Shown: positions 1 to 64,000 of the stretch, piece by piece
Layout of the letters: every line of letters begins with the position of its first letter
How positions within the stretch are numbered: position 1 is the first letter of the stretch
Assembly (NCBI RefSeq): GCF_007845675.1
Contig: NZ_VOBR01000013.1
Span: 182,908-246,907 of the forward strand
Origin: Lentzea tibetensis
GTDB taxonomy: Bacteria; Actinomycetota; Actinomycetes; Mycobacteriales; Pseudonocardiaceae
Direction of reading: 5' to 3'
Length of the DNA stretch: 64,000 nt
Translations under genes and position numbers: made by a program
The notes under the pieces: model-generated
Told to the model about the DNA's origin: nothing
Database searches by the model: none
The model's input: the letters and a program-made list of their open reading frames with translations, nothing else

Positions 1-749
1 CGGACAAGACGGTGCTCATCCCGGACGAGCGCGCGGGCTGCTCGCTCGCGGACTCGATCACCGGCGAGCAGCTGCGCGAGTGGAAGGCCCAGTACCCCAA
101 CGCCGTCGTCGTGTCGTACGTGAACACGACCGCCGAGGTGAAGGCGGAGACGGACATCTGCTGCACCTCGTCCAACGCCGTGGACGTCGTGCGCTCGATC
201 CCCGCGGACCGCGAGGTGCTGTTCCTGCCGGACCAGTTCCTCGGCGCGCACGTCAAGCGCGAGACCGGCCGCGAGAACATGCACATCTGGGCGGGCGAGT
301 GCCACGTCCACGCGGGCATCAACGGCCCCGAGCTGGCCGAGCGCGCGGCGGACAACCCCGAGGCCGACCTGTTCATCCACCCCGAGTGCGGGTGCGCGAC
401 GAGCGCGCTCTACCTCGCCGGTGAGGGCATCGTCCCCGCGGAGAAGGTCAAGATCCTCTCGACCGGTGACATGGTCGTCGCCGCGCGCAGCACGAAGGCC
501 AAGTCGGTGCTCGTGGCGACCGAGATCGGCATGCTGCACCAGCTCCGCAAGGCCGCGCCGGAGATCGACTTCCGCGCCGTCAACGACCGCGCGTCGTGCA
601 CCTACATGAAGATGATCACGCCGGCCGCGCTGCTGCGCTGCGTGCGCGACGGTCTCGACGAGGTGCACGTCGACCTGGAGACGGCGCGCAAGGCGCAGGG
701 CGCGGTGCAGCGCATGATCGAGATCGGTCAGCCCGGCGGCGGGGAATGA
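1..749 (+). CDS. nadA: quinolinate synthase NadA (5' end cut by window)
   Basis: NadA condenses iminoaspartate with dihydroxyacetone phosphate to give quinolinate in de novo NAD synthesis, using a [4Fe-4S] cluster. The reading frame is open from base 3, so the true start lies upstream. About 245-248 residues are visible against a family length near 340. Likely cluster cysteines lie in AGCSLAD, HPECGC and ASCTYMKM. The substrate-site segment [13 protein letters not shown] is intact. The stop codon overlaps the nadB start in an ATGA junction, so the two are probably translationally coupled in a nadABC operon. Confidence 0.96.
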
Positions 750-2362
750 CCGCGCCGCGCTGGGAGGCGCGTGCTGACCTGATCGTGGTCGGCACCGGTG
801 TCGCCGGCCTGACCGCCGCGCTGCGGGCCCACGAGCTGCGCCTGCGGGTGCTGGTCGTGACGAAGGCGTCCGGCGACGACGGCAACACGCGCTGGGCGCA
901 GGGCGGCGTTGCCGTCGTGCTGCCGGACGAGCACGAGCCCGGCGACACGGTCGCGCGCCACATCGAGGACACGCTCGTCGCCGGTGCCGGCCTGTGCGAG
1001 GACGTCGCGGTCACGACGATCATCGCCGACGGCCCGGCCGCGGTGACCCGCCTGCGCGCTCTCGGCGCGGTGTTCGACGCATCCCCCGACGGGACGCTGG
1101 AGCGCACGCGGGAAGGCGGGCACAGCGCGTTCCGCGTCGTGCACGCCGGTGGTGACGCGACCGGCGCCGAGGTCGAGCGCGCGCTGCTGAAGGCCACTGT
1201 GGACGGACGCGTTCCGCTGCTGGAGAACCACGTCGCGGTCGACGCGCTGCGCACCCCGCTGGGCGCGGTGTGCGGCCTGCTGGTGCTGGACGGCAACGGC
1301 GTGCCCGGCGTGCTCGGCGCACCCGCCGTGCTGCTGGCGACCGGTGGCCTCGGCCAGATGTACCAGGCGACGTCGAACCCGTCGGTCGCGACGGGTGACG
1401 GGCTGGCGCTGGCGTTGCGCGCCGGTGCGGTGGCGGCGGACGTCGAGTTCGTGCAGTTCCACCCGACCGTCCTGTACACCGGCCGCGGCGCACGCGGCCG
1501 GTGTCCGCTGGTGACCGAGGCGGTGCGCGGTGAGGGCGCCGTGCTGGTCGACGCGACCGGCGCGCGCGTGATGAAGGGCGTGCACCCGCTGGAGGACCTG
1601 GCGCCGCGTGACGTCGTCGCGGCGGCGATCACCCGGCACATGGCGCTCGAGCCAGGTGGCGTCGACGACCACGTGTTCCTCGACGCGACCTCGTTGCACG
1701 ACATGGCTTCCCGCTTCCCGACCGTGCATGCCGCGTGCCTCGCGGCGGGCGTGGACCCCGCGCACGACCCGATCCCGGTCGCGCCCGCTGCCCACTTCGC
1801 GTGCGGTGGCGTGGTGTCCACTGTGGACGGCCGTACCGGGGTGACCGGGTTGTACGCGGCGGGCGAGGTCGCGCGGACCGGTCTGCACGGTGCGAACCGG
1901 CTGGCGTCCAACAGCTTGCTGGAAGGCCTGGTGTGCGGTGAACGCGCCGCCGAGGCGGTGGCCGCCGACCTGGCCGTCGGGCTGCTGGCCGAGCCGCGGG
2001 TGATGACGCCGGTGCTGCTGGTCGCGCCCGTGGCGGACCGGGACCTGTTGCAGCGCGTCATGTCGCGGTACGCGGCGATCGGCCGGGACGCCGAAGGCCT
2101 GGCCGTGGTCGGCTCGGTGCTGGACGTGTCCGCGGTGGACCGGGTGCTCGACACGCGGGAGCTGGTGGAGGACGCGGCGCTCACCATGGCGGCGCGCGCC
2201 TTGATCGCGGCCGCCGCCGAGCGCACCGAGTCGCGCGGCTGCCACGTGCGCACGGACTTCCCGGTGCGGGACGAGGCGTGGCAGCACAGCCAGGTCGTGC
2301 GGCTCACGCCGACCGGGCAGCCCGTGCTGGCCGACCCGGTGATGGCCCGCGGCGTGGCCTGA
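746..2362 (+). CDS. nadB: L-aspartate oxidase NadB
   Basis: This flavoprotein oxidises L-aspartate to iminoaspartate, the substrate of NadA. The 538-residue product has the N-terminal FAD-binding motif VVGTGVAGL near residues 14-22, the [12 protein letters not shown] segment, the VEFVQFHPT active-site region and the C-terminal FAD motif [14 protein letters not shown]. Length matches the family. I chose the ATG at 746 because it overlaps the nadA stop (ATGA) and gives the standard N-terminus; the frame is also open further upstream inside nadA, but that extension has no NadB similarity. It is the second gene of the nadABC operon. Confidence 0.96.
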
Positions 2363-2390
2363 CCCGAATGCGATGCGAGTTGGAGTGGCT

Positions 2391-3233
2391 GTGAGCATTG
2401 ACTGGGAGGACGCGCGGCGGGTCATCCGGACCGCGCTCGAAGAGGACCTGCGGTACGGGCCGGACGCCACGACCGCGTCCACGGTGCCGCCGGACGCCGT
2501 GGCGATCGCGGAGATCACTCCGCGCCACGGCGGTGTGCTGGCCGGCGTCCCGGTGGCGCTGGAGGTGTTCCGCACCGTGCTCGGCGACGTCGAGGTGCTG
2601 TCCGAGCAGCGGGACGGCGACAAGGCCGTGCCCGGCGAGCCCGCGCTCGTGCTGCGCGGCCCGGTGCGCGGCCTGCTGACCGCCGAGCGGACCGCGCTGA
2701 ACCTCGTTTGCCACCTATCCGGCATCGCGACCGCCACAGCCGTGTGGGTCGAGGCGGTCGAGGGCACCGGTGCGCGCGTCCGCGACTCGCGCAAGACGCT
2801 GCCGGGCCTGCGTTTGCTCCAGAAGTACGCGGTGCGGTGCGGCGGCGGCGTGAACCACCGCCTCGGCCTCGGCGACGCGGTGCTGATCAAGGACAACCAC
2901 GTCGCCGCGGCCGGATCGGTCGGCGCCGCGATCAGGGCCGTCCGCGAGCGCGCGCCGCACCTGGAGTGCGAGGTCGAGGTGGACAGCCTGGAGCAGTTCG
3001 ACGAGGCGGTCGCCGAGGGCGCGAAGCTGGTGCTGCTGGACAACTTCACGCCCGCGCAGTGCGCGCTGGCCGTGCAGCGCGCGAACGGCGTGCGGCTGGA
3101 GGCGTCCGGCGGCCTCACGCTCGACGTGGCTCGCGCGTACGCCGAGACGGGTGTCGACTACCTGGCCGTCGGCGGGCTGACGCACTCGTCGCCCGCGCTC
3201 GACCTCGGCCTCGACCTGCGTCAGACGCGGTAG
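2391..3233 (+). CDS. nadC: nicotinate-nucleotide pyrophosphorylase NadC
   Basis: NadC (quinolinate phosphoribosyltransferase) converts quinolinate and PRPP to nicotinate mononucleotide. Family signatures are RDSRKTLPGLR, the lysine/histidine segment KYAVRCGGGVNHR, LIKDNH, EVEVDSLEQFDEA and EASGGL. The GTG at 2391 has a GGAG five bases upstream and gives 280 residues; an in-frame ATG at 2373 would add six residues and cannot be excluded. It follows nadB by 28 bp. Its 3' end overlaps the convergent ABM monooxygenase gene by 13 bp, so no terminator separates them. Confidence 0.95.
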   Translation: MSIDWEDARRVIRTALEEDLRYGPDATTASTVPPDAVAIAEITPRHGGVLAGVPVALEVFRTVLGDVEVLSEQRDGDKAVPGEPALVLRGPVRGLLTAERTALNLVCHLSGIATATAVWVEAVEGTGARVRDSRKTLPGLRLLQKYAVRCGGGVNHRLGLGDAVLIKDNHVAAAGSVGAAIRAVRERAPHLECEVEVDSLEQFDEAVAEGAKLVLLDNFTPAQCALAVQRANGVRLEASGGLTLDVARAYAETGVDYLAVGGLTHSSPALDLGLDLRQTR

Positions 3234-3610
3234 CGCTCGAACCCCGCCGGGGTGACACCGGGGAAGTTCTGCACCCGGCGCCACTCCGGCGTGTCCGAGC
3301 CGACGCCGGGCCCGGCTGCCTCGAGCGCCGCGATGTGGCCCTCCTCGCTGACCCACTCCGCGTAGTTGATGACGTGCCTGCCGTCCTCGCGGATGTGGAA
3401 GTGCGCGGAGACGCCCTCCTCGCGCGGGAGCTCGGGGTCGGTCTCGATCGCGTGGAACACGGCGTCCACCCACTTCTGGGCGACGTCCCGGTTCTCGGTG
3501 TCGACGTGCACCAGCACGACGCAGCCGGGGGTCTTGTCTTCGTTCACGGCGCCGCGGTAGAGCTCGAAGCCGTCGATGTGGTCACGGGTGATGCCAGCGG
3601 GAATCGTCAT
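3221..3610 (-). CDS. ABM-family (dimeric alpha/beta barrel) monooxygenase
   Basis: A 129-residue single-domain protein. The strand VVLVHVDTENRD, the helix with QKWVDAVFHAIE, the FHI strand and the segment INYAEWVSEEGHIAAL are typical of antibiotic-biosynthesis-monooxygenase-like dimeric alpha/beta barrels, cofactor-poor quinone or antibiotic oxidising enzymes. An in-frame ATG at 3619 exists, but the ATG at 3610 lies exactly 7 nt after the -10 hexamer of the SoxR-type promoter and 9 nt after a GGAGG, so 3610 is preferred. The promoter places it in the SoxR redox-stress regulon. Its substrate is unknown. Confidence 0.8.
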   Translation of the reverse strand: MTIPAGITRDHIDGFELYRGAVNEDKTPGCVVLVHVDTENRDVAQKWVDAVFHAIETDPELPREEGVSAHFHIREDGRHVINYAEWVSEEGHIAALEAAGPGVGSDTPEWRRVQNFPGVTPAGFERYRV

Positions 3611-3648
3611 GCCGATCATCCTCCGACCTCGACTTAACTCGAGGTCAA
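3611..3648 (-). promoter_or_regulatory. SoxR-type promoter and operator for the ABM monooxygenase gene
   Basis: On the minus strand: -35 TTGACC (3648-3643), a 19-nt spacer, -10 GAGGAT (3623-3618), then 7 nt to the ATG at 3610. The spacer holds a SoxR-like 18-bp box (3627-3644) with perfect CCTCGA/TCGAGG arms around a TTAA centre. A long spacer with the palindrome between -35 and -10 is the hallmark of MerR-family activation. The same layout recurs beside soxR at 13997-14034. The box overlaps the stop codon of the upstream nitrilase gene. Predicted TSS is at the start codon. Confidence 0.75.
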
Positions 3649-4419
3649 CACCCGGTTTGCCAGCACCGGCAGCACTTTGCGCGCTTCCGCGACCGATTCG
3701 GTGTCGATGTCGACGATCGCGGTGCCAGGCTCGGCGCCGAGCTGCGTCACGACGTCGCCCAGCGGACCGGCGACCGTGCTGTACCCGATTCCCGTGGGCG
3801 CGGTGCTGCCGAGATCACCGGGATACGCCTGGCCGCACGCGACGACCCACGACGTGCAGTCCAGCGCCCGCGCCCGCACCAGCAGCTCCCACTGCTCGCG
3901 CTTGCCCGGCCCCGCACCCCACGACGCACCGAGCAGCACGGCCGTCGCACCCTTGTCCGCGAGCGCGCGGAACAGTTCGGGGAACCGGATGTCGTAGCAG
4001 GTGGCGACGCCGAGCGTGGTGCCGTCGACGTCGATCGTCACGACCTCGGAGCCGGGCGCGACGGTGCGCGACTCGGCGAACCCGAACGCGTCGAACAGGT
4101 GGATCTTGTCGTACCCGGTGTGCACGTCCTCGCCGGTGACCAGCAGCGTGTTCGTCACGCGGTCGCCGGACGGGGTGAACATCCCGGCGATGACGACGAC
4201 GCCGTGCTCTCGGGCGGTCGCGCGCACCGCGGACGCCCACGGTCCGTCCAACGGCTCGGCGACCGGACCGAGCGGCACGCCGAAGCGGCACATCGTGGCC
4301 TCGGGGAACAGCACCACGCGCGCACCTTCGGCGGCAGCGCGCGCCACGGAGGATCGCACCTGGTCGAGGTTCTCGGCAGGCGAGGTCGTCGAGCTGATCT
4401 GGCACACCGCGATACGCAT
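3634..4419 (-). CDS. carbon-nitrogen hydrolase (nitrilase superfamily)
   Basis: A 261-residue cytoplasmic hydrolase. The Glu-Lys-Cys catalytic triad is visible: Glu in LFPEA, Lys in GYDKIHLFD and Cys in ATCYDIRFPEL. The set resembles omega-amidase or dipeptide/deaminated-glutathione amidases, so it probably hydrolyses a small amide; the exact substrate cannot be read from sequence. The ATG at 4419 is preferred to the GTG at 4428: a TAGAGT -10 hexamer sits 7 nt upstream of the ATG, suggesting a leaderless mRNA. It is divergent from the binding-protein gene at 4437 with only 17 bp between the starts. Confidence 0.9.
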   Translation of the reverse strand: MRIAVCQISSTTSPAENLDQVRSSVARAAAEGARVVLFPEATMCRFGVPLGPVAEPLDGPWASAVRATAREHGVVVIAGMFTPSGDRVTNTLLVTGEDVHTGYDKIHLFDAFGFAESRTVAPGSEVVTIDVDGTTLGVATCYDIRFPELFRALADKGATAVLLGASWGAGPGKREQWELLVRARALDCTSWVVACGQAYPGDLGSTAPTGIGYSTVAGPLGDVVTQLGAEPGTAIVDIDTESVAEARKVLPVLANRVLTSS

Positions 4420-4436
4420 GAGGACCACTCTAGGTA

Positions 4437-5969
4437 GTGTCAGCGATCGTGCCCTCCCTGTTGCCGCCTGTTCTGCTCGGCGCCGCCCTCGTGGTGGCGG
4501 GCTGCACGGACAACTCGGCGCCGGACGGCAACCCCGACACGACAGGTCAGTCGATCGTCCTCGCCGACCGCGACGAGCCGACCACGCTGAACCCGCTGTT
4601 CGGCTACGGCAGGCAGGGCGCGTCGAAGATCTACGACGGCCTGGTCGAGCACCGCCAGGACGGCAGCCTGCGCCCGCAGCTGGCCGCGGACGAGCCCGTC
4701 CCGTCCGTCGACGGCCTGACCTGGACCGTCAAGCTGCGCGGCGACGTGAAGTTCACCGACGGCTCCGCGTTCGGCGCCGAGGACGTCGTCGCCACCTACC
4801 AGGCGATGCTCGACCCGGCCGTCGGCTCGACCGCGCGCACGTCGTTCAGCACGCTGAAGGCCGTCGAGCAGGTCGACCCGTCCACCGTCCGGTTCGCCCT
4901 GACCCAGCCGCACGCCGCGTTCCCGCACCTCCTCGTCCTGGGCATGATGCCGAGCGAGCACGTCGGCAAGGACGTCCCGCCGATCGGCACCGGCCCGTAC
5001 AAGGTCGTGGAGTGGAAGAAGGGCGACCGCCTGCTGCTGGAGTCCAACGCGGGGTACTTCGACGGCGAACCGAAGATCAAGAAGCTGACCGTGGTGTTCG
5101 TCGCCGACGACAACACGCGGGCGCGCCGCATGCAGGACGGCGAGTTCGACGGCACCGTCCTGCCGCCCAAGCTCGCCGCCGGCTTCACCGGCAAGTCCGG
5201 CCTGCAGGTCCTCAGCCACCGCGGCGCCGACTACCGCGCCGTCTCACTGCCCGGCGCGGGCCCGGTCACCGGCAACCGCGAGGTGCGCATCGCGCTGAAC
5301 TACGCGGTCAACCGCCAGGGCATCGTCGACAGCCTGCTGGAGGGCAAGGGCACCGCCGCGAGCACCCCGGTGCCCGAGGCGCTGCCGGAGGTCTTCGAGC
5401 CGTCCGCCAAGTTCCGCTACGACAAGACCGAGGCCGAACGCCAGCTCGAGGTAGCGGGCTGGGTGCGCGGCACCGACGGCATCCGCGCCCGCAACGGCGT
5501 ACCCGCCCGCTTCACCCTCATGTACCCGCTCGGCGACGATCTGCGCGCCGACCTGGCCACCGCGTTCGCCGCCGACGCCCGCGCGGTCGGCGTCGACGTG
5601 CAGCTCGCGGGGCTCAGCTGGGAGGCGATCACGCCGCGGTTGGGTGTGGACGCCCTGCTGTCCGGTGAGGGCAACCCGTTCGACGCCGACCTCATGCTCT
5701 ACGACCTGCGCGGGCAGGGGAATCCGCAGGTCGACGTCGCGTTGGAGGACGGGCGGCGGTTGACCGACCCTGGGCAGCGGGCGGTGGCCTACAAGCAGTT
5801 CCAGCGCGCGTACGTCGTCGAGCCCTGCATGGTCGTGCTCGCGTTTCCCGAGCACTCGTACGTCGTGCGGGACAAGTGGAACGGGTACCTGCCCGTCGTT
5901 GATCCGAGCTCGTACGGCGCACTCGGCTGGGGCCCGTGGTGGAACATCCAGAAGTGGGAACCCAAGTAG
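4437..5969 (+). CDS. ABC transporter substrate-binding lipoprotein (SBP_bac_5, peptide/nickel type)
   Basis: A 510-residue extracellular solute receptor of the DppA/OppA family. It has a lipoprotein signal ending in LVVAGC (lipid-anchored Cys near residue 22). Signature segments include DEPTTLNPLF, YDGLVE, WTVKLRGDVKFTDG and FGAEDVVATYQAMLDP near the N-lobe, and GTGPYKVVEWKKGDRL. No permease or ATPase genes adjoin it, so it is an orphan binding protein in this window or works with a system elsewhere. Ligand is probably an oligopeptide, but nickel- or sugar-type ligands are possible. The GTG start has no clear ribosome site. Confidence 0.88.
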   Translation: MSAIVPSLLPPVLLGAALVVAGCTDNSAPDGNPDTTGQSIVLADRDEPTTLNPLFGYGRQGASKIYDGLVEHRQDGSLRPQLAADEPVPSVDGLTWTVKLRGDVKFTDGSAFGAEDVVATYQAMLDPAVGSTARTSFSTLKAVEQVDPSTVRFALTQPHAAFPHLLVLGMMPSEHVGKDVPPIGTGPYKVVEWKKGDRLLLESNAGYFDGEPKIKKLTVVFVADDNTRARRMQDGEFDGTVLPPKLAAGFTGKSGLQVLSHRGADYRAVSLPGAGPVTGNREVRIALNYAVNRQGIVDSLLEGKGTAASTPVPEALPEVFEPSAKFRYDKTEAERQLEVAGWVRGTDGIRARNGVPARFTLMYPLGDDLRADLATAFAADARAVGVDVQLAGLSWEAITPRLGVDALLSGEGNPFDADLMLYDLRGQGNPQVDVALEDGRRLTDPGQRAVAYKQFQRAYVVEPCMVVLAFPEHSYVVRDKWNGYLPVVDPSSYGALGWGPWWNIQKWEPK

Positions 5970-6008
5970 CGGACTGATCGCCGGCGCCCTTCGTGGCACA
6001 GTGGCCAG

Positions 6009-7139
6009 GTGAGCGAACGGATCTTTCTCGACAGCGCCGGATCGTCGTTGCCCCCGGAGCCGGTGCTCGACGAGGTCATCGGGCACCTGCGCCGCGAAGC
6101 CCAGATCGGTGGCTACCGGGCCGCCCAGGAACGGGCGGAGGACCTGGAGAAGGGCTACGACGTGGTGGCCGAGCTGCTCGGCTGCCGCCCGGACGAGGTC
6201 GCGTTCACCGACAGCGCCACCCGCAGCTGGCTCACCGCGTTCGACGCGGTGCCGCTGAAGGCCGGTGACCGCATCCTGGTCACCGAGGTCGAGTACGCGG
6301 GCAACGCGGTGCCGCTGCTCAGGCGGGCCGACGAGACCGGTGCGGTCATCGAGGTGGTTCCGTCCGACCACAGTGGACAGGTGGACCTGGAGGCGCTCGG
6401 GCAGCTGCTGGACGAGCGGGTGAAGCTCGTCTCCATCGTGCACGTCCCCACCAACAGCGGCCTGATCAACCCGGCGAAGCAGATCGCGGACAAGGCGCAC
6501 GAGGTGGGCGCGCTGGTGCTGCTGGACGCGTGCCAGTCGGCGGGTCAGCTGGACCTGCGCGACACCGGAGCGGACATGCTCAGCTTCACCGGACGCAAGT
6601 GGCTGCGCGGGCCGCGCGGCACGGGGGCGCTGATGGTGCGCAACGAGGTGCGCGAGCGGCTGCACCCGCGGCTGGTCGACATGCACAGCGCCGCGTGGGT
6701 GGCGCCGAACGAGATCGAGCTGCGTGACGACGCGCGGGTGTTCGAGCTGTGGGAGAGCAGCGTCGCGGACCGGCTCGGGCTGATCGCCGCCGTCCGGTAC
6801 GCGCTGGATCGGGGGCTCGGCAGGATCGAGGCGGAGATCGCGGAACGCGCCACGAGGCTGCGCGACGGGCTCAGCGCCATCGACGGCGTAGAAGTGCGTG
6901 ACATCGGGGTGCGCAAGTCCGGGCTGGTGACGTTCACCGTCGACGGGCTGGGCGCGAGTGAGGTGAAGCGGCGTCTCTACGACGCGGGCGTCACGGTGTC
7001 GACCAGCGACTTCAACTCGACGCTGTTCGACATGACCAAGCGGGGCATCGACGAAGTAGTGCGGGCTTCCCCGCACTACTTCGTCACCGAAGACCAGATC
7101 GACGAGGCCGTCGACGAGGTCAGCAGGTCTGTCCGATGA
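6009..7139 (+). CDS. class V aminotransferase (cysteine-desulfurase-like)
   Basis: A 376-residue PLP enzyme of fold type I. Recognisable parts are the N-terminal FLDSAGSSLPP, the cofactor-aspartate segment VLLDACQSAGQ and the Schiff-base lysine in SFTGRKWLRGPRGTG. The family includes cysteine desulfurases, C-S lyases (EgtE-like) and kynureninase-like enzymes. No iron-sulfur scaffold or ergothioneine gene is nearby, so substrate assignment is open. A CACAGT hexamer sits 6 nt before the GTG start. Its 3' end overlaps the convergent carboxypeptidase gene by 20 bp. Confidence 0.85.
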   Translation: MSERIFLDSAGSSLPPEPVLDEVIGHLRREAQIGGYRAAQERAEDLEKGYDVVAELLGCRPDEVAFTDSATRSWLTAFDAVPLKAGDRILVTEVEYAGNAVPLLRRADETGAVIEVVPSDHSGQVDLEALGQLLDERVKLVSIVHVPTNSGLINPAKQIADKAHEVGALVLLDACQSAGQLDLRDTGADMLSFTGRKWLRGPRGTGALMVRNEVRERLHPRLVDMHSAAWVAPNEIELRDDARVFELWESSVADRLGLIAAVRYALDRGLGRIEAEIAERATRLRDGLSAIDGVEVRDIGVRKSGLVTFTVDGLGASEVKRRLYDAGVTVSTSDFNSTLFDMTKRGIDEVVRASPHYFVTEDQIDEAVDEVSRSVR

Positions 7140-8409
7140 CCCGCTTCACGCAGTCGGAGTACTGGAGGAACATGTCGGTGGCGCGGTCGTTGCGGGCGGT
7201 CTGCGCCGCGATGACCGTGTCACGCGGGTAGAAGCCGTTCAGGCCACCGCTGCTCGGGTACATCTCGAAGGTGTAGCTCCAGATCTTGTACTGGCCCCAC
7301 ATCCAGTCGTCGATGGTGCCGTCGGTGATGTAGAGGTCGCTCGACTGCTCCGGCGTGTAGCCGTTGGTCGACGCCATCTGGGTGCCGAGGGTGCGGAACG
7401 CCCGCTCCTCGTTCGCGTCCAGTCCGGGCGCGGTGTTGTTGTAGGTCCAGCCGAACGGCCACAGCACCAGCTCGGAGAACGTGTGGAAGTCGAGGTTCGT
7501 CTTGATCTGCTGCACGCCGCCGACCACGCGGGAGTTCACGAAGTCGCGGATGCGCGCGGTCTCCGGCGCGGAGAACGCGGACGGGCCGCGGTAGGTGTCG
7601 GAGGACGTGCTGCCGCTGGAACCGCCGCAGCAGCCCCACTTGTAGCCCCAGTTCCGGTTGAGGTCGGTGCCCGCGCCCTGGCGGTTCTTGCGCCAGCCGC
7701 GGAACGAACCGGTCGCGATGTCGTACTCGGAGCCGTCCGGGTTGACGCTGGAGACGACCCAGATCTCGCGGGAGTCGACCAGGGCCTTGATCGCCGAGTT
7801 GGTCGTGTAGCCGTCGGTCAGCCGCTGGATGAAGTGCAGGCACATCTCCACGGTCAGGTGCTCACGCGCGTGCTGGTTGCACGTGATGATGACCTCGGGC
7901 TCGTTCTCGTCGGTGCCGGCGTTGTCGCTGATCTTCAGGTTCCACAGGTCGCGGCCCTGGAACGACTTGCCGATGCTGGAGAGCTTCGCGATCGAGGGGT
8001 GGTCGGAGGCCGTCTTCTGCAGCTCGGACGTCATCTCCGCGAAGTTGTGGTAGCCGGTGTAGCCGGACGGGAAGTCCTTCGCGCCGATCTCCGGGTCCTT
8101 GAAGTCGACCTTGCCGAGCTTCGCGAACTCGGCCTCGGCGTCACCGATGTACTTCATCGGCAGACCGGTGTGCCGGAGCGCGACAGCTTCACCCGGTGCG
8201 GCGATGACGGTCACCGGCCCGTTGGTGGTCTCGTCGATCAGGTCGGCGCCCGTGTGGACGACCTGCCTGAGCTGTCCTACGTTCTTCACGGTGATCTCGT
8301 AAACCGTGCGGCCCGAGCCGACGGCCTGGATCGGTGCGCTCGTGCCTACCAGCAGGGGCAGGCAGACGCCGACCACTGCGGCCACGAGGCCGCGGCGTGC
8401 TGTGGACAT
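7120..8409 (-). CDS. secreted M14 zinc carboxypeptidase
   Basis: A 429-residue exported metallopeptidase. The N-terminus has an Arg-containing n-region and a hydrophobic stretch ending near residue 29. After a propeptide-like segment comes the M14 domain: zinc ligands in NQHAREHLTVE (HxxE) and in LDFHTF, a substrate-binding segment DLNRNWGYKWG, and the catalytic glutamate in YTFEMYP. Residue pattern fits the carboxypeptidase T/A branch, which removes C-terminal residues from peptides outside the cell. A GGAGG precedes the ATG. It probably has its own promoter, back-to-back with hisD. Confidence 0.93.
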   Translation of the reverse strand: MSTARRGLVAAVVGVCLPLLVGTSAPIQAVGSGRTVYEITVKNVGQLRQVVHTGADLIDETTNGPVTVIAAPGEAVALRHTGLPMKYIGDAEAEFAKLGKVDFKDPEIGAKDFPSGYTGYHNFAEMTSELQKTASDHPSIAKLSSIGKSFQGRDLWNLKISDNAGTDENEPEVIITCNQHAREHLTVEMCLHFIQRLTDGYTTNSAIKALVDSREIWVVSSVNPDGSEYDIATGSFRGWRKNRQGAGTDLNRNWGYKWGCCGGSSGSTSSDTYRGPSAFSAPETARIRDFVNSRVVGGVQQIKTNLDFHTFSELVLWPFGWTYNNTAPGLDANEERAFRTLGTQMASTNGYTPEQSSDLYITDGTIDDWMWGQYKIWSYTFEMYPSSGGLNGFYPRDTVIAAQTARNDRATDMFLQYSDCVKRVIGQTC

Positions 8410-8508
8410 TGCTCCTCCATCATCAGCAGGGGTTTGCGACGGAGTGGTGCCTTACGCAGCGTCGCGCCGCCGCGACGTACTGGAATAGCGCCGATCGCGG
8501 GCTGACAG

Positions 8509-8542
8509 TTGACAGAATCGAACCTGGCTTAGGCTGTAGGCC
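8509..8542 (+). promoter_or_regulatory. promoter of the his operon (leaderless hisD)
   Basis: TTGACA (8509-8514) and TAGGCT (8530-8535) are separated by 15 bp, and TAGGCT lies 7 nt before the hisD ATG, predicting a TSS at the start codon. The hexamer recurs at hisH, hisA and hisF. The 15-bp spacer is short, so the true -35 may differ. Confidence 0.55.
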
Positions 8543-11557
<3,015 letters not shown>

Positions 11558-11558
<1 letters not shown>

Positions 11559-11713
11559 TGCCGAAGGAAGTCGTCGTCATCGGACTGCTGGCGGTGGCGG
11601 GGTTCCTGGTGGGCGGCGTGTACGCCACCTGGAAGACCGCCCGCCTGATGGCCGTGGTCCTCAGCGTGCTGTTCGTGCTGGCGGTGGCCGGCGCCGCGCT
11701 CTGGCTGCTCTAG
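11558..11713 (+). CDS. small two-helix membrane protein in the his operon (51 aa)
   Basis: The ATG at 11558 overlaps the hisB stop (TAATG). The 51-codon frame ends at 11713 just before a hairpin. Two hydrophobic segments (about residues 5-22 and 31-51) flank a short basic turn with Tyr, Trp, Lys and Arg, so it should be an integral membrane protein. The translational coupling and codon use (strong G/C third positions) support a real gene. I do not recognise a function; a role in the his pathway is only suggested by position. Confidence 0.7.
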
Positions 11714-11730
11714 TGCCGGTCACGGCACTA
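11711..11730. terminator. hairpin between convergent hisB-operon and methyltransferase genes
   Basis: Perfect 8-bp stem TAGTGCCG/CGGCACTA with a GTCA loop, starting at the stop codon of the 51-aa gene. It lies between convergent genes, lacks a T-tract, and could end transcription from both sides. Confidence 0.6.
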
Positions 11731-11731
11731 G

Positions 11732-12339
11732 TCAGACCGTTCCGATCACCCAGTGGAAGGTGGCGGGATCCTCGGGTTCCGCCATCGTCACGACCTCGTC
11801 CACGAGCAGGGTGAAGCCGGCCAGCCCGAGCAGCTCTCGGTTGACCTGTGGCGGGTGGCTGCCGAAGAACATCGGCGCGCCCAGCCACGTCGTGTGCACG
11901 TCGTCCGTGCCGGATCCCAGTGCCGCGAGGAACAATCCGCCCGGCCGCAGCCACGACGCGACGTTCCGGAACAGCGCGGGCTGCTCGGCGCGCGGCACGT
12001 GCAGGACGCTGTAGAACGCCGCGACCGCGTCGAACGAGCCGGGCTCGAGCTCGAGGGGGTCATGTCCGCCTGGACGAAGCGCGCGCCGGGCACGTGGCGC
12101 CTGGCCAGGTCGAGCTGGGCGGCGGAGAGGTCGACGCCGAGCACGTCGTGCCGCTCCGCAAGCCTTTGCGTGCAGGGGATTCCGGCGCCGCAGCCGAGCT
12201 CCAGCACCTGGGACCGCTCGCCCAGTCTGCCCATCAGCTCCGCGAGCATCCGGGGCCTGGCCTCGTCGGTGAACTGCCCGCACCAGTCGAGGTACGTCCG
12301 GGCGATCCGGTCGTAGCCTGCTTCGACGACGTCCTTCAC
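11732..12339 (-). pseudogene. SAM-dependent methyltransferase, interrupted by a -1 frameshift
   Basis: The N-terminal part starts at the GTG 12339 (VKDVVEAGYDRIARTYLDW) and contains the SAM motif LELGCGAGIP and the acidic VLGVDLSAAQLDLAR. The C-terminal part continues in another frame from LELEPGSFDAVAAFYSVLHV through NVASWLRPGGLFLAAL to the stop at 11732. The frames would join perfectly if the run of five C on the coding strand (12055-12059) had one more C. It is therefore a single-base deletion, a sequencing error or a slippage site. An intact product would be about 202 residues. The GTG overlaps the upstream kptA stop. Confidence 0.75.
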
Positions 12340-12857
12340 CGGGCGAGGTACTGGGCCGGGACGTGCGAGGTGAGCCAGACGCCGTTCGCGCTGACCCGGA
12401 ACTCGTGGCCGTCCTGGTGCATGAGCGAGGCGTCGACGGTGAGGATCACCGGCTTGCCGCGCCGCGCGCCGACGCGTTCGGCGGTCTCCCTGGTGGGGGA
12501 GAGGTGCACGTCGTGGCGCGACATCGGACGCAGGCCGTCGGCCAGGATCGCGTCCAGGAACTTCGCCACGGTGCCGTGGAACAGGACCACCGGAGGCACG
12601 GCGACGGGCAGGTCGAGGTCGACGGTGACGCTGTGGCCCTGGTTGGCGCGGATCAGGTCGCCCTCGATGGCGAACCGCTGCTTGTCGTTGCCCGCGACCA
12701 CTTCGAGCAGTTCCTCGTGGGACATGTGCAGCGCGGCCAGCAGGTCGTCGACGGCCACCCAGCCCGCCGGGTCGAGCTGGAGGCCCGCCGACGCGGGGTC
12801 GTGCCGGAGCACGCGGGACATCCGCTTCGAGAGGCGGACGAGTCTTTCGTGTTGCAT
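12336..12857 (-). CDS. kptA: RNA 2'-phosphotransferase (Tpt1/KptA family)
   Basis: This family transfers a 2'-phosphate from RNA to NAD, giving ADP-ribose cyclic phosphate; its bacterial role is unsettled because bacteria lack the eukaryotic tRNA-splicing substrate. The 173-residue product has the conserved order LSKRMSRVLRHDP with GWVAVDDLL, RANQGHS, LFHGT, then HLSPTRETAERVGARRG. Those Arg/His residues are the NAD- and phosphate-binding set. I chose the ATG at 12857 (MQHERLVRLSK); the frame extends to 12923 without a good start. It is followed by the methyltransferase in a GTGA overlap. Confidence 0.88.
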   Translation of the reverse strand: MQHERLVRLSKRMSRVLRHDPASAGLQLDPAGWVAVDDLLAALHMSHEELLEVVAGNDKQRFAIEGDLIRANQGHSVTVDLDLPVAVPPVVLFHGTVAKFLDAILADGLRPMSRHDVHLSPTRETAERVGARRGKPVILTVDASLMHQDGHEFRVSANGVWLTSHVPAQYLAR

Positions 12858-12955
12858 GGCTTTCAGCAAAGCACGCCGCGCCACCGAATTCTGTGCGGCT
12901 TCTGTGCGGCCGGCCCGCCACACTGGCGACGAGTGCCATCACCAATGGGGGAACC

Positions 12956-13516
12956 ATGCGAAGAGCACTTCTGTTCGGGCTGGTCATGACCTTGTTCGCG
13001 CTGCTCACGCCGGGGGTGGGGCAGGCGAACCCGTGGTACGGCCCGTGGCTGATGCAGAACGCCAGGACCGGCAAGTGCATCGACCTGCCCGGCTACGGGG
13101 CGGGCACGATCGACGGCCCGGTCAACCAGTACACCTGCCGTCCGTACGGCGACAACCAGATGTGGCAGCTCGCGTACAAGCCGAACGAGGGCTCGAACGC
13201 CGTCGTCGCGCTCTACAACACCGCCGACAACCTGTGCCTGGACCTGCCGTACTACGGCTCGGTGGCACCGGGCACCAGGGTCACCGAGTACACCTGCGCG
13301 GGTCCGGAGGACAACCAGTACTTCGTCGTGGTGAAGCGCAGCGGCGGCGGCTCGATCCCCGAGGGCTACTGGTTCGTGCACCAGAAGTCGCGGTTGTGCC
13401 TGGACGTCGACGGGTTCGGCACCGGGGGCGACGACGCGCCGCTGACGCTGTGGCACTGCAGCGACGCCGACGACCACATCTGGAACAACCGGGCGCCGTA
13501 CTACTTCCGCGGCTGA
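12956..13516 (+). CDS. secreted ricin-type beta-trefoil lectin domain protein
   Basis: A 186-residue exported protein. After a signal peptide ending near AQAN-like GQAN (residue about 24) comes a single beta-trefoil domain. Three repeats are visible, each with a Cys and a Q/N-x-W-like end: GKCIDLPGYG with NQMWQLAY, DNLCLDLPYYG with DNQYFVV, and SRLCLDVDGFG with DDHIWNN. No catalytic domain is attached, so it is a stand-alone sugar-binding protein. A GGGGGA precedes the ATG at 12956. It ends directly against the convergent soxR gene. Confidence 0.88.
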   Translation: MRRALLFGLVMTLFALLTPGVGQANPWYGPWLMQNARTGKCIDLPGYGAGTIDGPVNQYTCRPYGDNQMWQLAYKPNEGSNAVVALYNTADNLCLDLPYYGSVAPGTRVTEYTCAGPEDNQYFVVVKRSGGGSIPEGYWFVHQKSRLCLDVDGFGTGGDDAPLTLWHCSDADDHIWNNRAPYYFRG

Positions 13517-13987
13517 TCAGATCCCGCCCTCCGTGGCGGCCTTGAGCCTCGGCGCGCCAGGGCCCGCGTTGGCCATGACGTCGTCGGAGTTCTGCAGGAA
13601 ACAGCTGCGCAGAGACAGGCAGCCGCACCCGATGCAGCCGGTCAGCCGGTCGCGCAACCGCTGCAGCGCGTCGATCCGCGCGTCCAGTTCGGACTGCCAG
13701 CCCTTCGAGAGACGGGCCCAGTCCGACTTGGTCGGCGTGCGGCTGTCCGGCAGCGTCGCCAGCGCGTCGCGGACGTCCTCCAGGGACAGTCCGACGCGCT
13801 GGGCGGTGCGGATGAACGCGAGCCTGCGCAGCACCGACCGGGCGTAGCGGCGCTGGTTGCCCGTGGTGCGCACGGACGCGATCAGGCCGCGGTCCTCGTA
13901 GAAGCGCAGCGCGGTGTGCGGCACGCCGCTGCGATCGGCGACCTGGCCGATGGTCAACATCTCCGGCAACTTGCTCACGACCCCCAT
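13517..13987 (-). CDS. soxR: redox-sensing MerR-family activator SoxR
   Basis: A 156-residue MerR-type regulator. The N-terminal winged helix reads MLTIGQVADRSGV, ALRFYEDRGLI and the wing NQRRYARSVLRR; a dimerisation helix follows. The C-terminal motif CIGCGCLSLRSC is exactly Cx2CxCx5C, the [2Fe-2S] ligand set of SoxR, followed by a tail typical of actinobacterial SoxR. In this group SoxR senses redox-cycling quinones and phenazines and activates a small regulon. It is divergent from the split transketolase, and a SoxR-type promoter lies between them. The ATG at 13987 gives the normal N-terminus. Confidence 0.95.
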   Translation of the reverse strand: MGVVSKLPEMLTIGQVADRSGVPHTALRFYEDRGLIASVRTTGNQRRYARSVLRRLAFIRTAQRVGLSLEDVRDALATLPDSRTPTKSDWARLSKGWQSELDARIDALQRLRDRLTGCIGCGCLSLRSCFLQNSDDVMANAGPGAPRLKAATEGGI

Positions 13988-13996
13988 CGTACGTGC

Positions 13997-14034
13997 TTGA
14001 CCTCTACCTTGGTCGAGGTCGCAGAGTGGGTCGC
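13997..14034 (+). promoter_or_regulatory. SoxR-type promoter and operator for the split transketolase genes
   Basis: Plus strand: -35 TTGACC (13997-14002), 19-nt spacer, -10 CAGAGT (14022-14027), then 7 nt to the ATG at 14035. The 18-bp box at 14001-14018 has CCTC/GAGG ends and CC/GG inner pairs. Its layout matches the promoter at 3611-3648 base for base in spacing, and the GAGGTCG downstream of the box is shared. The -10 is weak, as expected for an activated promoter. It also lies 9 bp from the soxR start, so it may serve autoregulation. Confidence 0.75.
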
Positions 14035-14706
14035 ATGATGCAGACCGAGCTACCCGCCCTCTTCGCGAGGATGACGGGCGACGAGAAGCACGAGTGGGCG
14101 GCGGCATCGACGCTGGACGTGCTCTGGGTCCTCTACGACCGCGTGCTGAACGTATCACCGAAGAACCTCGCCGATCCCGGCCGCGACCGGTTCCTGCTCT
14201 CCAAGGGGCACGGGCCGATGGCGTACTACGCCGTGCTCGCCGCGAAGGGCTTCCTCGAACCGTCCACATTGGACAACTGGACGGAGTGGGACTCACCCCT
14301 CGGCCAGCACCCGGACCGCGTGCTCGTGCCCGGCGTGGAGATCAGCAGCGGGTCGCTCGGCCACGGGCTCGGTCTCGCCGTCGGCACCGCGCTCGGTCTC
14401 GGTGTCCAGGCCAGTCCGGCGAAGGTGTTCGTGCTGGTCGGCGACGGCGAGCTCGACGAGGGCAGCAACCACGAGGCCATCGCGATCGCGGGCCGGTTCG
14501 GCATCGAGCGGCTCACCGCGGTCGTGATCGACAACGACTCGGCGAGCCACGGCTGGCCCGGTGGCATCGACCAGCGGTTCGCTGTCGAGGGCTGGGCGAC
14601 GCTCACCGTCGACGGCCGCGACCACGACGCGCTCGAAGCCGCGTTCACCGCCGAACACCCAGGACAGCCGCTCGCGGTTGTCGCGCAAATCCGGAAGGGC
14701 AACTGA
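14035..14706 (+). CDS. transketolase, N-terminal (ThDP-binding) subunit
   Basis: The 223-residue product is the first half of a two-gene transketolase. It has the LLSKGHGPMAYYA segment, SGSLGHGLGLAVGTALG and the thiamine-diphosphate motif beginning GDGELDEGSNHEA. The partner half is the next gene, two bases downstream. Split transketolases interconvert pentose phosphates or act on special ketoses; the substrate is not evident. The ATG at 14035 lies 7 nt from a SoxR-type -10, suggesting redox-inducible leaderless expression, consistent with feeding the NADPH-producing pentose phosphate cycle under oxidative stress (inference). A second ATG follows at 14038. Confidence 0.9.
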   Translation: MMQTELPALFARMTGDEKHEWAAASTLDVLWVLYDRVLNVSPKNLADPGRDRFLLSKGHGPMAYYAVLAAKGFLEPSTLDNWTEWDSPLGQHPDRVLVPGVEISSGSLGHGLGLAVGTALGLGVQASPAKVFVLVGDGELDEGSNHEAIAIAGRFGIERLTAVVIDNDSASHGWPGGIDQRFAVEGWATLTVDGRDHDALEAAFTAEHPGQPLAVVAQIRKGN

Positions 14707-14707
14707 C

Positions 14708-15589
14708 ATGCGCACGGAGTTCGCCAAGACGGTCCTCGCCGAGATGGACGCCGACCCGCGCGTCGCCGTGGTCATCGCGGCCATCTCCCGCGACCTCTTC
14801 CCGCGCGTCGACCGCGTGATCGACGTGGGCATCCGCGAGCAGGCGATGATCGGCGTCGCGGGCGGCCTCGCCCTCACCGGTCTGCGCCCGGTCGTGCACA
14901 CCTACGCGCCGTTCCTGGTGGAGCGCCCGTTCGAGCAGATCAAGCTCGACCTCGGCCACCAGGAGGTCGGCGCGGTGCTGGTCAGCGTCGGCGCCTCGTA
15001 CGACGACCCGGCGTGGGGCCGCACCCACCAGGCACCCGGCGACGTGGCGCTGTTCGACACGCTGCCCGGCTGGACCGTGCACGTCCCCGGCCACAGCGAC
15101 GAGGTCGGCCCGCTCGTCCGCGACGCGATCAGGGGCGACGGCCGCGTGTACGTCCGGCTGTCGATGCACGAGAACGCGCAGGGCTACCCGGTGGGCCAGG
15201 GGGTCACCGAGGTGCGCCGCGGCCGCAAGGGCGTCGTGCTCGCCGTCGGCCCGGTGCTCGACCGCGTGGTGAAGGCCGTCGAGCAGGAACAGGCCGACGT
15301 GACCGTGCTCTACGCGTCGACCGTGCGGCCGTTCGACGGCGACGGGCTGCGCGCGGCGCTCGCCGAGGCCGAGCGCTCGGACGTCATGCTCGTCGAGCCG
15401 TACCTGGAGGGCACGTCGGCGCACGTGGTCACCGAGGCGTTGGAGGAGGTGCCGCACCGGCTGCGTTCGGTGGGCGTGAAACGGCACCTCGAACTGCACG
15501 CCTACGGCACGGCAGCGGACCACGACGCGGCGCACGACCTCGATGTCGTGGGCATCGCCGCGGCCGTTCGCGCCTTCTTCCACCGGTGA
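14708..15589 (+). CDS. transketolase, C-terminal (pyrimidine-binding) subunit
   Basis: The 293-residue product is the second half of the transketolase: the pyrimidine-binding domain with IDVGIREQAMIGVAGGLALTG (catalytic Glu in REQ) and GRTHQAPGDVALF, then the C-terminal transketolase domain with VLYASTVRPFDGDGL and LVEPYLEGT. It should assemble with the preceding subunit as an alpha2beta2 enzyme. The two-base gap makes an operon certain. A 1-deoxyxylulose-5-phosphate-synthase-like reaction is less likely because the N-terminal subunit is short. Confidence 0.9.
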   Translation: MRTEFAKTVLAEMDADPRVAVVIAAISRDLFPRVDRVIDVGIREQAMIGVAGGLALTGLRPVVHTYAPFLVERPFEQIKLDLGHQEVGAVLVSVGASYDDPAWGRTHQAPGDVALFDTLPGWTVHVPGHSDEVGPLVRDAIRGDGRVYVRLSMHENAQGYPVGQGVTEVRRGRKGVVLAVGPVLDRVVKAVEQEQADVTVLYASTVRPFDGDGLRAALAEAERSDVMLVEPYLEGTSAHVVTEALEEVPHRLRSVGVKRHLELHAYGTAADHDAAHDLDVVGIAAAVRAFFHR

Positions 15590-15725
15590 GTCGGGCATGA
15601 TCTCGCATCGTGGACGGACGTCGTGCGCTCGGGACTGGCAGGGGGCAGCCGCGCGCCGGTGATCCCGCGGATACCGACCTTCTGCGGTTGTCGGCGTGGA
15701 TCACCGACAGGGAATGATGTTGCCC

Positions 15726-16553
15726 GTGAGCGCGAGAACCCTCATCTGGACCCCGATGCCCACCGCTGAGGTGCAGCGAAGGCTGCACGAGGTGGGCGTC
15801 GGCCCGTCGGCGCTGGTACCGGTGCCGACCGGGACGGTGCTGCTGCCGCCGCCGAGCTCCGCGCTGCGGCAGAACCTGGTCATCCCGGACACGGCGCGCA
15901 AGCTCGCGGGGGCCTCGCTGCTCGTCTACTGGAACGACGACGCGGCGGTCGTGGTCGCGTTCGGCAGCGCCTTCGGGCGCGGCTGGTCGTTCGGCGCGAG
16001 TGACGCGGTCGTGCGGCTCAACGCGGAGGTCAAACGCCCCGGCGCCGTCGGCCGCGTGTTCGACCGGCTCGTCACCGTCTACACGCAGCGGTGGCGCGCA
16101 CAGGAGAAGCACCGGCAGGCGGCACTCGCACACCTGGTCAAGGTGCTGCCGCAGGCCGATGAGGAGCAGGTCGCCCAGCGGCTGGCCGACTGGGAGACCG
16201 GTGGGCCGCGGGCGGTCACCGGGATGCTGGAGGCGCTCGCGCTGCCGGACGTCGCGAAGGTCGCCGACCTGGCGGGGGAGGGGCGCGCCGACCTGTGGCT
16301 GCACCAGCTGCCCGCACCGCGCGCGCTGCCCCGGTGGTACCGGTGGGTGTTCGCGGTGGTGCTCGTCGGCAGCGCCATCGCGGCCGTGCAGGCCGGGCTG
16401 CCCGGTCCGCTCGCCGCGGTCGTGGTCTTGCCGCTGACCATCGCGTGGGTGACGTACGTGGTGCGCGTCGCGCGCCAGCCGGTCAAGGGCAAGCCGATCA
16501 ACACGGCGCTGCCGGTGATCCCGGTGACGCAGGGCTCGGCGCCGACCGAATAG
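15726..16553 (+). CDS. conserved hypothetical protein with two C-terminal TM helices
   Basis: About 275 residues. The soluble N-terminal part (RTLIWTPMPTAEVQRRL, a VLLPPPSS loop, SLLVYWNDDAAVVVAFG) is followed by an acidic helical segment and, near residues 205-255, two hydrophobic segments (WVFAVVLVGSAIAAVQAG and LAAVVVLPLTIAWVTYVV). A basic tail follows, so the protein is a membrane-anchored cytoplasmic domain. The GTG at 15726 has AGGGA ten bases upstream; in-frame ATGs at 15714 and 15717 are alternatives. It lies just upstream of hisH. I do not recognise a function. Confidence 0.7.
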   Translation: MSARTLIWTPMPTAEVQRRLHEVGVGPSALVPVPTGTVLLPPPSSALRQNLVIPDTARKLAGASLLVYWNDDAAVVVAFGSAFGRGWSFGASDAVVRLNAEVKRPGAVGRVFDRLVTVYTQRWRAQEKHRQAALAHLVKVLPQADEEQVAQRLADWETGGPRAVTGMLEALALPDVAKVADLAGEGRADLWLHQLPAPRALPRWYRWVFAVVLVGSAIAAVQAGLPGPLAAVVVLPLTIAWVTYVVRVARQPVKGKPINTALPVIPVTQGSAPTE

Positions 16554-16563
16554 TGCCGCCGAA

Positions 16564-16569
16564 TAGGCT
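16564..16569 (+). promoter_or_regulatory. -10 hexamer of a leaderless hisH promoter
   Basis: TAGGCT ends 6 nt before the hisH ATG, with no ribosome-binding site between. No convincing -35 is visible. It would let hisH be transcribed independently of the hisDCB segment after the intervening genes. Confidence 0.5.
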
Positions 16570-16575
16570 GGTCAC

Positions 16576-17208
16576 ATGGCACGCGTCGTCGTTTTGGACT
16601 ACGGATCCGGCAACCTGCGCTCAGCGGAGCGCGCACTCCAGCGGGTCGGCGCCCATGTCGAGGTGACCGCGGACCCGAAGGTCGCGCTCGCCGCGGACGG
16701 GCTCGTCGTGCCCGGCGTCGGCGCGTACGCGGCGTGCATGGAGGGCTTCAACGCCGTGCACGGCGCCCGGATCATCGACAACCGGCTCGCGGGCGGACGC
16801 CCGGTGCTCGGCATCTGCGTCGGCATGCAGATCCTCTTCGAGCGCGGCATCGAGCACGGCGTGCTCACCGAGGGCTGCGGCGAGTGGCCCGGCACCGTCG
16901 AACGGCTGGACGCGCCGATCGTGCCGCACATGGGCTGGAACACCGTTCGCGCGCCCGAGGAAAGCAAGCTGTTCGCCGGATTGGACAGTGACACGCGTTA
17001 TTACTTCGTGCACTCCTACGGTGTGCGACAGTGGGAACTGGAGCCGGGGGAGATCATCCGGCCACCGCTCGTGACGTGGGCGACGCACGCGAAGGACGAC
17101 TTCGTCGCCGCCGTCGAGAACGGTCCGTTGTGGGCGACGCAGTTCCACCCGGAGAAGTCCGGTGACGCGGGGGCCCACCTGTTGGAGAACTGGCTGGGGA
17201 CCCTGTGA
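16576..17208 (+). CDS. hisH: imidazole glycerol phosphate synthase, glutaminase subunit HisH
   Basis: HisH releases ammonia from glutamine and channels it to HisF for imidazole ring closure. The 210-residue class I amidotransferase has [11 protein letters not shown] at the N-terminus, the nucleophile Cys in [14 protein letters not shown] and the His/Glu pair in QFHPEKSG. Its partner hisF is 5 kb downstream in this window, separated by hisA and accessory genes. The stop overlaps the GTG of the next gene (GTGA). Confidence 0.97.
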
Positions 17209-18497
17209 TCATCCGCGCCATCGTGGTCGCGCTGGCGGCCGCGACGTTCGCCGCCGTGCCCGCGCACGCCGCGCCGCACCCGTTCAGCGACTCGTTCGAG
17301 GGTGCCGTCAACGCCGAGCCGACCTACGGGCTCAACGACAACCTCAAGCAGCGCCAGGGTTCCGGAGCCGTCACCTACACCAGGTTGTCCGGCGAGACGG
17401 CCGCCGCGCAGGTCAACAGCAAGCGGCATCCCGGCAAGCTCTCGCTGGGCAGCGCGGTCGTGCGGCTCGACGCGCCGTCGACCGGTTCAACGATCTCGGC
17501 GACGCTCACCCCGGCCGCGGGCAGCTCGTCGATCGTGCTGAGCGAGTCCGCGAACAGCACGGGCGACGTGTCCGCTCAGGACATAGGGCTCGCGTTCGTC
17601 CTGCGCGCCAACGGTGGCGTGCAGGTGGTCCAACCGGGACAGCCGGCGCAGACGTTCGACAGGTTCGCCAAGCCGTGCCAGGACGGTTCGTACCGCGTCA
17701 CGGTGACGCTGACCGGATCCACGCTGAGCCTGACGGTGAACGACGTGCGCAAGGACGTCGCTCTCGGCACCGCCGTGCCGACCGAGCGCCTGTGGACCTA
17801 CCTCGGTCACTCCGGGGGCGACCGCGCCGGTCTCGTCGACGACCTGCGCATGTCCTCGATGAACTCCAGCGATCTGCGCAAACGCGACCCGCGGCTGCGC
17901 TACCACGGCTTCGACGTCGCGACCGCGGCGCAGCTGGCCGCGGTCAAGGGACACAGCAACCTGAACCGGGTGCGCGCTGATCTGGTGAAGGGCTGCGCAC
18001 CCGCGTCGTGCGTCGTCGAGGCGACCGGCGCGAACTGGCAGCAGCAGGTGCGCCCGCACCTCTCGCGCGTCGCCGCGTTCTCCGTGCCCGACGCCGCGGC
18101 CGCGCGCAGCGTCAAGAAGGCCTTCCCGGACAAGAAGGTGCTGCTCGTCGTGCCGGGAGCCCAGGTGGACGACGCGTTCACGGCGCCGGCTGAGGCCGAC
18201 TGGGTCGGGTTCAGCGAGGCGTGCCTCGACTACGGCCGGCTCGAGACCCTGATGACCAAGCTCGAGGAGCGCGTTCCGGACAAGGAGCTGTTCCTCCTCC
18301 CCGAGGGCAGCCCGGTGTGCCCGGAGCAGACCGACGAGACGGTCATGCGGACCCAGTACATGTACCTCGAGATGACGCAGTACTACCCGCGTTACGTCGG
18401 CCTGCTGGTGACCGGCCCGTGGCAGCCGGTGCGGCACCCGCTCACCGCGGACGCACAGGAGCGCGTGGCCGCAGTTGTGCTCGGAGACGCACGCTAG
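17205..18497 (+). CDS. secreted hypothetical protein inside the his operon
   Basis: A 430-residue exported protein. The signal peptide ends near PAHAAP (residue about 23). The next 190 residues are beta-rich and read like a concanavalin/LamG-type lectin-like fold ([33 protein letters not shown]). The second half alternates hydrophobic strands and helices ([31 protein letters not shown]) with several Cys, recalling a TIM-barrel, but I recognise no family. The GTG overlaps the hisH stop, so it is co-transcribed and coupled with hisH, odd for a secreted protein in an amino-acid operon. Confidence 0.75.
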
Positions 18498-18500
18498 GCT
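18495..18500 (+). promoter_or_regulatory. -10 hexamer of a leaderless hisA promoter
   Basis: TAGGCT overlaps the stop codon of the upstream secreted-protein gene and ends 6 nt before the hisA GTG. No good -35 is visible. Confidence 0.5.
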
Positions 18501-18506
18501 GTTCTG

Positions 18507-19238
18507 GTGACGTTCACACTCCTCCCCGCTGTTGACGTGGCCGACGGTCTTGCCGTTCGGCTCGTGCAGGGCGAAGCCGGTACCGAGACCTCGTACGGCG
18601 ACCCGGTCGACGCCGCCATGGCCTGGCAGCGCGACGGCGCGGAGTGGGTGCACCTGGTCGACCTGGACGCCGCGTTCGGCCGTGGTTCCAACCGCGACCT
18701 GATCGCCGAGGTGGTCGGGAAGCTGGACGTGCAGGTCGAGCTGGGCGGCGGCATCCGCGACGACGCGTCGCTGGAGGCCGCGCTGGCCACCGGTGTCGCG
18801 CGGGTGAACCTGGGCACCGCCGCGCTCGAGGACCCGGAGTGGTGCGCGAAGGTCGTCGCCGAGTACGGCGAGCGCGTCGCGGTCGGCCTGGACGTGCGCA
18901 TCACCGAGGCGGGCCACCGCGTCGCGGCGCGCGGCTGGACCAAGGACGGCGGCGACCTGTGGGAGGTGCTCGACCGGCTCGACCGCGACGGCTGCTCTCG
19001 CTACGTCGTCACGGACGTGTCGAAGGACGGCACGCTCCAGGGGCCGAACATCGAGCTGCTGCGCGAGGTCTGCGCGCGCACCGACGCGCCGGTCGTGGCG
19101 TCCGGCGGTGTGTCCAGTGTGGACGATCTGGTCGCGCTCGCCGCGTTGTCCCGCGACGGTGTCGAGGGCGCGATCATCGGAAAGGCGCTCTACGCGGGCG
19201 CTTTCACCCTTCCCGAGGCGTTGGCAGCAGTCCGCTGA
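18507..19238 (+). CDS. priA: phosphoribosyl isomerase HisA / PriA
   Basis: A 243-residue (beta/alpha)8 isomerase. The first catalytic Asp is in [25 protein letters not shown], the second catalytic Asp in [14 protein letters not shown] and VASGGVSS are family motifs. In actinobacteria that lack trpF the same enzyme (PriA) acts on both ProFAR (histidine) and phosphoribosylanthranilate (tryptophan). No trpF exists among the trp genes here, which supports that dual role, though trpF could lie elsewhere. Its last 35 bp overlap the convergent Clp-N gene. Confidence 0.94.
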
Positions 19239-19920
19239 CGACCTGCTTGATGTAGGCCTCCGCGGCCTGGTGCGTGACACCGGTGCTGCGGAGCACCTGC
19301 GCCGCGGTGCCTTCCTCCTCGGCGAGCACGCCGAGGAGGATGTGCTCGGTGCCGATGAACGTGTGCCCCATCCGCAACGCCTCGCGCACGGCCAGTTCGA
19401 GCGCCTTCTTGCAGTGCGTGGTGAACGGCTGCGGGTCCGGCCGCCGGTGGCTCTCGGTGTCGAGCCGGTTGAGCGTCGCGATGCGCGTGGTGCCGTCGGA
19501 CGCCTCCAGCTTGCGGATCGTCTTCGCGGCGAGCCCGCCGCTCTCGTCCAGCAGCCCGAGCAGCAGGTGCTCGCTGCCGATGCGCTCGCTGAACCGCGCG
19601 TGGTGCTTCGCGAGGTTCACCACCCGCTGCGACCGCTGCGTGAACCGGTCGAGGCTCGGCTTCGAGCCGAGCTCGGGCGACTCCCTCGGCACGAACCGCT
19701 TCTGCGCGGCCTGCTTGCTGACGCCGATGCTCTCGCCGATGTCCGTCCAGCTCGCCCCGGTCCGCCGCGCCTCGTCGACGAAGTGCCCGATGAGGTGATC
19801 ACCGAGCTCGTCGAGCTGCTCGCTCAGGCTGACCGCGGCCGCGAGCCGGTGCAGCGCGTCCTCGTGCTCCTTGGCGACCGTGACGATCAGGTCGGTGAGC
19901 TGGATCGGCGTCGTGACCAC
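19204..19920 (-). CDS. HTH protein with Clp N-terminal (double Clp-N) domain
   Basis: A 238-residue protein with an N-terminal helix-turn-helix ([19 protein letters not shown], about residues 58-76) followed by two Clp-N repeats: [21 protein letters not shown] and [21 protein letters not shown]. There is no AAA+ ATPase module, so this is not ClpC itself. It looks like a DNA-binding regulator or Clp adaptor that borrows the substrate-docking fold. Two identical palindromes straddle its promoter, indicating autoregulation. The GTG at 19920 has TACAGT 6 nt upstream and no ribosome site, predicting a leaderless mRNA. Confidence 0.85.
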
Positions 19921-19922
19921 GC

Positions 19923-19968
19923 GTCAACTGTAGGTTGACGATTGATCAGCCGTCAACCTCGGGTTGAC
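19923..19968 (-). promoter_or_regulatory. twin-operator promoter of the Clp-N/HTH gene
   Basis: Two copies of GTCAAC-N5-GTTGAC lie at 19923-19939 and 19952-19968, with centres 29 bp apart. On the minus strand the -35 TTGACG (19956-19951) is formed by one palindrome, the spacer is 18 bp, and the -10 TACAGT (19932-19927) sits within the other, 6 nt before the GTG at 19920. A repressor bound to both would cover the promoter. The distal copy is inside the 3' end of the PPOX gene. Confidence 0.7.
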
Positions 19969-20335
19969 GCTCGGTGATCCGGATGCCGATGGTGCCCGTC
20001 CGGCCCCTGCGGAGCTTGCTGCCGAACATGGTCAGCCAGCCCATGACCCCGTACTTCTTCGTGATCAGGTCGCGGACGTGGTCGCTCTCTTCGTCGCTCA
20101 TGAGCTCCGCGTGCGCGGGCACCGAGTCGCCCTTGGGGTTGCCCCGGTAGTCGCACGGCCCGATCTCGACGTCGCCGCTGTTGCGGATGCGCTTGACCTT
20201 GCCGGTCTCCTTGGCCGACCAGGCGTAGATCTCCTCGCCCTCCCACGCCACCCACACCGGCGTCGCCACCGGGGTGCCGTTCTTGCGGAACGTCGTCAGC
20301 AGCAGGTACTCGCCCTTGCCCAGATCAGTGATCAC
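19946..20335 (-). CDS. PPOX-class (pyridoxamine-phosphate-oxidase-like) F420/flavin-dependent protein
   Basis: A 129-residue split beta-barrel protein (YLLLTTFRKNGTPVATPVWVAW, then IYAWSAKETGKVKRIRNSGDVEIGPCDYRG). This pattern matches small PPOX-class proteins of the Rv2061/Rv1155-like actinobacterial group, which bind F420 or flavin and reduce small substrates; the substrate is unknown. The GTG start has TAGATT 7 nt upstream, so it is probably leaderless. It lies upstream of the Clp-N gene on the same strand, and its last codons carry one of that gene's operators. Confidence 0.85.
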   Translation of the reverse strand: MITDLGKGEYLLLTTFRKNGTPVATPVWVAWEGEEIYAWSAKETGKVKRIRNSGDVEIGPCDYRGNPKGDSVPAHAELMSDEESDHVRDLITKKYGVMGWLTMFGSKLRRGRTGTIGIRITERQPEVDG

Positions 20336-20345
20336 GGTGCTGAAT

Positions 20346-22235
20346 CTAGTCCCGCTTCAGCGCGTTGGTGAGACCGGCGACCACCGCCGTCGTCAGCACC
20401 CAGCCCGCCGCGATCAACGCCCACGAGCACCACTGCGCCGGACCTTGCACGACCCAGGCCTTCTGCTGGCCCAAGTCCACGATCGGCAGCATCACGTCCA
20501 GCGCGTACACGAACGGGTTGAACGCCTCCACGACCGGAGCGGTCGCCGTCGGCGTGGTGTTCGCGTACACCGCGGTGCCTGCGCCCAGCAGCGCCAGCAG
20601 CCACGCCCCGGCGAGCATGGGGCGGTAGCCGTAGCCGACCACCAGGTACAGCAACCAGTTCCACGCCCTGCCGAACGGACCGAACTCGGCGCGCCGGTCC
20701 CACTGCTTGGCGATGTTGACCTTGCGGGTGAAGTTCAGCCGCCCGGCGCGCTTGTACGCGGCGGCGAGGGTGTCGTAGAGGCCCGGTGTGTAGCCCTCGG
20801 GGTGGCGGTGCAGCCACCCGACGCGGTGCTTCACCGGTGCGTGGTCGTGCTCGAGCAGGTCGTAGGTGAAGCCGCGCAGCCACACCTTCTCCGGCCACGT
20901 CTCCGGGTCGTCCTCGAAGCTGCCGACGGTCGCGTCGGTCAGGTCGAGCTCGTCGATCGCCTTTGCGGGCCGGAACCGCAGGGTCGTCGCGCGCGCACCG
21001 TCGAGCCCCACCTTCGTCATCGTCGCCTTGGTGAAGGTCAGCCTGCCGCCGACGTGCGCGTCGGGCAGCGCCACCTCGTCCGCGAACTCGCCACGGAACG
21101 CCGCGTCCTGCCCGACGCGGAGCCCGCGCGCCCACACGCGTCCCGCGGCCGTGCCCGAGCACCAGAAGTCCCGCTCGACCACGAGCACGTCCGCCGACAG
21201 CTCGCCGATCCGCACGTCGGTGAGCAGGACGTGGCCGCGCACGAGCGCGCTGTCCAGCCGCACGCCGCCCGTGACCTCACAGCGCTGCAGCGAGAGGTGC
21301 TGGTCGACGGTCGCCGACTGGACGTCGAGCGCGTCGTCGCCGAGGTTCGACAGCCGGGCGTCCGGGAAGCGCAGCGTGCCCTTGATGTGGCCACTGGCGA
21401 GCCGCAGCTTGCCGTGCGCGGTGAGCCGGGTGAAGTCGGCGTGCCTGCCGACGGAGATCGAGTCCGCCGCCAGGGCGACGTCGACGGGGCACGACAGGGT
21501 GGCGTCGATGAACACGAGGTTGGTGCCGATCCGCGCGTTGCTGAGCACGACCTGGCCGCGTGCGGTGAAGCCCCTTTTGAAATGGGCCGCGCCACCGACG
21601 ACCAGCCCGGCCGCCGTGAGTCCGTCCGCCAGCTTTGCGCCGTCGAACCCTGCGTCGCCACTGATGCTGGCACTCATTAGCGATACCCCGCCGGTCGCCT
21701 TAAGACCGTTGCAGTTCAGGCCGCCGACTTCGAGGCGGTCGGCCGTCAGTGCGGGGCGTCTGGGGTTGAACAGCCGTACCCCAGGCAAGTGCAGTTCGCC
21801 CTTGATATGGGCTGCACGCAAGCTGAACCAGCCAACCGACGTGAGGCCGAGGCCGTACACGTCCTGGGCGACTTCTATGCCGTTCGCTACGAGCGTGTGT
21901 CCATTCACATTGGACAGCCGAGCACCGCTGAGCAGCAGGCAGCCGTCCACCCGTGCGCCGATGAGCGACACTTCCGTGCCGGCGGTGACCACGTCGCGCA
22001 GGTCGACGTCGTCCCTGGTGCGCAACTGCTTCGCGTCCAGGCCCCACAGGTGTGAGCCGGACAGGTCGACGTGGGGGATCTCGGCGCGCCGGAGGTTGAT
22101 CTCCTCCTCCACGTAGCAGTTCCGGAGGATCAACGGGTGGCTCAGCCGCTGCCCCTCGAGGTCGAGCACACCCGCGATCCGCGCGTCCTCGACGTGGATC
22201 GGGTCAGCCAGGTCCTCAGCGCGAATGATGCGCAA
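20346..22235 (-). CDS. membrane protein with a long beta-helix-like repeat domain
   Basis: A 629-residue protein. About residues 1-450 consist of irregular 18-24-residue repeats alternating short strands ([38 protein letters not shown]), like pentapeptide/beta-helix proteins. The last 130 residues hold three hydrophobic segments ([48 protein letters not shown]). Similar actinobacterial genes are often labelled membrane-associated oxidoreductase, but I see no cofactor motif, so I do not assert an enzyme. The TTG at 22235 follows AGGGAG by five bases. It is divergent from hisF. Confidence 0.72.
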
Positions 22236-22248
22236 ATTCGCTCCCTAG

Positions 22249-22254
22249 TAGGCT
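22249..22254 (+). promoter_or_regulatory. -10 hexamer of a leaderless hisF promoter
   Basis: TAGGCT ends 7 nt before the hisF ATG. This lets hisFI be transcribed separately from hisA, from which it is divided by three minus-strand genes. Confidence 0.55.
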
Positions 22255-22261
22255 TTCCCGC

Positions 22262-23020
22262 ATGTCAGTCGCGGTCCGTGTCATCCCCTGTCTCGACGTC
22301 GACCGGGGCCGGGTGGTGAAGGGGATCAACTTCACCAACCTCGTCGACGCGGGCGACCCCGTCGAGCTTGCCAGGGTCTACGACGCCGAGGGGGCCGATG
22401 AGCTGACCTTCCTCGACGTGACCGCGAGCTCGGGCGACCGCGAGACGACCTACGACGTCGTCCGCCGCACCGCGGAGCAGGTGTTCATCCCGCTGACCGT
22501 CGGCGGCGGTGTGCGCAGCCCGGAGGACGTCAACAAGCTGCTGCGCTCGGGCGCGGACAAGGTCAGCCTGAACACGGCCGCGATCGCCCGCCCCGAGCTG
22601 CTCAAGGAGTGCTCGGAACGCTTCGGCGCGCAGTGCATCGTGCTGTCCGTGGACGCGCGCAGGCTGCCGGACGGCAAGAACTTCGAAGTCACCACGCACG
22701 GCGGCCGCACGGGTACGGGCATCGACGCGATCGAGTGGGCCGAACGCGGTCAGCAGCTGGGCGTCGGCGAGATCCTGCTCAACTCGATGGACGCCGACGG
22801 CACCAAGGCGGGCTTCGACCTCGAGCTGATCCGCAAGGTGCGCCAGGTCGTCGACGTGCCGCTGATCGCCAGCGGGGGAGCCGGTGCCGTCGCGCACTTC
22901 CCGCCCGCCGTCGAGGCCGGTGCGGACGCGGTGCTCGCGGCGAGCGTGTTCCACTTCGGACAGTTGCGCATCGGCGAGGTCAAGGACGGCCTGCGCGCCT
23001 CCGGCGTGGTGGTCAGGTGA
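22262..23020 (+). CDS. hisF: imidazole glycerol phosphate synthase, cyclase subunit HisF
   Basis: HisF uses ammonia from HisH to close the imidazole ring, giving imidazoleglycerol phosphate and AICAR. The 252-residue barrel has the N-terminal catalytic Asp in [15 protein letters not shown], the phosphate site [16 protein letters not shown], the second catalytic Asp in [11 protein letters not shown] and ASGGAG. The stop overlaps the GTG of the following membrane-protein gene. Confidence 0.97.
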
Positions 23021-23391
23021 TCCGCCGGACGGACACGCCCGTCGAGGTGCTGGTCTCCGCACTCGTCGCGGGCGGCGGCGCGCTGCTGTTCGTCATCGTC
23101 GCTTTGGTGCGGTGGCAGGTCGAGGGCGGGGCGGACGTGCTCAAGGCCCCGATCGCCATCGGACTCCTCGAGCTGCTCGTCGGTGCCGGCCTGATGCTCC
23201 GGATCAGGATCGCGCACAAGGTCGCCATGGGCGTGTTCGTCCTCGTCGGCCTGCTGCACCTGCTGATCGTGCTCGCCGACGGCCCGGTGTGGGCTCGGGT
23301 CGTCTCCGGCGTGCTGTCCGGGGTGCACGTCTACGGCGTCGTGCTGCTCAACACCGGCCCCGCCCGCAACTACCTGGGAGGACCCCGTTGA
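23017..23391 (+). CDS. four-helix membrane protein between hisF and hisI
   Basis: A 124-residue protein with about four hydrophobic segments ([73 protein letters not shown]). The GTG overlaps the hisF stop (GTGA), and its own stop overlaps the TTG of hisI, so it is locked into a hisF-X-hisI operon. I recognise no family or function. Confidence 0.78.
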
Positions 23392-23744
23392 CCAGCCCGC
23401 TCGACCCGACCGTCGCCTCACGGCTCAAGCGCACCGCCGACGGACTCGTGTGCGCGGTCGCGCAGCAGCACGACACCGGTGAGGTGCTGATGGTGGCGTG
23501 GATGGACGACGAGGCGCTGCACCGCACGCTCACCACGCGCCGCGCGACCTACTACTCGCGCAGCCGTCAGCAGCTGTGGGTCAAGGGCGAGACCTCCGGG
23601 CACACCCAGTACGTCCACGAGGTGCGCCTCGACTGCGACGGCGACACGTTGCTGCTGAAGGTCGACCAGGTGGGCGCCGCGTGCCACACGGGCGACCGCA
23701 CGTGCTTCGACGAGACCGTGCTGCTCACGCCAGCGGCCCGGTGA
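23388..23744 (+). CDS. hisI: phosphoribosyl-AMP cyclohydrolase HisI
   Basis: HisI opens the adenine ring of phosphoribosyl-AMP, step three of histidine synthesis. The 118-residue monofunctional form has [40 protein letters not shown], and zinc-ligand cysteines in RLDCDGD and in [10 protein letters not shown]. The TTG start overlaps the previous stop (TTGA) and is served by GGGAGG eight bases upstream. HisE is not fused and not in the window. Its end overlaps the convergent TetR gene by 20 bp. Confidence 0.95.
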
Positions 23745-24327
23745 GGTAGCGCTGCATGGTCGGACCGATCATGCCGACCAGCGTCTCCACCGGCGTGGAC
23801 GCGAGCGGTTCGAAGTGGACGACGTACCGCACCATCCCGAGCCCCACCATCTGCGTGGCGCAGACCGTCGCCCGCAGCTCGGACTGGTCGAGTCCGAGCT
23901 CGGTGGTGATCTGCTTGAAGATCGTGTTGAGGAAGACCTCGCGCAACACCTTGGCGACGCCCTCGTGCGACGTGACGCTGCGGATGAGCGCGACGAACTG
24001 CCCGCCACCGGTGGCGTCCCAGATCGTCAGGAAAGTGCGCACGATCCGGTACCCGATCTCGTCGGCCGGACCGTCGAGCAACCGTCTGACCAGCTCGTTC
24101 GGGTCGATCGGCACCTGGAGGACGGCCTGCGCGAACAGGCCTTCCTTGCTGCCGAACCAGTGGTTCACCATGGCCGCGTCGACGCCGGCGCGACTCGCGA
24201 TCATCCGCACCGTCGCGCCGTCGAAACCGCGCTCGACGAACACCTCGCGGGCGGCCGCGAGCAACGCCGACTTGGTGTCCTCGCCCGCCGCGCGCCGTCC
24301 TCTACGCTTCTGAGTGCCCTGGTCCAC
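23725..24327 (-). CDS. TetR/AcrR-family transcriptional regulator
   Basis: A 200-residue repressor. The N-terminal helix-turn-helix reads [41 protein letters not shown] (shown here only to place it at about residues 25-65). The C-terminal ligand domain carries no assignable ligand. The GTG start follows a basic segment KRRGRRAAG. It is divergent from trpE with 47 bp between the starts, and the palindrome in that gap is a likely operator for both genes. Confidence 0.92.
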
Positions 24328-24338
24328 GCCCTCTAGTT

Positions 24339-24354
24339 TTCAACAGATGTTGAA
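24339..24354. promoter_or_regulatory. candidate TetR operator in the tetR-trpE gap
   Basis: Perfect 16-bp palindrome TTCAACA-GA-TGTTGAA, 11 bp from the TetR start and 20 bp from the trpE start. A second imperfect repeat (TGTGC...GCACA) lies at 24356-24374. Size and placement fit TetR autoregulation, and occupancy would also block trpE. Confidence 0.6.
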
Positions 24355-24374
24355 TATGTGCAACAATTGCGCAC

Positions 24375-25913
24375 ATGGTGAGCGTCATCGGAGCGGTGGC
24401 AAAATCAGGTCTCGGGGCGGTCAGCCCCACGCGCGAGGAGTTCCGCGAGCTCGCGGCGAACCGGCGCGTCATCCCGGTCGTGCGCAGGTTGCTCGCGGAC
24501 GCGGAGACGCCCGTCGGGCTCTACCGCAAACTGGCCGCGGACCGGCCGGGCACGTTCCTCTTCGAGTCGGCTGAGAACGGCCGTTCGTGGTCGCGCTGGT
24601 CGTTCATCGGCGTGCGCAGCTCGGCGGCGCTCACCGCGACCGGCGGCGACGCGTTCTGGACCGGTACCCGCCCGGTCGGGCTGCCGGACGGCGGCGACCC
24701 GCTGCACGTGCTGCGCGAGACCATCGAGGTGCTGCGCACGGATCCGTTGCCCGGCCTCCCGCCGCTGACCGGCGGCATGGTCGGCTACATCGGCTACGAC
24801 GCGGTGCGCAGGCTGGAGCGGCTGCCCGAGCTCGCCGAGGACGACCTCAAGGTGCCCGAGCTCGTCATGCTCTTCGCGACCGACCTCGCGGCGCTCGACC
24901 ACCACGAGGGCACCGTCACGCTGATCGCGAACGCGGTCAACTGGGACGACTCGCCGGAGCGCGTGGACGCGGCGTACGACGACGCGGTCGCGCGGCTCGA
25001 CGCGATGACCTACGACCTGCACACGCCGACGCCGCCCACCGCGGCCGTGTTCTCCCGGCCCAAGCCGGAGTTCGTGCGCAGACGCAGCCAGGAGGACCAC
25101 TTCGCGGCCGTCGAGAAGGCCAAGGAGGCCATCCGGGCGGGCGAGGCGTTCCAGGTCGTCGTGTCACAGCGCTTCGAGATGCAGACGACCGCGGACGCGC
25201 TCGACATCTACCGGGTGCTGCGGACGTCCAACCCGAGCCCGTACATGTACCTGCTGCGCCTCGACGACTTCGACATCGTCGGCTGCAGCCCCGAGTCGCT
25301 GGTGACCGTCCGCGACGGCAAGGCCACGACTCACCCGATCGCGGGAACACGGTGGCGCTCGCTCGATCCCGACGAGGACGCGTTGCTGGAGAAGGACCTC
25401 CTCGCCGACCACAAGGAACGCGCGGAGCACCTGATGCTGGTCGACCTCGGCCGCAACGACCTCGGCCGGGTGTGCAAGCCCGGCTCGGTGCACGTCGTCG
25501 ACTTCTTCAAGGTCGAGCGGTACAGCCACGTCATGCACATCGTGTCCACGGTGACCGGTGAGCTGGCCGAGGGGAAGACGGCGTTCGACGCGGTCGCCGC
25601 CTGCTTCCCGGCGGGCACGCTCTCCGGTGCGCCGAAGCCGCGCGCGATGGAGCTCATCGAGGAGCTGGAGCCCACCCGGCGCGGCCTGTACGGCGGCGTC
25701 GTCGGGTACTTCGACTTCGCGGGTGACGCGGACACGGCCATCGCGATCCGGACCGCACTGGTGCGCCAGGGAACCGCGTACGTGCAGGCGGGCGGCGGCA
25801 TCGTGGCGGACTCGGACCCGCAGGCGGAGGACAACGAGTGCCTCAACAAGGCGGGCGCCGTGCTCGCCGCGATCGCGACCGCCCAGACGATGGCGCCCGC
25901 CGTTGACCGGTAG
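24375..25913 (+). CDS. trpE: anthranilate synthase component I TrpE
   Basis: TrpE makes anthranilate from chorismate with ammonia from TrpG, the committed step of tryptophan synthesis. The 512-residue product has the N-terminal domain with [18 protein letters not shown] (feedback-site LLES-like region), and the chorismate-binding domain with [51 protein letters not shown] and YVQAGGGIV. No leader peptide rich in Trp codons fits the 47-bp upstream gap, so attenuation is unlikely; control by the adjacent TetR is more plausible. Confidence 0.96.
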
Positions 25914-26292
25914 ACGTCCACTGTGGACCGTTCTCGTCCTGCTGCTGCTCGCGGCAGCAGGGCAGTGGGCGGCTTCGCAGATCCCGTTCGCGTTGTTCTG
26001 CCTCGCGTCGGTCGCCGCGCTCGTCGCGCTCAGCGGGTGGCCGCGGCGCGTGCTCGGCGTCGTGCTCATCGGCACGTCGGCCGTCGCGGCGCCCGGCTGG
26101 CACGCGTTCGCCATCGCCAGCGGCGTGTGCCTGCTCGTCTCCGGTGTGATTCTGGCGTGGCTCGGGCACCGCATGCCACGGTTCGGCATGGGCGGCCAGC
26201 AGGCGCCCGCACCGGACCCGGAACGCGACATGTGGAGCGCGCTGGAACGAGGAGAAGACCCGACGGAATCACGCGGCCACACGAACGAGTGA
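25903..26292 (+). CDS. Trp-region conserved membrane protein (Trp_oprn_chp family)
   Basis: A 129-residue membrane protein with three or four hydrophobic segments ([64 protein letters not shown]) and an acidic cytoplasmic tail with [14 protein letters not shown] membrane protein of this type commonly lies between trpE and trpC in actinobacteria; its role is unknown. A TTG at 25903, overlapping the trpE end by 11 bp, is the only plausible start near the first helix. Confidence 0.82.
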
Positions 26293-26356
26293 AGATCGTT
26301 CGCGCACGTTCGCGCACGTGGGCCGTTGAGGACCTTGCGGAGCTGCGCTGATTCGG

Positions 26357-26397
26357 AACCCCCGGTGGCAGAGGCGTTACTCCTGCGGGGTTAGCAT
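26357..26397 (+). promoter_or_regulatory. possible internal promoter and hairpin before trpC
   Basis: In the 132-bp gap before trpC, AACCCC (26357-26362) and GGGGTT (26387-26392) can pair around a 24-nt loop, and a TAGCAT hexamer sits at 26392-26397. This could be an internal trp promoter or a weak attenuating stem. A tandem GTTCGCGCAC repeat lies just upstream. The evidence is weak. Confidence 0.3.
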
Positions 26398-26424
26398 CCT
26401 TCAAGCGGGAAGGGGAGCAAAACT

Positions 26425-27234
26425 GTGACGGTTCTCGAATCGATCCTCGAGGGTGTGCGTGAGGATCTCGCCGCTCGCGAGGCGCAGTTGTCCTTCGACG
26501 CCGTCAAGGAGCAGGCGACCAAGGTGTCGCCGCCGCTCGACGTGCTGTCGGTTCTGCGTGCGCCGAGCGTGGGTGTCATCGCCGAGGTGAAGCGGCGCAG
26601 CCCGTCGAAGGGGCAACTGGCGGACATCCCGGAGCCCGCCGAGCTGGCGGCGCAGTACGAGGCGGGCGGCGCGCAGGTCATCAGCGTGCTGACCGAGCAG
26701 CGGCGCTTCGGCGGTTCGCTCGCCGACCTCGACGCGGTGCGCGCGAAGGTGAAGATCCCCTTGCTGCGCAAGGACTTCATCGTCAGCCCGTACCAGGTGC
26801 ACGAGGCCAGGCTGCACGGCGCGGACATGGTGCTGCTGATCGTGGCGGCGCTGGAGCAGAACGCGCTGGTGGCGTTGCTGGACCGGGTGGAGTCGCTCGG
26901 CATGACGGCACTCGTCGAGGTGCACACCGCCGAGGAGGCGGACCGCGCGCTCGAGGCGGGCGCGAGCGTCATCGGAGTGAACGCGCGCAATCTGCACACG
27001 CTCGAGGTCGATAAAGACGTTTTCGGCCGGATCGCGCCTGGACTACCCTTCGAGACGATCAAGATCGCCGAGTCGGGTGTCTCCGGTCCGGGCGACCTGA
27101 TGGCTTACGCCGGTGCCGGTGCCGACGCGGTGCTGGTCGGCGAGAGCCTGGTGACCAGCGGTGATCCCAAGGCAGCGGTGAACAAGCTGGTGACCGCCGG
27201 TTCGCATCCGGCGTGTCCCCGGCCCAGCAGGTAA
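26425..27234 (+). CDS. trpC: indole-3-glycerol-phosphate synthase TrpC
   Basis: TrpC closes the indole ring from CdRP. The 269-residue barrel has [13 protein letters not shown] (catalytic Glu/Lys), [52 protein letters not shown] and IAESGVS. The GTG start is served by AGGGGAG nine bases upstream. trpF is not fused to it, in contrast to enteric bacteria. Confidence 0.96.
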
Positions 27235-27246
27235 GAGAGGTTTGCG

Positions 27247-28500
27247 GTGTCTTCGACGCAGTCGAGCAGGGGCGCATCGCAGTTCACGCCCACACAGCAC
27301 GATCCCGATGCGCGTGGGCACTTCGGCCCCTGGGGCGGCCGGTTCATGCCGGAGGCGTTGATCGCCGCGGTGGACGAGCTGGCCGCCGAGTACGAGAAGG
27401 CGCGCGTCGACCCGGCGTTCCTCGACGAGTTCGCCCGGCTGCTCAAGGACTACGCGGGCCGCCCGTCGCTGCTGACCGAGGCGCCGAAGTTCGGCGAGCA
27501 CGCCGGTGGCGCGCGGATCTTCCTCAAGCGCGAGGACCTGAACCACACCGGTTCGCACAAGATCAACAACGTGCTGGGTCAGGCGCTGCTCACCAAGCGC
27601 ATGGGCAAGCAGCGGGTCATCGCGGAGACCGGCGCTGGCCAGCACGGCGTCGCGACCGCGACCGCGTGCGCACTGCTCGGCCTCGACTGCGTGATCTACA
27701 TGGGCGAGGTCGACACCGAGCGCCAGGCGCTGAACGTCGCGCGCATGAAGCTGCTCGGCGCCGAGGTCATCCCGGTGAAGACCGGCTCGCGCACGTTGAA
27801 GGACGCCATCAACGAGGCGTTGCGCGACTGGGTCGCGAACGTCGACGGCACGCACTACCTGCTCGGCACCGCGGCCGGGCCGCACCCGTTCCCGTTGCTG
27901 GTGCGCGACTTCCACCGCGTCATCGGCATCGAGGCGCGCGAGCAGATCCTGGCGAAGGCCGAGCGCCTGCCGGACGCGGTCGTCGCGTGCGTCGGCGGCG
28001 GCTCGAACGCGATCGGCATCTTCCACGGCTTCATCGACGACCCGTCGGTGCGGCTGGTGGGCGTCGAGCCCGGTGGTGACGGGCTGGACAGTGGTCGCCA
28101 CGGCGCCACGCTCACCGCGGGCACGCCCGGTTCGCTGCACGGCGCGATGTCGTACGTGATGCAGGACGAGGACGGCCAGATCACCGAGGCGCACTCGATC
28201 TCGGCGGGTCTGGACTACCCCGGCGTCGGCCCCGAGCACTCGCACCTGAAGGACATCGGCCGCGCCGAGTACTTCCCGGTGACCGACGCGGAGGCGATGG
28301 ACGCGTTCGCGCTCCTCGCGCGCACCGAAGGCATCATCCCGGCGATCGAGTCCGCGCACGCGCTGGCCGGTGCCATCAAGCTCGGCCAGTCGCTGGGCTC
28401 CGAGGCCCTGTTGCTGGTCAACCTGTCCGGCCGGGGTGACAAGGACATGGGCACGGCCGTCGAGTGGTTCGGCTTCGACAAGACTGGGGAAACGTCATGA
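27247..28500 (+). CDS. trpB: tryptophan synthase beta chain TrpB
   Basis: TrpB condenses indole with serine. The 417-residue product shows [15 protein letters not shown], the PLP-lysine segment [27 protein letters not shown], the phosphate-binding [10 protein letters not shown] and [17 protein letters not shown] precedes the GTG. Its stop overlaps the trpA ATG (ATGA), typical of the alpha2beta2 complex partners. Confidence 0.97.
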
Positions 28501-29288
28501 GCCAGCTCGCACCCGTCTTCGAGCAGGCGCGGTCCGAGGGGCGCGCGGCGCTCATCGGCTACCTGCCGGCTGGTTTTCCCACGGTCTCCGGGTCCAAGGA
28601 CATGCTGCGGGCCATGGTCGAGTCCGGCTGCGACATCATCGAGGTCGGCCTGCCGTTCTCGGACCCGGTGATGGACGGCCCGACCATCCAGGTGGCGGCT
28701 GAGCAGGCGCTGCGGTCCGGCTTCCGGGTGCGCGACCTGTTCGACGTCGTGTCGTCGGTGGCATCGGCCGGCGGTCGCGCCGTGGTGATGACGTACTGGA
28801 ACCCGGTGCTGCGCTACGGCGTCGACGCGTTCGCACGCGACCTGGCCGCCGCGGGTGGGCTCGGGCTGATCACGCCGGACCTGGTGCCGGACGAGGCCGC
28901 CGACTGGATGGCCGCCTCCGACGCGCACGGGCTGGACCGGATCTTCCTGGTCGCGCCGTCGTCGACGGAGGAGCGGATCGACCTGACCGCGTCGTCCTCG
29001 CGCGGCTTCCTCTACGCGACGTCCGTGATGGGCGTGACCGGTGCGCGTGACGTGGTGTCCTCTGCAGCTCCCGAGTTGGTTCGCCGCGTGCGTGAGCACA
29101 CGTCGATTCCCGTCGGCGTGGGGCTGGGTGTGCGGTCGGGTGCGCAGGCTGCCGAGCTGGCGGCGTTCGCGGACGGCGTGATCGTGGGTTCCGCTTTCGT
29201 GACCGCAGCCGGTGAGGGTGAGCACGCCGTTCGCGCGTTGACCTCGGAGCTGGCGCAGGGTGTGCGGAGCGCGGTCACCCCGGCGTAG
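28497..29288 (+). CDS. trpA: tryptophan synthase alpha chain TrpA
   Basis: TrpA cleaves indole-3-glycerol phosphate to indole and G3P. The 263-residue barrel has [10 protein letters not shown], the catalytic Glu in [16 protein letters not shown], the Asp in [25 protein letters not shown] and VGVGLGVRS. The ATG at 28497 overlaps the trpB stop; the frame upstream is a shadow. It ends the trp gene run; lgt, its usual actinobacterial neighbour, comes 3.5 kb later. Confidence 0.97.
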
Positions 29289-29446
29289 CCGTTCGAACGC
29301 CTGATCGAGTGAACCTCCGGGTCCATGGCGGACTCGGGGCCCGAAATTGTCGGTGCCTCCCGAGAGGCTGGCCTCATGCTCAAGCCAGCCATCCGCCCGG
29401 CATGCCACACTGGTTGTGATCGGGCAGTTTTCGGAGGTGATGCCCA

Positions 29447-30004
29447 GTGGCGGCTCCAGTCGAAACTGAGTACCTGCTGCCCAACCACAACGGGCCGTGG
29501 ACGCTCGACGACGTCCTCGCGCTGCCGGAGGACCACAGTCAACGCATCGAACTCATCGACGGGACGCTCATCGTGAGCCCGCTGGGGAGCGTTCGTCACC
29601 AGCGCCTGGTGGGTCGAGCCTTCGCGGCATTCGATCGCGACTGTCCGGCCGAGTTCGAGGCGACGGTCGAGATCAACGTGCGGCTGTCCGGTGGTCGCCT
29701 GCTGATTCCGGATTTCACCGTGATCAGGCCGGGTGCCGAGGGTGTCATGCTGCCGGTCGAGGACGTGTTGCTCGCCGGCGAGGTCCTTTCGCCGAGCACG
29801 CGCATCAACGACCTCGTGCTCAAACGCGAGTTGTACGCCGAAGCGGGTGTGCCGTTCTACCTGATGATCGATCCTCAGGGGCCGGTGGTCACGGCGACGC
29901 TGCTGGAGCTGCGGGGAGTCAAGTACGTCGAGGTCACGACCAGCGATGACGGTGTGCTGACCCTGGATCGGCCGTTCCCGGTGACGATTTCCCTGTCGGC
30001 ATAG
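29447..30004 (+). CDS. Uma2-family (DUF820) PD-(D/E)XK endonuclease-like protein
   Basis: A 185-residue protein with the Uma2 layout: WTLDDVLALPEDHSQRIELIDGTLIVSP at the N-terminus, then LLIPDFTVIRP with the catalytic Asp, EVLSPSTRINDLVLKRELYAEAGVPFYLMID carrying the E-x-K-like motif. The fold is a restriction-endonuclease-like core, but biological roles of the many actinobacterial Uma2 paralogues are unknown. A GGAGGTG precedes the GTG. It lies alone between trpA and the ABC transporter. Confidence 0.88.
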   Translation: MAAPVETEYLLPNHNGPWTLDDVLALPEDHSQRIELIDGTLIVSPLGSVRHQRLVGRAFAAFDRDCPAEFEATVEINVRLSGGRLLIPDFTVIRPGAEGVMLPVEDVLLAGEVLSPSTRINDLVLKRELYAEAGVPFYLMIDPQGPVVTATLLELRGVKYVEVTTSDDGVLTLDRPFPVTISLSA

Positions 30005-30089
30005 CGCATTAATTAATTACTTTCGTTATTTCCTTTGAAATGCGACCGCGCTATCCTGGCTTCATCATTCGTGCGACTCGGGGGATTCG
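30005..30089 (+). promoter_or_regulatory. AT-rich promoter region of the ABC transporter gene
   Basis: The first 40 bp (TTAATTAATTAC and following) are the most AT-rich stretch noticed in the window. TATCCT at 30051-30056 is a -10 candidate and GGGGGATT is the ribosome site before the TTG at 30090. CGCATT and AATGCG half-sites bracket the AT-rich part. Confidence 0.45.
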
Positions 30090-32045
30090 TTGCGACCTAA
30101 CACGTCTTCATTCGCCGACCCGTTGATCGGCCTGGAGAAGATCAAGACACCGAAGTGGGCCAAGGTCAGCGAGAAGGTCGCGGCGGCGACCTTCCGGCAG
30201 GCGCTCAGGGAGCTGCCGGCCGTGGTCCGCGTGGTCGTCGGCCTCGCCTGGCGGACGTCGCGGGGGCTGACGCTGCTGGCGGCCGTCGTGCACGTGGCGT
30301 CGGGCTGCGTGACCGCGTTCGGCCTGCTCGCCACGGCGGACGTGTTCACCGCGCTGCTGCGCGACGGCCCGACACCGGAACGCCTCGTGGCGTCGCTGCC
30401 CGCGCTGGCGCTGGTGGTGGGGTCGTACGCGCTCCGCGCGCTGCTGGACACCGCGGTGGGCAGCGTCGAGGGCGCGTTGCGGCCGAAGGTCACCAGGGCG
30501 GCCGACGACGCGGTGACGTCGGCGGTGATCGGTGTGGAGCTGCTGGCGTTCGAGGACGCCGACTTCCGCGAGCTGATCCGCCGCGGTGCCCGCGACGGCG
30601 TCGAGTACATCGACGGCTGCATCCGCTGGATCGCGGACCTCGTGGCGTCCCTGATCGCACTCATTGCGGCACTGGTGACGGCGGGCTTCCTCAACCCGTG
30701 GCTCACGCTCGCGCTGCTGCTGACCGCGGTCGGCGACGGCTGGGCCGCGGCGCGGGTCGGCAGGCTGCACCGCAGGCACTTCCTCGACAGCGTGACGAGG
30801 CACATGAGCAAGTCGGTGCTCGAGGACGTGGCGATGTCCCGCGAGTTCGCGCTCGAGCGCCACGCGCTGACCCTGCAGCAGCGCCTGCTGGCGGAGCACC
30901 GCCGGGTCACCGAGAGCCTGATGGCGGATGACGTGCGCCTGGCGCACCGCAGCAACCTGGTCAGGCTGGTGGGCCGCGCGGTGGGAGGTCTCGGCTCCGG
31001 CCTCGCGTACGGCGTGCTGGGCCTGCTCCTCTACACGGGCCAGCTGCCACTCGCGCTGGCCGGCACGGCCGCACTGGCGATGCGCACCGCGTCGCAGTCC
31101 CTCTCGAACACCATGCGCTCGATCGACCTGCTGCACGAGGGCTCGTTCCACATCGAGTTCTACCAAACCCTGCTCGCCGAGTGCGCCGCTCGCCACCAGC
31201 CGGCGTCCGGTGCTCAGGCACCGCTGAACCCGGCCGAGATCAAGCTCTCCGGCGTCTCGTTCACCTATCCAGGCTCGGAGGCCCCGGCCGTGCAGGGCCT
31301 GGACCTGACGGTCCGCCGAGGCGAGATCGTCGCCCTGGTGGGGGAGAACGGCTCGGGCAAGACCACGCTCGGCAAGCTGCTGACGGGCCTCTACCCGCCG
31401 ACGACGGGCACCGTGACCTGGGACGGTGTGGACGTGGCCTCGGCCGACCCGTCCGGCGTGCACGACCAGATCGCCGTCATCGCCCAGGACCCGGCAGGCT
31501 GGCCGATGACCGCCAGGCACAACGTCGTGGTGGGCCGCCTGACCCGCGACGACCCGGACGCGTGGCAGTCCGCTCTCACGATGTCGAGCGCGGACGAAGT
31601 GGTGAACTCCTTGCCCCACAAGGAGAAGACCCTGTTGTCCAAGCGCTTCCAGGACGGTCAGGACCTGTCCGGCGGCCAGTGGCAGCGATTGGGCATCGCC
31701 CGAGGCATCTACCGCGACGCCAGCATCCTCGTCGCCGACGAGCCGACGGCAGCCCTCGACGCCAAGGCCGAGGCCCGCGTCTTCACCGCGCTGAAGAACG
31801 CGAGCAAGCACACCACGATCCTGGTCACCCACCGCCTCGCCAACATCAAGAACGCGGACCGCATCGTCGTGCTGTCCGAGGGCCGCGTGGTCGAACAGGG
31901 CACCCACGCCGAACTGCACGCCGCCCGCGGCCACTACCACGAGCTGTACGAGATCCAGGCCGCCGCGTTCCGCACCGACACACCACCGCCGGCACCCGCT
32001 CACATCGGGCTCGGCGACAACGAGCCGACCGCAGAAGCGAGGTGA
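30090..32045 (+). CDS. ABC transporter, fused permease and ATPase (exporter type)
   Basis: A 651-residue half-transporter. About residues 55-350 form the membrane domain with hydrophobic segments (LTLLAAVVHVASGCVTAF, ALALVVGSYALRALL, LIALIAALVTAGFL, GLGSGLAYGVLGLLL). The nucleotide-binding domain has Walker A GENGSGKTT, signature LSGGQWQRLGIARG, Walker B ILVADEPTAALD and the His switch LVTHRL. Such homodimeric exporters move lipids, drugs or peptides; many act beside peptide natural-product genes, but no precursor or modification gene is near. It lies in the trpA-lgt gap with its own AT-rich promoter. Confidence 0.92.
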   Translation: MRPNTSSFADPLIGLEKIKTPKWAKVSEKVAAATFRQALRELPAVVRVVVGLAWRTSRGLTLLAAVVHVASGCVTAFGLLATADVFTALLRDGPTPERLVASLPALALVVGSYALRALLDTAVGSVEGALRPKVTRAADDAVTSAVIGVELLAFEDADFRELIRRGARDGVEYIDGCIRWIADLVASLIALIAALVTAGFLNPWLTLALLLTAVGDGWAAARVGRLHRRHFLDSVTRHMSKSVLEDVAMSREFALERHALTLQQRLLAEHRRVTESLMADDVRLAHRSNLVRLVGRAVGGLGSGLAYGVLGLLLYTGQLPLALAGTAALAMRTASQSLSNTMRSIDLLHEGSFHIEFYQTLLAECAARHQPASGAQAPLNPAEIKLSGVSFTYPGSEAPAVQGLDLTVRRGEIVALVGENGSGKTTLGKLLTGLYPPTTGTVTWDGVDVASADPSGVHDQIAVIAQDPAGWPMTARHNVVVGRLTRDDPDAWQSALTMSSADEVVNSLPHKEKTLLSKRFQDGQDLSGGQWQRLGIARGIYRDASILVADEPTAALDAKAEARVFTALKNASKHTTILVTHRLANIKNADRIVVLSEGRVVEQGTHAELHAARGHYHELYEIQAAAFRTDTPPPAPAHIGLGDNEPTAEAR

Positions 32046-32788
32046 GCCGCACGAGCGAGAGGCAGGGAGTGCCACACACCTGACCGGCGCGCCCGCTGAC
32101 GCCGATGCTGGCGAGGTCGGCGCGATGTCCCGCCATCGGGCCACCGCCGGTGCCTGCGCCACCCGTTGAGCTGACTCGCCAACCCACCGCCTGGTGGCCT
32201 GAGCCTCGCCCAGCGTCGTACCCCGATGCCGCGTTCTGCCGACCCGCCAACACCGCTTGGCGGTCCCGAGGTCCGTCCAGCGGCGGGCGCGAGTCCGAGC
32301 ACGCGGAGGCTGCGTTCTGCTGACCCGTCAACCCGCTGGCTGGCGCTCCGAGGCTCGCCGATCGGCGGTTCAGCGCCGGGCTCGAGGCGCGGGCGCGCGT
32401 CTGACCAACGCAGTCCACCCGTGCCGCCGATGCCGCTACCCGTCGGTGCTGGGTGAGGTGGCGCCATCCGCGCCCCGCTGCCCGTGACCCGTTCCGCCAT
32501 CCTTCGGCGCCACCGCCTGGTGGCCCGAGCCTCGCCCAGCGTCGTGCCCCGGCGCTGCGTTCTGCCGACCCGCCAACCCGCCGCCTGGCGGTCCGAGATC
32601 CGCTCATCGGCCCTTCAACGCGGGCGAACACAAGGGGAGCGCCGCGCACCTGACCAGCGCAGTCACCCGCGCACCCCCACGTCCCACCCACCGACCGCGG
32701 TCACGGAGAGACAGGAGGAGTCGTTCAACCGGATAACGATCGCACTGTCGGAGTAGCCGTCCAAGAGCCAACCGCTACGGTGGTGCCC
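32046..32788. repeat. non-coding tract with degenerate repeats before lgt
   Basis: About 740 bp without a convincing gene. A 67-bp unit occurs near-identically at 32185-32251 and 32511-32577 (core CACCGCCTGGTGGCC). A shorter unit starting GCGTTCTGC occurs at about 32231, 32312 and 32556, each followed by a small palindrome such as CCGC-N3-GCGG. Open frames exist on both strands, but the repeat copies fall in different frames, which argues against coding. It may be remnants of duplicated gene ends or a decaying repeat family. Confidence 0.6.
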
Positions 32789-33826
32789 GTGTTGAACGCC
32801 GTCCTGGCCACGATCCCGAGCCCCGACCGCGGTGTGTGGCACCTCGGTCCGGTCCCGATCCGGGCTTACGCGCTGTGCATCATCCTCGGCATCATCGTCG
32901 CGATCTCGTGGGGTGAACGCCGCTGGGTCGCCCGTGGTGGCCAGAAGGGTGACGTCACGGACATCGCCGTGTTCGCGGTCCCGTTCGGACTGGTCGGCGG
33001 CAGGCTGTACCACGTCATCACGGACAACCAGAAGTACTTCGGGCCGGGCAAGAACCCGCTCGACGCGTTCGCCATCTGGAACGGTGGCCTCGGCATCTGG
33101 GGCGCCATCGCGCTCGGTGGTGTCGGCGCGTGGATCGCGTGCCGGCGCAAGGGCATCCCGTTGCCCGCGATGGCCGACGCGCTCGCGCCCGGCATCGTCG
33201 TCGCGCAGGCCATCGGGCGGCTCGGCAACTACTTCAACCAGGAGCTCTACGGCGGCGACACGACGTTGCCGTGGGGGCTGGAGATCTACCAGCGCGTCGA
33301 CCCGGCCACCGGGCTGCCGGACATGCTCGGCGGTGTCGCCGTCGACAGCACGCCGATCGCGGTCGTGCACCCGACGTTCCTGTACGAGCTGCTGTGGAAC
33401 CTCGGTGTCGCGGCGCTGGTCGTGTGGGCCGACCGCAAGTTCCGGCTCGGCCACGGGCGGGCGTTCGCGCTGTACGTCGCGGGCTACTGCGCCGGGCGGT
33501 TCTGGATCGAGCTCATGCGCACCGACGAGGCCACGCTCATCGCCGGTGTGCGGGTGAACGTGTTCGTGTCGGCGCTGGTGCTCATCGGTGCGGTGGCCTA
33601 CTTCGTCCTCGCGGCCCGCAAGGGTGAGCGGGAGGACGTCGCCGCGCTCCAGGCGACGCCGGAAGCGCCTGCCGAGGCAGGGGCCGAAAGCAGCGACGAC
33701 ACCGAAGACGCGACCAAGACCGAAGACACCGCAGAAGACACCCCAGAAGACACGGACGAGGCCGAAGAGGCCGACGAGAAGGCCGAGGCCGAGTCCCGGC
33801 CTCAGGAGCCAGCGAAACCGGAGTAA
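32789..33826 (+). CDS. lgt: prolipoprotein diacylglyceryl transferase Lgt
   Basis: Lgt attaches diacylglycerol to the lipobox cysteine of preprolipoproteins in the membrane. The product (345 residues from the GTG at 32789) has seven hydrophobic segments, the signature GRLGNYFNQELYGG with catalytic-region Arg/Asn/Glu, and HPTFLYELLWN. After the last helix is a highly acidic tail of about 70 residues (many Glu/Asp/Thr), common in actinobacterial Lgt. A TACGGT hexamer lies 7 nt before 32789; an in-frame GTG at 32780 is the alternative start. Several window genes encode its likely substrates (lipoproteins at 4.4, 36.7, 39.6 and 49.5 kb). Confidence 0.95.
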   Translation: MLNAVLATIPSPDRGVWHLGPVPIRAYALCIILGIIVAISWGERRWVARGGQKGDVTDIAVFAVPFGLVGGRLYHVITDNQKYFGPGKNPLDAFAIWNGGLGIWGAIALGGVGAWIACRRKGIPLPAMADALAPGIVVAQAIGRLGNYFNQELYGGDTTLPWGLEIYQRVDPATGLPDMLGGVAVDSTPIAVVHPTFLYELLWNLGVAALVVWADRKFRLGHGRAFALYVAGYCAGRFWIELMRTDEATLIAGVRVNVFVSALVLIGAVAYFVLAARKGEREDVAALQATPEAPAEAGAESSDDTEDATKTEDTAEDTPEDTDEAEEADEKAEAESRPQEPAKPE

Positions 33827-33829
33827 CGG

Positions 33830-34495
33830 GTGCGCATCCTCGTCGTCGAGGACGACGACCGGGTCGCGAGAGGCCTGCTGACCGCACTGCGGCACGCGGG
33901 CTACGAAGTGCACCGGGTGGCGACGGCCGCGGACGCGCTCAAAGCCGCACCGGCCGACGTCGTGCTGCTCGACCTCGGCCTGCCGGACGGCGACGGGCTC
34001 GACGTGCTGCGCGAGCTGCGGCACCGGCCGGGCACGGCGGTGATCACGGTGACCGCGCGCGGCGAGGAGCGGGAGCGCGTGCTCGGGCTCCGGGCAGGCG
34101 CGGACGACTACGTGGTGAAGCCGTTCGGCACGTCCGAGCTGCTCGCCAGGATCGAGGCGGTGCTGCGCCGCACGCGTGCGCACCGCGCGGAACCCGAGGC
34201 GGAGCAACCGATCCAGGTCGGCGGCCTGGTGCTGTTCGCGGCGGCGCGTTCGGTCACTGTGGACGGTCAGCCGCTGAGCCTGACGCGCAAGGAGTTCGAC
34301 CTCCTCGCGCTGCTGCTCACCCGCGCGGGCGACGTGGTCAGCCGGGACTCCATCGTCGACCAGGTGTGGCACGAGCACTGGGAAGCGCCGTCGCGCACGC
34401 TCGACACCCACATGGCCGCGTTGCGCGCCAAGCTGGGTGACCACGTCCGCATCGAGACCGTGCGCGGCGTCGGGTACCGGCTCGTGAGCACCTGA
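33830..34495 (+). CDS. OmpR-family response regulator
   Basis: A 221-residue two-component regulator. The receiver has acidic residues in VVEDDDR, the phospho-acceptor Asp48 in VVLLDLGLPDGDGL and Lys in YVVKPFG. The winged-helix output domain reads LTRKEFDLLALLLTRAGDVVSRDSIVDQVW and ends in VRGVGYRLV. It starts three bases after the lgt stop and overlaps the kinase gene by one base. With the kinase, TAXI protein and DctA it probably forms a carboxylate-sensing unit (inference). Confidence 0.94.
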   Translation: MRILVVEDDDRVARGLLTALRHAGYEVHRVATAADALKAAPADVVLLDLGLPDGDGLDVLRELRHRPGTAVITVTARGEERERVLGLRAGADDYVVKPFGTSELLARIEAVLRRTRAHRAEPEAEQPIQVGGLVLFAAARSVTVDGQPLSLTRKEFDLLALLLTRAGDVVSRDSIVDQVWHEHWEAPSRTLDTHMAALRAKLGDHVRIETVRGVGYRLVST

Positions 34496-35856
34496 TGCTC
34501 AAGCGCCTGCTGGTGATCGTCGTCCCGCTGCTCGTCGCACTCGTCGGCGCGCTGGGCGTCCCGCTGGGTTTCGCCGTCGTGCAACGGGAAACGCAGGCCA
34601 CCTACCTCGACCGGCTGGGCGACGCGAGCCGGTTCGCGAGCCTAGGTGAGAGCGCGTTGCAGTCGGACCGGCTCACCGCGCTCAAGGAGGAGATCCAGCG
34701 CTACGACGAGCTGTACGGCGTCGCGGTCGGCCTGGTCGGCACGGACAACAAGGTGCTCGCCGCGACCCGCCCGGACTTCGACCCGGCCGACTCCGCGGTG
34801 AAGTCCGGCCTGACCGCGGCACTGGGCGGCTACCGCCCGGAGCCGGACTACACGGGGTGGCCGTGGCGCACCGGCCCGATGGTCGTGGTCGAACCGGTCG
34901 GCAGGGACAGCGAGGTGGTCGCCGCGGTCGTCACGATCTCGCCGACGGACGCGCTGCGCGACGAGGTCGTCCGCCAGTGGGGCCTGATGGCCCTGCTGGG
35001 TCTGCTGCCGATGCTCGCCGTCGTCGCGGCGGCCTGGCCCATGTCGCGCTGGGTGCTGCGCCCGGTCCGCAGGCTCGACGAGGCGACCGCGAAGGTCGCG
35101 AGCGGTGAGCTGGACGTCCGCGCGGACGAGGTCGGCGGCCCGCCGGAACTGCGCAGGCTCGCGCGGAGCTTCAACACCATGGTCGACGTGGTCGGCCGCG
35201 CCCTCAGGAGACAACGCGCGTTCGTCAGCGACGCCTCGCACCAGCTGCGCAACCCACTGGCCAGCCTGCGTCTCGCCGTCGACAACATGGCGCCGCACAT
35301 CACGAACGACGCCGCCAGGGAGATGCAGCAGATCGCCGTCGACGAGGCCGAGGAGATGGGCCGCGTGCTCGACACCCTGCTCGCCGCCACCAGGCTCGAC
35401 AGCGCGTCCGCCACCGAGCCGGTCGAGATCGACTCGCTGCTCGCCACGCACGTCCCGGCCTGGCGAGCACTGACCGAGCAGGCCGGGATGACGCTGCAGA
35501 TCGACGTCCCGGCCGGGCTCAGCGCCCAGGAACCGCCGGGTGGACTGGGCAGCGTGCTGGACGAGCTGGTCAGCAACGCGATCAGGCTCTCCGGCGGCAC
35601 CACCGTCACGGTCAGCGGCCGCCGCGAGGACACCACCGTCGAGCTGCGCGTCGTCGACGACGGCAGCGGCCTGGACGAGTCCGAGCGCGCGAACGCCAAG
35701 AGCCGCTTCTGGCGCGCGACACGGCACCAGAACGTCCCCGGCACCGGCCTGGGCCTGGCGATCTGCACGGAGCTCATCGAGTCGGCCGGCGGCACGCTCA
35801 CGCTGAAAGAACACGAGCCGCAGGGGCTCGAGGCCGTGGTCCAGCTCAGCGTTTGA
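34495..35856 (+). CDS. sensor histidine kinase
   Basis: A 453-residue membrane kinase. Two TM segments (about residues 4-25 and 160-182) bracket an extracellular sensor domain of about 135 residues. A HAMP linker follows, then the HisKA phospho-acceptor box SDASHQLRNPLASLR and the ATPase domain with LDELVSNAIRLSGG, VVDDGSGLDESE and GTGLGLAIC. The ATG overlaps the regulator stop (TGATG). The 3' end overlaps the convergent TAXI gene by 11 bp. Confidence 0.94.
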   Translation: MLKRLLVIVVPLLVALVGALGVPLGFAVVQRETQATYLDRLGDASRFASLGESALQSDRLTALKEEIQRYDELYGVAVGLVGTDNKVLAATRPDFDPADSAVKSGLTAALGGYRPEPDYTGWPWRTGPMVVVEPVGRDSEVVAAVVTISPTDALRDEVVRQWGLMALLGLLPMLAVVAAAWPMSRWVLRPVRRLDEATAKVASGELDVRADEVGGPPELRRLARSFNTMVDVVGRALRRQRAFVSDASHQLRNPLASLRLAVDNMAPHITNDAAREMQQIAVDEAEEMGRVLDTLLAATRLDSASATEPVEIDSLLATHVPAWRALTEQAGMTLQIDVPAGLSAQEPPGGLGSVLDELVSNAIRLSGGTTVTVSGRREDTTVELRVVDDGSGLDESERANAKSRFWRATRHQNVPGTGLGLAICTELIESAGGTLTLKEHEPQGLEAVVQLSV

Positions 35857-36751
35857 CCGAGCGGAACCAGCGCGCCGCACCTGGGTGCAGCGGCACCTGA
35901 CCCGTCGAGATCCCCGTGCGCACGTTGATCCGCGATGCCTCGGGGTGCCCGTCCGCGATCCGGGTGGACTCGGTGTACACGGTCCGCGTCACCACCTCGA
36001 CCACGTCGGCGCTCAGGGAATCGAGCGCCAGCAACAGGTTCGGCACCGCGAACGTCTTGTTGGGAGGGAGGTCGCCGTAGGTCGTGGCCGGGATCGTCGC
36101 GGGCACGTACGGCCCCGGATACCTCTCGGTCAGCGCCTTGGCCTCCTCGGGCAGCTCCAGCAGCCGCACCTTGCCCAGCACGGACGTGATCGCGGGCGTC
36201 GGAATCCCGGTCAGCGTCAGGAAAGCGTCCAGCGAACCGGCCGCGAGCCGTTGCGCGGCTTCGGTGTGCGCCATCCGCTGCGCGTCGACCTGGACGTCGA
36301 GCAGCTTCAGCATGCGCAGCGCGGTGAACTCGGTGCCCGAGCCGAGCGGCCCGACCGACACCCGCAGCCCGGCGAGGTCCCGGACGCCGCGGACCGACGA
36401 GCCGGCGGGCACGACCACCTGCATGAAGCTGTCGTAGAGCCGACCGACAGCGGAGATGCCGCGGATGTCGTCCACGATCGGGTCCAAAGAGGACAGCGCC
36501 AGCTGCGCTTCGCCGCGGTGCAGCAACGTCAGGTTCTCCACGGACGCGCCGGTCGGCCGGGCGGTGACGCGGCAGCCGGGCAGCTGCTCGGAGAGCGCCT
36601 TGACCAGCGCCGCGCCGATCTCGCGGAACACCGCGCCCTCGGGGCCGGTCGCGAGCACGAGCGACGCGGGTGCCTGGACGCGCTGCGCGGTGCACGCGGG
36701 CACCGTGAGCGCCGCGGCCCCTACCAGCAGCGTGCGACGGCTGAGCAACAC
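35846..36751 (-). CDS. TAXI-family solute-binding lipoprotein
   Basis: A 301-residue exported binding protein. It has a lipobox LTVPAC (Cys near residue 20) after SRRTLLVGAAA. TAXI-family features include LATGPEGAVFREIGAALVKAL, the repeated GEAQLALSSLDPI, LAGLRVSVGPLGSGTEFTALRML and a C-terminal HPGAARWFRS. TAXI proteins usually feed TRAP transporters, but no TRAP permease is present in this window. It is convergent with the two-component genes and divergent from dctA, so it may present ligand to the kinase instead (inference). The GTG at 36751 is followed by an in-frame TTG. Confidence 0.88.
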   Translation of the reverse strand: MLLSRRTLLVGAAALTVPACTAQRVQAPASLVLATGPEGAVFREIGAALVKALSEQLPGCRVTARPTGASVENLTLLHRGEAQLALSSLDPIVDDIRGISAVGRLYDSFMQVVVPAGSSVRGVRDLAGLRVSVGPLGSGTEFTALRMLKLLDVQVDAQRMAHTEAAQRLAAGSLDAFLTLTGIPTPAITSVLGKVRLLELPEEAKALTERYPGPYVPATIPATTYGDLPPNKTFAVPNLLLALDSLSADVVEVVTRTVYTESTRIADGHPEASRINVRTGISTGQVPLHPGAARWFRSVKR

Positions 36752-36772
36752 CGGTAAAGACTAGCTGTTACG

Positions 36773-36786
36773 TCAGATGTGTCTGA
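36773..36786. promoter_or_regulatory. candidate operator in the TAXI-dctA divergent gap
   Basis: Palindrome TCAGA-TGTG-TCTGA in the 108-bp gap between the two divergent starts. It is placed where the adjacent response regulator could control both genes. No experimental basis; OmpR-family sites are usually direct repeats, which weakens this reading. Confidence 0.3.
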
Positions 36787-36859
36787 AGTTTCCGGGTGTC
36801 GCCTTGTCGGCACTCCTCCGTGTGGTCACCCTCACTTAACCCGAACTCGAGGAGGAGCC

Positions 36860-38200
36860 GTGGCGACGACCGCCGTAGCCCGCAAACCCATCTACAAGCA
36901 CCTGTACTTCTGGGTGGTCGTGTCCATCCTGCTGGGCGCGGCGTTCGGGTGGTTCTTCCCGAAACCTGCGAGCGAGATGAAGTGGCTCGCCGATCTCTTC
37001 GTCGCGCTGGTCAAGATGGTCATCGCTCCGACGATCTTCGCCACGATCGTGGTCGGCATCGCCGGGCTCGGGAACCTCGCCAAGGCCGGTGGTCTCGCCG
37101 GCCGCACGATCCTCTACTTCACCGCCATGACGACGGTCGCGCTCACGATCGGCCTCATCGTGGTGAACGTGGTGGCGCCGGGTCACCACGGCGGTGAGGT
37201 CAAGGTGAACCCGGACGCCGCGGCGGAGACCCTCAAGGCGGCGTCCACCGCGGAGACCGGTGTCACCGGCTTCATCCTCGGCCTGGTGCCCAAGTCGTTC
37301 GTCAGCGCGTTCACCGACGGGCAGCTCATCCAGGTGCTCGTGGTCGCGATCCTGGTGGCCGTCGCGGTCGCCGGCATGGGGGAGCGCGGCAAGCGGGTCG
37401 TGGGCGCGGTGGACACGCTCGCCAAGGTGATGTTCGGCGTCATCAAGATCGTCATGTACGCGGCGCCCATCGGCGCGTTCGGCGGCATCGCCTACACGGT
37501 AGGCAAGTTCGGCGCCGGCATCCTCACCAAGCTGCTGTGGCTGATGGGCTCGTTCTACGTGACGTGCCTGCTGTTCATCCTCGTCGTGCTCGGCACCGTC
37601 TGCTACTTCGCCGGGTTCAGCCTGCTGAAGTTGCTGCGCTACATGAAGGACGAGATCCTGATCGTGCTCGGCACGTCGTCCAGCGAGTCGGTGCTGCCGC
37701 GCATGCTCGTCAAGCTGGAGGCCGCGGGCGCGGACAAGTCCGTCGTCGGCCTGACCATCCCGACCGGCTACTCGTTCAACCTCGACGGCACCTGCATCTA
37801 CCTGACCATGGGCGCCGTGTTCATCGCGCAGGCCACCGGGCACGACGTGTCGCTCGGCGTGCAGATCGGCCTGCTGCTGTTCATGCTGATCGCGTCGAAG
37901 GGCGCCGCGGGCGTCACCGGCGCCGGACTGGTCACGCTGGCCGCGTCGCTGCAGGCGTTCGAGGCCAACAGCGCCATCCCGGCCGTCGGCATCGCGCTGA
38001 TCGTCGGCATCGACCGCTTCATGTCCGAGGCCCGCGCGATCACCAACGTCATCGGCAACGGCGTCGGCTCGCTCGTCGTCGCCCGTTGGCAGGGCCAGCT
38101 CGACCGGGACCGCCTCAAGGAGGTCCTGGACGATCCCGACCTGGTCGACGTCGACGACCTCATGGCCAAGCACCACGCCGAGACAGCAGCAGCCCACTGA
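36860..38200 (+). CDS. dctA: dicarboxylate/amino acid:cation symporter (DctA/GltP family)
   Basis: A 446-residue DAACS secondary transporter. Eight or more hydrophobic segments are visible, with the serine-rich re-entrant loop motif GTSSSESVLPRML and the substrate/cation motif GYSFNLDGTCIYLTMG near residues 270-325, followed by ASKGAAGVTGAG. Substrates are C4-dicarboxylates or glutamate/aspartate with Na+ or H+. The GTG at 36860 has GGAGGAG directly upstream; the frame runs back to 36779, but the extra residues are not DctA-like. Regulation by the neighbouring two-component pair is likely. Confidence 0.93.
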   Translation: MATTAVARKPIYKHLYFWVVVSILLGAAFGWFFPKPASEMKWLADLFVALVKMVIAPTIFATIVVGIAGLGNLAKAGGLAGRTILYFTAMTTVALTIGLIVVNVVAPGHHGGEVKVNPDAAAETLKAASTAETGVTGFILGLVPKSFVSAFTDGQLIQVLVVAILVAVAVAGMGERGKRVVGAVDTLAKVMFGVIKIVMYAAPIGAFGGIAYTVGKFGAGILTKLLWLMGSFYVTCLLFILVVLGTVCYFAGFSLLKLLRYMKDEILIVLGTSSSESVLPRMLVKLEAAGADKSVVGLTIPTGYSFNLDGTCIYLTMGAVFIAQATGHDVSLGVQIGLLLFMLIASKGAAGVTGAGLVTLAASLQAFEANSAIPAVGIALIVGIDRFMSEARAITNVIGNGVGSLVVARWQGQLDRDRLKEVLDDPDLVDVDDLMAKHHAETAAAH

Positions 38201-38222
38201 GCCTGTTCCGCCCGGCCGGCCG

Positions 38223-39104
38223 TCACGGTCCGGCCGGGCGGAACCCCGGAACGAGGTCGACGCGGACGTGACCGGGATCGTCCGGCAGGACGATCACCAT
38301 CGCGCCGTTGTCGCGTCGCCACCCGGCGGGCAGCAGGAACCAGCGGCCGTTCGCGTGGAGCAACGGCCGCAGCCCGTTGTGCAGGAAGCCGTACGCGCTG
38401 TCCTTGCCCGCGATCGAGGTGGTGCCGATGCCGAACCCCTGCAGGCGCAGGTCCTTCTCGCTGTACACGAGCGCCTGCCCCTGCAACGGCAGGGACGACT
38501 CGAAGAGCTCGGCGGTGGCGCGTCCGCGCGCGTTGGCCAGGTAGGTGACGGCCCAGAACGTCGCGACGAGCGTCAGCGCCACCACGAGGCCGCGGCGCAG
38601 CTTGGTGCTTGTCTGGATCAGGGTCTCCGCCCAGGGCGGTGGCGTGGCGTACTCGCCGGTCGTCCACACCACGTACTCGGCCAGCAGGGCGGAACCGGCC
38701 AGCGCCAGCGGGGCGAAGAGCCCGAGCAGGCCACCGTAGAGGCCGAACAGCCCCACTCCCAGCAGTGCCACGGCGACGCAGCCGAGCACCGCGACGACCC
38801 GCCGGGCGACCTTCGGGGGCACGCGTTTGAGAACCGTTCGCACCACGACGTGCGCACCGAGGACGACGAGCGCCGCGACGAGCAGCGTCACGGCGGGCTG
38901 GAACACGATGTCGACGCTGCGGACCAGGTACGTCGTGGGTGAGAAGTTGAGTGCGCTCACGCTGACGCCGAAGTAGGCGTAGAACGCTCGCGTGCTGACG
39001 TACCCGAAGTAGTAGACGATCGCCGTCAGCACGCCTGCCGGGCCGACGACCCCGAGAACGTCCAGCAGTGAACGCCATGTGGTCGCCGGCGCAGCCGCGG
39101 TCAT
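38223..39104 (-). CDS. hypothetical multi-pass membrane protein
   Basis: A 293-residue protein with about five hydrophobic segments in the first 200 residues (GVVGPAGVLTAIVYYFGYV, TLLVAALVVLGAHVVV, VVAVLGCVAVALLGVGLFGLYGGLL, LALAGSALLAEYVV, LVVALTLVATFWAVTYLA). A predicted extracytoplasmic C-terminal domain of about 100 residues follows. The ATG at 39104 overlaps the stop of the upstream lipoprotein gene (ATGA), so the two are coupled and may form an envelope complex. No family recognised. Confidence 0.75.
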   Translation of the reverse strand: MTAAAPATTWRSLLDVLGVVGPAGVLTAIVYYFGYVSTRAFYAYFGVSVSALNFSPTTYLVRSVDIVFQPAVTLLVAALVVLGAHVVVRTVLKRVPPKVARRVVAVLGCVAVALLGVGLFGLYGGLLGLFAPLALAGSALLAEYVVWTTGEYATPPPWAETLIQTSTKLRRGLVVALTLVATFWAVTYLANARGRATAELFESSLPLQGQALVYSEKDLRLQGFGIGTTSIAGKDSAYGFLHNGLRPLLHANGRWFLLPAGWRRDNGAMVIVLPDDPGHVRVDLVPGFRPAGP

Positions 39105-39628
39105 TTCGACGGCTTCGTCGTCGTGGTCACCTGGGTCTTGCTCGTGGGTTTCGACGTCGAACTCGGTGCGGACGAGGACGTGGGCGCCTTCTTGCCCGCC
39201 GACTTGACCGCGTCCGCCAGGATCTCGACGCCGCCGCACAGCCTTCCGGTGCTGCACGCCGAGCCTCCGGGAGTCTGCTCCCTGACCCGCAGAATTCCGA
39301 CGCTGCCGTTGTTCTTCAGCGCCAGCTCGAGGCAGCGCCCGGACGCCGGTGCGCAGTTGGGCAGCGCGCCGATCTGCGGGACCAGGTCGCCGAGGCAGTC
39401 AGCGCCGAGCGGGACACCGCTCTGGCTCACGCATCGCCTCTCCACCTCCGCTTGCAGCTCGGCGGTGATGGACTTGGTGATCAGGTCGGTGACGACGACC
39501 GTCGTGCCCGACACCGTGAGCGTGTACGACGGCGGAACGACCGGCAGCACGGGGTTCTCGTCGCCGCCGCACGCGGCGAACACGAGCGTTGCCGCCGCGG
39601 CGATCCGCAGGAGCCAGATGCTGACCAT
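39101..39628 (-). CDS. hypothetical lipoprotein
   Basis: A 175-residue exported protein. The signal peptide ends at LVFAAC (Cys near residue 20), so Lgt/LspA should lipidate it. The mature domain holds about seven further Cys (RRCVS, ADCLGD, PNCAP, GRCLE, SACSTGRLCGG), suggesting disulfides, and ends in a Ser/Thr/Lys-rich linker. AGGAGG lies 4 nt before the ATG at 39628; an in-frame GTG at 39631 is less well placed. It is translationally coupled to the following membrane protein. Confidence 0.78.
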   Translation of the reverse strand: MVSIWLLRIAAAATLVFAACGGDENPVLPVVPPSYTLTVSGTTVVVTDLITKSITAELQAEVERRCVSQSGVPLGADCLGDLVPQIGALPNCAPASGRCLELALKNNGSVGILRVREQTPGGSACSTGRLCGGVEILADAVKSAGKKAPTSSSAPSSTSKPTSKTQVTTTTKPSK

Positions 39629-40155
39629 CACGCCTCCTCAACCTCTCACTGAGGATGTCGCGCTGGACCGGCACGTGGTTAGCCCGGCGGACCGGTCGCG
39701 GTCACGAGAGTTCTCACAACAGCTCCCTGCACGAAGTGGACAGTGCGGGGCGGCGTGTGCGCGGACAACTACGTCCGGTGACAGCCGAGCGACAGGTAAG
39801 CGTCCGCTAACTGAGACGGCAGAGGCCTGAGCAGGGAACACGCGGGAGTACCCCGGCGACTTCGCTGTCACACGTGAATGTCGCGCAACTCTCAGGGGAC
39901 TGGCGCCGGTTGGACGTTCGGCTACTCTTACCTGGCCGTAACCAAGGGTCAGTGTGCGACGCAATGTCGCTCGGGCGCTCCCAATCGTTACGCGTCAATG
40001 ACCGGGATCACCCGTTGGATGGTGTTCCCTGGTTTCGCGGCTGTTAAAGTCGCGTCAACACGCGGGCCATCGTCGTCCCGTGCCCAACCTGTTGGTTCGA
40101 GGTCTGAGCACGAGGACTTTGTTCTTTAGCGAGGACGACGTAGGAGGTCTGCGCA
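39629..40155 (+). other. 527-bp intergenic region upstream of gltB
   Basis: No credible gene. A TAAAGT hexamer at 40045-40050 is a weak -10 candidate for gltB, and GGAGG at 40143-40147 is the ribosome site 8 nt before the GTG. GTAAC/GTTAC half-sites occur at 39937 and 39987 but do not form a full GlnR box. The length and several short inverted repeats would allow a structured leader, but I could not fold one with confidence. Confidence 0.5.
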
Positions 40156-43100
40156 GTGATCTTCTCCGCCATCCCCGGCCCCCAGGGTCTTTACGACCCC
40201 TCCGCCGAGCGCGACGCGTGCGGCGTTGCCATGGTGGCCGACATCCAGGGCAGGCGTTCACACGGCATTCTCAAGGATGCGCTGACCGCGCTCGCGAACC
40301 TGGAGCATCGCGGCGCCGCAGGTGCGGAGCCGACCTCCGGCGACGGTGCCGGAATCCTGCTCCAGATCCCCGACGAGTTCCTGCGGGAAGTCGTCGACTT
40401 CGAGTTGCCGGAGCGCGAGCAATACGCGGCCGGAATCGCATTTCTTCCGTTTGAGCCCGAAAAGCGTTGGTATGCGGTTCAAGCTGCTGAACGCATGGCC
40501 GCGGAGGAAGGGCTCACCGTTCTCGGCTGGCGCGACGTGCCGGTCGACCCGGAAGGCGCCAGCGTCGGTCCGACCGCTCTCTCGGTCGTGCCGCACTTCG
40601 CCATGCTGTTCGTCAAGGGCGACCGATGTCAGAGCGGCATCGAGCTCGACCGGATGACCTTCGCGCTGCGCAAGCGCATCGAGCACGACGGCGACGTGTA
40701 CTTCCCGTCGCTCTCCGCACGGACGATCGTCTACAAGGGAATGCTGACGACGAGCCAGCTGCCCGCTTTCTTCCCCGACCTCACGGACGAGCGGCTCGCC
40801 ACCGCGATCGCGTTGGTGCACAGCCGTTTCTCCACCAACACGTTCCCCTCGTGGCCGCTCGCGCACCCGTTCCGCTACGTCGCGCACAACGGTGAGATCA
40901 ACACCGTCCGCGGCAACCGCAACCGCATGCGCGCCCGTGAGGCGCTGCTCGAGTCCGACCTGATTCCCGGCGACCTCGCGCGGCTCTTCCCGATCTGCGA
41001 CCCCGAGGGCTCGGACTCCGCGTCCTTCGACGAGGTGCTGGAGCTGCTGCACCTCGGCGGCCGCAGCCTGCCGCATGCCGTGCTGATGATGATTCCCGAG
41101 GCGTGGGAGAACCACGCCACGATGGACCCGAAGCGGCGTTCGTTCTACCAGTTCCACGCGAGCCTCATGGAGCCGTGGGACGGCCCCGCCTGCGTCACGT
41201 TCACCGACGGCTCCATCGTCGGCGCCGTGCTCGACCGCAACGGCCTGCGCCCCGCGCGCTGGTGGCAGACCGCCGACGGCCGCGTCGTGCTCGCCAGCGA
41301 GACCGGCGTGCTGGACGTGCCGTCCGACCAGGTCGTCGCCAAGGGGCGGCTCCAGCCGGGCCGCATGTTCCTCGTCGACACCATCGAGGGCCGCATCGTC
41401 GACGACGACGAGGTGAAGTCCCGCCTGGCGGACGAACTGCCCTACGACGAATGGCTGCACGCCGGCCTGCTCGACCTGGCCGACCTGCAGGACCGCGAGC
41501 ACGTCGTGCAGAGCCACGAGTCCGTCGTGCGCCGCCAGCTCACCTTCGGTTACACCGAGGAGGAGCTGCGGATCCTGCTCACGCCGATGTCGATGAACGG
41601 CTTCGAGCCGCTCGGCTCGATGGGCACGGACACCCCGGTCGCGGCGCTCAGCCAGCGCTCGCGGCTGCTCTACGACTACTTCGTGCAGAACTTCGCGCAG
41701 GTCACGAACCCGCCGCTGGACGCGATCCGCGAGGAGATCGTCACCTCCGTCTCGCGCGTCATGGGTCCGGAGCAGAACCTGCTGCAGCCAGGCCCGGTGT
41801 CGTGCCGCCACGTGCAGCTGACCTACCCGGTCATCGACAACGACGAGCTGGCCAAGCTCATCCACATCAACGACGACGGCGACCTGCCCGGCTACGCGTG
41901 CACCGTCCTGTCCGGACTGTACGAAGTGGACGGCGACGGTCAGGCGCTCGCCGACGCGATCGAGCGCGTGCGCCGCGAGGCGTCCGAGGCGATCGCGGCC
42001 GGTGCCCGCACGCTCGTGCTGAGCGACCGCGACTCCGACCACCGGATGGCGCCGATCCCGTCGCTGCTGCTGGTCTCCGCGGTGCACCACCACCTGGTGC
42101 GCACCAAGGAACGCCTGCGCGTCGCGCTCGTCGTCGAGACCGGTGACGCCCGCGAGGTGCACCACATCGCCGCACTGCTCAGCTACGGCGCCGCCGCGGT
42201 CAACCCGTACCTCGCGTTCGAGACGATCGAGGACCTGATCGCCCACGGCACGATCACCGGCATCGAGCCGCGCAAGGCGATCCGCAACTACGTCAAGGCG
42301 CTCGTCAAGGGCGTCCTGAAGATCATGTCGAAGATGGGCATCTCCACCGTCGGCGCGTACACCGCCGCGCAGGTCTTCGAGGGCGTCGGCCTGTCGAACG
42401 AGCTGCTGGAGGAGTACTTCACCGGCACGATCTCCAAGCTCGGCGGCGTCGGTCTCGACGTGCTCGCCGAGGAGGTCGCGCTGCGCCACCGCCGCGCGCA
42501 CCCGGAGAACCCGACGGACCGCGTGCACCGGCGCCTCGAGGTCGGCGGCGAGTACTCCTACCGCCGCGAGGGCGAGCTGCACCTGTTCTCGCCGGAGACG
42601 GTGTTCCTGCTGCAGCACGCGACCAAGACGCGCAAGCGCGAGGTGTACCAGCGCTACACCGACGAGGTCGAGCGCATGGCGCGCCAGGGCGGCACGCTGC
42701 GCGGCCTGTTCAAGCTGCGCACCGAGGGCCGCACGCCGATCCCGATCGACGAGGTCGAGCCGATCAGTTCGATCATGAAGCGCTTCAACACCGGCGCCAT
42801 GTCGTACGGCTCCATCTCGGCGGAGGCGCACGAGACGCTGGCCATCGCGATGAACCGCATCGGCGGCCGCTCCAACAGCGGCGAGGGCGGCGAGGACCGC
42901 GAGCGCCTCTACGACCCGGAGCGCCGTTCCGCGGTCAAGCAGGTCGCGAGTGGACGGTTCGGCGTCACCAGCGAGTACCTGGTCAACGCCACGGACATCC
43001 AGATCAAGATGGCGCAGGGTGCGAAGCCCGGCGAGGGCGGGCAGCTGCCCGGCTTCAAGGTGTACCCGTGGATCGCGCGCACCCGGCACTCCACGCCGGG

Positions 43101-44679
43101 CGTCGGCCTCATCTCGCCGCCGCCGCACCACGACATCTACTCGATCGAGGACCTCGCGCAGCTCATCCACGACCTGAAGAACGCCAACGAGCAGGCCCGC
43201 GTGCACGTGAAGCTGGTCAGCTCGATCGGCGTCGGCACGGTCGCGGCGGGTGTCGCGAAGGCCCACGCGGACGTCGTGCTGATCTCCGGCCACGACGGCG
43301 GAACCGGCGCGTCGCCGCTGAACTCGCTCAAGCACGCGGGCACGCCGTGGGAGATCGGCCTCGCCGAGACCCAGCAGACGTTGCTGCTCAACGGTTTGCG
43401 CGACCGCATCACGGTCCAGGTCGACGGCGCCATGCGCACCGGCCGCGACGTCGTGGTCGCCGCGCTGCTCGGTGCCGAGGAGTTCGGCTTCGCGACCGCG
43501 CCGCTGATCGTCGCGGGCTGCGTGATGATGCGCGTCTGCCACCTGGACACCTGCCCGGTCGGCGTCGCGACGCAGAACCCGGTGCTGCGCGAGCGCTACA
43601 CCGGACAGGCCGACCACGTGGTGAACTTCTTCGAGTTCGTCGCGCAGGAGGTCCGGGAACTGCTGGCGCAGCTCGGTTTCCGCACGATCGACGAGGCCGT
43701 CGGTCAGGCGCAGCTGCTGGACGCCGACGAGGCGATCGACCACTGGAAGGCCGACGGGCTCGACCTGAAGCCGATCTTCGAGGTGCCGGCGACGCCGTAC
43801 CAGACGGCGAAGCGCCGCGTCCGCGAGCAGGACCACGGCCTGCAGCACGCGCTGGACCGCACGCTCATCCAACTCGCCGAGGCGGCGCTGGAGGACGCGC
43901 ACCCGCTGACGCTGGAACTGCCGGTGCGCAACGTCAACCGGACCGTCGGCACGCTGCTCGGCGCCGAGGTCACCCGCCGCTACGGCGGCGAGGGCCTGCC
44001 GGACGACACGATCCACATCAAGCTCACCGGCTCCGCGGGCCAGTCGCTCGGCGCGTTCCTGCCGAGCGGTATCACGCTCGAGATGGTCGGCGACGCGAAC
44101 GACTACGTCGGCAAGGGCCTCTCCGGTGGCCGCATCATCGTGCGCCCGCACGACGACGCGCAGTTCATCGCCGAGGAGCAGGTGATCGCGGGCAACGTGA
44201 TCGGCTACGGCGCGACCAGCGGTGAGATGTTCCTGCGCGGCCGCGTCGGCGTCCGCTTCTGCGTGCGCAACTCCGGTGCGCTGGCCGTGGCCGAAGGCGT
44301 GGGCGACCACGCGTTCGAGTACATGACCGGCGGACGCGCGGTGGTGCTCGGACCGACCGGCCGCAACATCGCGGCCGGCATGTCCGGCGGCATCGCGTAC
44401 GTGCTCGACCTGGACCCGTTGTCGGTGAACCAGGAGATGGTGCAACTGCAGCGCCTCAACGCCGAGGATCTGCGTTGGCTCAAGGGCGTCGTCGCGCGCC
44501 ACCACAAGCTGACCGGTTCAGCTGTGGCGGCGTCTCTCCTCGGCGACTGGACCCGAAGGGCCGGTGCGTTCACGAAGGTCATGCCCGGTGACTACCAGCG
44601 CGTGCTCGAAGCGATGAGGCTCGCACGCGCCGAGGGCCGGGACGTCGACCAGGCGATCATGGAGGCGTCCCGTGGCTGA
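40156..44679 (+). CDS. gltB: glutamate synthase (NADPH) large subunit GltB
   Basis: GltB transfers the glutamine amide to 2-oxoglutarate, giving two glutamates. The 1507-residue product has a short propeptide, the mature N-terminal nucleophile Cys in [12 protein letters not shown] (near residue 21), and the glutaminase domain with [23 protein letters not shown]. The FMN synthase domain has [17 protein letters not shown] and [12 protein letters not shown], with [3Fe-4S] cysteines in [19 protein letters not shown]. The GXGXG beta-helix domain is at the end ([28 protein letters not shown]). It overlaps gltD by 8 bp. Confidence 0.97.
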
Positions 44680-46177
44680 CCCGCAGGGCTTTATGAAGCA
44701 CAACCGGCAGGACTTCAAGAAGCGTCCTGTCGCGGACCGCCTGTCGGACTGGCGCGAGGTCTACCTCGACCTGGAGCCGAAGGTGCGCGACCAGCAGGTG
44801 CGCACCCAGGCCACGCGCTGCATGGACTGCGGAATCCCGTTCTGCCACAGCGGAACCGCCGGCTGCCCGCTCGGGAACCTGATCCCCGAGTGGAACGACC
44901 TGGTGCGCCGCGGCGACTGGGAGTCGGCGTCGGACCGCCTGCACGCCACGAACAACTTCCCGGAGTTCACCGGCAGGTTGTGCCCCGCGCCGTGCGAGGC
45001 GGCGTGCGTGCTGGCGATCTCGACCGACGCGGGTGGCGCGGTCGCGATCAAGCGCGTCGAGGAGACCATCGCGGACGTCTCGTGGGAGAACGGCTACGTC
45101 CAGCCGTCCCAGGCGACTGTGACGTCCGGCAAGCGCGTCGCGGTCGTCGGCTCCGGCCCCGCCGGACTCGCGGCCGCGCAGCAGCTGACCCGTGCCGGCC
45201 ACGAAGTCGTGGTGTACGAACGGGATGACCGGCTCGGCGGGCTGCTGCGGTACGGCATCCCCGAGTTCAAGATGGAGAAGAAGGTCCTCGACCGGAGGCT
45301 TTCGCAGCTCCGCAAGGAGGGCACCAAGTTCGTCACCGGCTGCGAGGTCGGCGTCGACATCACCGTCGAGCAGCTGCGCGCCCAGTTCGACGCGGTCGTG
45401 CTGGCCGTGGGTGCGTTGCGCGGCAGGGACGACGTCGCGACTCCCGGTCGTGAGCTCACGGGCGTGCACCTGGCGATGGACCACCTCGTGCCCGCGAACC
45501 GCGCGTGCGAGGGCGACGGCGCGTCGTCGATCAGCGCCGAGGGCAAGCACGTCATCATCATCGGCGGTGGCGACACCGGCGCCGACTGCTACGGCACCGC
45601 GACCCGCCAGGGCGCGCTGTCCGTGACGCAGCTCGACCAGTACCCGCAGCCGCCCTCGGTCCGCGACGACGAGCGCTCGCCGTGGCCCGTCTGGCCGTGG
45701 ATCCTGCGCACCTACCCGGCGCACGAGGAGGCGGGCGAGCGCAAGTTCGCGGTCGCCGTCAAGCGCTTCGTCGGTGACGATGAGGGCCACGTGCGGCAGA
45801 TCGAGCTGCAGAAGGTGCGGGTCGAGAAGGACGCGTCCGGCCGCCGTTCCGTGGTGCCGCTGTCCGACGACGTCGAGGTGCTGCCCGCGGACATGGTGCT
45901 GCTGGCGATCGGCTTCGAGGGCGTCGAGCACATGCGCCTGCTCGACGACCTCGGGATCTCACTGACGCAGCGCGGCACGATCTCGTGCGGCTCGGACTGG
46001 CAGACGACCGCGCCCGGCGTGTTCGTCTGCGGTGACGCGCACCGCGGCGCCTCGCTCGTGGTGTGGGCGATCGCCGAGGGCCGCTCGGTGGCCAACTCGG
46101 TCGACAAGTTCCTGACGGGCTCGTCGAACCTGCCCTCGCCCGTCATCCCCAACCTGCTCCCGCTCGCGGTCGTCTGA
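44672..46177 (+). CDS. gltD: glutamate synthase small subunit GltD
   Basis: GltD supplies electrons from NADPH to GltB. The 501-residue flavoprotein has two N-terminal cysteine clusters for [4Fe-4S] centres ([15 protein letters not shown] with CPLGN, and [11 protein letters not shown]), the FAD motif [15 protein letters not shown], the NADPH motif [14 protein letters not shown] and a C-terminal [19 protein letters not shown]. The GTG start overlaps gltB. A strong terminator follows 12 bp after the stop. Confidence 0.97.
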
Positions 46178-46189
46178 CCACCTGATCCG

Positions 46190-46231
46190 GGCCCGCAACG
46201 ACAACGGCGTCGTTGCGGGCCTTCGTTTTTT
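46190..46231 (+). terminator. rho-independent terminator of gltBD
   Basis: Perfect 13-bp stem (46190-46202 with 46209-46221) around a 6-nt loop, followed by a six-T tract at 46226-46231. It is the most canonical terminator in the window. The stop codon of the convergent Lrp gene lies at its edge. Confidence 0.93.
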
Positions 46232-46683
46232 CACGTGCTCGACGGGCGGGGTCCGCGGTAGGGCAGCGTCTCGCTGTAGACCAGGTTCGTCGTCGTGGGC
46301 CCGAGCTCGAGCAGCTCGCCGACGAGCTCTTCGAGGTGCGCCATGGACGAGGCGGCGACTTTCAGCGTGTAGCAGTCGTCGCCGGTGGTGCGCAGGCACT
46401 CGAGTATCTCGGTGCGTTGCGCGAGCAGCTCGTGCAACGGCTGGTGCCGGTTGCCGGGGTACTTGAGGCGCACCACCGCGAGCACGGCGTACCCGGCCTT
46501 GGCGAGGTCGACGTCGGCGCGGTAGCCGCTGATGACGCCGATCGTCTCCAGGCGGCGGACGCGTTCGGTGGTCGCCGACGCGCTCAGGTTGACCCGCTTG
46601 CCCAGCTCGGTCATGGCGATGCGGCCGTCCTGCTGGAGCTCGATCAGGATCGACCAGTCGGTCGCGTCAAGATTCTCGGCCAT
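46231..46683 (-). CDS. Lrp/AsnC-family transcriptional regulator
   Basis: A 150-residue regulator: N-terminal helix-turn-helix (ILIELQQDGRIAMTELGKRV, then SASATTERVRRLETIGVISGY) and a C-terminal amino-acid-binding RAM domain (VLAVVRLKYPGN, CLRTTGDDCYTLKVAASSMAHLE). It senses an amino acid, and its proximity to glutamate synthase is suggestive only. TACGTT lies 6 nt before the ATG, so it is probably leaderless. It is divergent from the luciferase-like gene with 92 bp between them. Confidence 0.93.
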   Translation of the reverse strand: MAENLDATDWSILIELQQDGRIAMTELGKRVNLSASATTERVRRLETIGVISGYRADVDLAKAGYAVLAVVRLKYPGNRHQPLHELLAQRTEILECLRTTGDDCYTLKVAASSMAHLEELVGELLELGPTTTNLVYSETLPYRGPRPSST

Positions 46684-46763
46684 ACGGCCAACGTACCGCG
46701 ATATTCGCGGCGAAACGCCCCGAACGCCGTGATGGATCTCTTCAAAGCGAGTCGTTCAGTGCA

Positions 46764-46769
46764 TAGCCT
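46764..46769 (+). promoter_or_regulatory. -10 hexamer of a leaderless promoter (LLM oxidoreductase)
   Basis: TAGCCT ends 6 nt before the GTG at 46776; there is no ribosome-binding site between. Confidence 0.5.
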
Positions 46770-46775
46770 TGAGCG

Positions 46776-47561
46776 GTGCAGATAGGCGTGAACGTTCCCA
46801 ACTTCGGGCCCGGCGCAGACCCCGGAGTGCTGCGGCAGTGGGCGCGGACGGTCGAGGAACTGGGGCTCGACCTGCTGATGATGTCGGACCACGTGGCGGT
46901 GACGCCGGACGTCGCCGAGCAGTACCCGGCGCCGTTCTACGAGCCGTTCACCACGCTGTCCTACCTGGCGGGCATGACCAGCCGCGTGCGGCTCGGCACG
47001 ACGGTGCTCGTGGTGCCGTACCGCCATCCGCTGGTCATCGCGCGGATGGCGGCCAACCTCAACGACCTCAGCGGCGGCAGGCTCGTGCTGGGCGTCGGGG
47101 TGGGGTGGGCGCGGCAGGAGTTCGAGGCGCTCGGGATTCCCTTCCAGCACCGGGGAAAGCTGACCGACGAGCACCTCGTGGCCATGCGGGAAGCCTGGAG
47201 GGACGACGGCTACCGCGCCGGGGACATCCCGATCTGGATCGGCGGCAACAGCGACGCCGCCGTCCGCAGGGCGAAGCGGTTCGGTGCCGCGTGGCACCCG
47301 TTGCGCTTCGCCATGCCGTGGATCCGGGAGAGGTCCACAGCGGACATGAAGCCGAGAATCGTGCTGCGGCTCACCGACGAGCCGGTCACCGATCCGGGCA
47401 GGCTCGCCGGTGAGGGCACGATCGAACAGGTCGTCGCCGACCTCGACGAGCTGCGGGCGCTGGGCGCGGACACGGTCGTGCTCGACCCGTTCGACCCGGC
47501 GGACCCCGAGGTGGCGTGGCGCGACATCGCGACCGTGATGGCGCACAAGGGAATGGAGTGA
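46776..47561 (+). CDS. luciferase-like (LLM class) F420-dependent oxidoreductase
   Basis: A 261-residue (beta/alpha)8 oxidoreductase: MQIGVNVPNFGP, LDLLMMSDHVAV, SRVRLGTTVLVVPYRHPLVIARM, LSGGRLVLGVGVGWARQEFEALG and IPIWIGGNSDAAVRRAKRFG are hallmarks of the TIGR03619-type F420 subgroup. These use F420 (sometimes FMN) to oxidise or reduce alcohols and heterocycles; the substrate is unknown. The deaminase gene follows after two bases, so they are co-transcribed. Confidence 0.9.
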   Translation: MQIGVNVPNFGPGADPGVLRQWARTVEELGLDLLMMSDHVAVTPDVAEQYPAPFYEPFTTLSYLAGMTSRVRLGTTVLVVPYRHPLVIARMAANLNDLSGGRLVLGVGVGWARQEFEALGIPFQHRGKLTDEHLVAMREAWRDDGYRAGDIPIWIGGNSDAAVRRAKRFGAAWHPLRFAMPWIRERSTADMKPRIVLRLTDEPVTDPGRLAGEGTIEQVVADLDELRALGADTVVLDPFDPADPEVAWRDIATVMAHKGME

Positions 47562-47563
47562 GG

Positions 47564-47989
47564 ATGACACCGGACGACGAGCGGTTCCTGCGCCGGGCGA
47601 TCGAGCTCGCCGAGCACGGCAGGGCGAGCGGTGAGGCACCGTTCGGCTCGCTGCTGGTGGGGCCGGACGGCGCCGTGCTCGCGGAGGCGTGGAACACCGT
47701 ACTGGGGGACAAGGACATCAGCGCGCACCCCGAGCTGAAGATGGCGAGGTTTGCGGCGCGCGAGCTGGACCGGGAGGCCGCGGCGGCCACGACCATGTAC
47801 ACCAGCACCCAGCCGTGCGGCATGTGCGCGGGCGGGATCGCCCGGTCCGGGCTGGGGCGGGTCGTGTTCGCCTTGTCGGCGGAGCAGTTCAACGAGGTCG
47901 CGTCGTTCACCGGCTTCCCGGAGGTGCCGCAGGAGGGTCCGGCCCTGTTCGACGAGGCCCGCGCTCCGATCGACGCCTACTACGGCTGA
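47564..47989 (+). CDS. nucleoside/cytidine deaminase-like zinc enzyme
   Basis: A 141-residue member of the CDA/guanine-deaminase superfamily: GEAPFGSLLVGPDGAVLAEAWN, then a zinc/catalytic box HPELKMARFAARE and the two-cysteine ligand box TQPCGMCAGG. The usual HAE is HPE here: the zinc His and catalytic Glu are kept. Probable substrates are guanine, cytosine or related bases. AGG lies just before the ATG at 47564; the frame upstream is inside the LLM gene. It is coupled to the F420-type oxidoreductase gene. Confidence 0.88.
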   Translation: MTPDDERFLRRAIELAEHGRASGEAPFGSLLVGPDGAVLAEAWNTVLGDKDISAHPELKMARFAARELDREAAAATTMYTSTQPCGMCAGGIARSGLGRVVFALSAEQFNEVASFTGFPEVPQEGPALFDEARAPIDAYYG

Positions 47990-47991
47990 AC

Positions 47992-48044
47992 GCCATGAGG
48001 GGAGCTTTCCCGGCGTTGACCGCTGGGAAAGCTCCCCTCATGGC
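47992..48044. terminator. long bidirectional hairpin between convergent genes
   Basis: Perfect 20-bp stem (47992-48011 with 48025-48044) around a 13-nt loop, between the deaminase and CHRD gene stops. It has no long T-tract, but length and position make a two-way terminator very likely. Confidence 0.85.
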
Positions 48045-48052
48045 AATTCAGA

Positions 48053-49312
48053 TCAGCTGTGGAACTGGCCCCGGACCGCGCCGCCACCGAAGGTCAGCGT
48101 GTGCAGGTTCGAGTAGAAGCCTGCCGGGTTCTTCTTCAGCTCATCGACGACCACCTTGTCCACATTGGACACGGTGCCGTTGACCGCGAAGATGCCCGCG
48201 GGGATCGGCGTGCCGAAGAACGTGATCTTCACCGGGCCGTTCTGGCCCTTGACGCCCTGGTGCACGTGACCCAGCGTCGGCGCCTCGATGTTCACCCAGG
48301 CGATCGAGAAGTCCACACCGCTACCGGCGGGCTGCACGAACGTGACGGCCTGGCCGTCCTGGTCGCCGACCTTGGGGCCGCCCTCGACCGGGACCTCCTG
48401 CTTGCCGTTGGAGAACGCGCGCAGCTTGCCGCCCTTGATGATGTCGAGCGGGTTGACGCGCTTGTTCAGCGGCTTGAGCTGGGCGCGGACCGCGCCGCCA
48501 CCGAACTCGGTGCTGTGCAGGTTCACGTAGAAACCGGCCGGGTTCTTGCGGATCTCCTCCGCCAGCGCCGGGTCGACGACGACCTGGCCCGCGGCGGCGG
48601 TGACGGTGTCCGGCATCGCGGTGCTGAACAGCGGCACCTTCACCGGGCCGTTCTGGCCCGCCGCACCCTGGTGGATGTGGCCGAGGGTGAGCGGTGAGGT
48701 GTTCTTCCAGTTGAGTGCGAACGTGATCCGGTCACCCTTGATCTCGACGAGTGCGCTCGCGCGGCCGTCCGGGTCGCCGACCTTCTGGCCAGCGGCGGGG
48801 ACTTCCTGCTTGCCGTCGAGCTCAGCCGAGAAGAAGGTCGGCGTTCCCTTGACCGGCTTCTGCGGAGCGGGCTTCTGCTCCGCGGGCGGCTGGGGCTGGG
48901 TGGGCGCGGTGCCGTGGTCGCCGTGACCACCGCCGGCCGCGGCCTTCACCGCGGTCGGGTTCTGCTTGTTGCCACCGGTTTCGATGTCCAGCTTCGGACC
49001 GTCCGCGGTGAAGTTCTGGAACGTCGAGCCGCCGCCGTTGACGACGACGCGCACCTCGATGTTCGGGGAGTTCTTCGGGGGCTTGACCGTGAAGGTCTTG
49101 GTGTCACCCTTCTTGGCGCCGTCGAGGCAGCGTCCTTCGAGGATGTCAGCGGCGCACAGCGTTGCCGTGTAGTCGCCGTTCTGCTTGATGGTCACGGTCA
49201 CGGGTTGCGCGTTCGGTTGTGCCGCAACGGCCATGACGGGGGCAAGGACGCCGAATGCGAGTGCGCCCGCGGCTCCGAGAACGGTGGCGACGGCCACCTT
49301 GTTGGCTGGCAT
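48053..49312 (-). CDS. secreted protein with two CHRD domains
   Basis: A 419-residue exported protein. A signal peptide (VATVLGAAGALAFGVLAPVMAVAA) is followed by an N-terminal beta domain with two Cys. A Pro/Gln/Lys linker leads to two CHRD (chordin-like) repeats, each starting GKQEVP, with LGHIHQGAAGQNGPV or LGHVHQGVKGQNGPV and ending NPAGFYVNLHSTEFGGGAVR or NPAGFYSNLHTLTFGGGAVR. CHRD domains occur in many secreted bacterial proteins of unknown role. The ATG at 49312 has GGAG nine bases upstream; a TTG at 49327 is less likely. Confidence 0.88.
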   Translation of the reverse strand: MPANKVAVATVLGAAGALAFGVLAPVMAVAAQPNAQPVTVTIKQNGDYTATLCAADILEGRCLDGAKKGDTKTFTVKPPKNSPNIEVRVVVNGGGSTFQNFTADGPKLDIETGGNKQNPTAVKAAAGGGHGDHGTAPTQPQPPAEQKPAPQKPVKGTPTFFSAELDGKQEVPAAGQKVGDPDGRASALVEIKGDRITFALNWKNTSPLTLGHIHQGAAGQNGPVKVPLFSTAMPDTVTAAAGQVVVDPALAEEIRKNPAGFYVNLHSTEFGGGAVRAQLKPLNKRVNPLDIIKGGKLRAFSNGKQEVPVEGGPKVGDQDGQAVTFVQPAGSGVDFSIAWVNIEAPTLGHVHQGVKGQNGPVKITFFGTPIPAGIFAVNGTVSNVDKVVVDELKKNPAGFYSNLHTLTFGGGAVRGQFHS

Positions 49313-49386
49313 GGATTTCTTCTCCAAGGCTAGTCAGTTCTGAAGTCGGGGAGGGTTTGGCGGACCCAACGCCATCTACACGCAAC

Positions 49387-49424
49387 GAACCGCCTGTCCG
49401 GTTCAACAAACTTTTTATCGAACC
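49387..49424. promoter_or_regulatory. GAACC/GGTTC repeats in the CHRD-lipoprotein divergent gap
   Basis: GAACC (49387-49391), GGTTC (49400-49404) and GAACC (49420-49424) lie in the 178-bp gap between divergent starts, flanking an AT-rich ACTTTTTAT stretch. GAAC elements resemble ECF-sigma -35 boxes, so coordinated envelope-type control of both secreted proteins is possible. Confidence 0.4.
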
Positions 49425-49490
49425 TAACGACCTCGGCAGACGTGTAGCTCCCGGAACAGGTACTCACCGAGACCGAGGGATGGTCGGAAC

Positions 49491-49940
49491 ATGCGTGCAC
49501 GTATGGGTTTGCTAGCCGCACCGTTACTGCTGCTCAGCCTCGCGGCGTGCGGCAACGAGGCGCAGCCCGCGAGCCAGCAGGAGCAGGCGCCCGAGCAGGC
49601 CGCGGTGAAGGTCGCGCAGACCGACCTCGGGCCGATCCTGGTCGACCAGGCCGGACGCACCCTGTACGCGTTCACCAAGGACGAGAACAAGTCCAGCGCC
49701 TGCGACGCCGACTGCATCGCCGTGTGGCCCGCGCTCACCAGCACGTCCAAAGTGGAGTCCGGTGACGGAGTGGACTCGAACCTGCTGAGCGCCACCGAGC
49801 AAACCCAGGCCGTGTACGGGAAGTGGCCGCTGTACTACTACGTCGGCGACGCGGTCGCGGGCGACCTCAACGGCCAAGGCGTCGACGAGAAGTGGTTCGC
49901 CGTGGCGCCGGACGGCAAGCTCGTCAAGAAGGAGAGTTGA
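49491..49940 (+). CDS. secreted lipoprotein (PF03640 repeat type)
   Basis: A 149-residue lipoprotein with lipobox LSLAAC (Cys near residue 20). The mature part has the two repeats typical of the COG4315/Lipoprotein_15 group: GPILVDQAGRTLYAFTKDE followed by CDADCIAVWPAL, and YGKWPLYYYVGD with GQGVDEKWFAVAPDGK. Function is unknown; such proteins are common in actinobacterial envelopes. It is divergent from the CHRD protein and possibly co-regulated. Confidence 0.88.
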   Translation: MRARMGLLAAPLLLLSLAACGNEAQPASQQEQAPEQAAVKVAQTDLGPILVDQAGRTLYAFTKDENKSSACDADCIAVWPALTSTSKVESGDGVDSNLLSATEQTQAVYGKWPLYYYVGDAVAGDLNGQGVDEKWFAVAPDGKLVKKES

Positions 49941-49950
49941 GCCACGCCGG

Positions 49951-50060
49951 CTACGGGGTGATGCGGCGCGTGCCGGGCAGGTGCCGCACACCCCGATCGG
50001 CCATGGCGCCCAGCTCGCGGCCCGCTTTGGTCGGCCGGTGGACGGCGCGGGCGGGTGCTG
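49951..50060 (-). pseudogene. decayed duplicate of the HxlR gene 3' end
   Basis: On the minus strand this stretch encodes RAVHRPTKAGRELGAMADRGVRHLPGTRRITP-like codons ending at a TAG (49951-49953), matching the last 35 or so codons of the HxlR gene at 50318. The copy lacks 12 bp (four codons, VVDA) and has scattered substitutions. It has no upstream DNA-binding part, so it is a partial tandem duplication and not a gene. Confidence 0.75.
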
Positions 50061-50304
50061 GTCGGGCGAGCGCTTCAACTCGCTGACCTCGCGCTGAGCG
50101 GCGTGGCCTGGCGCCTCGCAGAGGCGGGGTGCCGGGAGCCGGCCGCCCCTCGCGTCGGCAGCCGCAGTTCGTGCTCAGCGTCCGGGCAACAGCAGGTGGC
50201 GCGTGTTGTGCGGCGAATGCTTCACTCACCGACCCCGCGCCGAGCGGCACGGGCGGGGTGCTGGTTGGGCGAGCGCTTCGACTCACCGACCCCGCGCCGT
50301 GGCC
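50051..50304. repeat. degenerate repeats between the duplicate and the HxlR gene
   Basis: Three related copies of a unit containing GCTTCRACTCRCYGACC occur at 50051-50102, 50213-50247 and 50253-50304, the first and last also sharing GGGTGCTGGT-GGGCGAGCG. With the decayed 3' copy they make the 377-bp gap look like repeated duplication and decay beside the HxlR gene. No coding frame is supported. Confidence 0.55.
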
Positions 50305-50317
50305 CCTTGCTGAGCCG

Positions 50318-50644
50318 CTACGGGGTGATGCGGCGCGTGCCGGGCAGGTGCCGCACACCCCAGTCGGCCATGGCGTCGACGACGGCGCCCAGCTCACGCC
50401 CCGCCTTGGTCAGCCGGTAGACGGCGCGAGGCGGGTGCTCGCTGTAGAGCTCCCGCTCCAGCACCCCGGCCTGCTCCAGCTTCTTGAGCCGGTCGGCGAG
50501 CGTGTTCGTCGGGATGTGCTCGGCGGACTCGAGGAACTCGCCGTACCTGAGCTGACCGGCGGCGAGCAGGTCGCGCACGATCAGCAGCGACCAGCGGTCG
50601 CCGACGATGTCCAGCGTGTTCGCGACAGCGCACTCCGACCTCAT
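50318..50644 (-). CDS. HxlR-family transcriptional regulator
   Basis: A 108-residue single-domain winged-helix regulator: CAVANTLDIVGDRWSLLIVRDLL, YGEFLESAEHIPTNTLADRLKKLEQAGVLER and YRLTKAGRELGAV are the HxlR pattern. There is one Cys near the N-terminus (SEC), which in some relatives senses electrophiles. It is divergent from a membrane-protein gene with two operators in the gap. I used the ATG at 50644; the frame continues upstream into the divergent gene without a start that makes sense. Confidence 0.92.
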   Translation of the reverse strand: MRSECAVANTLDIVGDRWSLLIVRDLLAAGQLRYGEFLESAEHIPTNTLADRLKKLEQAGVLERELYSEHPPRAVYRLTKAGRELGAVVDAMADWGVRHLPGTRRITP

Positions 50645-50645
50645 G

Positions 50646-50696
50646 ACTTGCACCTTACAAGTGACGAGGCTAACTTGTCGCTTGCAAGTGACAAGT
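50646..50696. promoter_or_regulatory. HxlR operators in the divergent gap
   Basis: A 24-bp near-perfect palindrome lies at 50673-50696 (12-nt arms ACTTGTC..., one mismatch, with a perfect CTTGCAAG centre). A second ACTTG-N7-CAAGT site lies at 50646-50662, touching the HxlR start codon. Both divergent promoters should be covered. Confidence 0.72.
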
Positions 50697-50708
50697 GAGG
50701 AGGTCGAC

Positions 50709-51257
50709 ATGCTGGGTGTCATCGCCGCGGTCTGGTTCGCGGCCGCGTACGCGGCGGGCGCGGCCGGGTGGTTCACCACCGGGCCGGGTGAGCCGCCGAT
50801 CGTCATCGGGGTCGCGGCGGGAGTGTCGCCGCTGCTGGTGGGTGCCGGGTTGCTGTTCTCGCAGCGGGTCAAGGACTGGGCGGACGGGCTCGACCTCGGG
50901 CTGCTCATCAACCTGCAGGGGTGGCGGATCGGCGGGTTCGTGTTCGTCGCGTTCTGGGCGCAGGGGCTGCTGCCCGCCGGGTTCGCGCTGCCGGCGGGGA
51001 TCGGTGACGTGGTCATCGCGGCGCTGGCGCCGTTCGTGGCGGTCCGGCGCAAGGGGTTCGTCGTCTGGACGGCGTTCGGGATCCTGGACCTCGTGACGGC
51101 CGTCAGCCTCGGCGTGTGGCACTCGTTCACCGAGCCGTCCATGGAGGTGATGGGCCGTCTGCCGCTCAGTCTGATCCCGGCGTTCGGTGTCCCGTTCCTG
51201 CTGGTGGTCCATTTGCTCTCGTTGCGGGTGTGGTCGAGAGGGATATCCTCGTTGTGA
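50709..51257 (+). CDS. hypothetical membrane protein under HxlR control
   Basis: A 182-residue protein with about six hydrophobic segments (VIAAVWFAAAYAAGAAGW, IVIGVAAGVSPLLVGAGLL, GGFVFVAFWAQGLLPAGFAL, GDVVIAALAPFVAV, VVWTAFGILDLVTAVSLG, LIPAFGVPFLLVVHLLSL). No transporter motif is recognised. GAGGAGG precedes the ATG at 50709. Divergence from HxlR with a shared palindrome suggests it is the regulator's target. Its 3' end contains part of the CRP-type site serving the frd operon. Confidence 0.8.
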   Translation: MLGVIAAVWFAAAYAAGAAGWFTTGPGEPPIVIGVAAGVSPLLVGAGLLFSQRVKDWADGLDLGLLINLQGWRIGGFVFVAFWAQGLLPAGFALPAGIGDVVIAALAPFVAVRRKGFVVWTAFGILDLVTAVSLGVWHSFTEPSMEVMGRLPLSLIPAFGVPFLLVVHLLSLRVWSRGISSL

Positions 51258-51270
51258 GCTGCGTCACAAC
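51251..51270 (+). promoter_or_regulatory. CRP/FNR-type operator upstream of the frd operon
   Basis: Perfect inverted repeat GTTGTGA-N6-TCACAAC containing the CRP/GlxR consensus TGTGA-N6-TCACA. It overlaps the stop of the upstream gene and ends 15 bp before the ATG of the first frd-operon gene. That close placement would favour repression, or roadblock of read-through, over class I activation. Confidence 0.72.
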
Positions 51271-51285
51271 TCGAGGAGGCCGACG

Positions 51286-51519
51286 ATGGTCGGTACGAAG
51301 ACGCATTTCACCCAGCAGATCGCACCGTGCGGGCGGCCCGCCGAGGGGGATCGCCATCGCGATGACGACGACTCCGGCCTGGTCATCGACGACCTGATCT
51401 GGGCGTGCGGCTGCCGTCAGACGAGGCATGCGTTCCACGACGGGAGCATGCGCGTCCAGACGGTTCGCCACGACGGGAAGGTCCTCGCCGACGAGCACAG
51501 CGGGGACCACGAAGCATGA
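51286..51519 (+). CDS. small Cys/His-rich protein heading the frd operon
   Basis: A 77-residue soluble protein with APCGRP, an acidic DDDD stretch, [13 protein letters not shown] and a hydrophilic tail. Three Cys and several His could bind zinc, iron or an iron-sulfur cluster. GAGGAGG precedes the ATG at 51286. Its stop overlaps the frdA ATG (ATGA), so it is translated in step with the flavoprotein. I do not recognise it; a maturation or assembly role for the reductase is a position-based guess. Confidence 0.72.
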
Positions 51520-53246
51520 CCGCGTTCCACAACATCGTGGTCGTGGGTGGTGGCGGCGCGGGACTGCGCGCCGCTACCGCCATCGCGGAGGCCAACCCGC
51601 TGCTCAGCGTCGCGATCGTGTCGAAGGTCTACCCGATGCGCAGCCACACGGTCTCGGCCGAAGGCGGCGCGGCAGCGGTCATCGCGGACGACGACAGCCT
51701 CGACGAGCACGCGTACGACACGGTGTCCGGCGGGGACTGGCTCGTCGAGCAGGACGCGGTCGAGGCGTTCGTCCGGGAGGCGCCAACGGAACTGCTCCGG
51801 CTGGAACACCAGGGTTGTCCGTGGAGCCGTCAGCCGGACGGGCGCATCGCGGTGCGCGCGTTCGGCGGCATGAAGAAGAAGCGCACGTGGTTCGCCGCCG
51901 ACAAGACCGGGTTCCACCTGCTGCACACGCTCTTCCAGACCGCACTGTCCTATCAGGACATCGTCAGGTACGACGAGTGGTTCGTCACGAAGCTGCTCGA
52001 GGACGAGGGCGGGGTGCACGGCGTGGTGGCGGTCGAACTGGCCACCGGCCGGATCGAGACCATCATCGCCAACGCCGTCATCGTGTGCACCGGCGGCTGC
52101 GGGCGCGTCTTCCCCTTCACCACCAACGCGAACATCAAGACCGGCGACGGGATGGCGCTCGCGCACCGGGCGGGCGCGCCGCTCAAGGACATGGAGTTCG
52201 TGCAGTACCACCCGACCGGGCTGCCGTTCACCGGCATCCTGATCACCGAGGCGACCCGCGCGGAAGGCGGCTGGCTGCTCAACAAGGACGGCTACCGCTA
52301 CCTGCAGGACTACGACCTCGGCAGGCCGACCGCGGAACCCGTGCTGCGCAGCATGGAGCTCGGTCCGCGCGACCGGTTGTCGCAGGCGTTCATGCACGAA
52401 CACGCCAAGGGGCGCACGATCGAGACGCCGTACGGCCCGATCGTCCACCTCGACCTGCGGCACCTCGGCGCGCACGTCATCGACACCAAGCTGCCGTTCG
52501 TGCGGGAGCTCTGCTCCAAGTACCAGAACATCGACCCGGTCAAGGAGCTCATCCCCGTCCGCCCGGTCGTGCACTACATGATGGGCGGCATCCACACCGA
52601 CATCGACGGCGCCACCCCGGTCGGAGGTCTTTACGCCGCAGGGGAAGTCGCGTGCGTCAGCATCAACGGAGCCAACCGGCTCGGCTCGAACTCGCTGCCC
52701 GAGCTCCTCGTCTTCGGCGCCAGGGCGGGAAAGGCGGCCGCGGAGTACGTGCGGGAGCTCAAGACCGGGCCGCGCAGCGCCGTGTACGCACAGGGGCGCG
52801 ACGAGGAACGCAGGCTGCGGCACGAGCTCGGCAAGCGCACGGAGGGCACCGAACGCATCGCGGACATCCGCACGGAGATGCAGACGACCATGGAGGAAGG
52901 CGCGGGCATCTACCGCGACGGCGACTCGCTCGACAAGGCCGCGGTGAAGCTCCACGAGCTGCGCGAGCGGTTCGACCGGGCGGCGATCGACGACCACAGC
53001 AGCGAGTTCAACACCGAGCTGATCGCGTTGCTGGAGCTGGACTTCATGCTCGACATCGCGCAGAGCATCGTCGCCTGCGCCGGCAGGCGCACCGAGTCGC
53101 GGGGCGCGCACCAGCGCACCGACTTCCCGAAGCGCGACGACGAGCACTTCCTCGCTCACTCGCTGGTGCACCACTCCGGACGGGTCGAGTACCTGCCGGT
53201 GACGATCACCCGCTGGCCGCCCGGCGAACGCGTGTACGGGAGATAG
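51516..53246 (+). CDS. frdA: fumarate reductase flavoprotein subunit FrdA
   Basis: The catalytic subunit of quinol:fumarate reductase, with covalent FAD. The 576-residue product has [13 protein letters not shown] (FAD), the flavin-linking His in [41 protein letters not shown] and the active-site Arg in [18 protein letters not shown]. It resembles succinate dehydrogenase SdhA too; assignment to Frd rests on the FrdC/FrdD-type anchors that follow. The ATG overlaps the stop of the preceding small gene. Confidence 0.9.
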
Positions 53247-53249
53247 CCG

Positions 53250-53999
53250 ATGAAGAACACTCCCAAGACGATCACCATGCAGGTCACGCGCTTCCGGCCG
53301 GGTGAGGACGAAGCACCGGTCGTCCAGTCCTACGAGGTGCCGCTGCGCAAGGAGTGGGCGGTGCTCGACGGTCTCAACCACATCAAGGACCACCTGGACG
53401 GCACGCTGTCGTACCGCTGGTCGTGCCGCATGGGGATCTGCGGCAGCTGCGGCATGACCGTCAACGGCAAGCCCCAGCTGAGCTGCGCCACGTTCCTCAC
53501 CGACTACGCGCCGGGCCCGGTGCGGGTCGAGCCGCTGCGCAACTTCCCGGTCATCCGCGATCTCGTCGTCGACATCAGCGACTTCATGGAGAAGCTGCCG
53601 AAGGTCAAGCCGTGGCTGATCCACGACGGAGAGCCGCCGGAGGGGGAGTTCCTGCAGACACCGCGGGAGATGGACGAGTACAAGAAGTACAGCATGTGCA
53701 TCAACTGCATGCTCTGCTACTCGGCCTGCCCCGTGTACGCGCTCGAACCCGAGTTCCTCGGACCGGCCGCGATCGCGCTGGGCCAGCGGTACAACCTCGA
53801 CTCCCGCGACGACGGCGCCGAGGACCGGCGTGACGTCCTCGCGTCGGCGGCGGGCGTGTGGGCGTGCACGTTCGTCGGCGAGTGCAGCACGGCGTGCCCG
53901 AAGGGCGTCGACCCGGCGGGCGCGATCCAGCGGTACAAGCTGACGGCCGCCGTGTCGGCGCTGAAGGACTACCTGCTGCCGCGCGGGGCACGGCGATGA
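53250..53999 (+). CDS. frdB: fumarate reductase iron-sulfur subunit FrdB
   Basis: Carries electrons from quinol to FrdA. The 249-residue product has all three cluster motifs: [2Fe-2S] in [16 protein letters not shown] with a later Cys in QLSCATF, [4Fe-4S] in [12 protein letters not shown], and [3Fe-4S] in [17 protein letters not shown]. It starts three bases after frdA and overlaps frdC (ATGA). Confidence 0.93.
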
Positions 54000-54364
54000 G
54001 CGCCCACCAGCAGCCCGTGTCGGCGTTCTGGTGGCTGCACCAGTGGTCGTACCTGCTGTTCGTGCTCAGGGAGCTCAGCAGCGTCTTCGTGGCCTGGTTC
54101 GTGGTGTACCTGCTGATGCTCGTGTCGGCGGTCAGCGCCGGGCAGGGCCCGTACGAGGACTTCCTCGCGTGGAGCGGGCAGGGCTGGGTGCTCGTGCTCA
54201 ACGTCGTCGCACTGGCGTTCGTGCTGCTGCACGCGGTCACGTGGTTCGCGCTGGCGCCGAGGGCGATCGTGGTGCCGCGCGTGCCGCCGTGGGTGGTGCT
54301 GGTGGCGCACTACCTGGCGTGGGCCGTGCTGTCCGCCGGGGTGGTCTGGGTGGTGCTGCGATGA
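53996..54364 (+). CDS. frdC: fumarate reductase membrane anchor FrdC
   Basis: A 122-residue protein with three TM segments. [32 protein letters not shown] and the later [18 protein letters not shown] parallel the E. coli FrdC pattern (WW...Y..F.LRE, and LLH..TWF.LAPKA). It anchors FrdAB and helps form the quinol site without heme in this subgroup. The ATG overlaps the frdB stop and its stop overlaps frdD. Confidence 0.88.
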
Positions 54365-54711
54365 GCCGCCGGTCACCGGAGCCGCTGGTGTGGCTGCTGT
54401 TCAGCGGGGGAGGGATGGTCGCGGCACTGCTGGTGCCCGTGCTGCTGGTCCTGTTCGGCCTCGCGTTCCCGCTCGGCTGGCTGCCCGCGCCCGATCACGA
54501 GCACCTGCTGGCGCTGGTGCGGCACCCGGTGACCAAGCTGGTGCTGTTCGGGCTGTGCGCGATGGCGCTGTTCCACTGGGCGCACCGGTTCCGCTACACG
54601 CTCTACGACGGGCTCAAGCTCAAGCAGGCGAGCACTCTGATCATCGTGGTCTGCTACGGCACCGCGGTCGTCGGATCGGTCGTCGCCGGCGTCGTCCTGC
54701 TCCGCGCCTAG
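54361..54711 (+). CDS. frdD: fumarate reductase membrane anchor FrdD
   Basis: A 116-residue protein with three TM segments. The N-terminal EPLVWLLFSGGGMVAALLVPVLL and GLAFPLGWLP match the FrdD signature (EP.FW.LF.AGGM...I.PV), and LFHWAHRFRYTLYDGLK corresponds to the His-containing central helix. Its presence distinguishes a four-subunit fumarate reductase from the usual actinobacterial Sdh. It closes the operon before a hairpin terminator. Confidence 0.88.
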   Translation: MSRRSPEPLVWLLFSGGGMVAALLVPVLLVLFGLAFPLGWLPAPDHEHLLALVRHPVTKLVLFGLCAMALFHWAHRFRYTLYDGLKLKQASTLIIVVCYGTAVVGSVVAGVVLLRA

Positions 54712-54717
54712 ACACCC

Positions 54718-54753
54718 CGCGACCCCGCAACGACGAGGCGCTGCGGGGTCGCG
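54718..54753 (+). terminator. terminator of the frd operon
   Basis: Perfect 12-bp stem (54718-54729 with 54742-54753) around a 12-nt loop, seven bases after the frdD stop. No T-tract beyond ATTATCC. Confidence 0.8.
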
Positions 54754-54890
54754 ATTATCCCGCTACAGCCGAGGCCGTTCCGCTGTGCCCGACCGCACGG
54801 ATTGGTATGTGGGGTGTAAATCCGGGTGCAAGGCCAGTATGGGGCCACAGATCTTCCAGTCAAGAACGCCTTTCACCAATGCCCTTTTCT

Positions 54891-54909
54891 CGTTAAGCTG
54901 CACTTAACG
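54891..54909. promoter_or_regulatory. palindrome upstream of the XRE regulator gene
   Basis: CGTTAAG-CTGCA-CTTAACG, a perfect 7-5-7 inverted repeat 23 bp before the GTG at 54932. It sits where a -10/-35 region would be, suggesting autoregulation by the XRE protein. Confidence 0.5.
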
Positions 54910-54931
54910 CTGCTCTCGGCTGGTCGGCCTA

Positions 54932-55870
54932 GTGGCGACCCGGAAGTGGGGTGTCGCTGAAGTGCAGGACCGGGAAATCAAGCTGGGCGCCACACTCGCG
55001 CACCTGATCGACAGCCGTGGATACAGCAGAAATCGACGACCGATTCTGGACGCCGTCGGGGTAAGCGCGGCCGCTCTGTCGCAGTACACGAGGGACCAGG
55101 CGCGGCCCAGTCTGCAGAAGCTCCTCGCGCTGGCCGAGTTCTTCGGCGTCACGCTCGACTACCTCGTCTACGGCGAGCCCATGGGCGCGATACCGGACCA
55201 CGGACCGCTAGCACGGTACGTCAACCACGCGCTGGGGGAAATACAGACCAAAGCCAGCAGGCATTCGGCCCAGGTGGTGCGTCTGGGCAGGCTCATCGCG
55301 GACCAGATCGACGCCACAGCGCGGCAACTGGGCTCCGTCGCGGGTGAGGGGCTGGTGCTCGACGACGAGGTCTACCGGCTCGAGCGGTACTGCGTCTCGG
55401 CCGACATCATGCCGCTCAACCTCGCGTTCAACGTGATCAGCATGGACGACGGCGACGCGGCGCCCGGTCAGTTCCTCCAAGTGGTCGCAGAGAATCTGCA
55501 GAAAGGGTGCACGTACCGCTTTCTGCTGACCGGAGCGGAAGAGGAGCAACGCGATGTGGTCGGCAGGTTCCGGGTGCTGCTCGGCGCGCACAACGTGTCC
55601 GACCACGTAAACCAGAACTGCGCATTCCGCTGGACGGATCAACCGGTGCTGGCAGGTGCCGCCCTGTACCGGCTGGACCTCGAATCGCTGAAGCAGGATG
55701 AACCCCTGCTTTACGAGCAGTTCTCGGCATACCTGGACGACGATGGTCAGCTCGGTTACCTGGTGCGTCCCAACAACGAGTCGAACTTCGACATGCTCAT
55801 GAGCAGTGCTCGGGTCGAGCCGGCGCGCCAGGCATTCGAAGCGCTCTGGGCGACCGCGGGCCGCTTGTAG
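54932..55870 (+). CDS. XRE-type HTH regulator with a C-terminal domain of unknown function
   Basis: A 312-residue protein. The XRE helix-turn-helix occupies about residues 15-75 (ATLAHLIDSRGY, LDAVGVSAAALSQYTRDQARPSLQKLLALAEFFGVTLDYLV in order). The rest is a soluble domain of about 230 residues with FLQVVAENLQKGCTYRFLLTG, VVGRFRVLLGAHNV and LVRPNNESNFDMLMSS, which I cannot assign. It looks like a one-component sensor-regulator. The GTG at 54932 has no ribosome site; a GTG at 54962 is the alternative start. The tRNA-binding-domain gene follows after 49 bp. Confidence 0.75.
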   Translation: MATRKWGVAEVQDREIKLGATLAHLIDSRGYSRNRRPILDAVGVSAAALSQYTRDQARPSLQKLLALAEFFGVTLDYLVYGEPMGAIPDHGPLARYVNHALGEIQTKASRHSAQVVRLGRLIADQIDATARQLGSVAGEGLVLDDEVYRLERYCVSADIMPLNLAFNVISMDDGDAAPGQFLQVVAENLQKGCTYRFLLTGAEEEQRDVVGRFRVLLGAHNVSDHVNQNCAFRWTDQPVLAGAALYRLDLESLKQDEPLLYEQFSAYLDDDGQLGYLVRPNNESNFDMLMSSARVEPARQAFEALWATAGRL

Positions 55871-55919
55871 TCACAATCCACTACCGTTACTCCATACGAG
55901 TGGTCTACGCTCTGTCGCC

Positions 55920-56348
55920 GTGCGGACTCGCGGAGTCGTGGCGGCGCAGGTCGTCGAGGTTCGCTCCCATCCCAACGGGGAGCGCGTGTGGGTCGCGATC
56001 GTCGATCACGGTCAGGGTGAAACGGTTCAGGTCGTCTTCGGCGGCCCGCCCTTCGTGAAGAAGAACGATCTCGTCCCGTTGGCACCGCCTGGAGCGGTGT
56101 TGCCGGGTAGGAAGAAGATGCGCAGACGCCGTTACCGGGGCGAGGTGTCCCACGGCATGTTCTGCAGTCTCGCCGAGCTCGGCTGGGACCCTTACGGGCC
56201 GGACGAGGTCGTGCTGCTCAGCGACGACCTGGTCCCCGGTCAGTCGCTGGACGACGGCGACTGGAGAACGTACGTGCGCGAACCCTGCCCGCTGGCGCAG
56301 CTCATCCGCAGGAACCACGAACGCGCGCGCGGCACGACCGCCGCGTGA
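55920..56348 (+). CDS. stand-alone tRNA-binding (PheT B1/EMAP-like OB-fold) protein
   Basis: A 142-residue protein that is almost entirely one OB-fold domain: VVAAQVVEVRSHPNGERVWVAIVDHG, VQVVFGGPPFVKKNDLVPLAPPGAVLPG, MRRRRYRGEVSHGMFCSLAELGWDP. This matches the tRNA-binding domain at the N-terminus of the PheRS beta chain (PHPNADRL...VCGAPN...G..LPG..I....IRGV.S.GMLCS), but no synthetase domains follow. A TACGCT hexamer lies 8 nt before the GTG at 55920, so it may be leaderless. Role unknown; possibly a tRNA-sensing partner of the XRE protein or a PheT-like paralogue. Confidence 0.75.
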   Translation: MRTRGVVAAQVVEVRSHPNGERVWVAIVDHGQGETVQVVFGGPPFVKKNDLVPLAPPGAVLPGRKKMRRRRYRGEVSHGMFCSLAELGWDPYGPDEVVLLSDDLVPGQSLDDGDWRTYVREPCPLAQLIRRNHERARGTTAA

Positions 56349-56437
56349 GGCGGTCCGCTGGCTGGGCCGAACGGGTGTAGCGGGCTAACGGGGTACCTCG
56401 AACGGCCGACCCCAAGGGTGAACCAAGGGGGCTAACC

Positions 56438-57262
56438 ATGACCAGGACCGTGCTCAGAACCGGATACGACAGCGAGTTCCTCGGGACCCCGACGGGTGTC
56501 CCGGTGCTCGGCGACGCCGCCAAGGCGGACGCCGTGCTGCTCGACGGCACCGAGGTGATCGGCTACACGCACTTCTCGCTCGCCATGTGCAAGTCGCGGA
56601 AGTTCGCGTTCTGGGTCGCCTGGAACGTCGACGGGGGAGCTCTGAAGGCGCTGAGTCGCAGCAACATCGCCTTCGTCAAGGACCCGCGCGTGCCGGAGGA
56701 GTTCCAGGCGGGCGACGAGCTGTACCGGGACAACCGGCTCGACCGGGGCCACCTCGCGCGCCGGGCGGACCTGTGCTGGGGCCCGACCGCGGACGCGAAG
56801 AAGGCGAACAAGGACTCCTTCTTCTTCACCAACATCACGCCTCAGATGGACGACTTCAACCAGAGCGCCCGGCAGGGCCTGTGGGGCAGGCTCGAGGACG
56901 CGGTGCTGGCGGACGTCGACGTCGACGACCTCAAGATCAGCGTCTACGGCGGGCCGATCTTCCACGACGACGACCGGGTGTTCCGCGGCGTCAAGATCCC
57001 GCGCGAGTTCTGGAAGGTCATCGTCTTCGTGCGCGACGGGCAGCTGCGGGCGAGCGCGTTCATGCTCACCCAGAACCTGGTGCTCGCCGAGGCGCTCGAC
57101 CTCGACGAGTTCCGCGTCTTCCAGGTCGCGGTGACCGAGATCGAGCAGCGGTGCGGGTTCGCCTTCCCCGACGCGCTGCACACCGCCGACACAGCGGGCG
57201 TCCAGCTGCTCGACGCGGCCGACCGTCCGCCGCTCGACTCGTTCGACGACATCAACTGGTGA
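56438..57262 (+). CDS. DNA/RNA non-specific endonuclease (NUC family), cytoplasmic
   Basis: A 274-residue nuclease of the Serratia NucA fold (beta-beta-alpha metal). The catalytic box is RLDRGHLARR (His general base), and the metal Asn is in FFTNITPQMDDFNQ; SVYGGPIFHDDD follows as in relatives. Unlike classic secreted members there is no signal peptide or TM segment, so the enzyme would meet host nucleic acid. AAGGGGG precedes the ATG. No immunity protein is adjacent. Regulation, conditional activation or export by a non-classical route must be assumed. Confidence 0.88.
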   Translation: MTRTVLRTGYDSEFLGTPTGVPVLGDAAKADAVLLDGTEVIGYTHFSLAMCKSRKFAFWVAWNVDGGALKALSRSNIAFVKDPRVPEEFQAGDELYRDNRLDRGHLARRADLCWGPTADAKKANKDSFFFTNITPQMDDFNQSARQGLWGRLEDAVLADVDVDDLKISVYGGPIFHDDDRVFRGVKIPREFWKVIVFVRDGQLRASAFMLTQNLVLAEALDLDEFRVFQVAVTEIEQRCGFAFPDALHTADTAGVQLLDAADRPPLDSFDDINW

Positions 57263-57264
57263 AC

Positions 57265-57314
57265 CGCTCGTGAGTGATTGGGAGTGCTGTAGGCCTCCTG
57301 ATCACTCACGAGCG
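57265..57314. terminator. hairpin between the convergent endonuclease and helicase-associated genes
   Basis: A 14-bp perfect outer stem (57265-57278 with 57301-57314) extended by six pairs, two of them G-U, around a loop of about 10 nt. It overlaps the stop of the minus-strand gene. Confidence 0.75.
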
Positions 57315-59252
57315 CTGTTCGGGGATGCTGACCTTGCGGATGTGACTGACCAGGAAGTCGCGTGCGTCGCCCGTGGGTGCGCAGTGCGCGGTGAGGTTCC
57401 CCGCGGCGTGCGTGACGGGCGTGATCACGTGCTGGTCCGTCCGGCGCGGGCCGTCGGCGTACCTGATCTCGACCGGCGACGACGTCACCAGCGCCTCGGC
57501 GAGCAGCAGCACCTCGGCGTCCGGCAGGAACAGCGACTGGTCGCGCAGCAGCCGCGCGTTGCTCAGCCGCGGTGACTCGCGCGGTGGCGGCACGGGTCTC
57601 TCCTGCTCGACCAGCCGCACCGCGAGCTGGGTGATCTCCACGTCGGACAGCTCCTGGCGCCACGACCGGTACCCGGTGTCGCGCTGCCCGCGCCCGCTGG
57701 CCCGCTCCGGCTCCACCCGTTCCACAATGGACGTCCCGGACGCGTCGACGTTCGTCGGCGCGTACCCCGCCGCGCGCAACGCGGCCAGCGTCTCGGGCAC
57801 GGGCTTGACCGACGCGAGCACGGTCGGCGCGAGGAAGCGCAGTCCCAGCGACTGCAGGCACCGCTGCCTGGTCAGCTCGGTCAGCAGCGGGTCGTCGCCG
57901 CGCACGCAGCACCCGACCCCGGTCACGGTCAGCTGACCGTGCCGCTGGGCCACGTCGTTCACCAGCCGCGTGACCTGCTCCGGCAGCTCGCCGAACGAGC
58001 CGAGCTCGGCCAGCACGTCGTCCGCCGTCATGCCGATGTCGAGCGCCCGCCGCACGCTCGCCGTCGACAGCCGCCACACCGAGGCCACGTCCCGCTCGTC
58101 GGTGTCCGCGACGAGGTCGAGCAGCGAGCTCAGCTCCGCGGTCGGCAGCCCCCGCACCACGACCGTCAGGTCCGTCTGGAACCGCGCCGCCGCGGTCGCG
58201 TCGGGCAGCAGGCTCTCCGCGACGTCACCGAGGTCCTCGGGCAGCGCGCGTCCCAGTGACGTCAGCCCGCCGCGTGCGACGAGCCCGAGCGACTCCGCCT
58301 CGGCCACGGCCGCCGCCGTCGCGACCGGGTCGTGCAGCGCGGGTCGCAGCCACGTCAGCTCCGCCACGAGCTCGCGGGTGTCCGCGACGGCCTGTCCTTC
58401 CGGGACTTCCGCGAACCGCTCCACGATCGAACGGCGGATCGCGGCGCCCTGGTCGCCGGGGTGGTCCAGCAGCGCCGAGCGCGCCTTGTCCGTCGCGGGC
58501 TGCCAGTTCATCCGCCGCCACGCCGGGATCAGCGCGGCCAGCCTGCGTCCGGGGTGCTGCGCCCGCCACTCGTCGCCCGTGCGGGTCGGCAGCAACCGGT
58601 CCTGCCGCTTGGCGATGCCGATCAGCTGCGCCTCGACCGCGAGCTCCAGCCACAGCCGCAACCTCGACTCGCTCGTGCGCATCAGCGACGCCGCGCGACG
58701 AACGTCCCGCGTGCCCGCGCCACCGCTGTACCGTCGAGCGGCGAACTCCTCGGCGTCGCAGTGTTCGAGCAACCGGGTCACACCGTCCACAGTGGATAAG
58801 GCGGCCGCGACGCCGGTGCGGTCGCCGTCGCGGTGCTCCTGCAGTCGTGGCGCGGGCGGGCGCGGCGTGATCCGGCCCCGCACAGCGCCTTCGGGTTTCA
58901 GCGAATTGACCATCCGCAGCGTGTGGTCGTCCGGCCACACGAGTGCGCGCGAGCGCAGCTCGCCCAGCGCGCGGTCCACTTCGTCAGGTGGACAGTCCAG
59001 CATCCTGCACACCGCGTCCGGTGTCGCGTGCTCACCGAGTCCCACCACCGCGCCCAGCACGTCGAGCGCGCCCTGGTCCAGTGCGGCGACCGAGGCCCGG
59101 ACGGAGTCGGGGGAGGTCAGTTCTTCGGCGAGGTCCTTCATCGACCTCAGGTACCTGTCCGCGACATCGCGCCGGCGCAGCAGGATCGCGGTGACCTCGT
59201 CGGGTTCCAGTCGGAGCAGCCAGGTCGCGAGCGTGGTTTTCCGGCGTCCCAT
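57306..59252 (-). CDS. helicase-associated protein (Helicase_C_3 type), no helicase motor
   Basis: A 648-residue soluble protein. The N-terminal 450 residues are winged-helix-like helical repeats (ATWLLRLEPDEVTAILLRR, LDQGALDVLGAVVGLGEHA). The C-terminal region has FLAPTVLASVKPVPETLAALRAAGYAPTNVD and, near residues 570-640, a beta domain (PVEIRYADGPRRTDQHVITPV). No Walker A or DEAD motifs exist. Relatives usually sit beside an XPB-like helicase in actinobacteria; none is adjacent here. The ATG at 59252 follows GGAGAC; the frame upstream is not coherent. Confidence 0.8.
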   Translation of the reverse strand: MGRRKTTLATWLLRLEPDEVTAILLRRRDVADRYLRSMKDLAEELTSPDSVRASVAALDQGALDVLGAVVGLGEHATPDAVCRMLDCPPDEVDRALGELRSRALVWPDDHTLRMVNSLKPEGAVRGRITPRPPAPRLQEHRDGDRTGVAAALSTVDGVTRLLEHCDAEEFAARRYSGGAGTRDVRRAASLMRTSESRLRLWLELAVEAQLIGIAKRQDRLLPTRTGDEWRAQHPGRRLAALIPAWRRMNWQPATDKARSALLDHPGDQGAAIRRSIVERFAEVPEGQAVADTRELVAELTWLRPALHDPVATAAAVAEAESLGLVARGGLTSLGRALPEDLGDVAESLLPDATAAARFQTDLTVVVRGLPTAELSSLLDLVADTDERDVASVWRLSTASVRRALDIGMTADDVLAELGSFGELPEQVTRLVNDVAQRHGQLTVTGVGCCVRGDDPLLTELTRQRCLQSLGLRFLAPTVLASVKPVPETLAALRAAGYAPTNVDASGTSIVERVEPERASGRGQRDTGYRSWRQELSDVEITQLAVRLVEQERPVPPPRESPRLSNARLLRDQSLFLPDAEVLLLAEALVTSSPVEIRYADGPRRTDQHVITPVTHAAGNLTAHCAPTGDARDFLVSHIRKVSIPEQRS

Positions 59253-59340
59253 GTCTCCCGAGTATGGCCAAAAGTCCACACCACCAGCGCGGTTCGCGGC
59301 ACGCGTCAAGCCAATGGGCGAAAGCCATTTGGTGGCCTCG

Positions 59341-59346
59341 TAGGCT
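59341..59346 (+). promoter_or_regulatory. -10 hexamer of a leaderless promoter (DUF2461 gene)
   Basis: TAGGCT ends 6 nt before the GTG at 59353, the same arrangement as at hisH and hisA. Confidence 0.5.
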
Positions 59347-59352
59347 GTTCGC

Positions 59353-60003
59353 GTGAACTTCACCGGCTTCGGCGAGTACGCCATCGACTTCTTCGACGGG
59401 CTGGAGCAGGACAACTCCAAGGCCTACTGGGACGACAACAAGGAGACCTACCAGCGCGACGTGCGCGCCCCGATGGAGGCGCTGCTGCACGACCTGGAGA
59501 AGGAGTTCGGACCTGGAAAGGTTTTCCGGCCCTACCGCGACGTCCGGTTCAGCAAGGACAAGACGCCCTACAAGACGCACTGCGGCGGCGTCGTCGAACT
59601 GGGCCGCGGCGGCGGTGCCTACTACGTCCAGGTGAGCCCCGAGGGCCTGCTCGTCGGCGGCGGCTCGTTCGCGATGGCGTCCGACCAGTTGGCCCGCTAC
59701 CGCACGGCCGTCGACACCGAGGTGCACGGCGAGGCGCTGCGCAAGATCGTCGCCAAGCTGGTCAAGGGCGGCTGGACGCTCGCGGGCGACCAGCTGAAGT
59801 CGCGGCCGCGCGGGTTCGACCCCGATCATCCGCGGATGGACCTGCTCAAGCACCGGTCGATCTACGTCCGCCGGGTGTGGCCGCCGGACGACGCGCTGCA
59901 CGAGCGCGACTGCCTCGACCGGGTGCGCAAGTCGTGGCGTCAGGTCCGCGAGTTCAACGACTGGTGCGCCGATCACGTCGGCGTGAGCGAAGCCAAGTGG
60001 TGA
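59353..60003 (+). CDS. DUF2461 domain protein
   Basis: A 216-residue single-domain protein of the DUF2461/TIGR02453 family: FFDGLEQDNSKAYWDDNKETYQ, KVFRPYRDVRFSKDKTPYKTHCG, YYVQVSPEGLLVGGG, LKSRPRGFDPDHPRMDLLKHRS are the conserved blocks. The family is widespread and of unknown function. It is probably leaderless. Its 3' end overlaps the convergent VanZ-like gene by 50 bp. Confidence 0.9.
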   Translation: MNFTGFGEYAIDFFDGLEQDNSKAYWDDNKETYQRDVRAPMEALLHDLEKEFGPGKVFRPYRDVRFSKDKTPYKTHCGGVVELGRGGGAYYVQVSPEGLLVGGGSFAMASDQLARYRTAVDTEVHGEALRKIVAKLVKGGWTLAGDQLKSRPRGFDPDHPRMDLLKHRSIYVRRVWPPDDALHERDCLDRVRKSWRQVREFNDWCADHVGVSEAKW

Positions 60004-60301
60004 TCACCACGCCGAGCCCGATGCCGATCACGTCGACCAGCGCGTCCAGCCAGTCGCCGCTGCGGCGCAGCGGCGTGACCACCGCCTGAAGCACCTCCGA
60101 GACGCCCGCGTACGCGACCAGCAAGATCAGGACGTGAGGCACCTTCGCGTAGAGCCCGGTGGCCGCGAGCAGGGCGAACAGCAGGGTGTGCACGACCTTG
60201 TCGGTGCCGGGCGGCGCGGTCGGCACACCTGACTCGGGGGTGAACAACACGACGACGCTGAGCAACGCGGCGGTCACGAACGGAAGGAATCTGCGCGGCA
60301 C
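59954..60301 (-). CDS. VanZ-like membrane protein
   Basis: A 115-residue membrane protein with three or four hydrophobic segments (FVTAALLSVVVLFTP, KVVHTLLFALLAATGLYA, VLILLVAYAGVSEVLQAV, WLDALVDVIGIGLGVVI). The motif TDKVVHTLLFALLA and the acidic SEVLQ / SGDWLDALVDVIG pattern identify the VanZ-like family, whose role outside teicoplanin resistance is unknown. Confidence 0.82.
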   Translation of the reverse strand: MPRRFLPFVTAALLSVVVLFTPESGVPTAPPGTDKVVHTLLFALLAATGLYAKVPHVLILLVAYAGVSEVLQAVVTPLRRSGDWLDALVDVIGIGLGVVITTWLRSRRRDRRTSR

Positions 60302-60373
60302 GCGGCGATTGTCGCAAGATTACTCGCCGGTACTTCGGGATCGGTCCAGCAGCGGGGACTAGTCTCTGCAGAC

Positions 60374-61798
60374 GTGAGTCGACGCGCAAAGATCGTTTGT
60401 ACCCTCGGCCCTGCCACCGCGACGCCGGACAAGGTGCGCGACCTGGTAGCGGCCGGTATGGACGTCGCTCGGATGAACTTCAGCCACGGCAGCCACGCTG
60501 ACCACAAGCAGGTCTACGACATGGTCCGCGTGGCAGCGGACGAGTCGGGCCGGGCAGTCGGCATCCTGGCCGACCTCCAGGGCCCGAAGATCCGCCTCGG
60601 GCGGTTCGCGGCGGGCCCGGTGGACTGGAACACCGGTGACATCGTCCGGATCACCGTCGAGGACGTCGAGGGCACGCACGACCGCGTGTCGACGACGTAC
60701 AAGGAGCTCGCGAAGGACGCCAAGGTCGGCGACCGGCTCCTCGTGGACGACGGCAAGGTCGGACTGATCGTCGTGGACGTCGAAGGTTCGGACGTCGTCG
60801 CCGAGGTCACCGAGGGTGGCCCGGTCAGCAACAACAAGGGCCTCTCGCTGCCCGGCATGGACGTCTCCGTGCCCGCGCTGTCCGAGAAGGACATCGAGGA
60901 CCTGGAGTTCGCACTCGAGCTCGGCGTGGACTTCATCGCGCTGTCGTTCGTGCGCTCGCCCGCGGACATCGACCTGGTCCACCAGGTCATGGACCGGGGT
61001 GGCAAGGGTCGCCTGCCGGTCATCGCCAAGATCGAGAAGCCGGAGGCCGTCGACAACCTCGAGGCCATCGTCCTCGCGTTCGACGGCGTGATGGTCGCCC
61101 GCGGTGACCTGGGCGTCGAGCTGCCGCTCGAGCACGTGCCGCTGGTGCAGAAGCGCGCGATCCAGATCGCCCGCGAGAACGCGAAGCCGGTCATCGTCGC
61201 GACTCAGATGCTCGACTCGATGATCAGCAACTCCCGCCCGACCCGCGCCGAGACGTCCGACGTCGCGAACGCGGTGCTCGACGGCGCGGACGCGCTGATG
61301 CTGTCCGGTGAGACCTCGGTCGGCCGGTACGCCATCGAGTCGGTGCAGACGATGGGCCGCATCATCGAGGCCGTCGAGACCGAGTCCACTGTGGTCCCGC
61401 CGCTGACGCACGTCCCGCGCACCAAGCGCGGCGTGATCTCCTACGCGGCGCGCGACATCGGCGAGCGCCTCAACGCCAAGGCGCTGGTCGCGTTCACGCA
61501 GTCCGGTGACACGGTGCGCCGTCTCGCCCGCCTGCACACGCACCTGCCGCTGCTGGCGTTCACGCCGGAGCCGTCCGTGCGCTCGCAGCTGTCGTTGACG
61601 TGGGGCACCGAGACGTTCCTGGTCCCGCGGGTGGAGTCGACCGACGAGATGGTCCGCCAGGTGGACACCTCGATGCTGGCGATCGGCCGGTACCAGGCGG
61701 GTGATCTGATGGTGGTCGTGGCAGGCTCACCTCCTGGCACCATCGGTTCCACCAACCTCATCCGCGTCCACCGGCTCGGAGAGGAAGACCACGCCTAA
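60374..61798 (+). CDS. pyk: pyruvate kinase
   Basis: Converts PEP and ADP to pyruvate and ATP, the last step of glycolysis. The 474-residue enzyme has AKIVCTLGPATATPDKVRDLV and MDVARMNFSHGSH at the N-terminus, ADLQGPKIRLG, the active-site stretch VIAKIEKPEAVDN, MVARGDLGVELP, the ADP/metal segment VIVATQMLDSMISNSRPTRAETSDVANAVLDG and a C-terminal allosteric domain. The GTG start lies 8 nt after a TAGTCT hexamer. tesB follows after 9 bp. Confidence 0.97.
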   Translation: MSRRAKIVCTLGPATATPDKVRDLVAAGMDVARMNFSHGSHADHKQVYDMVRVAADESGRAVGILADLQGPKIRLGRFAAGPVDWNTGDIVRITVEDVEGTHDRVSTTYKELAKDAKVGDRLLVDDGKVGLIVVDVEGSDVVAEVTEGGPVSNNKGLSLPGMDVSVPALSEKDIEDLEFALELGVDFIALSFVRSPADIDLVHQVMDRGGKGRLPVIAKIEKPEAVDNLEAIVLAFDGVMVARGDLGVELPLEHVPLVQKRAIQIARENAKPVIVATQMLDSMISNSRPTRAETSDVANAVLDGADALMLSGETSVGRYAIESVQTMGRIIEAVETESTVVPPLTHVPRTKRGVISYAARDIGERLNAKALVAFTQSGDTVRRLARLHTHLPLLAFTPEPSVRSQLSLTWGTETFLVPRVESTDEMVRQVDTSMLAIGRYQAGDLMVVVAGSPPGTIGSTNLIRVHRLGEEDHA

Positions 61799-61807
61799 GG
61801 AGTTCCA

Positions 61808-62716
61808 GTGACGGAAGCTGCTCGCGCCGCCGCGGCGGTACCAAGCGGACTGCGCGGGCAACCGGCACTCGACGACCTGGTGGCACTGCTCGACCTCGAG
61901 AAGATCGAGGAGAACATCTTCCGCGGCGTGAGCCCCGCCGAGTCGCCCGTGCGCGTCTTCGGCGGGCAGGTCGCGGGCCAGGCGCTGGTCGCGGCGGGAC
62001 GGACCGTCCCGCCGGAGCGCAAGGTCCACTCGCTGCACTCGTACTTCATCCGCGGCGGCGACCCGCGCGTGCCGATCGTGTACGAGGTCGACCGCATCCG
62101 CGACGGCCGCTCGTTCACCACGCGCCGCGTCGTGGCGATCCAGCACGGCAAGCCGATCTTCGCGCTCTCCGCGTCGTTCCAGATCGACGAGGCGGGCATC
62201 GAGCACGCCGACGAGATGCCGTCCGTACCGGACCCCGAGACCCTGCCGACGTTCGGCGAGTCGCTCGCCGGCTACACGGACAAGCTCGTGTCGTCCCGCT
62301 TCCCGCGCCCCATCGACGTGCGCTACGTCACCGAGGCGCCGTGGATGTCCCGTGAGGACGGTCCGGCCGAGGCGCGCTCGCAGGTCTGGATGCGCGCCGA
62401 CGGCAGCCTGCCCGACGACCAGCTGCTGCACGTGTGCGTGCTGGCGTACGCGTCCGACCTGACGCTGCTGGACTCCGTGCTGATGCGGCACGGCGTCTAC
62501 TGGGGCCTGGACAAGGTGCTCGGCGCGTCGCTCGACCACGCCATGTGGTTCCACCGCCCGTTCCGCGCGGACGAGTGGTTCCTCTACGACTGCGAGTCCC
62601 CGTCGGCCTCGGGCAACCGCGGGTTGGCGACCGGGCGGTTCTTCTCCCGCGACGGCCAGCTCGTCGCGACCGTCGTGCAAGAGGGTCTGGTCCGGGTGAT
62701 CAAGCCCTCGTCATGA
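61808..62716 (+). CDS. tesB: acyl-CoA thioesterase II TesB
   Basis: A 302-residue double hot-dog thioesterase hydrolysing medium/long acyl-CoA. Conserved blocks are FGGQVAGQALVAA, HSLHSYFIRGGDP, IVYEVDRIRDGRSFTTRRVVAIQ, LAYASDLTLLDSVL (active-site Asp region) and SLDHAMWFHRPFRADEWFLY. AAGGAG precedes the GTG. It is co-transcribed with pyk. Its last 6 bp overlap the convergent Lrp gene. Confidence 0.95.
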   Translation: MTEAARAAAAVPSGLRGQPALDDLVALLDLEKIEENIFRGVSPAESPVRVFGGQVAGQALVAAGRTVPPERKVHSLHSYFIRGGDPRVPIVYEVDRIRDGRSFTTRRVVAIQHGKPIFALSASFQIDEAGIEHADEMPSVPDPETLPTFGESLAGYTDKLVSSRFPRPIDVRYVTEAPWMSREDGPAEARSQVWMRADGSLPDDQLLHVCVLAYASDLTLLDSVLMRHGVYWGLDKVLGASLDHAMWFHRPFRADEWFLYDCESPSASGNRGLATGRFFSRDGQLVATVVQEGLVRVIKPSS

Positions 62717-63217
62717 CCGCCTGCGCCGGTGCGTGGGCCGCAGGTTCACCGGTGGCGTGAGCGCACGGGTCTCCACGCGTTCGAGGACGACCGAGCTGGT
62801 GAGGTTGCGCACCTCGGTCCGCGACGCGAGCTTGTCCACGAGGAACGCCTGCAGGTGCGTCGAGTCGGCCACCGCGATGTGGATGAGGAAGTCGGCCTGC
62901 CCGCTGACGTGGAAGATCGACCGCGTCTCGGGCTGAGCCATCACGAACGCCCGGAACGCCGTGGTCACCGGCCGGTTGTGCGGCCGCACGTTGACGCTCA
63001 CGACGGCCTCCAGCGGCAGCCCCGTGGTGGCCGGGTCGACCACCGCGTGGCATCCCGTGATCACGCCCAGTTCACGCAGCCTGCGCACCCGCTGCAAGCA
63101 CGTCGAAGGCGCCAGCCCGACGATCTCCGCGAGCGCCCGGTTGGGCAGCGTCGCGTCGTTCTGCAACTCCTCCAGAATGTGCCAGTCGACCGAATCCAGT
63201 TCGGCTACTTCCTTCAC
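62711..63217 (-). CDS. Lrp/AsnC-family regulator divergent from a LysE exporter
   Basis: A 168-residue regulator: helix-turn-helix ILEELQNDATLPNRALAEIVGLAPSTCLQRVRRLRELGV (residues about 14-52) and a RAM ligand domain (VVSVNVRPHNRP, FHVSGQADFLIHIAVADSTHLQ). A TACGAT hexamer lies 8 nt before the GTG. Its start is 58 bp from the divergent LysE gene, the common arrangement of an Lrp-type activator with its amino-acid exporter. Confidence 0.94.
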   Translation of the reverse strand: MKEVAELDSVDWHILEELQNDATLPNRALAEIVGLAPSTCLQRVRRLRELGVITGCHAVVDPATTGLPLEAVVSVNVRPHNRPVTTAFRAFVMAQPETRSIFHVSGQADFLIHIAVADSTHLQAFLVDKLASRTEVRNLTSSVVLERVETRALTPPVNLRPTHRRRRS

Positions 63218-63275
63218 AACCGAACATCGTACTGGTGACGTGGAATCGCGCCGAACGACTGCCCATGATCAGTCG

Positions 63276-63875
63276 GTGCACATCGCCTGGACTTCTTTCC
63301 TGCTCGCGCTCGTGGTCATCACGATCGTGCCTGGTCCCGACTTCGTCCTGATCACCGGCAACGCGGTGCGCAGCCTGCGCCTCGGCGTGCTGGCCGCGCT
63401 CGGCGTGGTGACCGGGTTGCTGGTCCACGCCGCTCTCGCCACCATCGGGCTGTCCGCCCTCGTGGTCGCCGTGCCGGCCGCGTTGTTCGCGGTCAAAGCC
63501 GTCGGCGCCGTCTACCTCGGGTACCTCGGGGTCATGACTCTGCGCGCTGCCCGCACCAGTCCACAGGAGACGGTCGAGCACAGCGCTCGCGGTGTGTTCC
63601 TGCGCGGGGTTCTGTGCGATCTGCTCAACCCCAAGGTGATGCTGACGTTCCTCAGCCTGATTCCGCAGGCGATGGACCCTGCCGCGCCTCCGCTGCCTCA
63701 GGCTGCGCTGCTGTCGGCGGTCACTGTTGGCGTGTTCGCGTTGTTCTGGGTGATCGTGGTGCCGTTGGCTCGGCAGTTGTCCGTGGTGTTGGCCAACCCC
63801 AAGATCCGAGTGGCGTTCGAGCGGGTGTGCGGGACTGCTCTCATCGGTATGGCTGCTTCGGTGCTGGCCGCTTAG
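63276..63875 (+). CDS. LysE/RhtB-family amino-acid exporter
   Basis: A 199-residue membrane protein with about six TM segments: WTSFLLALVVITIVPGPDFVLITGNAVR is the family's N-terminal signature, followed by GLLVHAALATIGLSALV, KAVGAVYLGYLGVMTLRAA and LNPKVMLTFLSLIPQ. Such proteins export lysine, threonine, homoserine lactones or related solutes. The GTG at 63276 gives the proper N-terminus; the open frame upstream overlaps the divergent regulator and is a shadow. Confidence 0.92.
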   Translation: MHIAWTSFLLALVVITIVPGPDFVLITGNAVRSLRLGVLAALGVVTGLLVHAALATIGLSALVVAVPAALFAVKAVGAVYLGYLGVMTLRAARTSPQETVEHSARGVFLRGVLCDLLNPKVMLTFLSLIPQAMDPAAPPLPQAALLSAVTVGVFALFWVIVVPLARQLSVVLANPKIRVAFERVCGTALIGMAASVLAA

Positions 63876-63935
63876 CGGTGTGGGCTTTGGCTTTCGTGGT
63901 GGGGTGGGGAGGGTCTCGCTGATCACCTCACGGTC

Positions 63936-63998
63936 GCCACATCGAAAATGCCCTGTCAAGGCGGAAAAGCTGCCTTGACAGGGCATTTTCGATGTGGC
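63936..63998. terminator. 27-bp perfect hairpin at the window end
   Basis: Perfect 27-bp stem (63936-63962 with 63972-63998) around a 9-nt loop GGAAAAGCT, 61 bp after the LysE stop. Unusually AT-containing for this genome (includes CGAAAATG / CATTTTCG). Probably a terminator, perhaps bidirectional with a convergent gene beyond the window. Confidence 0.8.
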
Positions 63999-64000
63999 AA

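Follow-up and report, generated by a model that had tools for sequence, protein, structure and literature searches.

In E. coli, the soxS promoter is built as TTTACC-19 nt-TATACT around the palindrome CCTCAAGTTAACTTGAGG, which is centered in the 19-bp spacer of this target gene divergent from soxR, and soxS itself encodes a regulator. The consensus CCTCAAGTTAACTTGAGG is printed in the available part of PMC4411124, where a functional S. maltophilia box is scored at 14/18 against it. In that organism, the divergent soxR and mfsA genes have one common SoxR box, which lies in the 19-bp spacer of the target, an MFS pump, and covers the soxR transcription start, and SoxR represses its own promoter (PMC4411124). 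According to the available part of PMC4146615, the S. coelicolor SoxR regulon consists of six genes that are dispersed in the genome, among them an ActVA-ORF6-like monooxygenase (SCO1909), a quinone oxidoreductase, a transporter, and an oxidoreductase, and S. coelicolor soxR is reported not to be autoregulated.

The initial annotation had proposed twin SoxR-type promoters in the window, by which we mean the whole 64,000-nucleotide stretch of Lentzea tibetensis DNA that was analyzed, and both could be read there as described. Promoter 1 (3611 to 3648, minus strand) consists of TTGACC (3648 to 3643), a 19-nt spacer, GAGGAT (3623 to 3618), and 7 nt leading to an ATG (3610 to 3608), while promoter 2 (13997 to 14034, plus strand) consists of TTGACC (13997 to 14002), a 19-nt spacer, the -10 CAGAGT (14022 to 14027), and 7 nt leading to an ATG at 14035. 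The distance from GAGGTCG to ATG is exactly 13 nt at both sites, as had also been noted. TTGACC and GAGGTC are indeed present at both sites, but they do not stand as features separate from the box, since for the most part they form the two ends of a single 22-bp palindrome, GACCTCnAnnnnnnTnGAGGTC, found at both sites. Box 1 (3625 to 3646, minus strand) was called by sequence reading, genome scan, and shuffles, and box 2 (13999 to 14020, assigned to neither strand) would be common to the divergent soxR and transketolase promoters. At each site the palindrome lies between the -35 and the -10 and is related to CCTCAAGTTAACTTGAGG, matching it by hand count at 15/18 positions at site 1 and 11/18 at site 2; the box centers of the two sites are not alike. 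Provided that the degenerate -10 hexamers are correct, the spacer is 19 nt at sites 1 and 2, as in E. coli soxS, and falls within the 19 to 20 bp that we took as over-long for a SoxR-activated promoter. The layout is thus that of soxS, although the soxS start lies well downstream of the -10 whereas the Lentzea start codon is 6 to 7 nt past it, and the predicted direct targets in Lentzea are enzymes and pumps instead of a regulator. The 3' end of a carbon-nitrogen hydrolase gene (3634 to 4428, minus strand) upstream of promoter 1 overlaps box 1, with its TAA stop in the center of the box. Site 1 also carries an additional in-frame ATG at 3619, within the -10, and a GGAGG 9 nt 5' of the ATG, a possible ribosome-binding site if transcription began upstream.

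CxxCxCxxxxxC is the SoxR cysteine motif that binds the [2Fe-2S] cluster. The gene that had been named soxR beside the second promoter (13517 to 13978, minus strand) deserves that name by protein homology, given that its product scores 206.6 bits against TIGR01950 (equivalog cut-off, 116.9) and matches E. coli SoxR (2ZHG) with an E value of 2.1e-42, the cysteine motif CIGCGCLSLRSC aligning with CIGCGCLSRSDC. It appears that soxR probably starts at GTG 13978 instead of ATG 13987, since the predicted, conserved soxR -10, TACGAT (13991 to 13986; 13979 to 13991 with the 7 nt to the GTG), overlaps ATG 13987, and a TAnnnT hexamer stands 6 to 7 nt 5' of the soxR GTG in 25/25 Lentzea genomes. Box 2 overlaps the predicted soxR -35, whereas the S. 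maltophilia box covers the soxR transcription start (PMC4411124), and the box of Lentzea soxR is common with a split transketolase, in contrast to the soxR of S. coelicolor, which is reported not to autoregulate (available part of PMC4146615). We considered a co-variation between SoxR and an altered half-site, given that SoxR of four genomes with altered half-sites (G142, G243, G324, and G295) carries RYYE and 5/6 other actinomycete SoxR proteins compared carry RFYE; this is only a lead, because L291, the sixth, combines RYYE with an ordinary box.

A scan of 25 Lentzea genomes found the full architecture (TTGACC, the box in a 19-bp spacer, a -10, and a start codon 6 to 7 nt on) at 131 sites, and a reversed-pattern control gave 0 in all 25. 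The "local" regulon of the initial annotation was too narrow, given that the pattern occurs at 7 places in the source genome, five of them beyond the two of the window. In the same genome, C1:351955 and C50:16248 fit the full architecture when one mismatch is allowed. Each of the 6 exact TTGACC-box sites in the source genome is followed by ATG or GTG at 13 to 14 nt, and a start at the right distance was found in only 3 of the 8 one-mismatch sites. Genes downstream of the full architecture encode transketolase (in 25 Lentzea genomes), quinone oxidoreductase (24), MFS (23), SgcJ/EcaC-like (19), ABM (17, under the strict pattern), and SDR (8) proteins, with ABC genes as well, and the sites seem to belong to a set of genes for detoxification and efflux that is spread over the genome. 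The -10-to-start distance of 6 to 7 nt is imposed by the search pattern at the 131 sites, and it was also observed in 43 Lentzea promoters found by the box alone. Every one of the 43 carries xAxxxT as its -10 and an ATG or GTG 13 to 14 nt past the box, and 4 of them also have an earlier in-frame start. Because the box-to-start distance is fixed, we infer that the transcripts are leaderless. SoxR regulons as such are already known; what is new here is the breadth of the regulon and its fixed, apparently leaderless geometry.

The gene at site 1 (3221 to 3610, minus strand; 129 aa) had been called an ABM monooxygenase. At the gathering score of Pfam ABM (PF03992), its product gave no match, and of two orthologues scanned, one scored 18.5 bits, below the cut-off of 23.1, and the other had no match. 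Homology to ActVA-ORF6, an ABM enzyme, had an E value of 0.013 from the single sequence, and a profile of 18 Lentzea orthologues found ActVA-ORF6 (1LQ9) with an E value of 6.7e-6, which supports a distant ABM kinship. The box, expected at the orthologous genes, is present in 19/19 Lentzea genomes with an ABM match (18 by the box-alone scan and one, G012, by the full-architecture scan). In a class sample of 296 genomes, a box with ≤2 mismatches lies upstream of 13/24 non-own ABM matches, a count in which the whole open frame was searched, two-domain proteins were included, and two ABM genes (L282 and L283) are poorly defined. The 11 ABM matches in 10/23 genomes of other genera all lack the box and are therefore probably paralogues. 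In family f20, the likely start lies 37 to 54 nt from the box in five of six ABM genes with a box and 14 nt away in one, and 2 of the five also have earlier in-frame starts; leaderlessness is therefore not universal.

Site 2 precedes a two-subunit transketolase, given that PF00456 and PF02779 score above cut-off on adjoining plus-strand genes for the N-terminal, thiamine diphosphate subunit (14035 to 14706) and the pyrimidine-binding/C-terminal subunit (14708 to 15589); these genes, 1 nt apart, probably form one operon. The box is present at the transketolase orthologues in 25/25 Lentzea genomes and, with ≤3 mismatches and a start 13 to 14 nt away, at 31/37 non-own split-transketolase copies of the class sample. 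Of the 6 copies without a box at ≤3 mismatches, 2 have a box with 4 mismatches and 2 a box with 5 in the same layout, and the remaining two (L292 and L327) have no recognizable box. Neither a box nor soxR was found for the copies of Amycolatopsis (4) and Micromonospora (2) in the stretches examined; the box search covered each complete open frame together with 400 nt. SoxR is present in 35/36 class genomes with a transketolase orthologue versus 129/260 without one (Fisher P = 3.6e-9, not corrected for kinship), and one assembly in 470 contigs (G084) has the transketolase and an exact box and gave no SoxR match. These counts point to transketolase as the most conserved SoxR-type target among the genomes examined, whereas it is absent from the six S. 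coelicolor targets (available part of PMC4146615). In the portions available of the SoxR literature found, a transketolase target appears only in a table footnote of PMC4146615, where a box is given for S. avermitilis SAV_1623, a putative transketolase.

We considered that the palindromes could be chance or low-information GC-rich repeats in ordinarily regulated promoters, given that the motif is short, the genome is GC-rich, and two copies alone were noticed initially. A 25-bp pattern with ≤3 mismatches had 4 matches in the window (sites 1 and 2, each counted on both strands) versus 0.17 expected, and 0/100 shuffles reached this number. The 9.36-Mb genome contains exact copies of the palindrome at sites 1 and 2 only, and 77 places with ≤2 mismatches versus 19 for the reversed-pattern control. 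Together with the 131 full-architecture sites against none in the control and the conservation of the box over families, these scans and shuffles rule out a chance origin, to which we give almost no credence. A slightly less improbable, though still very unlikely, alternative is that box 2 is an autoregulatory site of soxR only and that the transketolase is a bystander. All 25 Lentzea genomes do have box 2 within the soxR-transketolase gap, and the soxR genes of E. coli and S. maltophilia likewise each have a gap of this kind in common with a target. However, only 9/37 class transketolase copies adjoin soxR, a number that stayed at 9/37 when wider stretches were examined, and the box therefore serves the transketolase: 25/28 copies without soxR within ~1.5 kb keep it at the same distance, and the box-to-transketolase distance is constant at 13 to 14 nt. 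In many actinomycetes, SoxR appears to switch the two-part transketolase, and we lean toward the view that this enzyme is an ancestral core SoxR target across much of the class, its promoter being leaderless and the box setting the start 13 to 14 nt away.

It is also conceivable, but in our judgment unlikely, that these are real MerR-type operators of which some are read by one or more other MerR regulators, with SoxR controlling its own locus only. The layout is common to MerR-family operators (in part, the available portion of PMC5045206), 15 MerR-type proteins of the genome match a SoxR query (SoxR itself counted), the box centers of sites 1 and 2 differ, and another Lentzea (L040) has a 60%-identical SoxR-like paralogue with a similar box before it. 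Against this, a SoxR homologue (E ≤ 1e-3) was found within ~1.5 kb on each side in 6/38 target loci (30 from the 131 sites and 8 of the source genome), all of them soxR-transketolase loci, in a search that could miss more distant MerR proteins; furthermore, transketolase co-occurs with SoxR, and the target gene types resemble those of the S. coelicolor regulon. The MerR/SoxR-type reading of the initial annotation thus holds at the level of SoxR identity, E. coli-like layout, and genus-wide conservation, and we consider it highly probable that both sites are MerR-type SoxR operator-promoters, two of at least seven in a genome-wide regulon.

The sequences, their conservation and geometry, the gene families, and the co-occurrence reported above would fit a mechanism in which a SoxR dimer occupies the palindrome within the over-long 19-bp spacer and, when reduced, holds the -35 and -10 in misalignment. 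Redox-cycling metabolites would oxidize the [2Fe-2S] cluster, upon which SoxR would untwist the DNA and allow transcription, which would begin at the start codon or very close to it. Site 1 would drive the ActVA-ORF6-like monooxygenase, and site 2 would drive the two-subunit transketolase and overlap the divergent soxR promoter, which SoxR probably represses. With at least seven such promoters, the predicted regulon would comprise efflux pumps and redox or tailoring enzymes, its members dispersed in the genome as in S. coelicolor; at site 2, the target is a transketolase where S. maltophilia has an MFS pump.

Collectively, our findings take a regulon studied in a few Streptomyces into Lentzea and its relatives. 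Because the spacing from box to start is fixed, it can serve as a simple search pattern for Lentzea SoxR targets, one whose reversed control had no matches, and it offers a clean test of whether Lentzea SoxR promoters yield leaderless mRNA. If the assignment of the transketolase is true, actinomycete SoxR would couple redox-active metabolites to sugar-phosphate flow, that is, the pentose pathway or two-carbon unit transfer, and thus reach beyond pumps and tailoring enzymes.

The initial annotation had proposed twin promoters, and the sequence bears these out at both sites, which lie 10 kb apart (3611-3648, minus strand, and 13997-14034, plus strand) on part of one contig of the 9.36-Mb genome. 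In each, TTGACC is followed after 19 nt by a -10-like hexamer and, 7 nt further on, by the start-codon ATG, with most of the -35 and spacer covered by one 22-bp palindrome (the box). In a genome-wide scan, exact copies of GACCTCnAnnnnnnTnGAGGTC occurred at these two sites only, and the pair was never reproduced when the window was shuffled. The centre of box 1 contains the stop codon (3634-3636) of the upstream carbon-nitrogen hydrolase gene, and operator 1 thus sits within the last part of that gene's reading frame.

The gene beside the second promoter is a true soxR, as had been claimed, given that its product (13517-13978, minus strand) scored 206.6 bits against the SoxR equivalog model (cut-off, 116.9) and aligned with E. 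coli SoxR (2ZHG) across the cysteine motif. All 25 Lentzea genomes, source included, encode soxR (84-100% identity) divergently from a two-subunit transketolase. A TAnnnT hexamer precedes the conserved soxR GTG at 6-7 nt in 25/25 genomes; therefore, judging from sequence, box 2 overlaps the predicted soxR -35. By analogy with S. maltophilia, for which PMC4411124 reports SoxR autorepression, Lentzea soxR would be expected to repress itself. At least 7 of the 25 genomes also encode a further SoxR-like protein with roughly 58-62% identity to the query (loci L036-L040 among them), and the paralogue at L040 has its own box upstream.

Site 2 precedes a split transketolase pair identified by family scan (14035-14706 and 14708-15589, plus strand), which is not the sole transketolase of the source genome given that a separate 741-aa transketolase-like open frame lies elsewhere. 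The gene behind site 1 (3221-3610, minus strand) encodes a 129-aa protein previously called an ABM monooxygenase. It had no match to the Pfam ABM family, but a profile from 18 Lentzea orthologues matched the ActVA-ORF6 monooxygenase (E 6.7e-6), which upholds the broader assignment. The initial annotation was right to place such a monooxygenase among Streptomyces SoxR targets, since SCO1909, a SoxR target in S. coelicolor, is likened to ActVA-ORF6 in PMC4146615.

When related genomes were scanned at the orthologous genes, as had been suggested, with the box as the sole criterion for picking promoters, it was present at 25/25 transketolase (0-1 mismatch) and 18/18 ABM-gene (0-2 mismatches) Lentzea promoters; an ABM match was absent from 6 of the 25 genomes. 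One nucleotide past the box, all 43 promoters had a hexamer of the form xAxxxT. The full pattern (TTGACC, box in a 19-bp spacer, hexamer, start codon 6-7 nt on) occurred at 131 places in the 25 genomes, and the same pattern read backward at 0. It also located a nineteenth ABM copy, in G012 (contig C344, locus L059), where the promoter is kept and the gene, which may be interrupted, matches the query solely over a short late segment. A Shine-Dalgarno-like 4-mer lies ahead of the start at 16 of the 131 sites, 13 of them ABM sites, where it coincides with the -10.

We translated and clustered the frames downstream of all 131 sites, which yielded transketolase (25 genomes), quinone oxidoreductase (24), MFS transporter (23), SgcJ/EcaC-like (19 genomes, 20 sites), ABM (17), SDR (8), DoxX (3), a small protein with no family name (3), a second SDR (2), an ABC transporter (2), and four singletons. 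Names were checked by family scan of one member per cluster, and support varies. Family cut-offs were passed by MFS, ABC, zinc-type dehydrogenase, one SDR, DoxX, PPOX, and SgcJ/EcaC members (the last TIGR02246, 91.5 bits against 33.95). The one member scanned for the finer name quinone oxidoreductase fell below its cut-off (TIGR02824, 144.4 against 296.8), and the one 222-aa SDR scanned passed none in NCBIfam. The source genome's own SgcJ/EcaC-like gene has an intact SoxR-type promoter (G000:C13:63185-63224; L168, L192) and a 69-aa product without about 59 middle residues of its 127-128-aa relatives. In G002, two SoxR-type promoters lie 1.3 kb apart (L203, L204), the first before a broken quinone oxidoreductase fragment and the second before a frame that clusters with intact copies. 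Another source-genome promoter (G000:C36:62795-62834, L163) precedes a 108-aa protein with zero family matches; two other Lentzea genomes have kindred frames (54 and 106 aa) behind SoxR-type promoters.

Across the class, 36 of 296 genomes drawn carried a transketolase orthologue (E up to 1e-80). At 31 of 37 non-own copies, a box within 3 mismatches was followed by a start codon at a distance of 13 or 14 nt, the two distances tried; of the others, two had 4 mismatches and two had 5 in the same layout, and two had nothing recognisable. When the distance was left free, 28 of the first 29 copies gave these boxes again. As a background rate, 9 of 1543 real 60-mers taken from other parts of 29 of the loci contained such a box. 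SoxR adjoins 9 of the 37 copies, and the box is kept in 25 of the remaining 28, which argues that it belongs to the transketolase. SoxR was present in 35/36 genomes with the orthologue compared to 129/260 others, a comparison whose Fisher test ignores kinship. In three genomes (loci L320, L321, and L325), the transketolase half-sites are shifted (CTTGAA or GTTGAA for CCTCAA) with unchanged spacing, and it is possible that SoxR and box have changed together in these genomes.

Among 53 transketolase-related loci in named genomes, 22 carry the name Lentzea, and one named Nocardia sp. (L125) matches the Lentzea genome G017. Twenty other loci, from Labedaea, Saccharothrix, Umezawaea, Kibdelosporangium, Actinophytocola, and Actinokineospora, had the box within 2 mismatches, and one Actinosynnema sp. 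locus had a diverged palindrome (5 mismatches). No box was found at the loci of Amycolatopsis (4), Micromonospora (2), a Melainabacteria-labelled contig (1), and two distant Oxalobacteraceae. Loci of the Saccharothrix group often have no A at the -10 place.

Prior work has established SoxR regulons, boxes shared by soxR and a divergent target, and a SoxR-controlled ActVA-like monooxygenase. A box at SAV_1623, a putative transketolase of S. avermitilis, is listed in a Table 4 footnote of PMC4146615; beyond it, our literature search, which mostly did not reach subscription literature, recognised no report of SoxR-transketolase or leaderless SoxR promoters. Figure 3C of that paper gives S. coelicolor box-to-start distances and may thus already show leaderless SoxR promoters. 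The layout of the Lentzea sites matches that of the E. coli soxS promoter and, as established for MerR-type activators, oxidised SoxR would realign the promoter elements, with transcripts that are probably leaderless and start at the start codon. The least certain step is the part played by transketolase, which could be sugar-phosphate or two-carbon supply. The regulon likely protects the cell from redox-active metabolites, whether endogenous or environmental, and to this end the set would provide pumps, quinone reduction, and monooxygenase and dehydrogenase tailoring.
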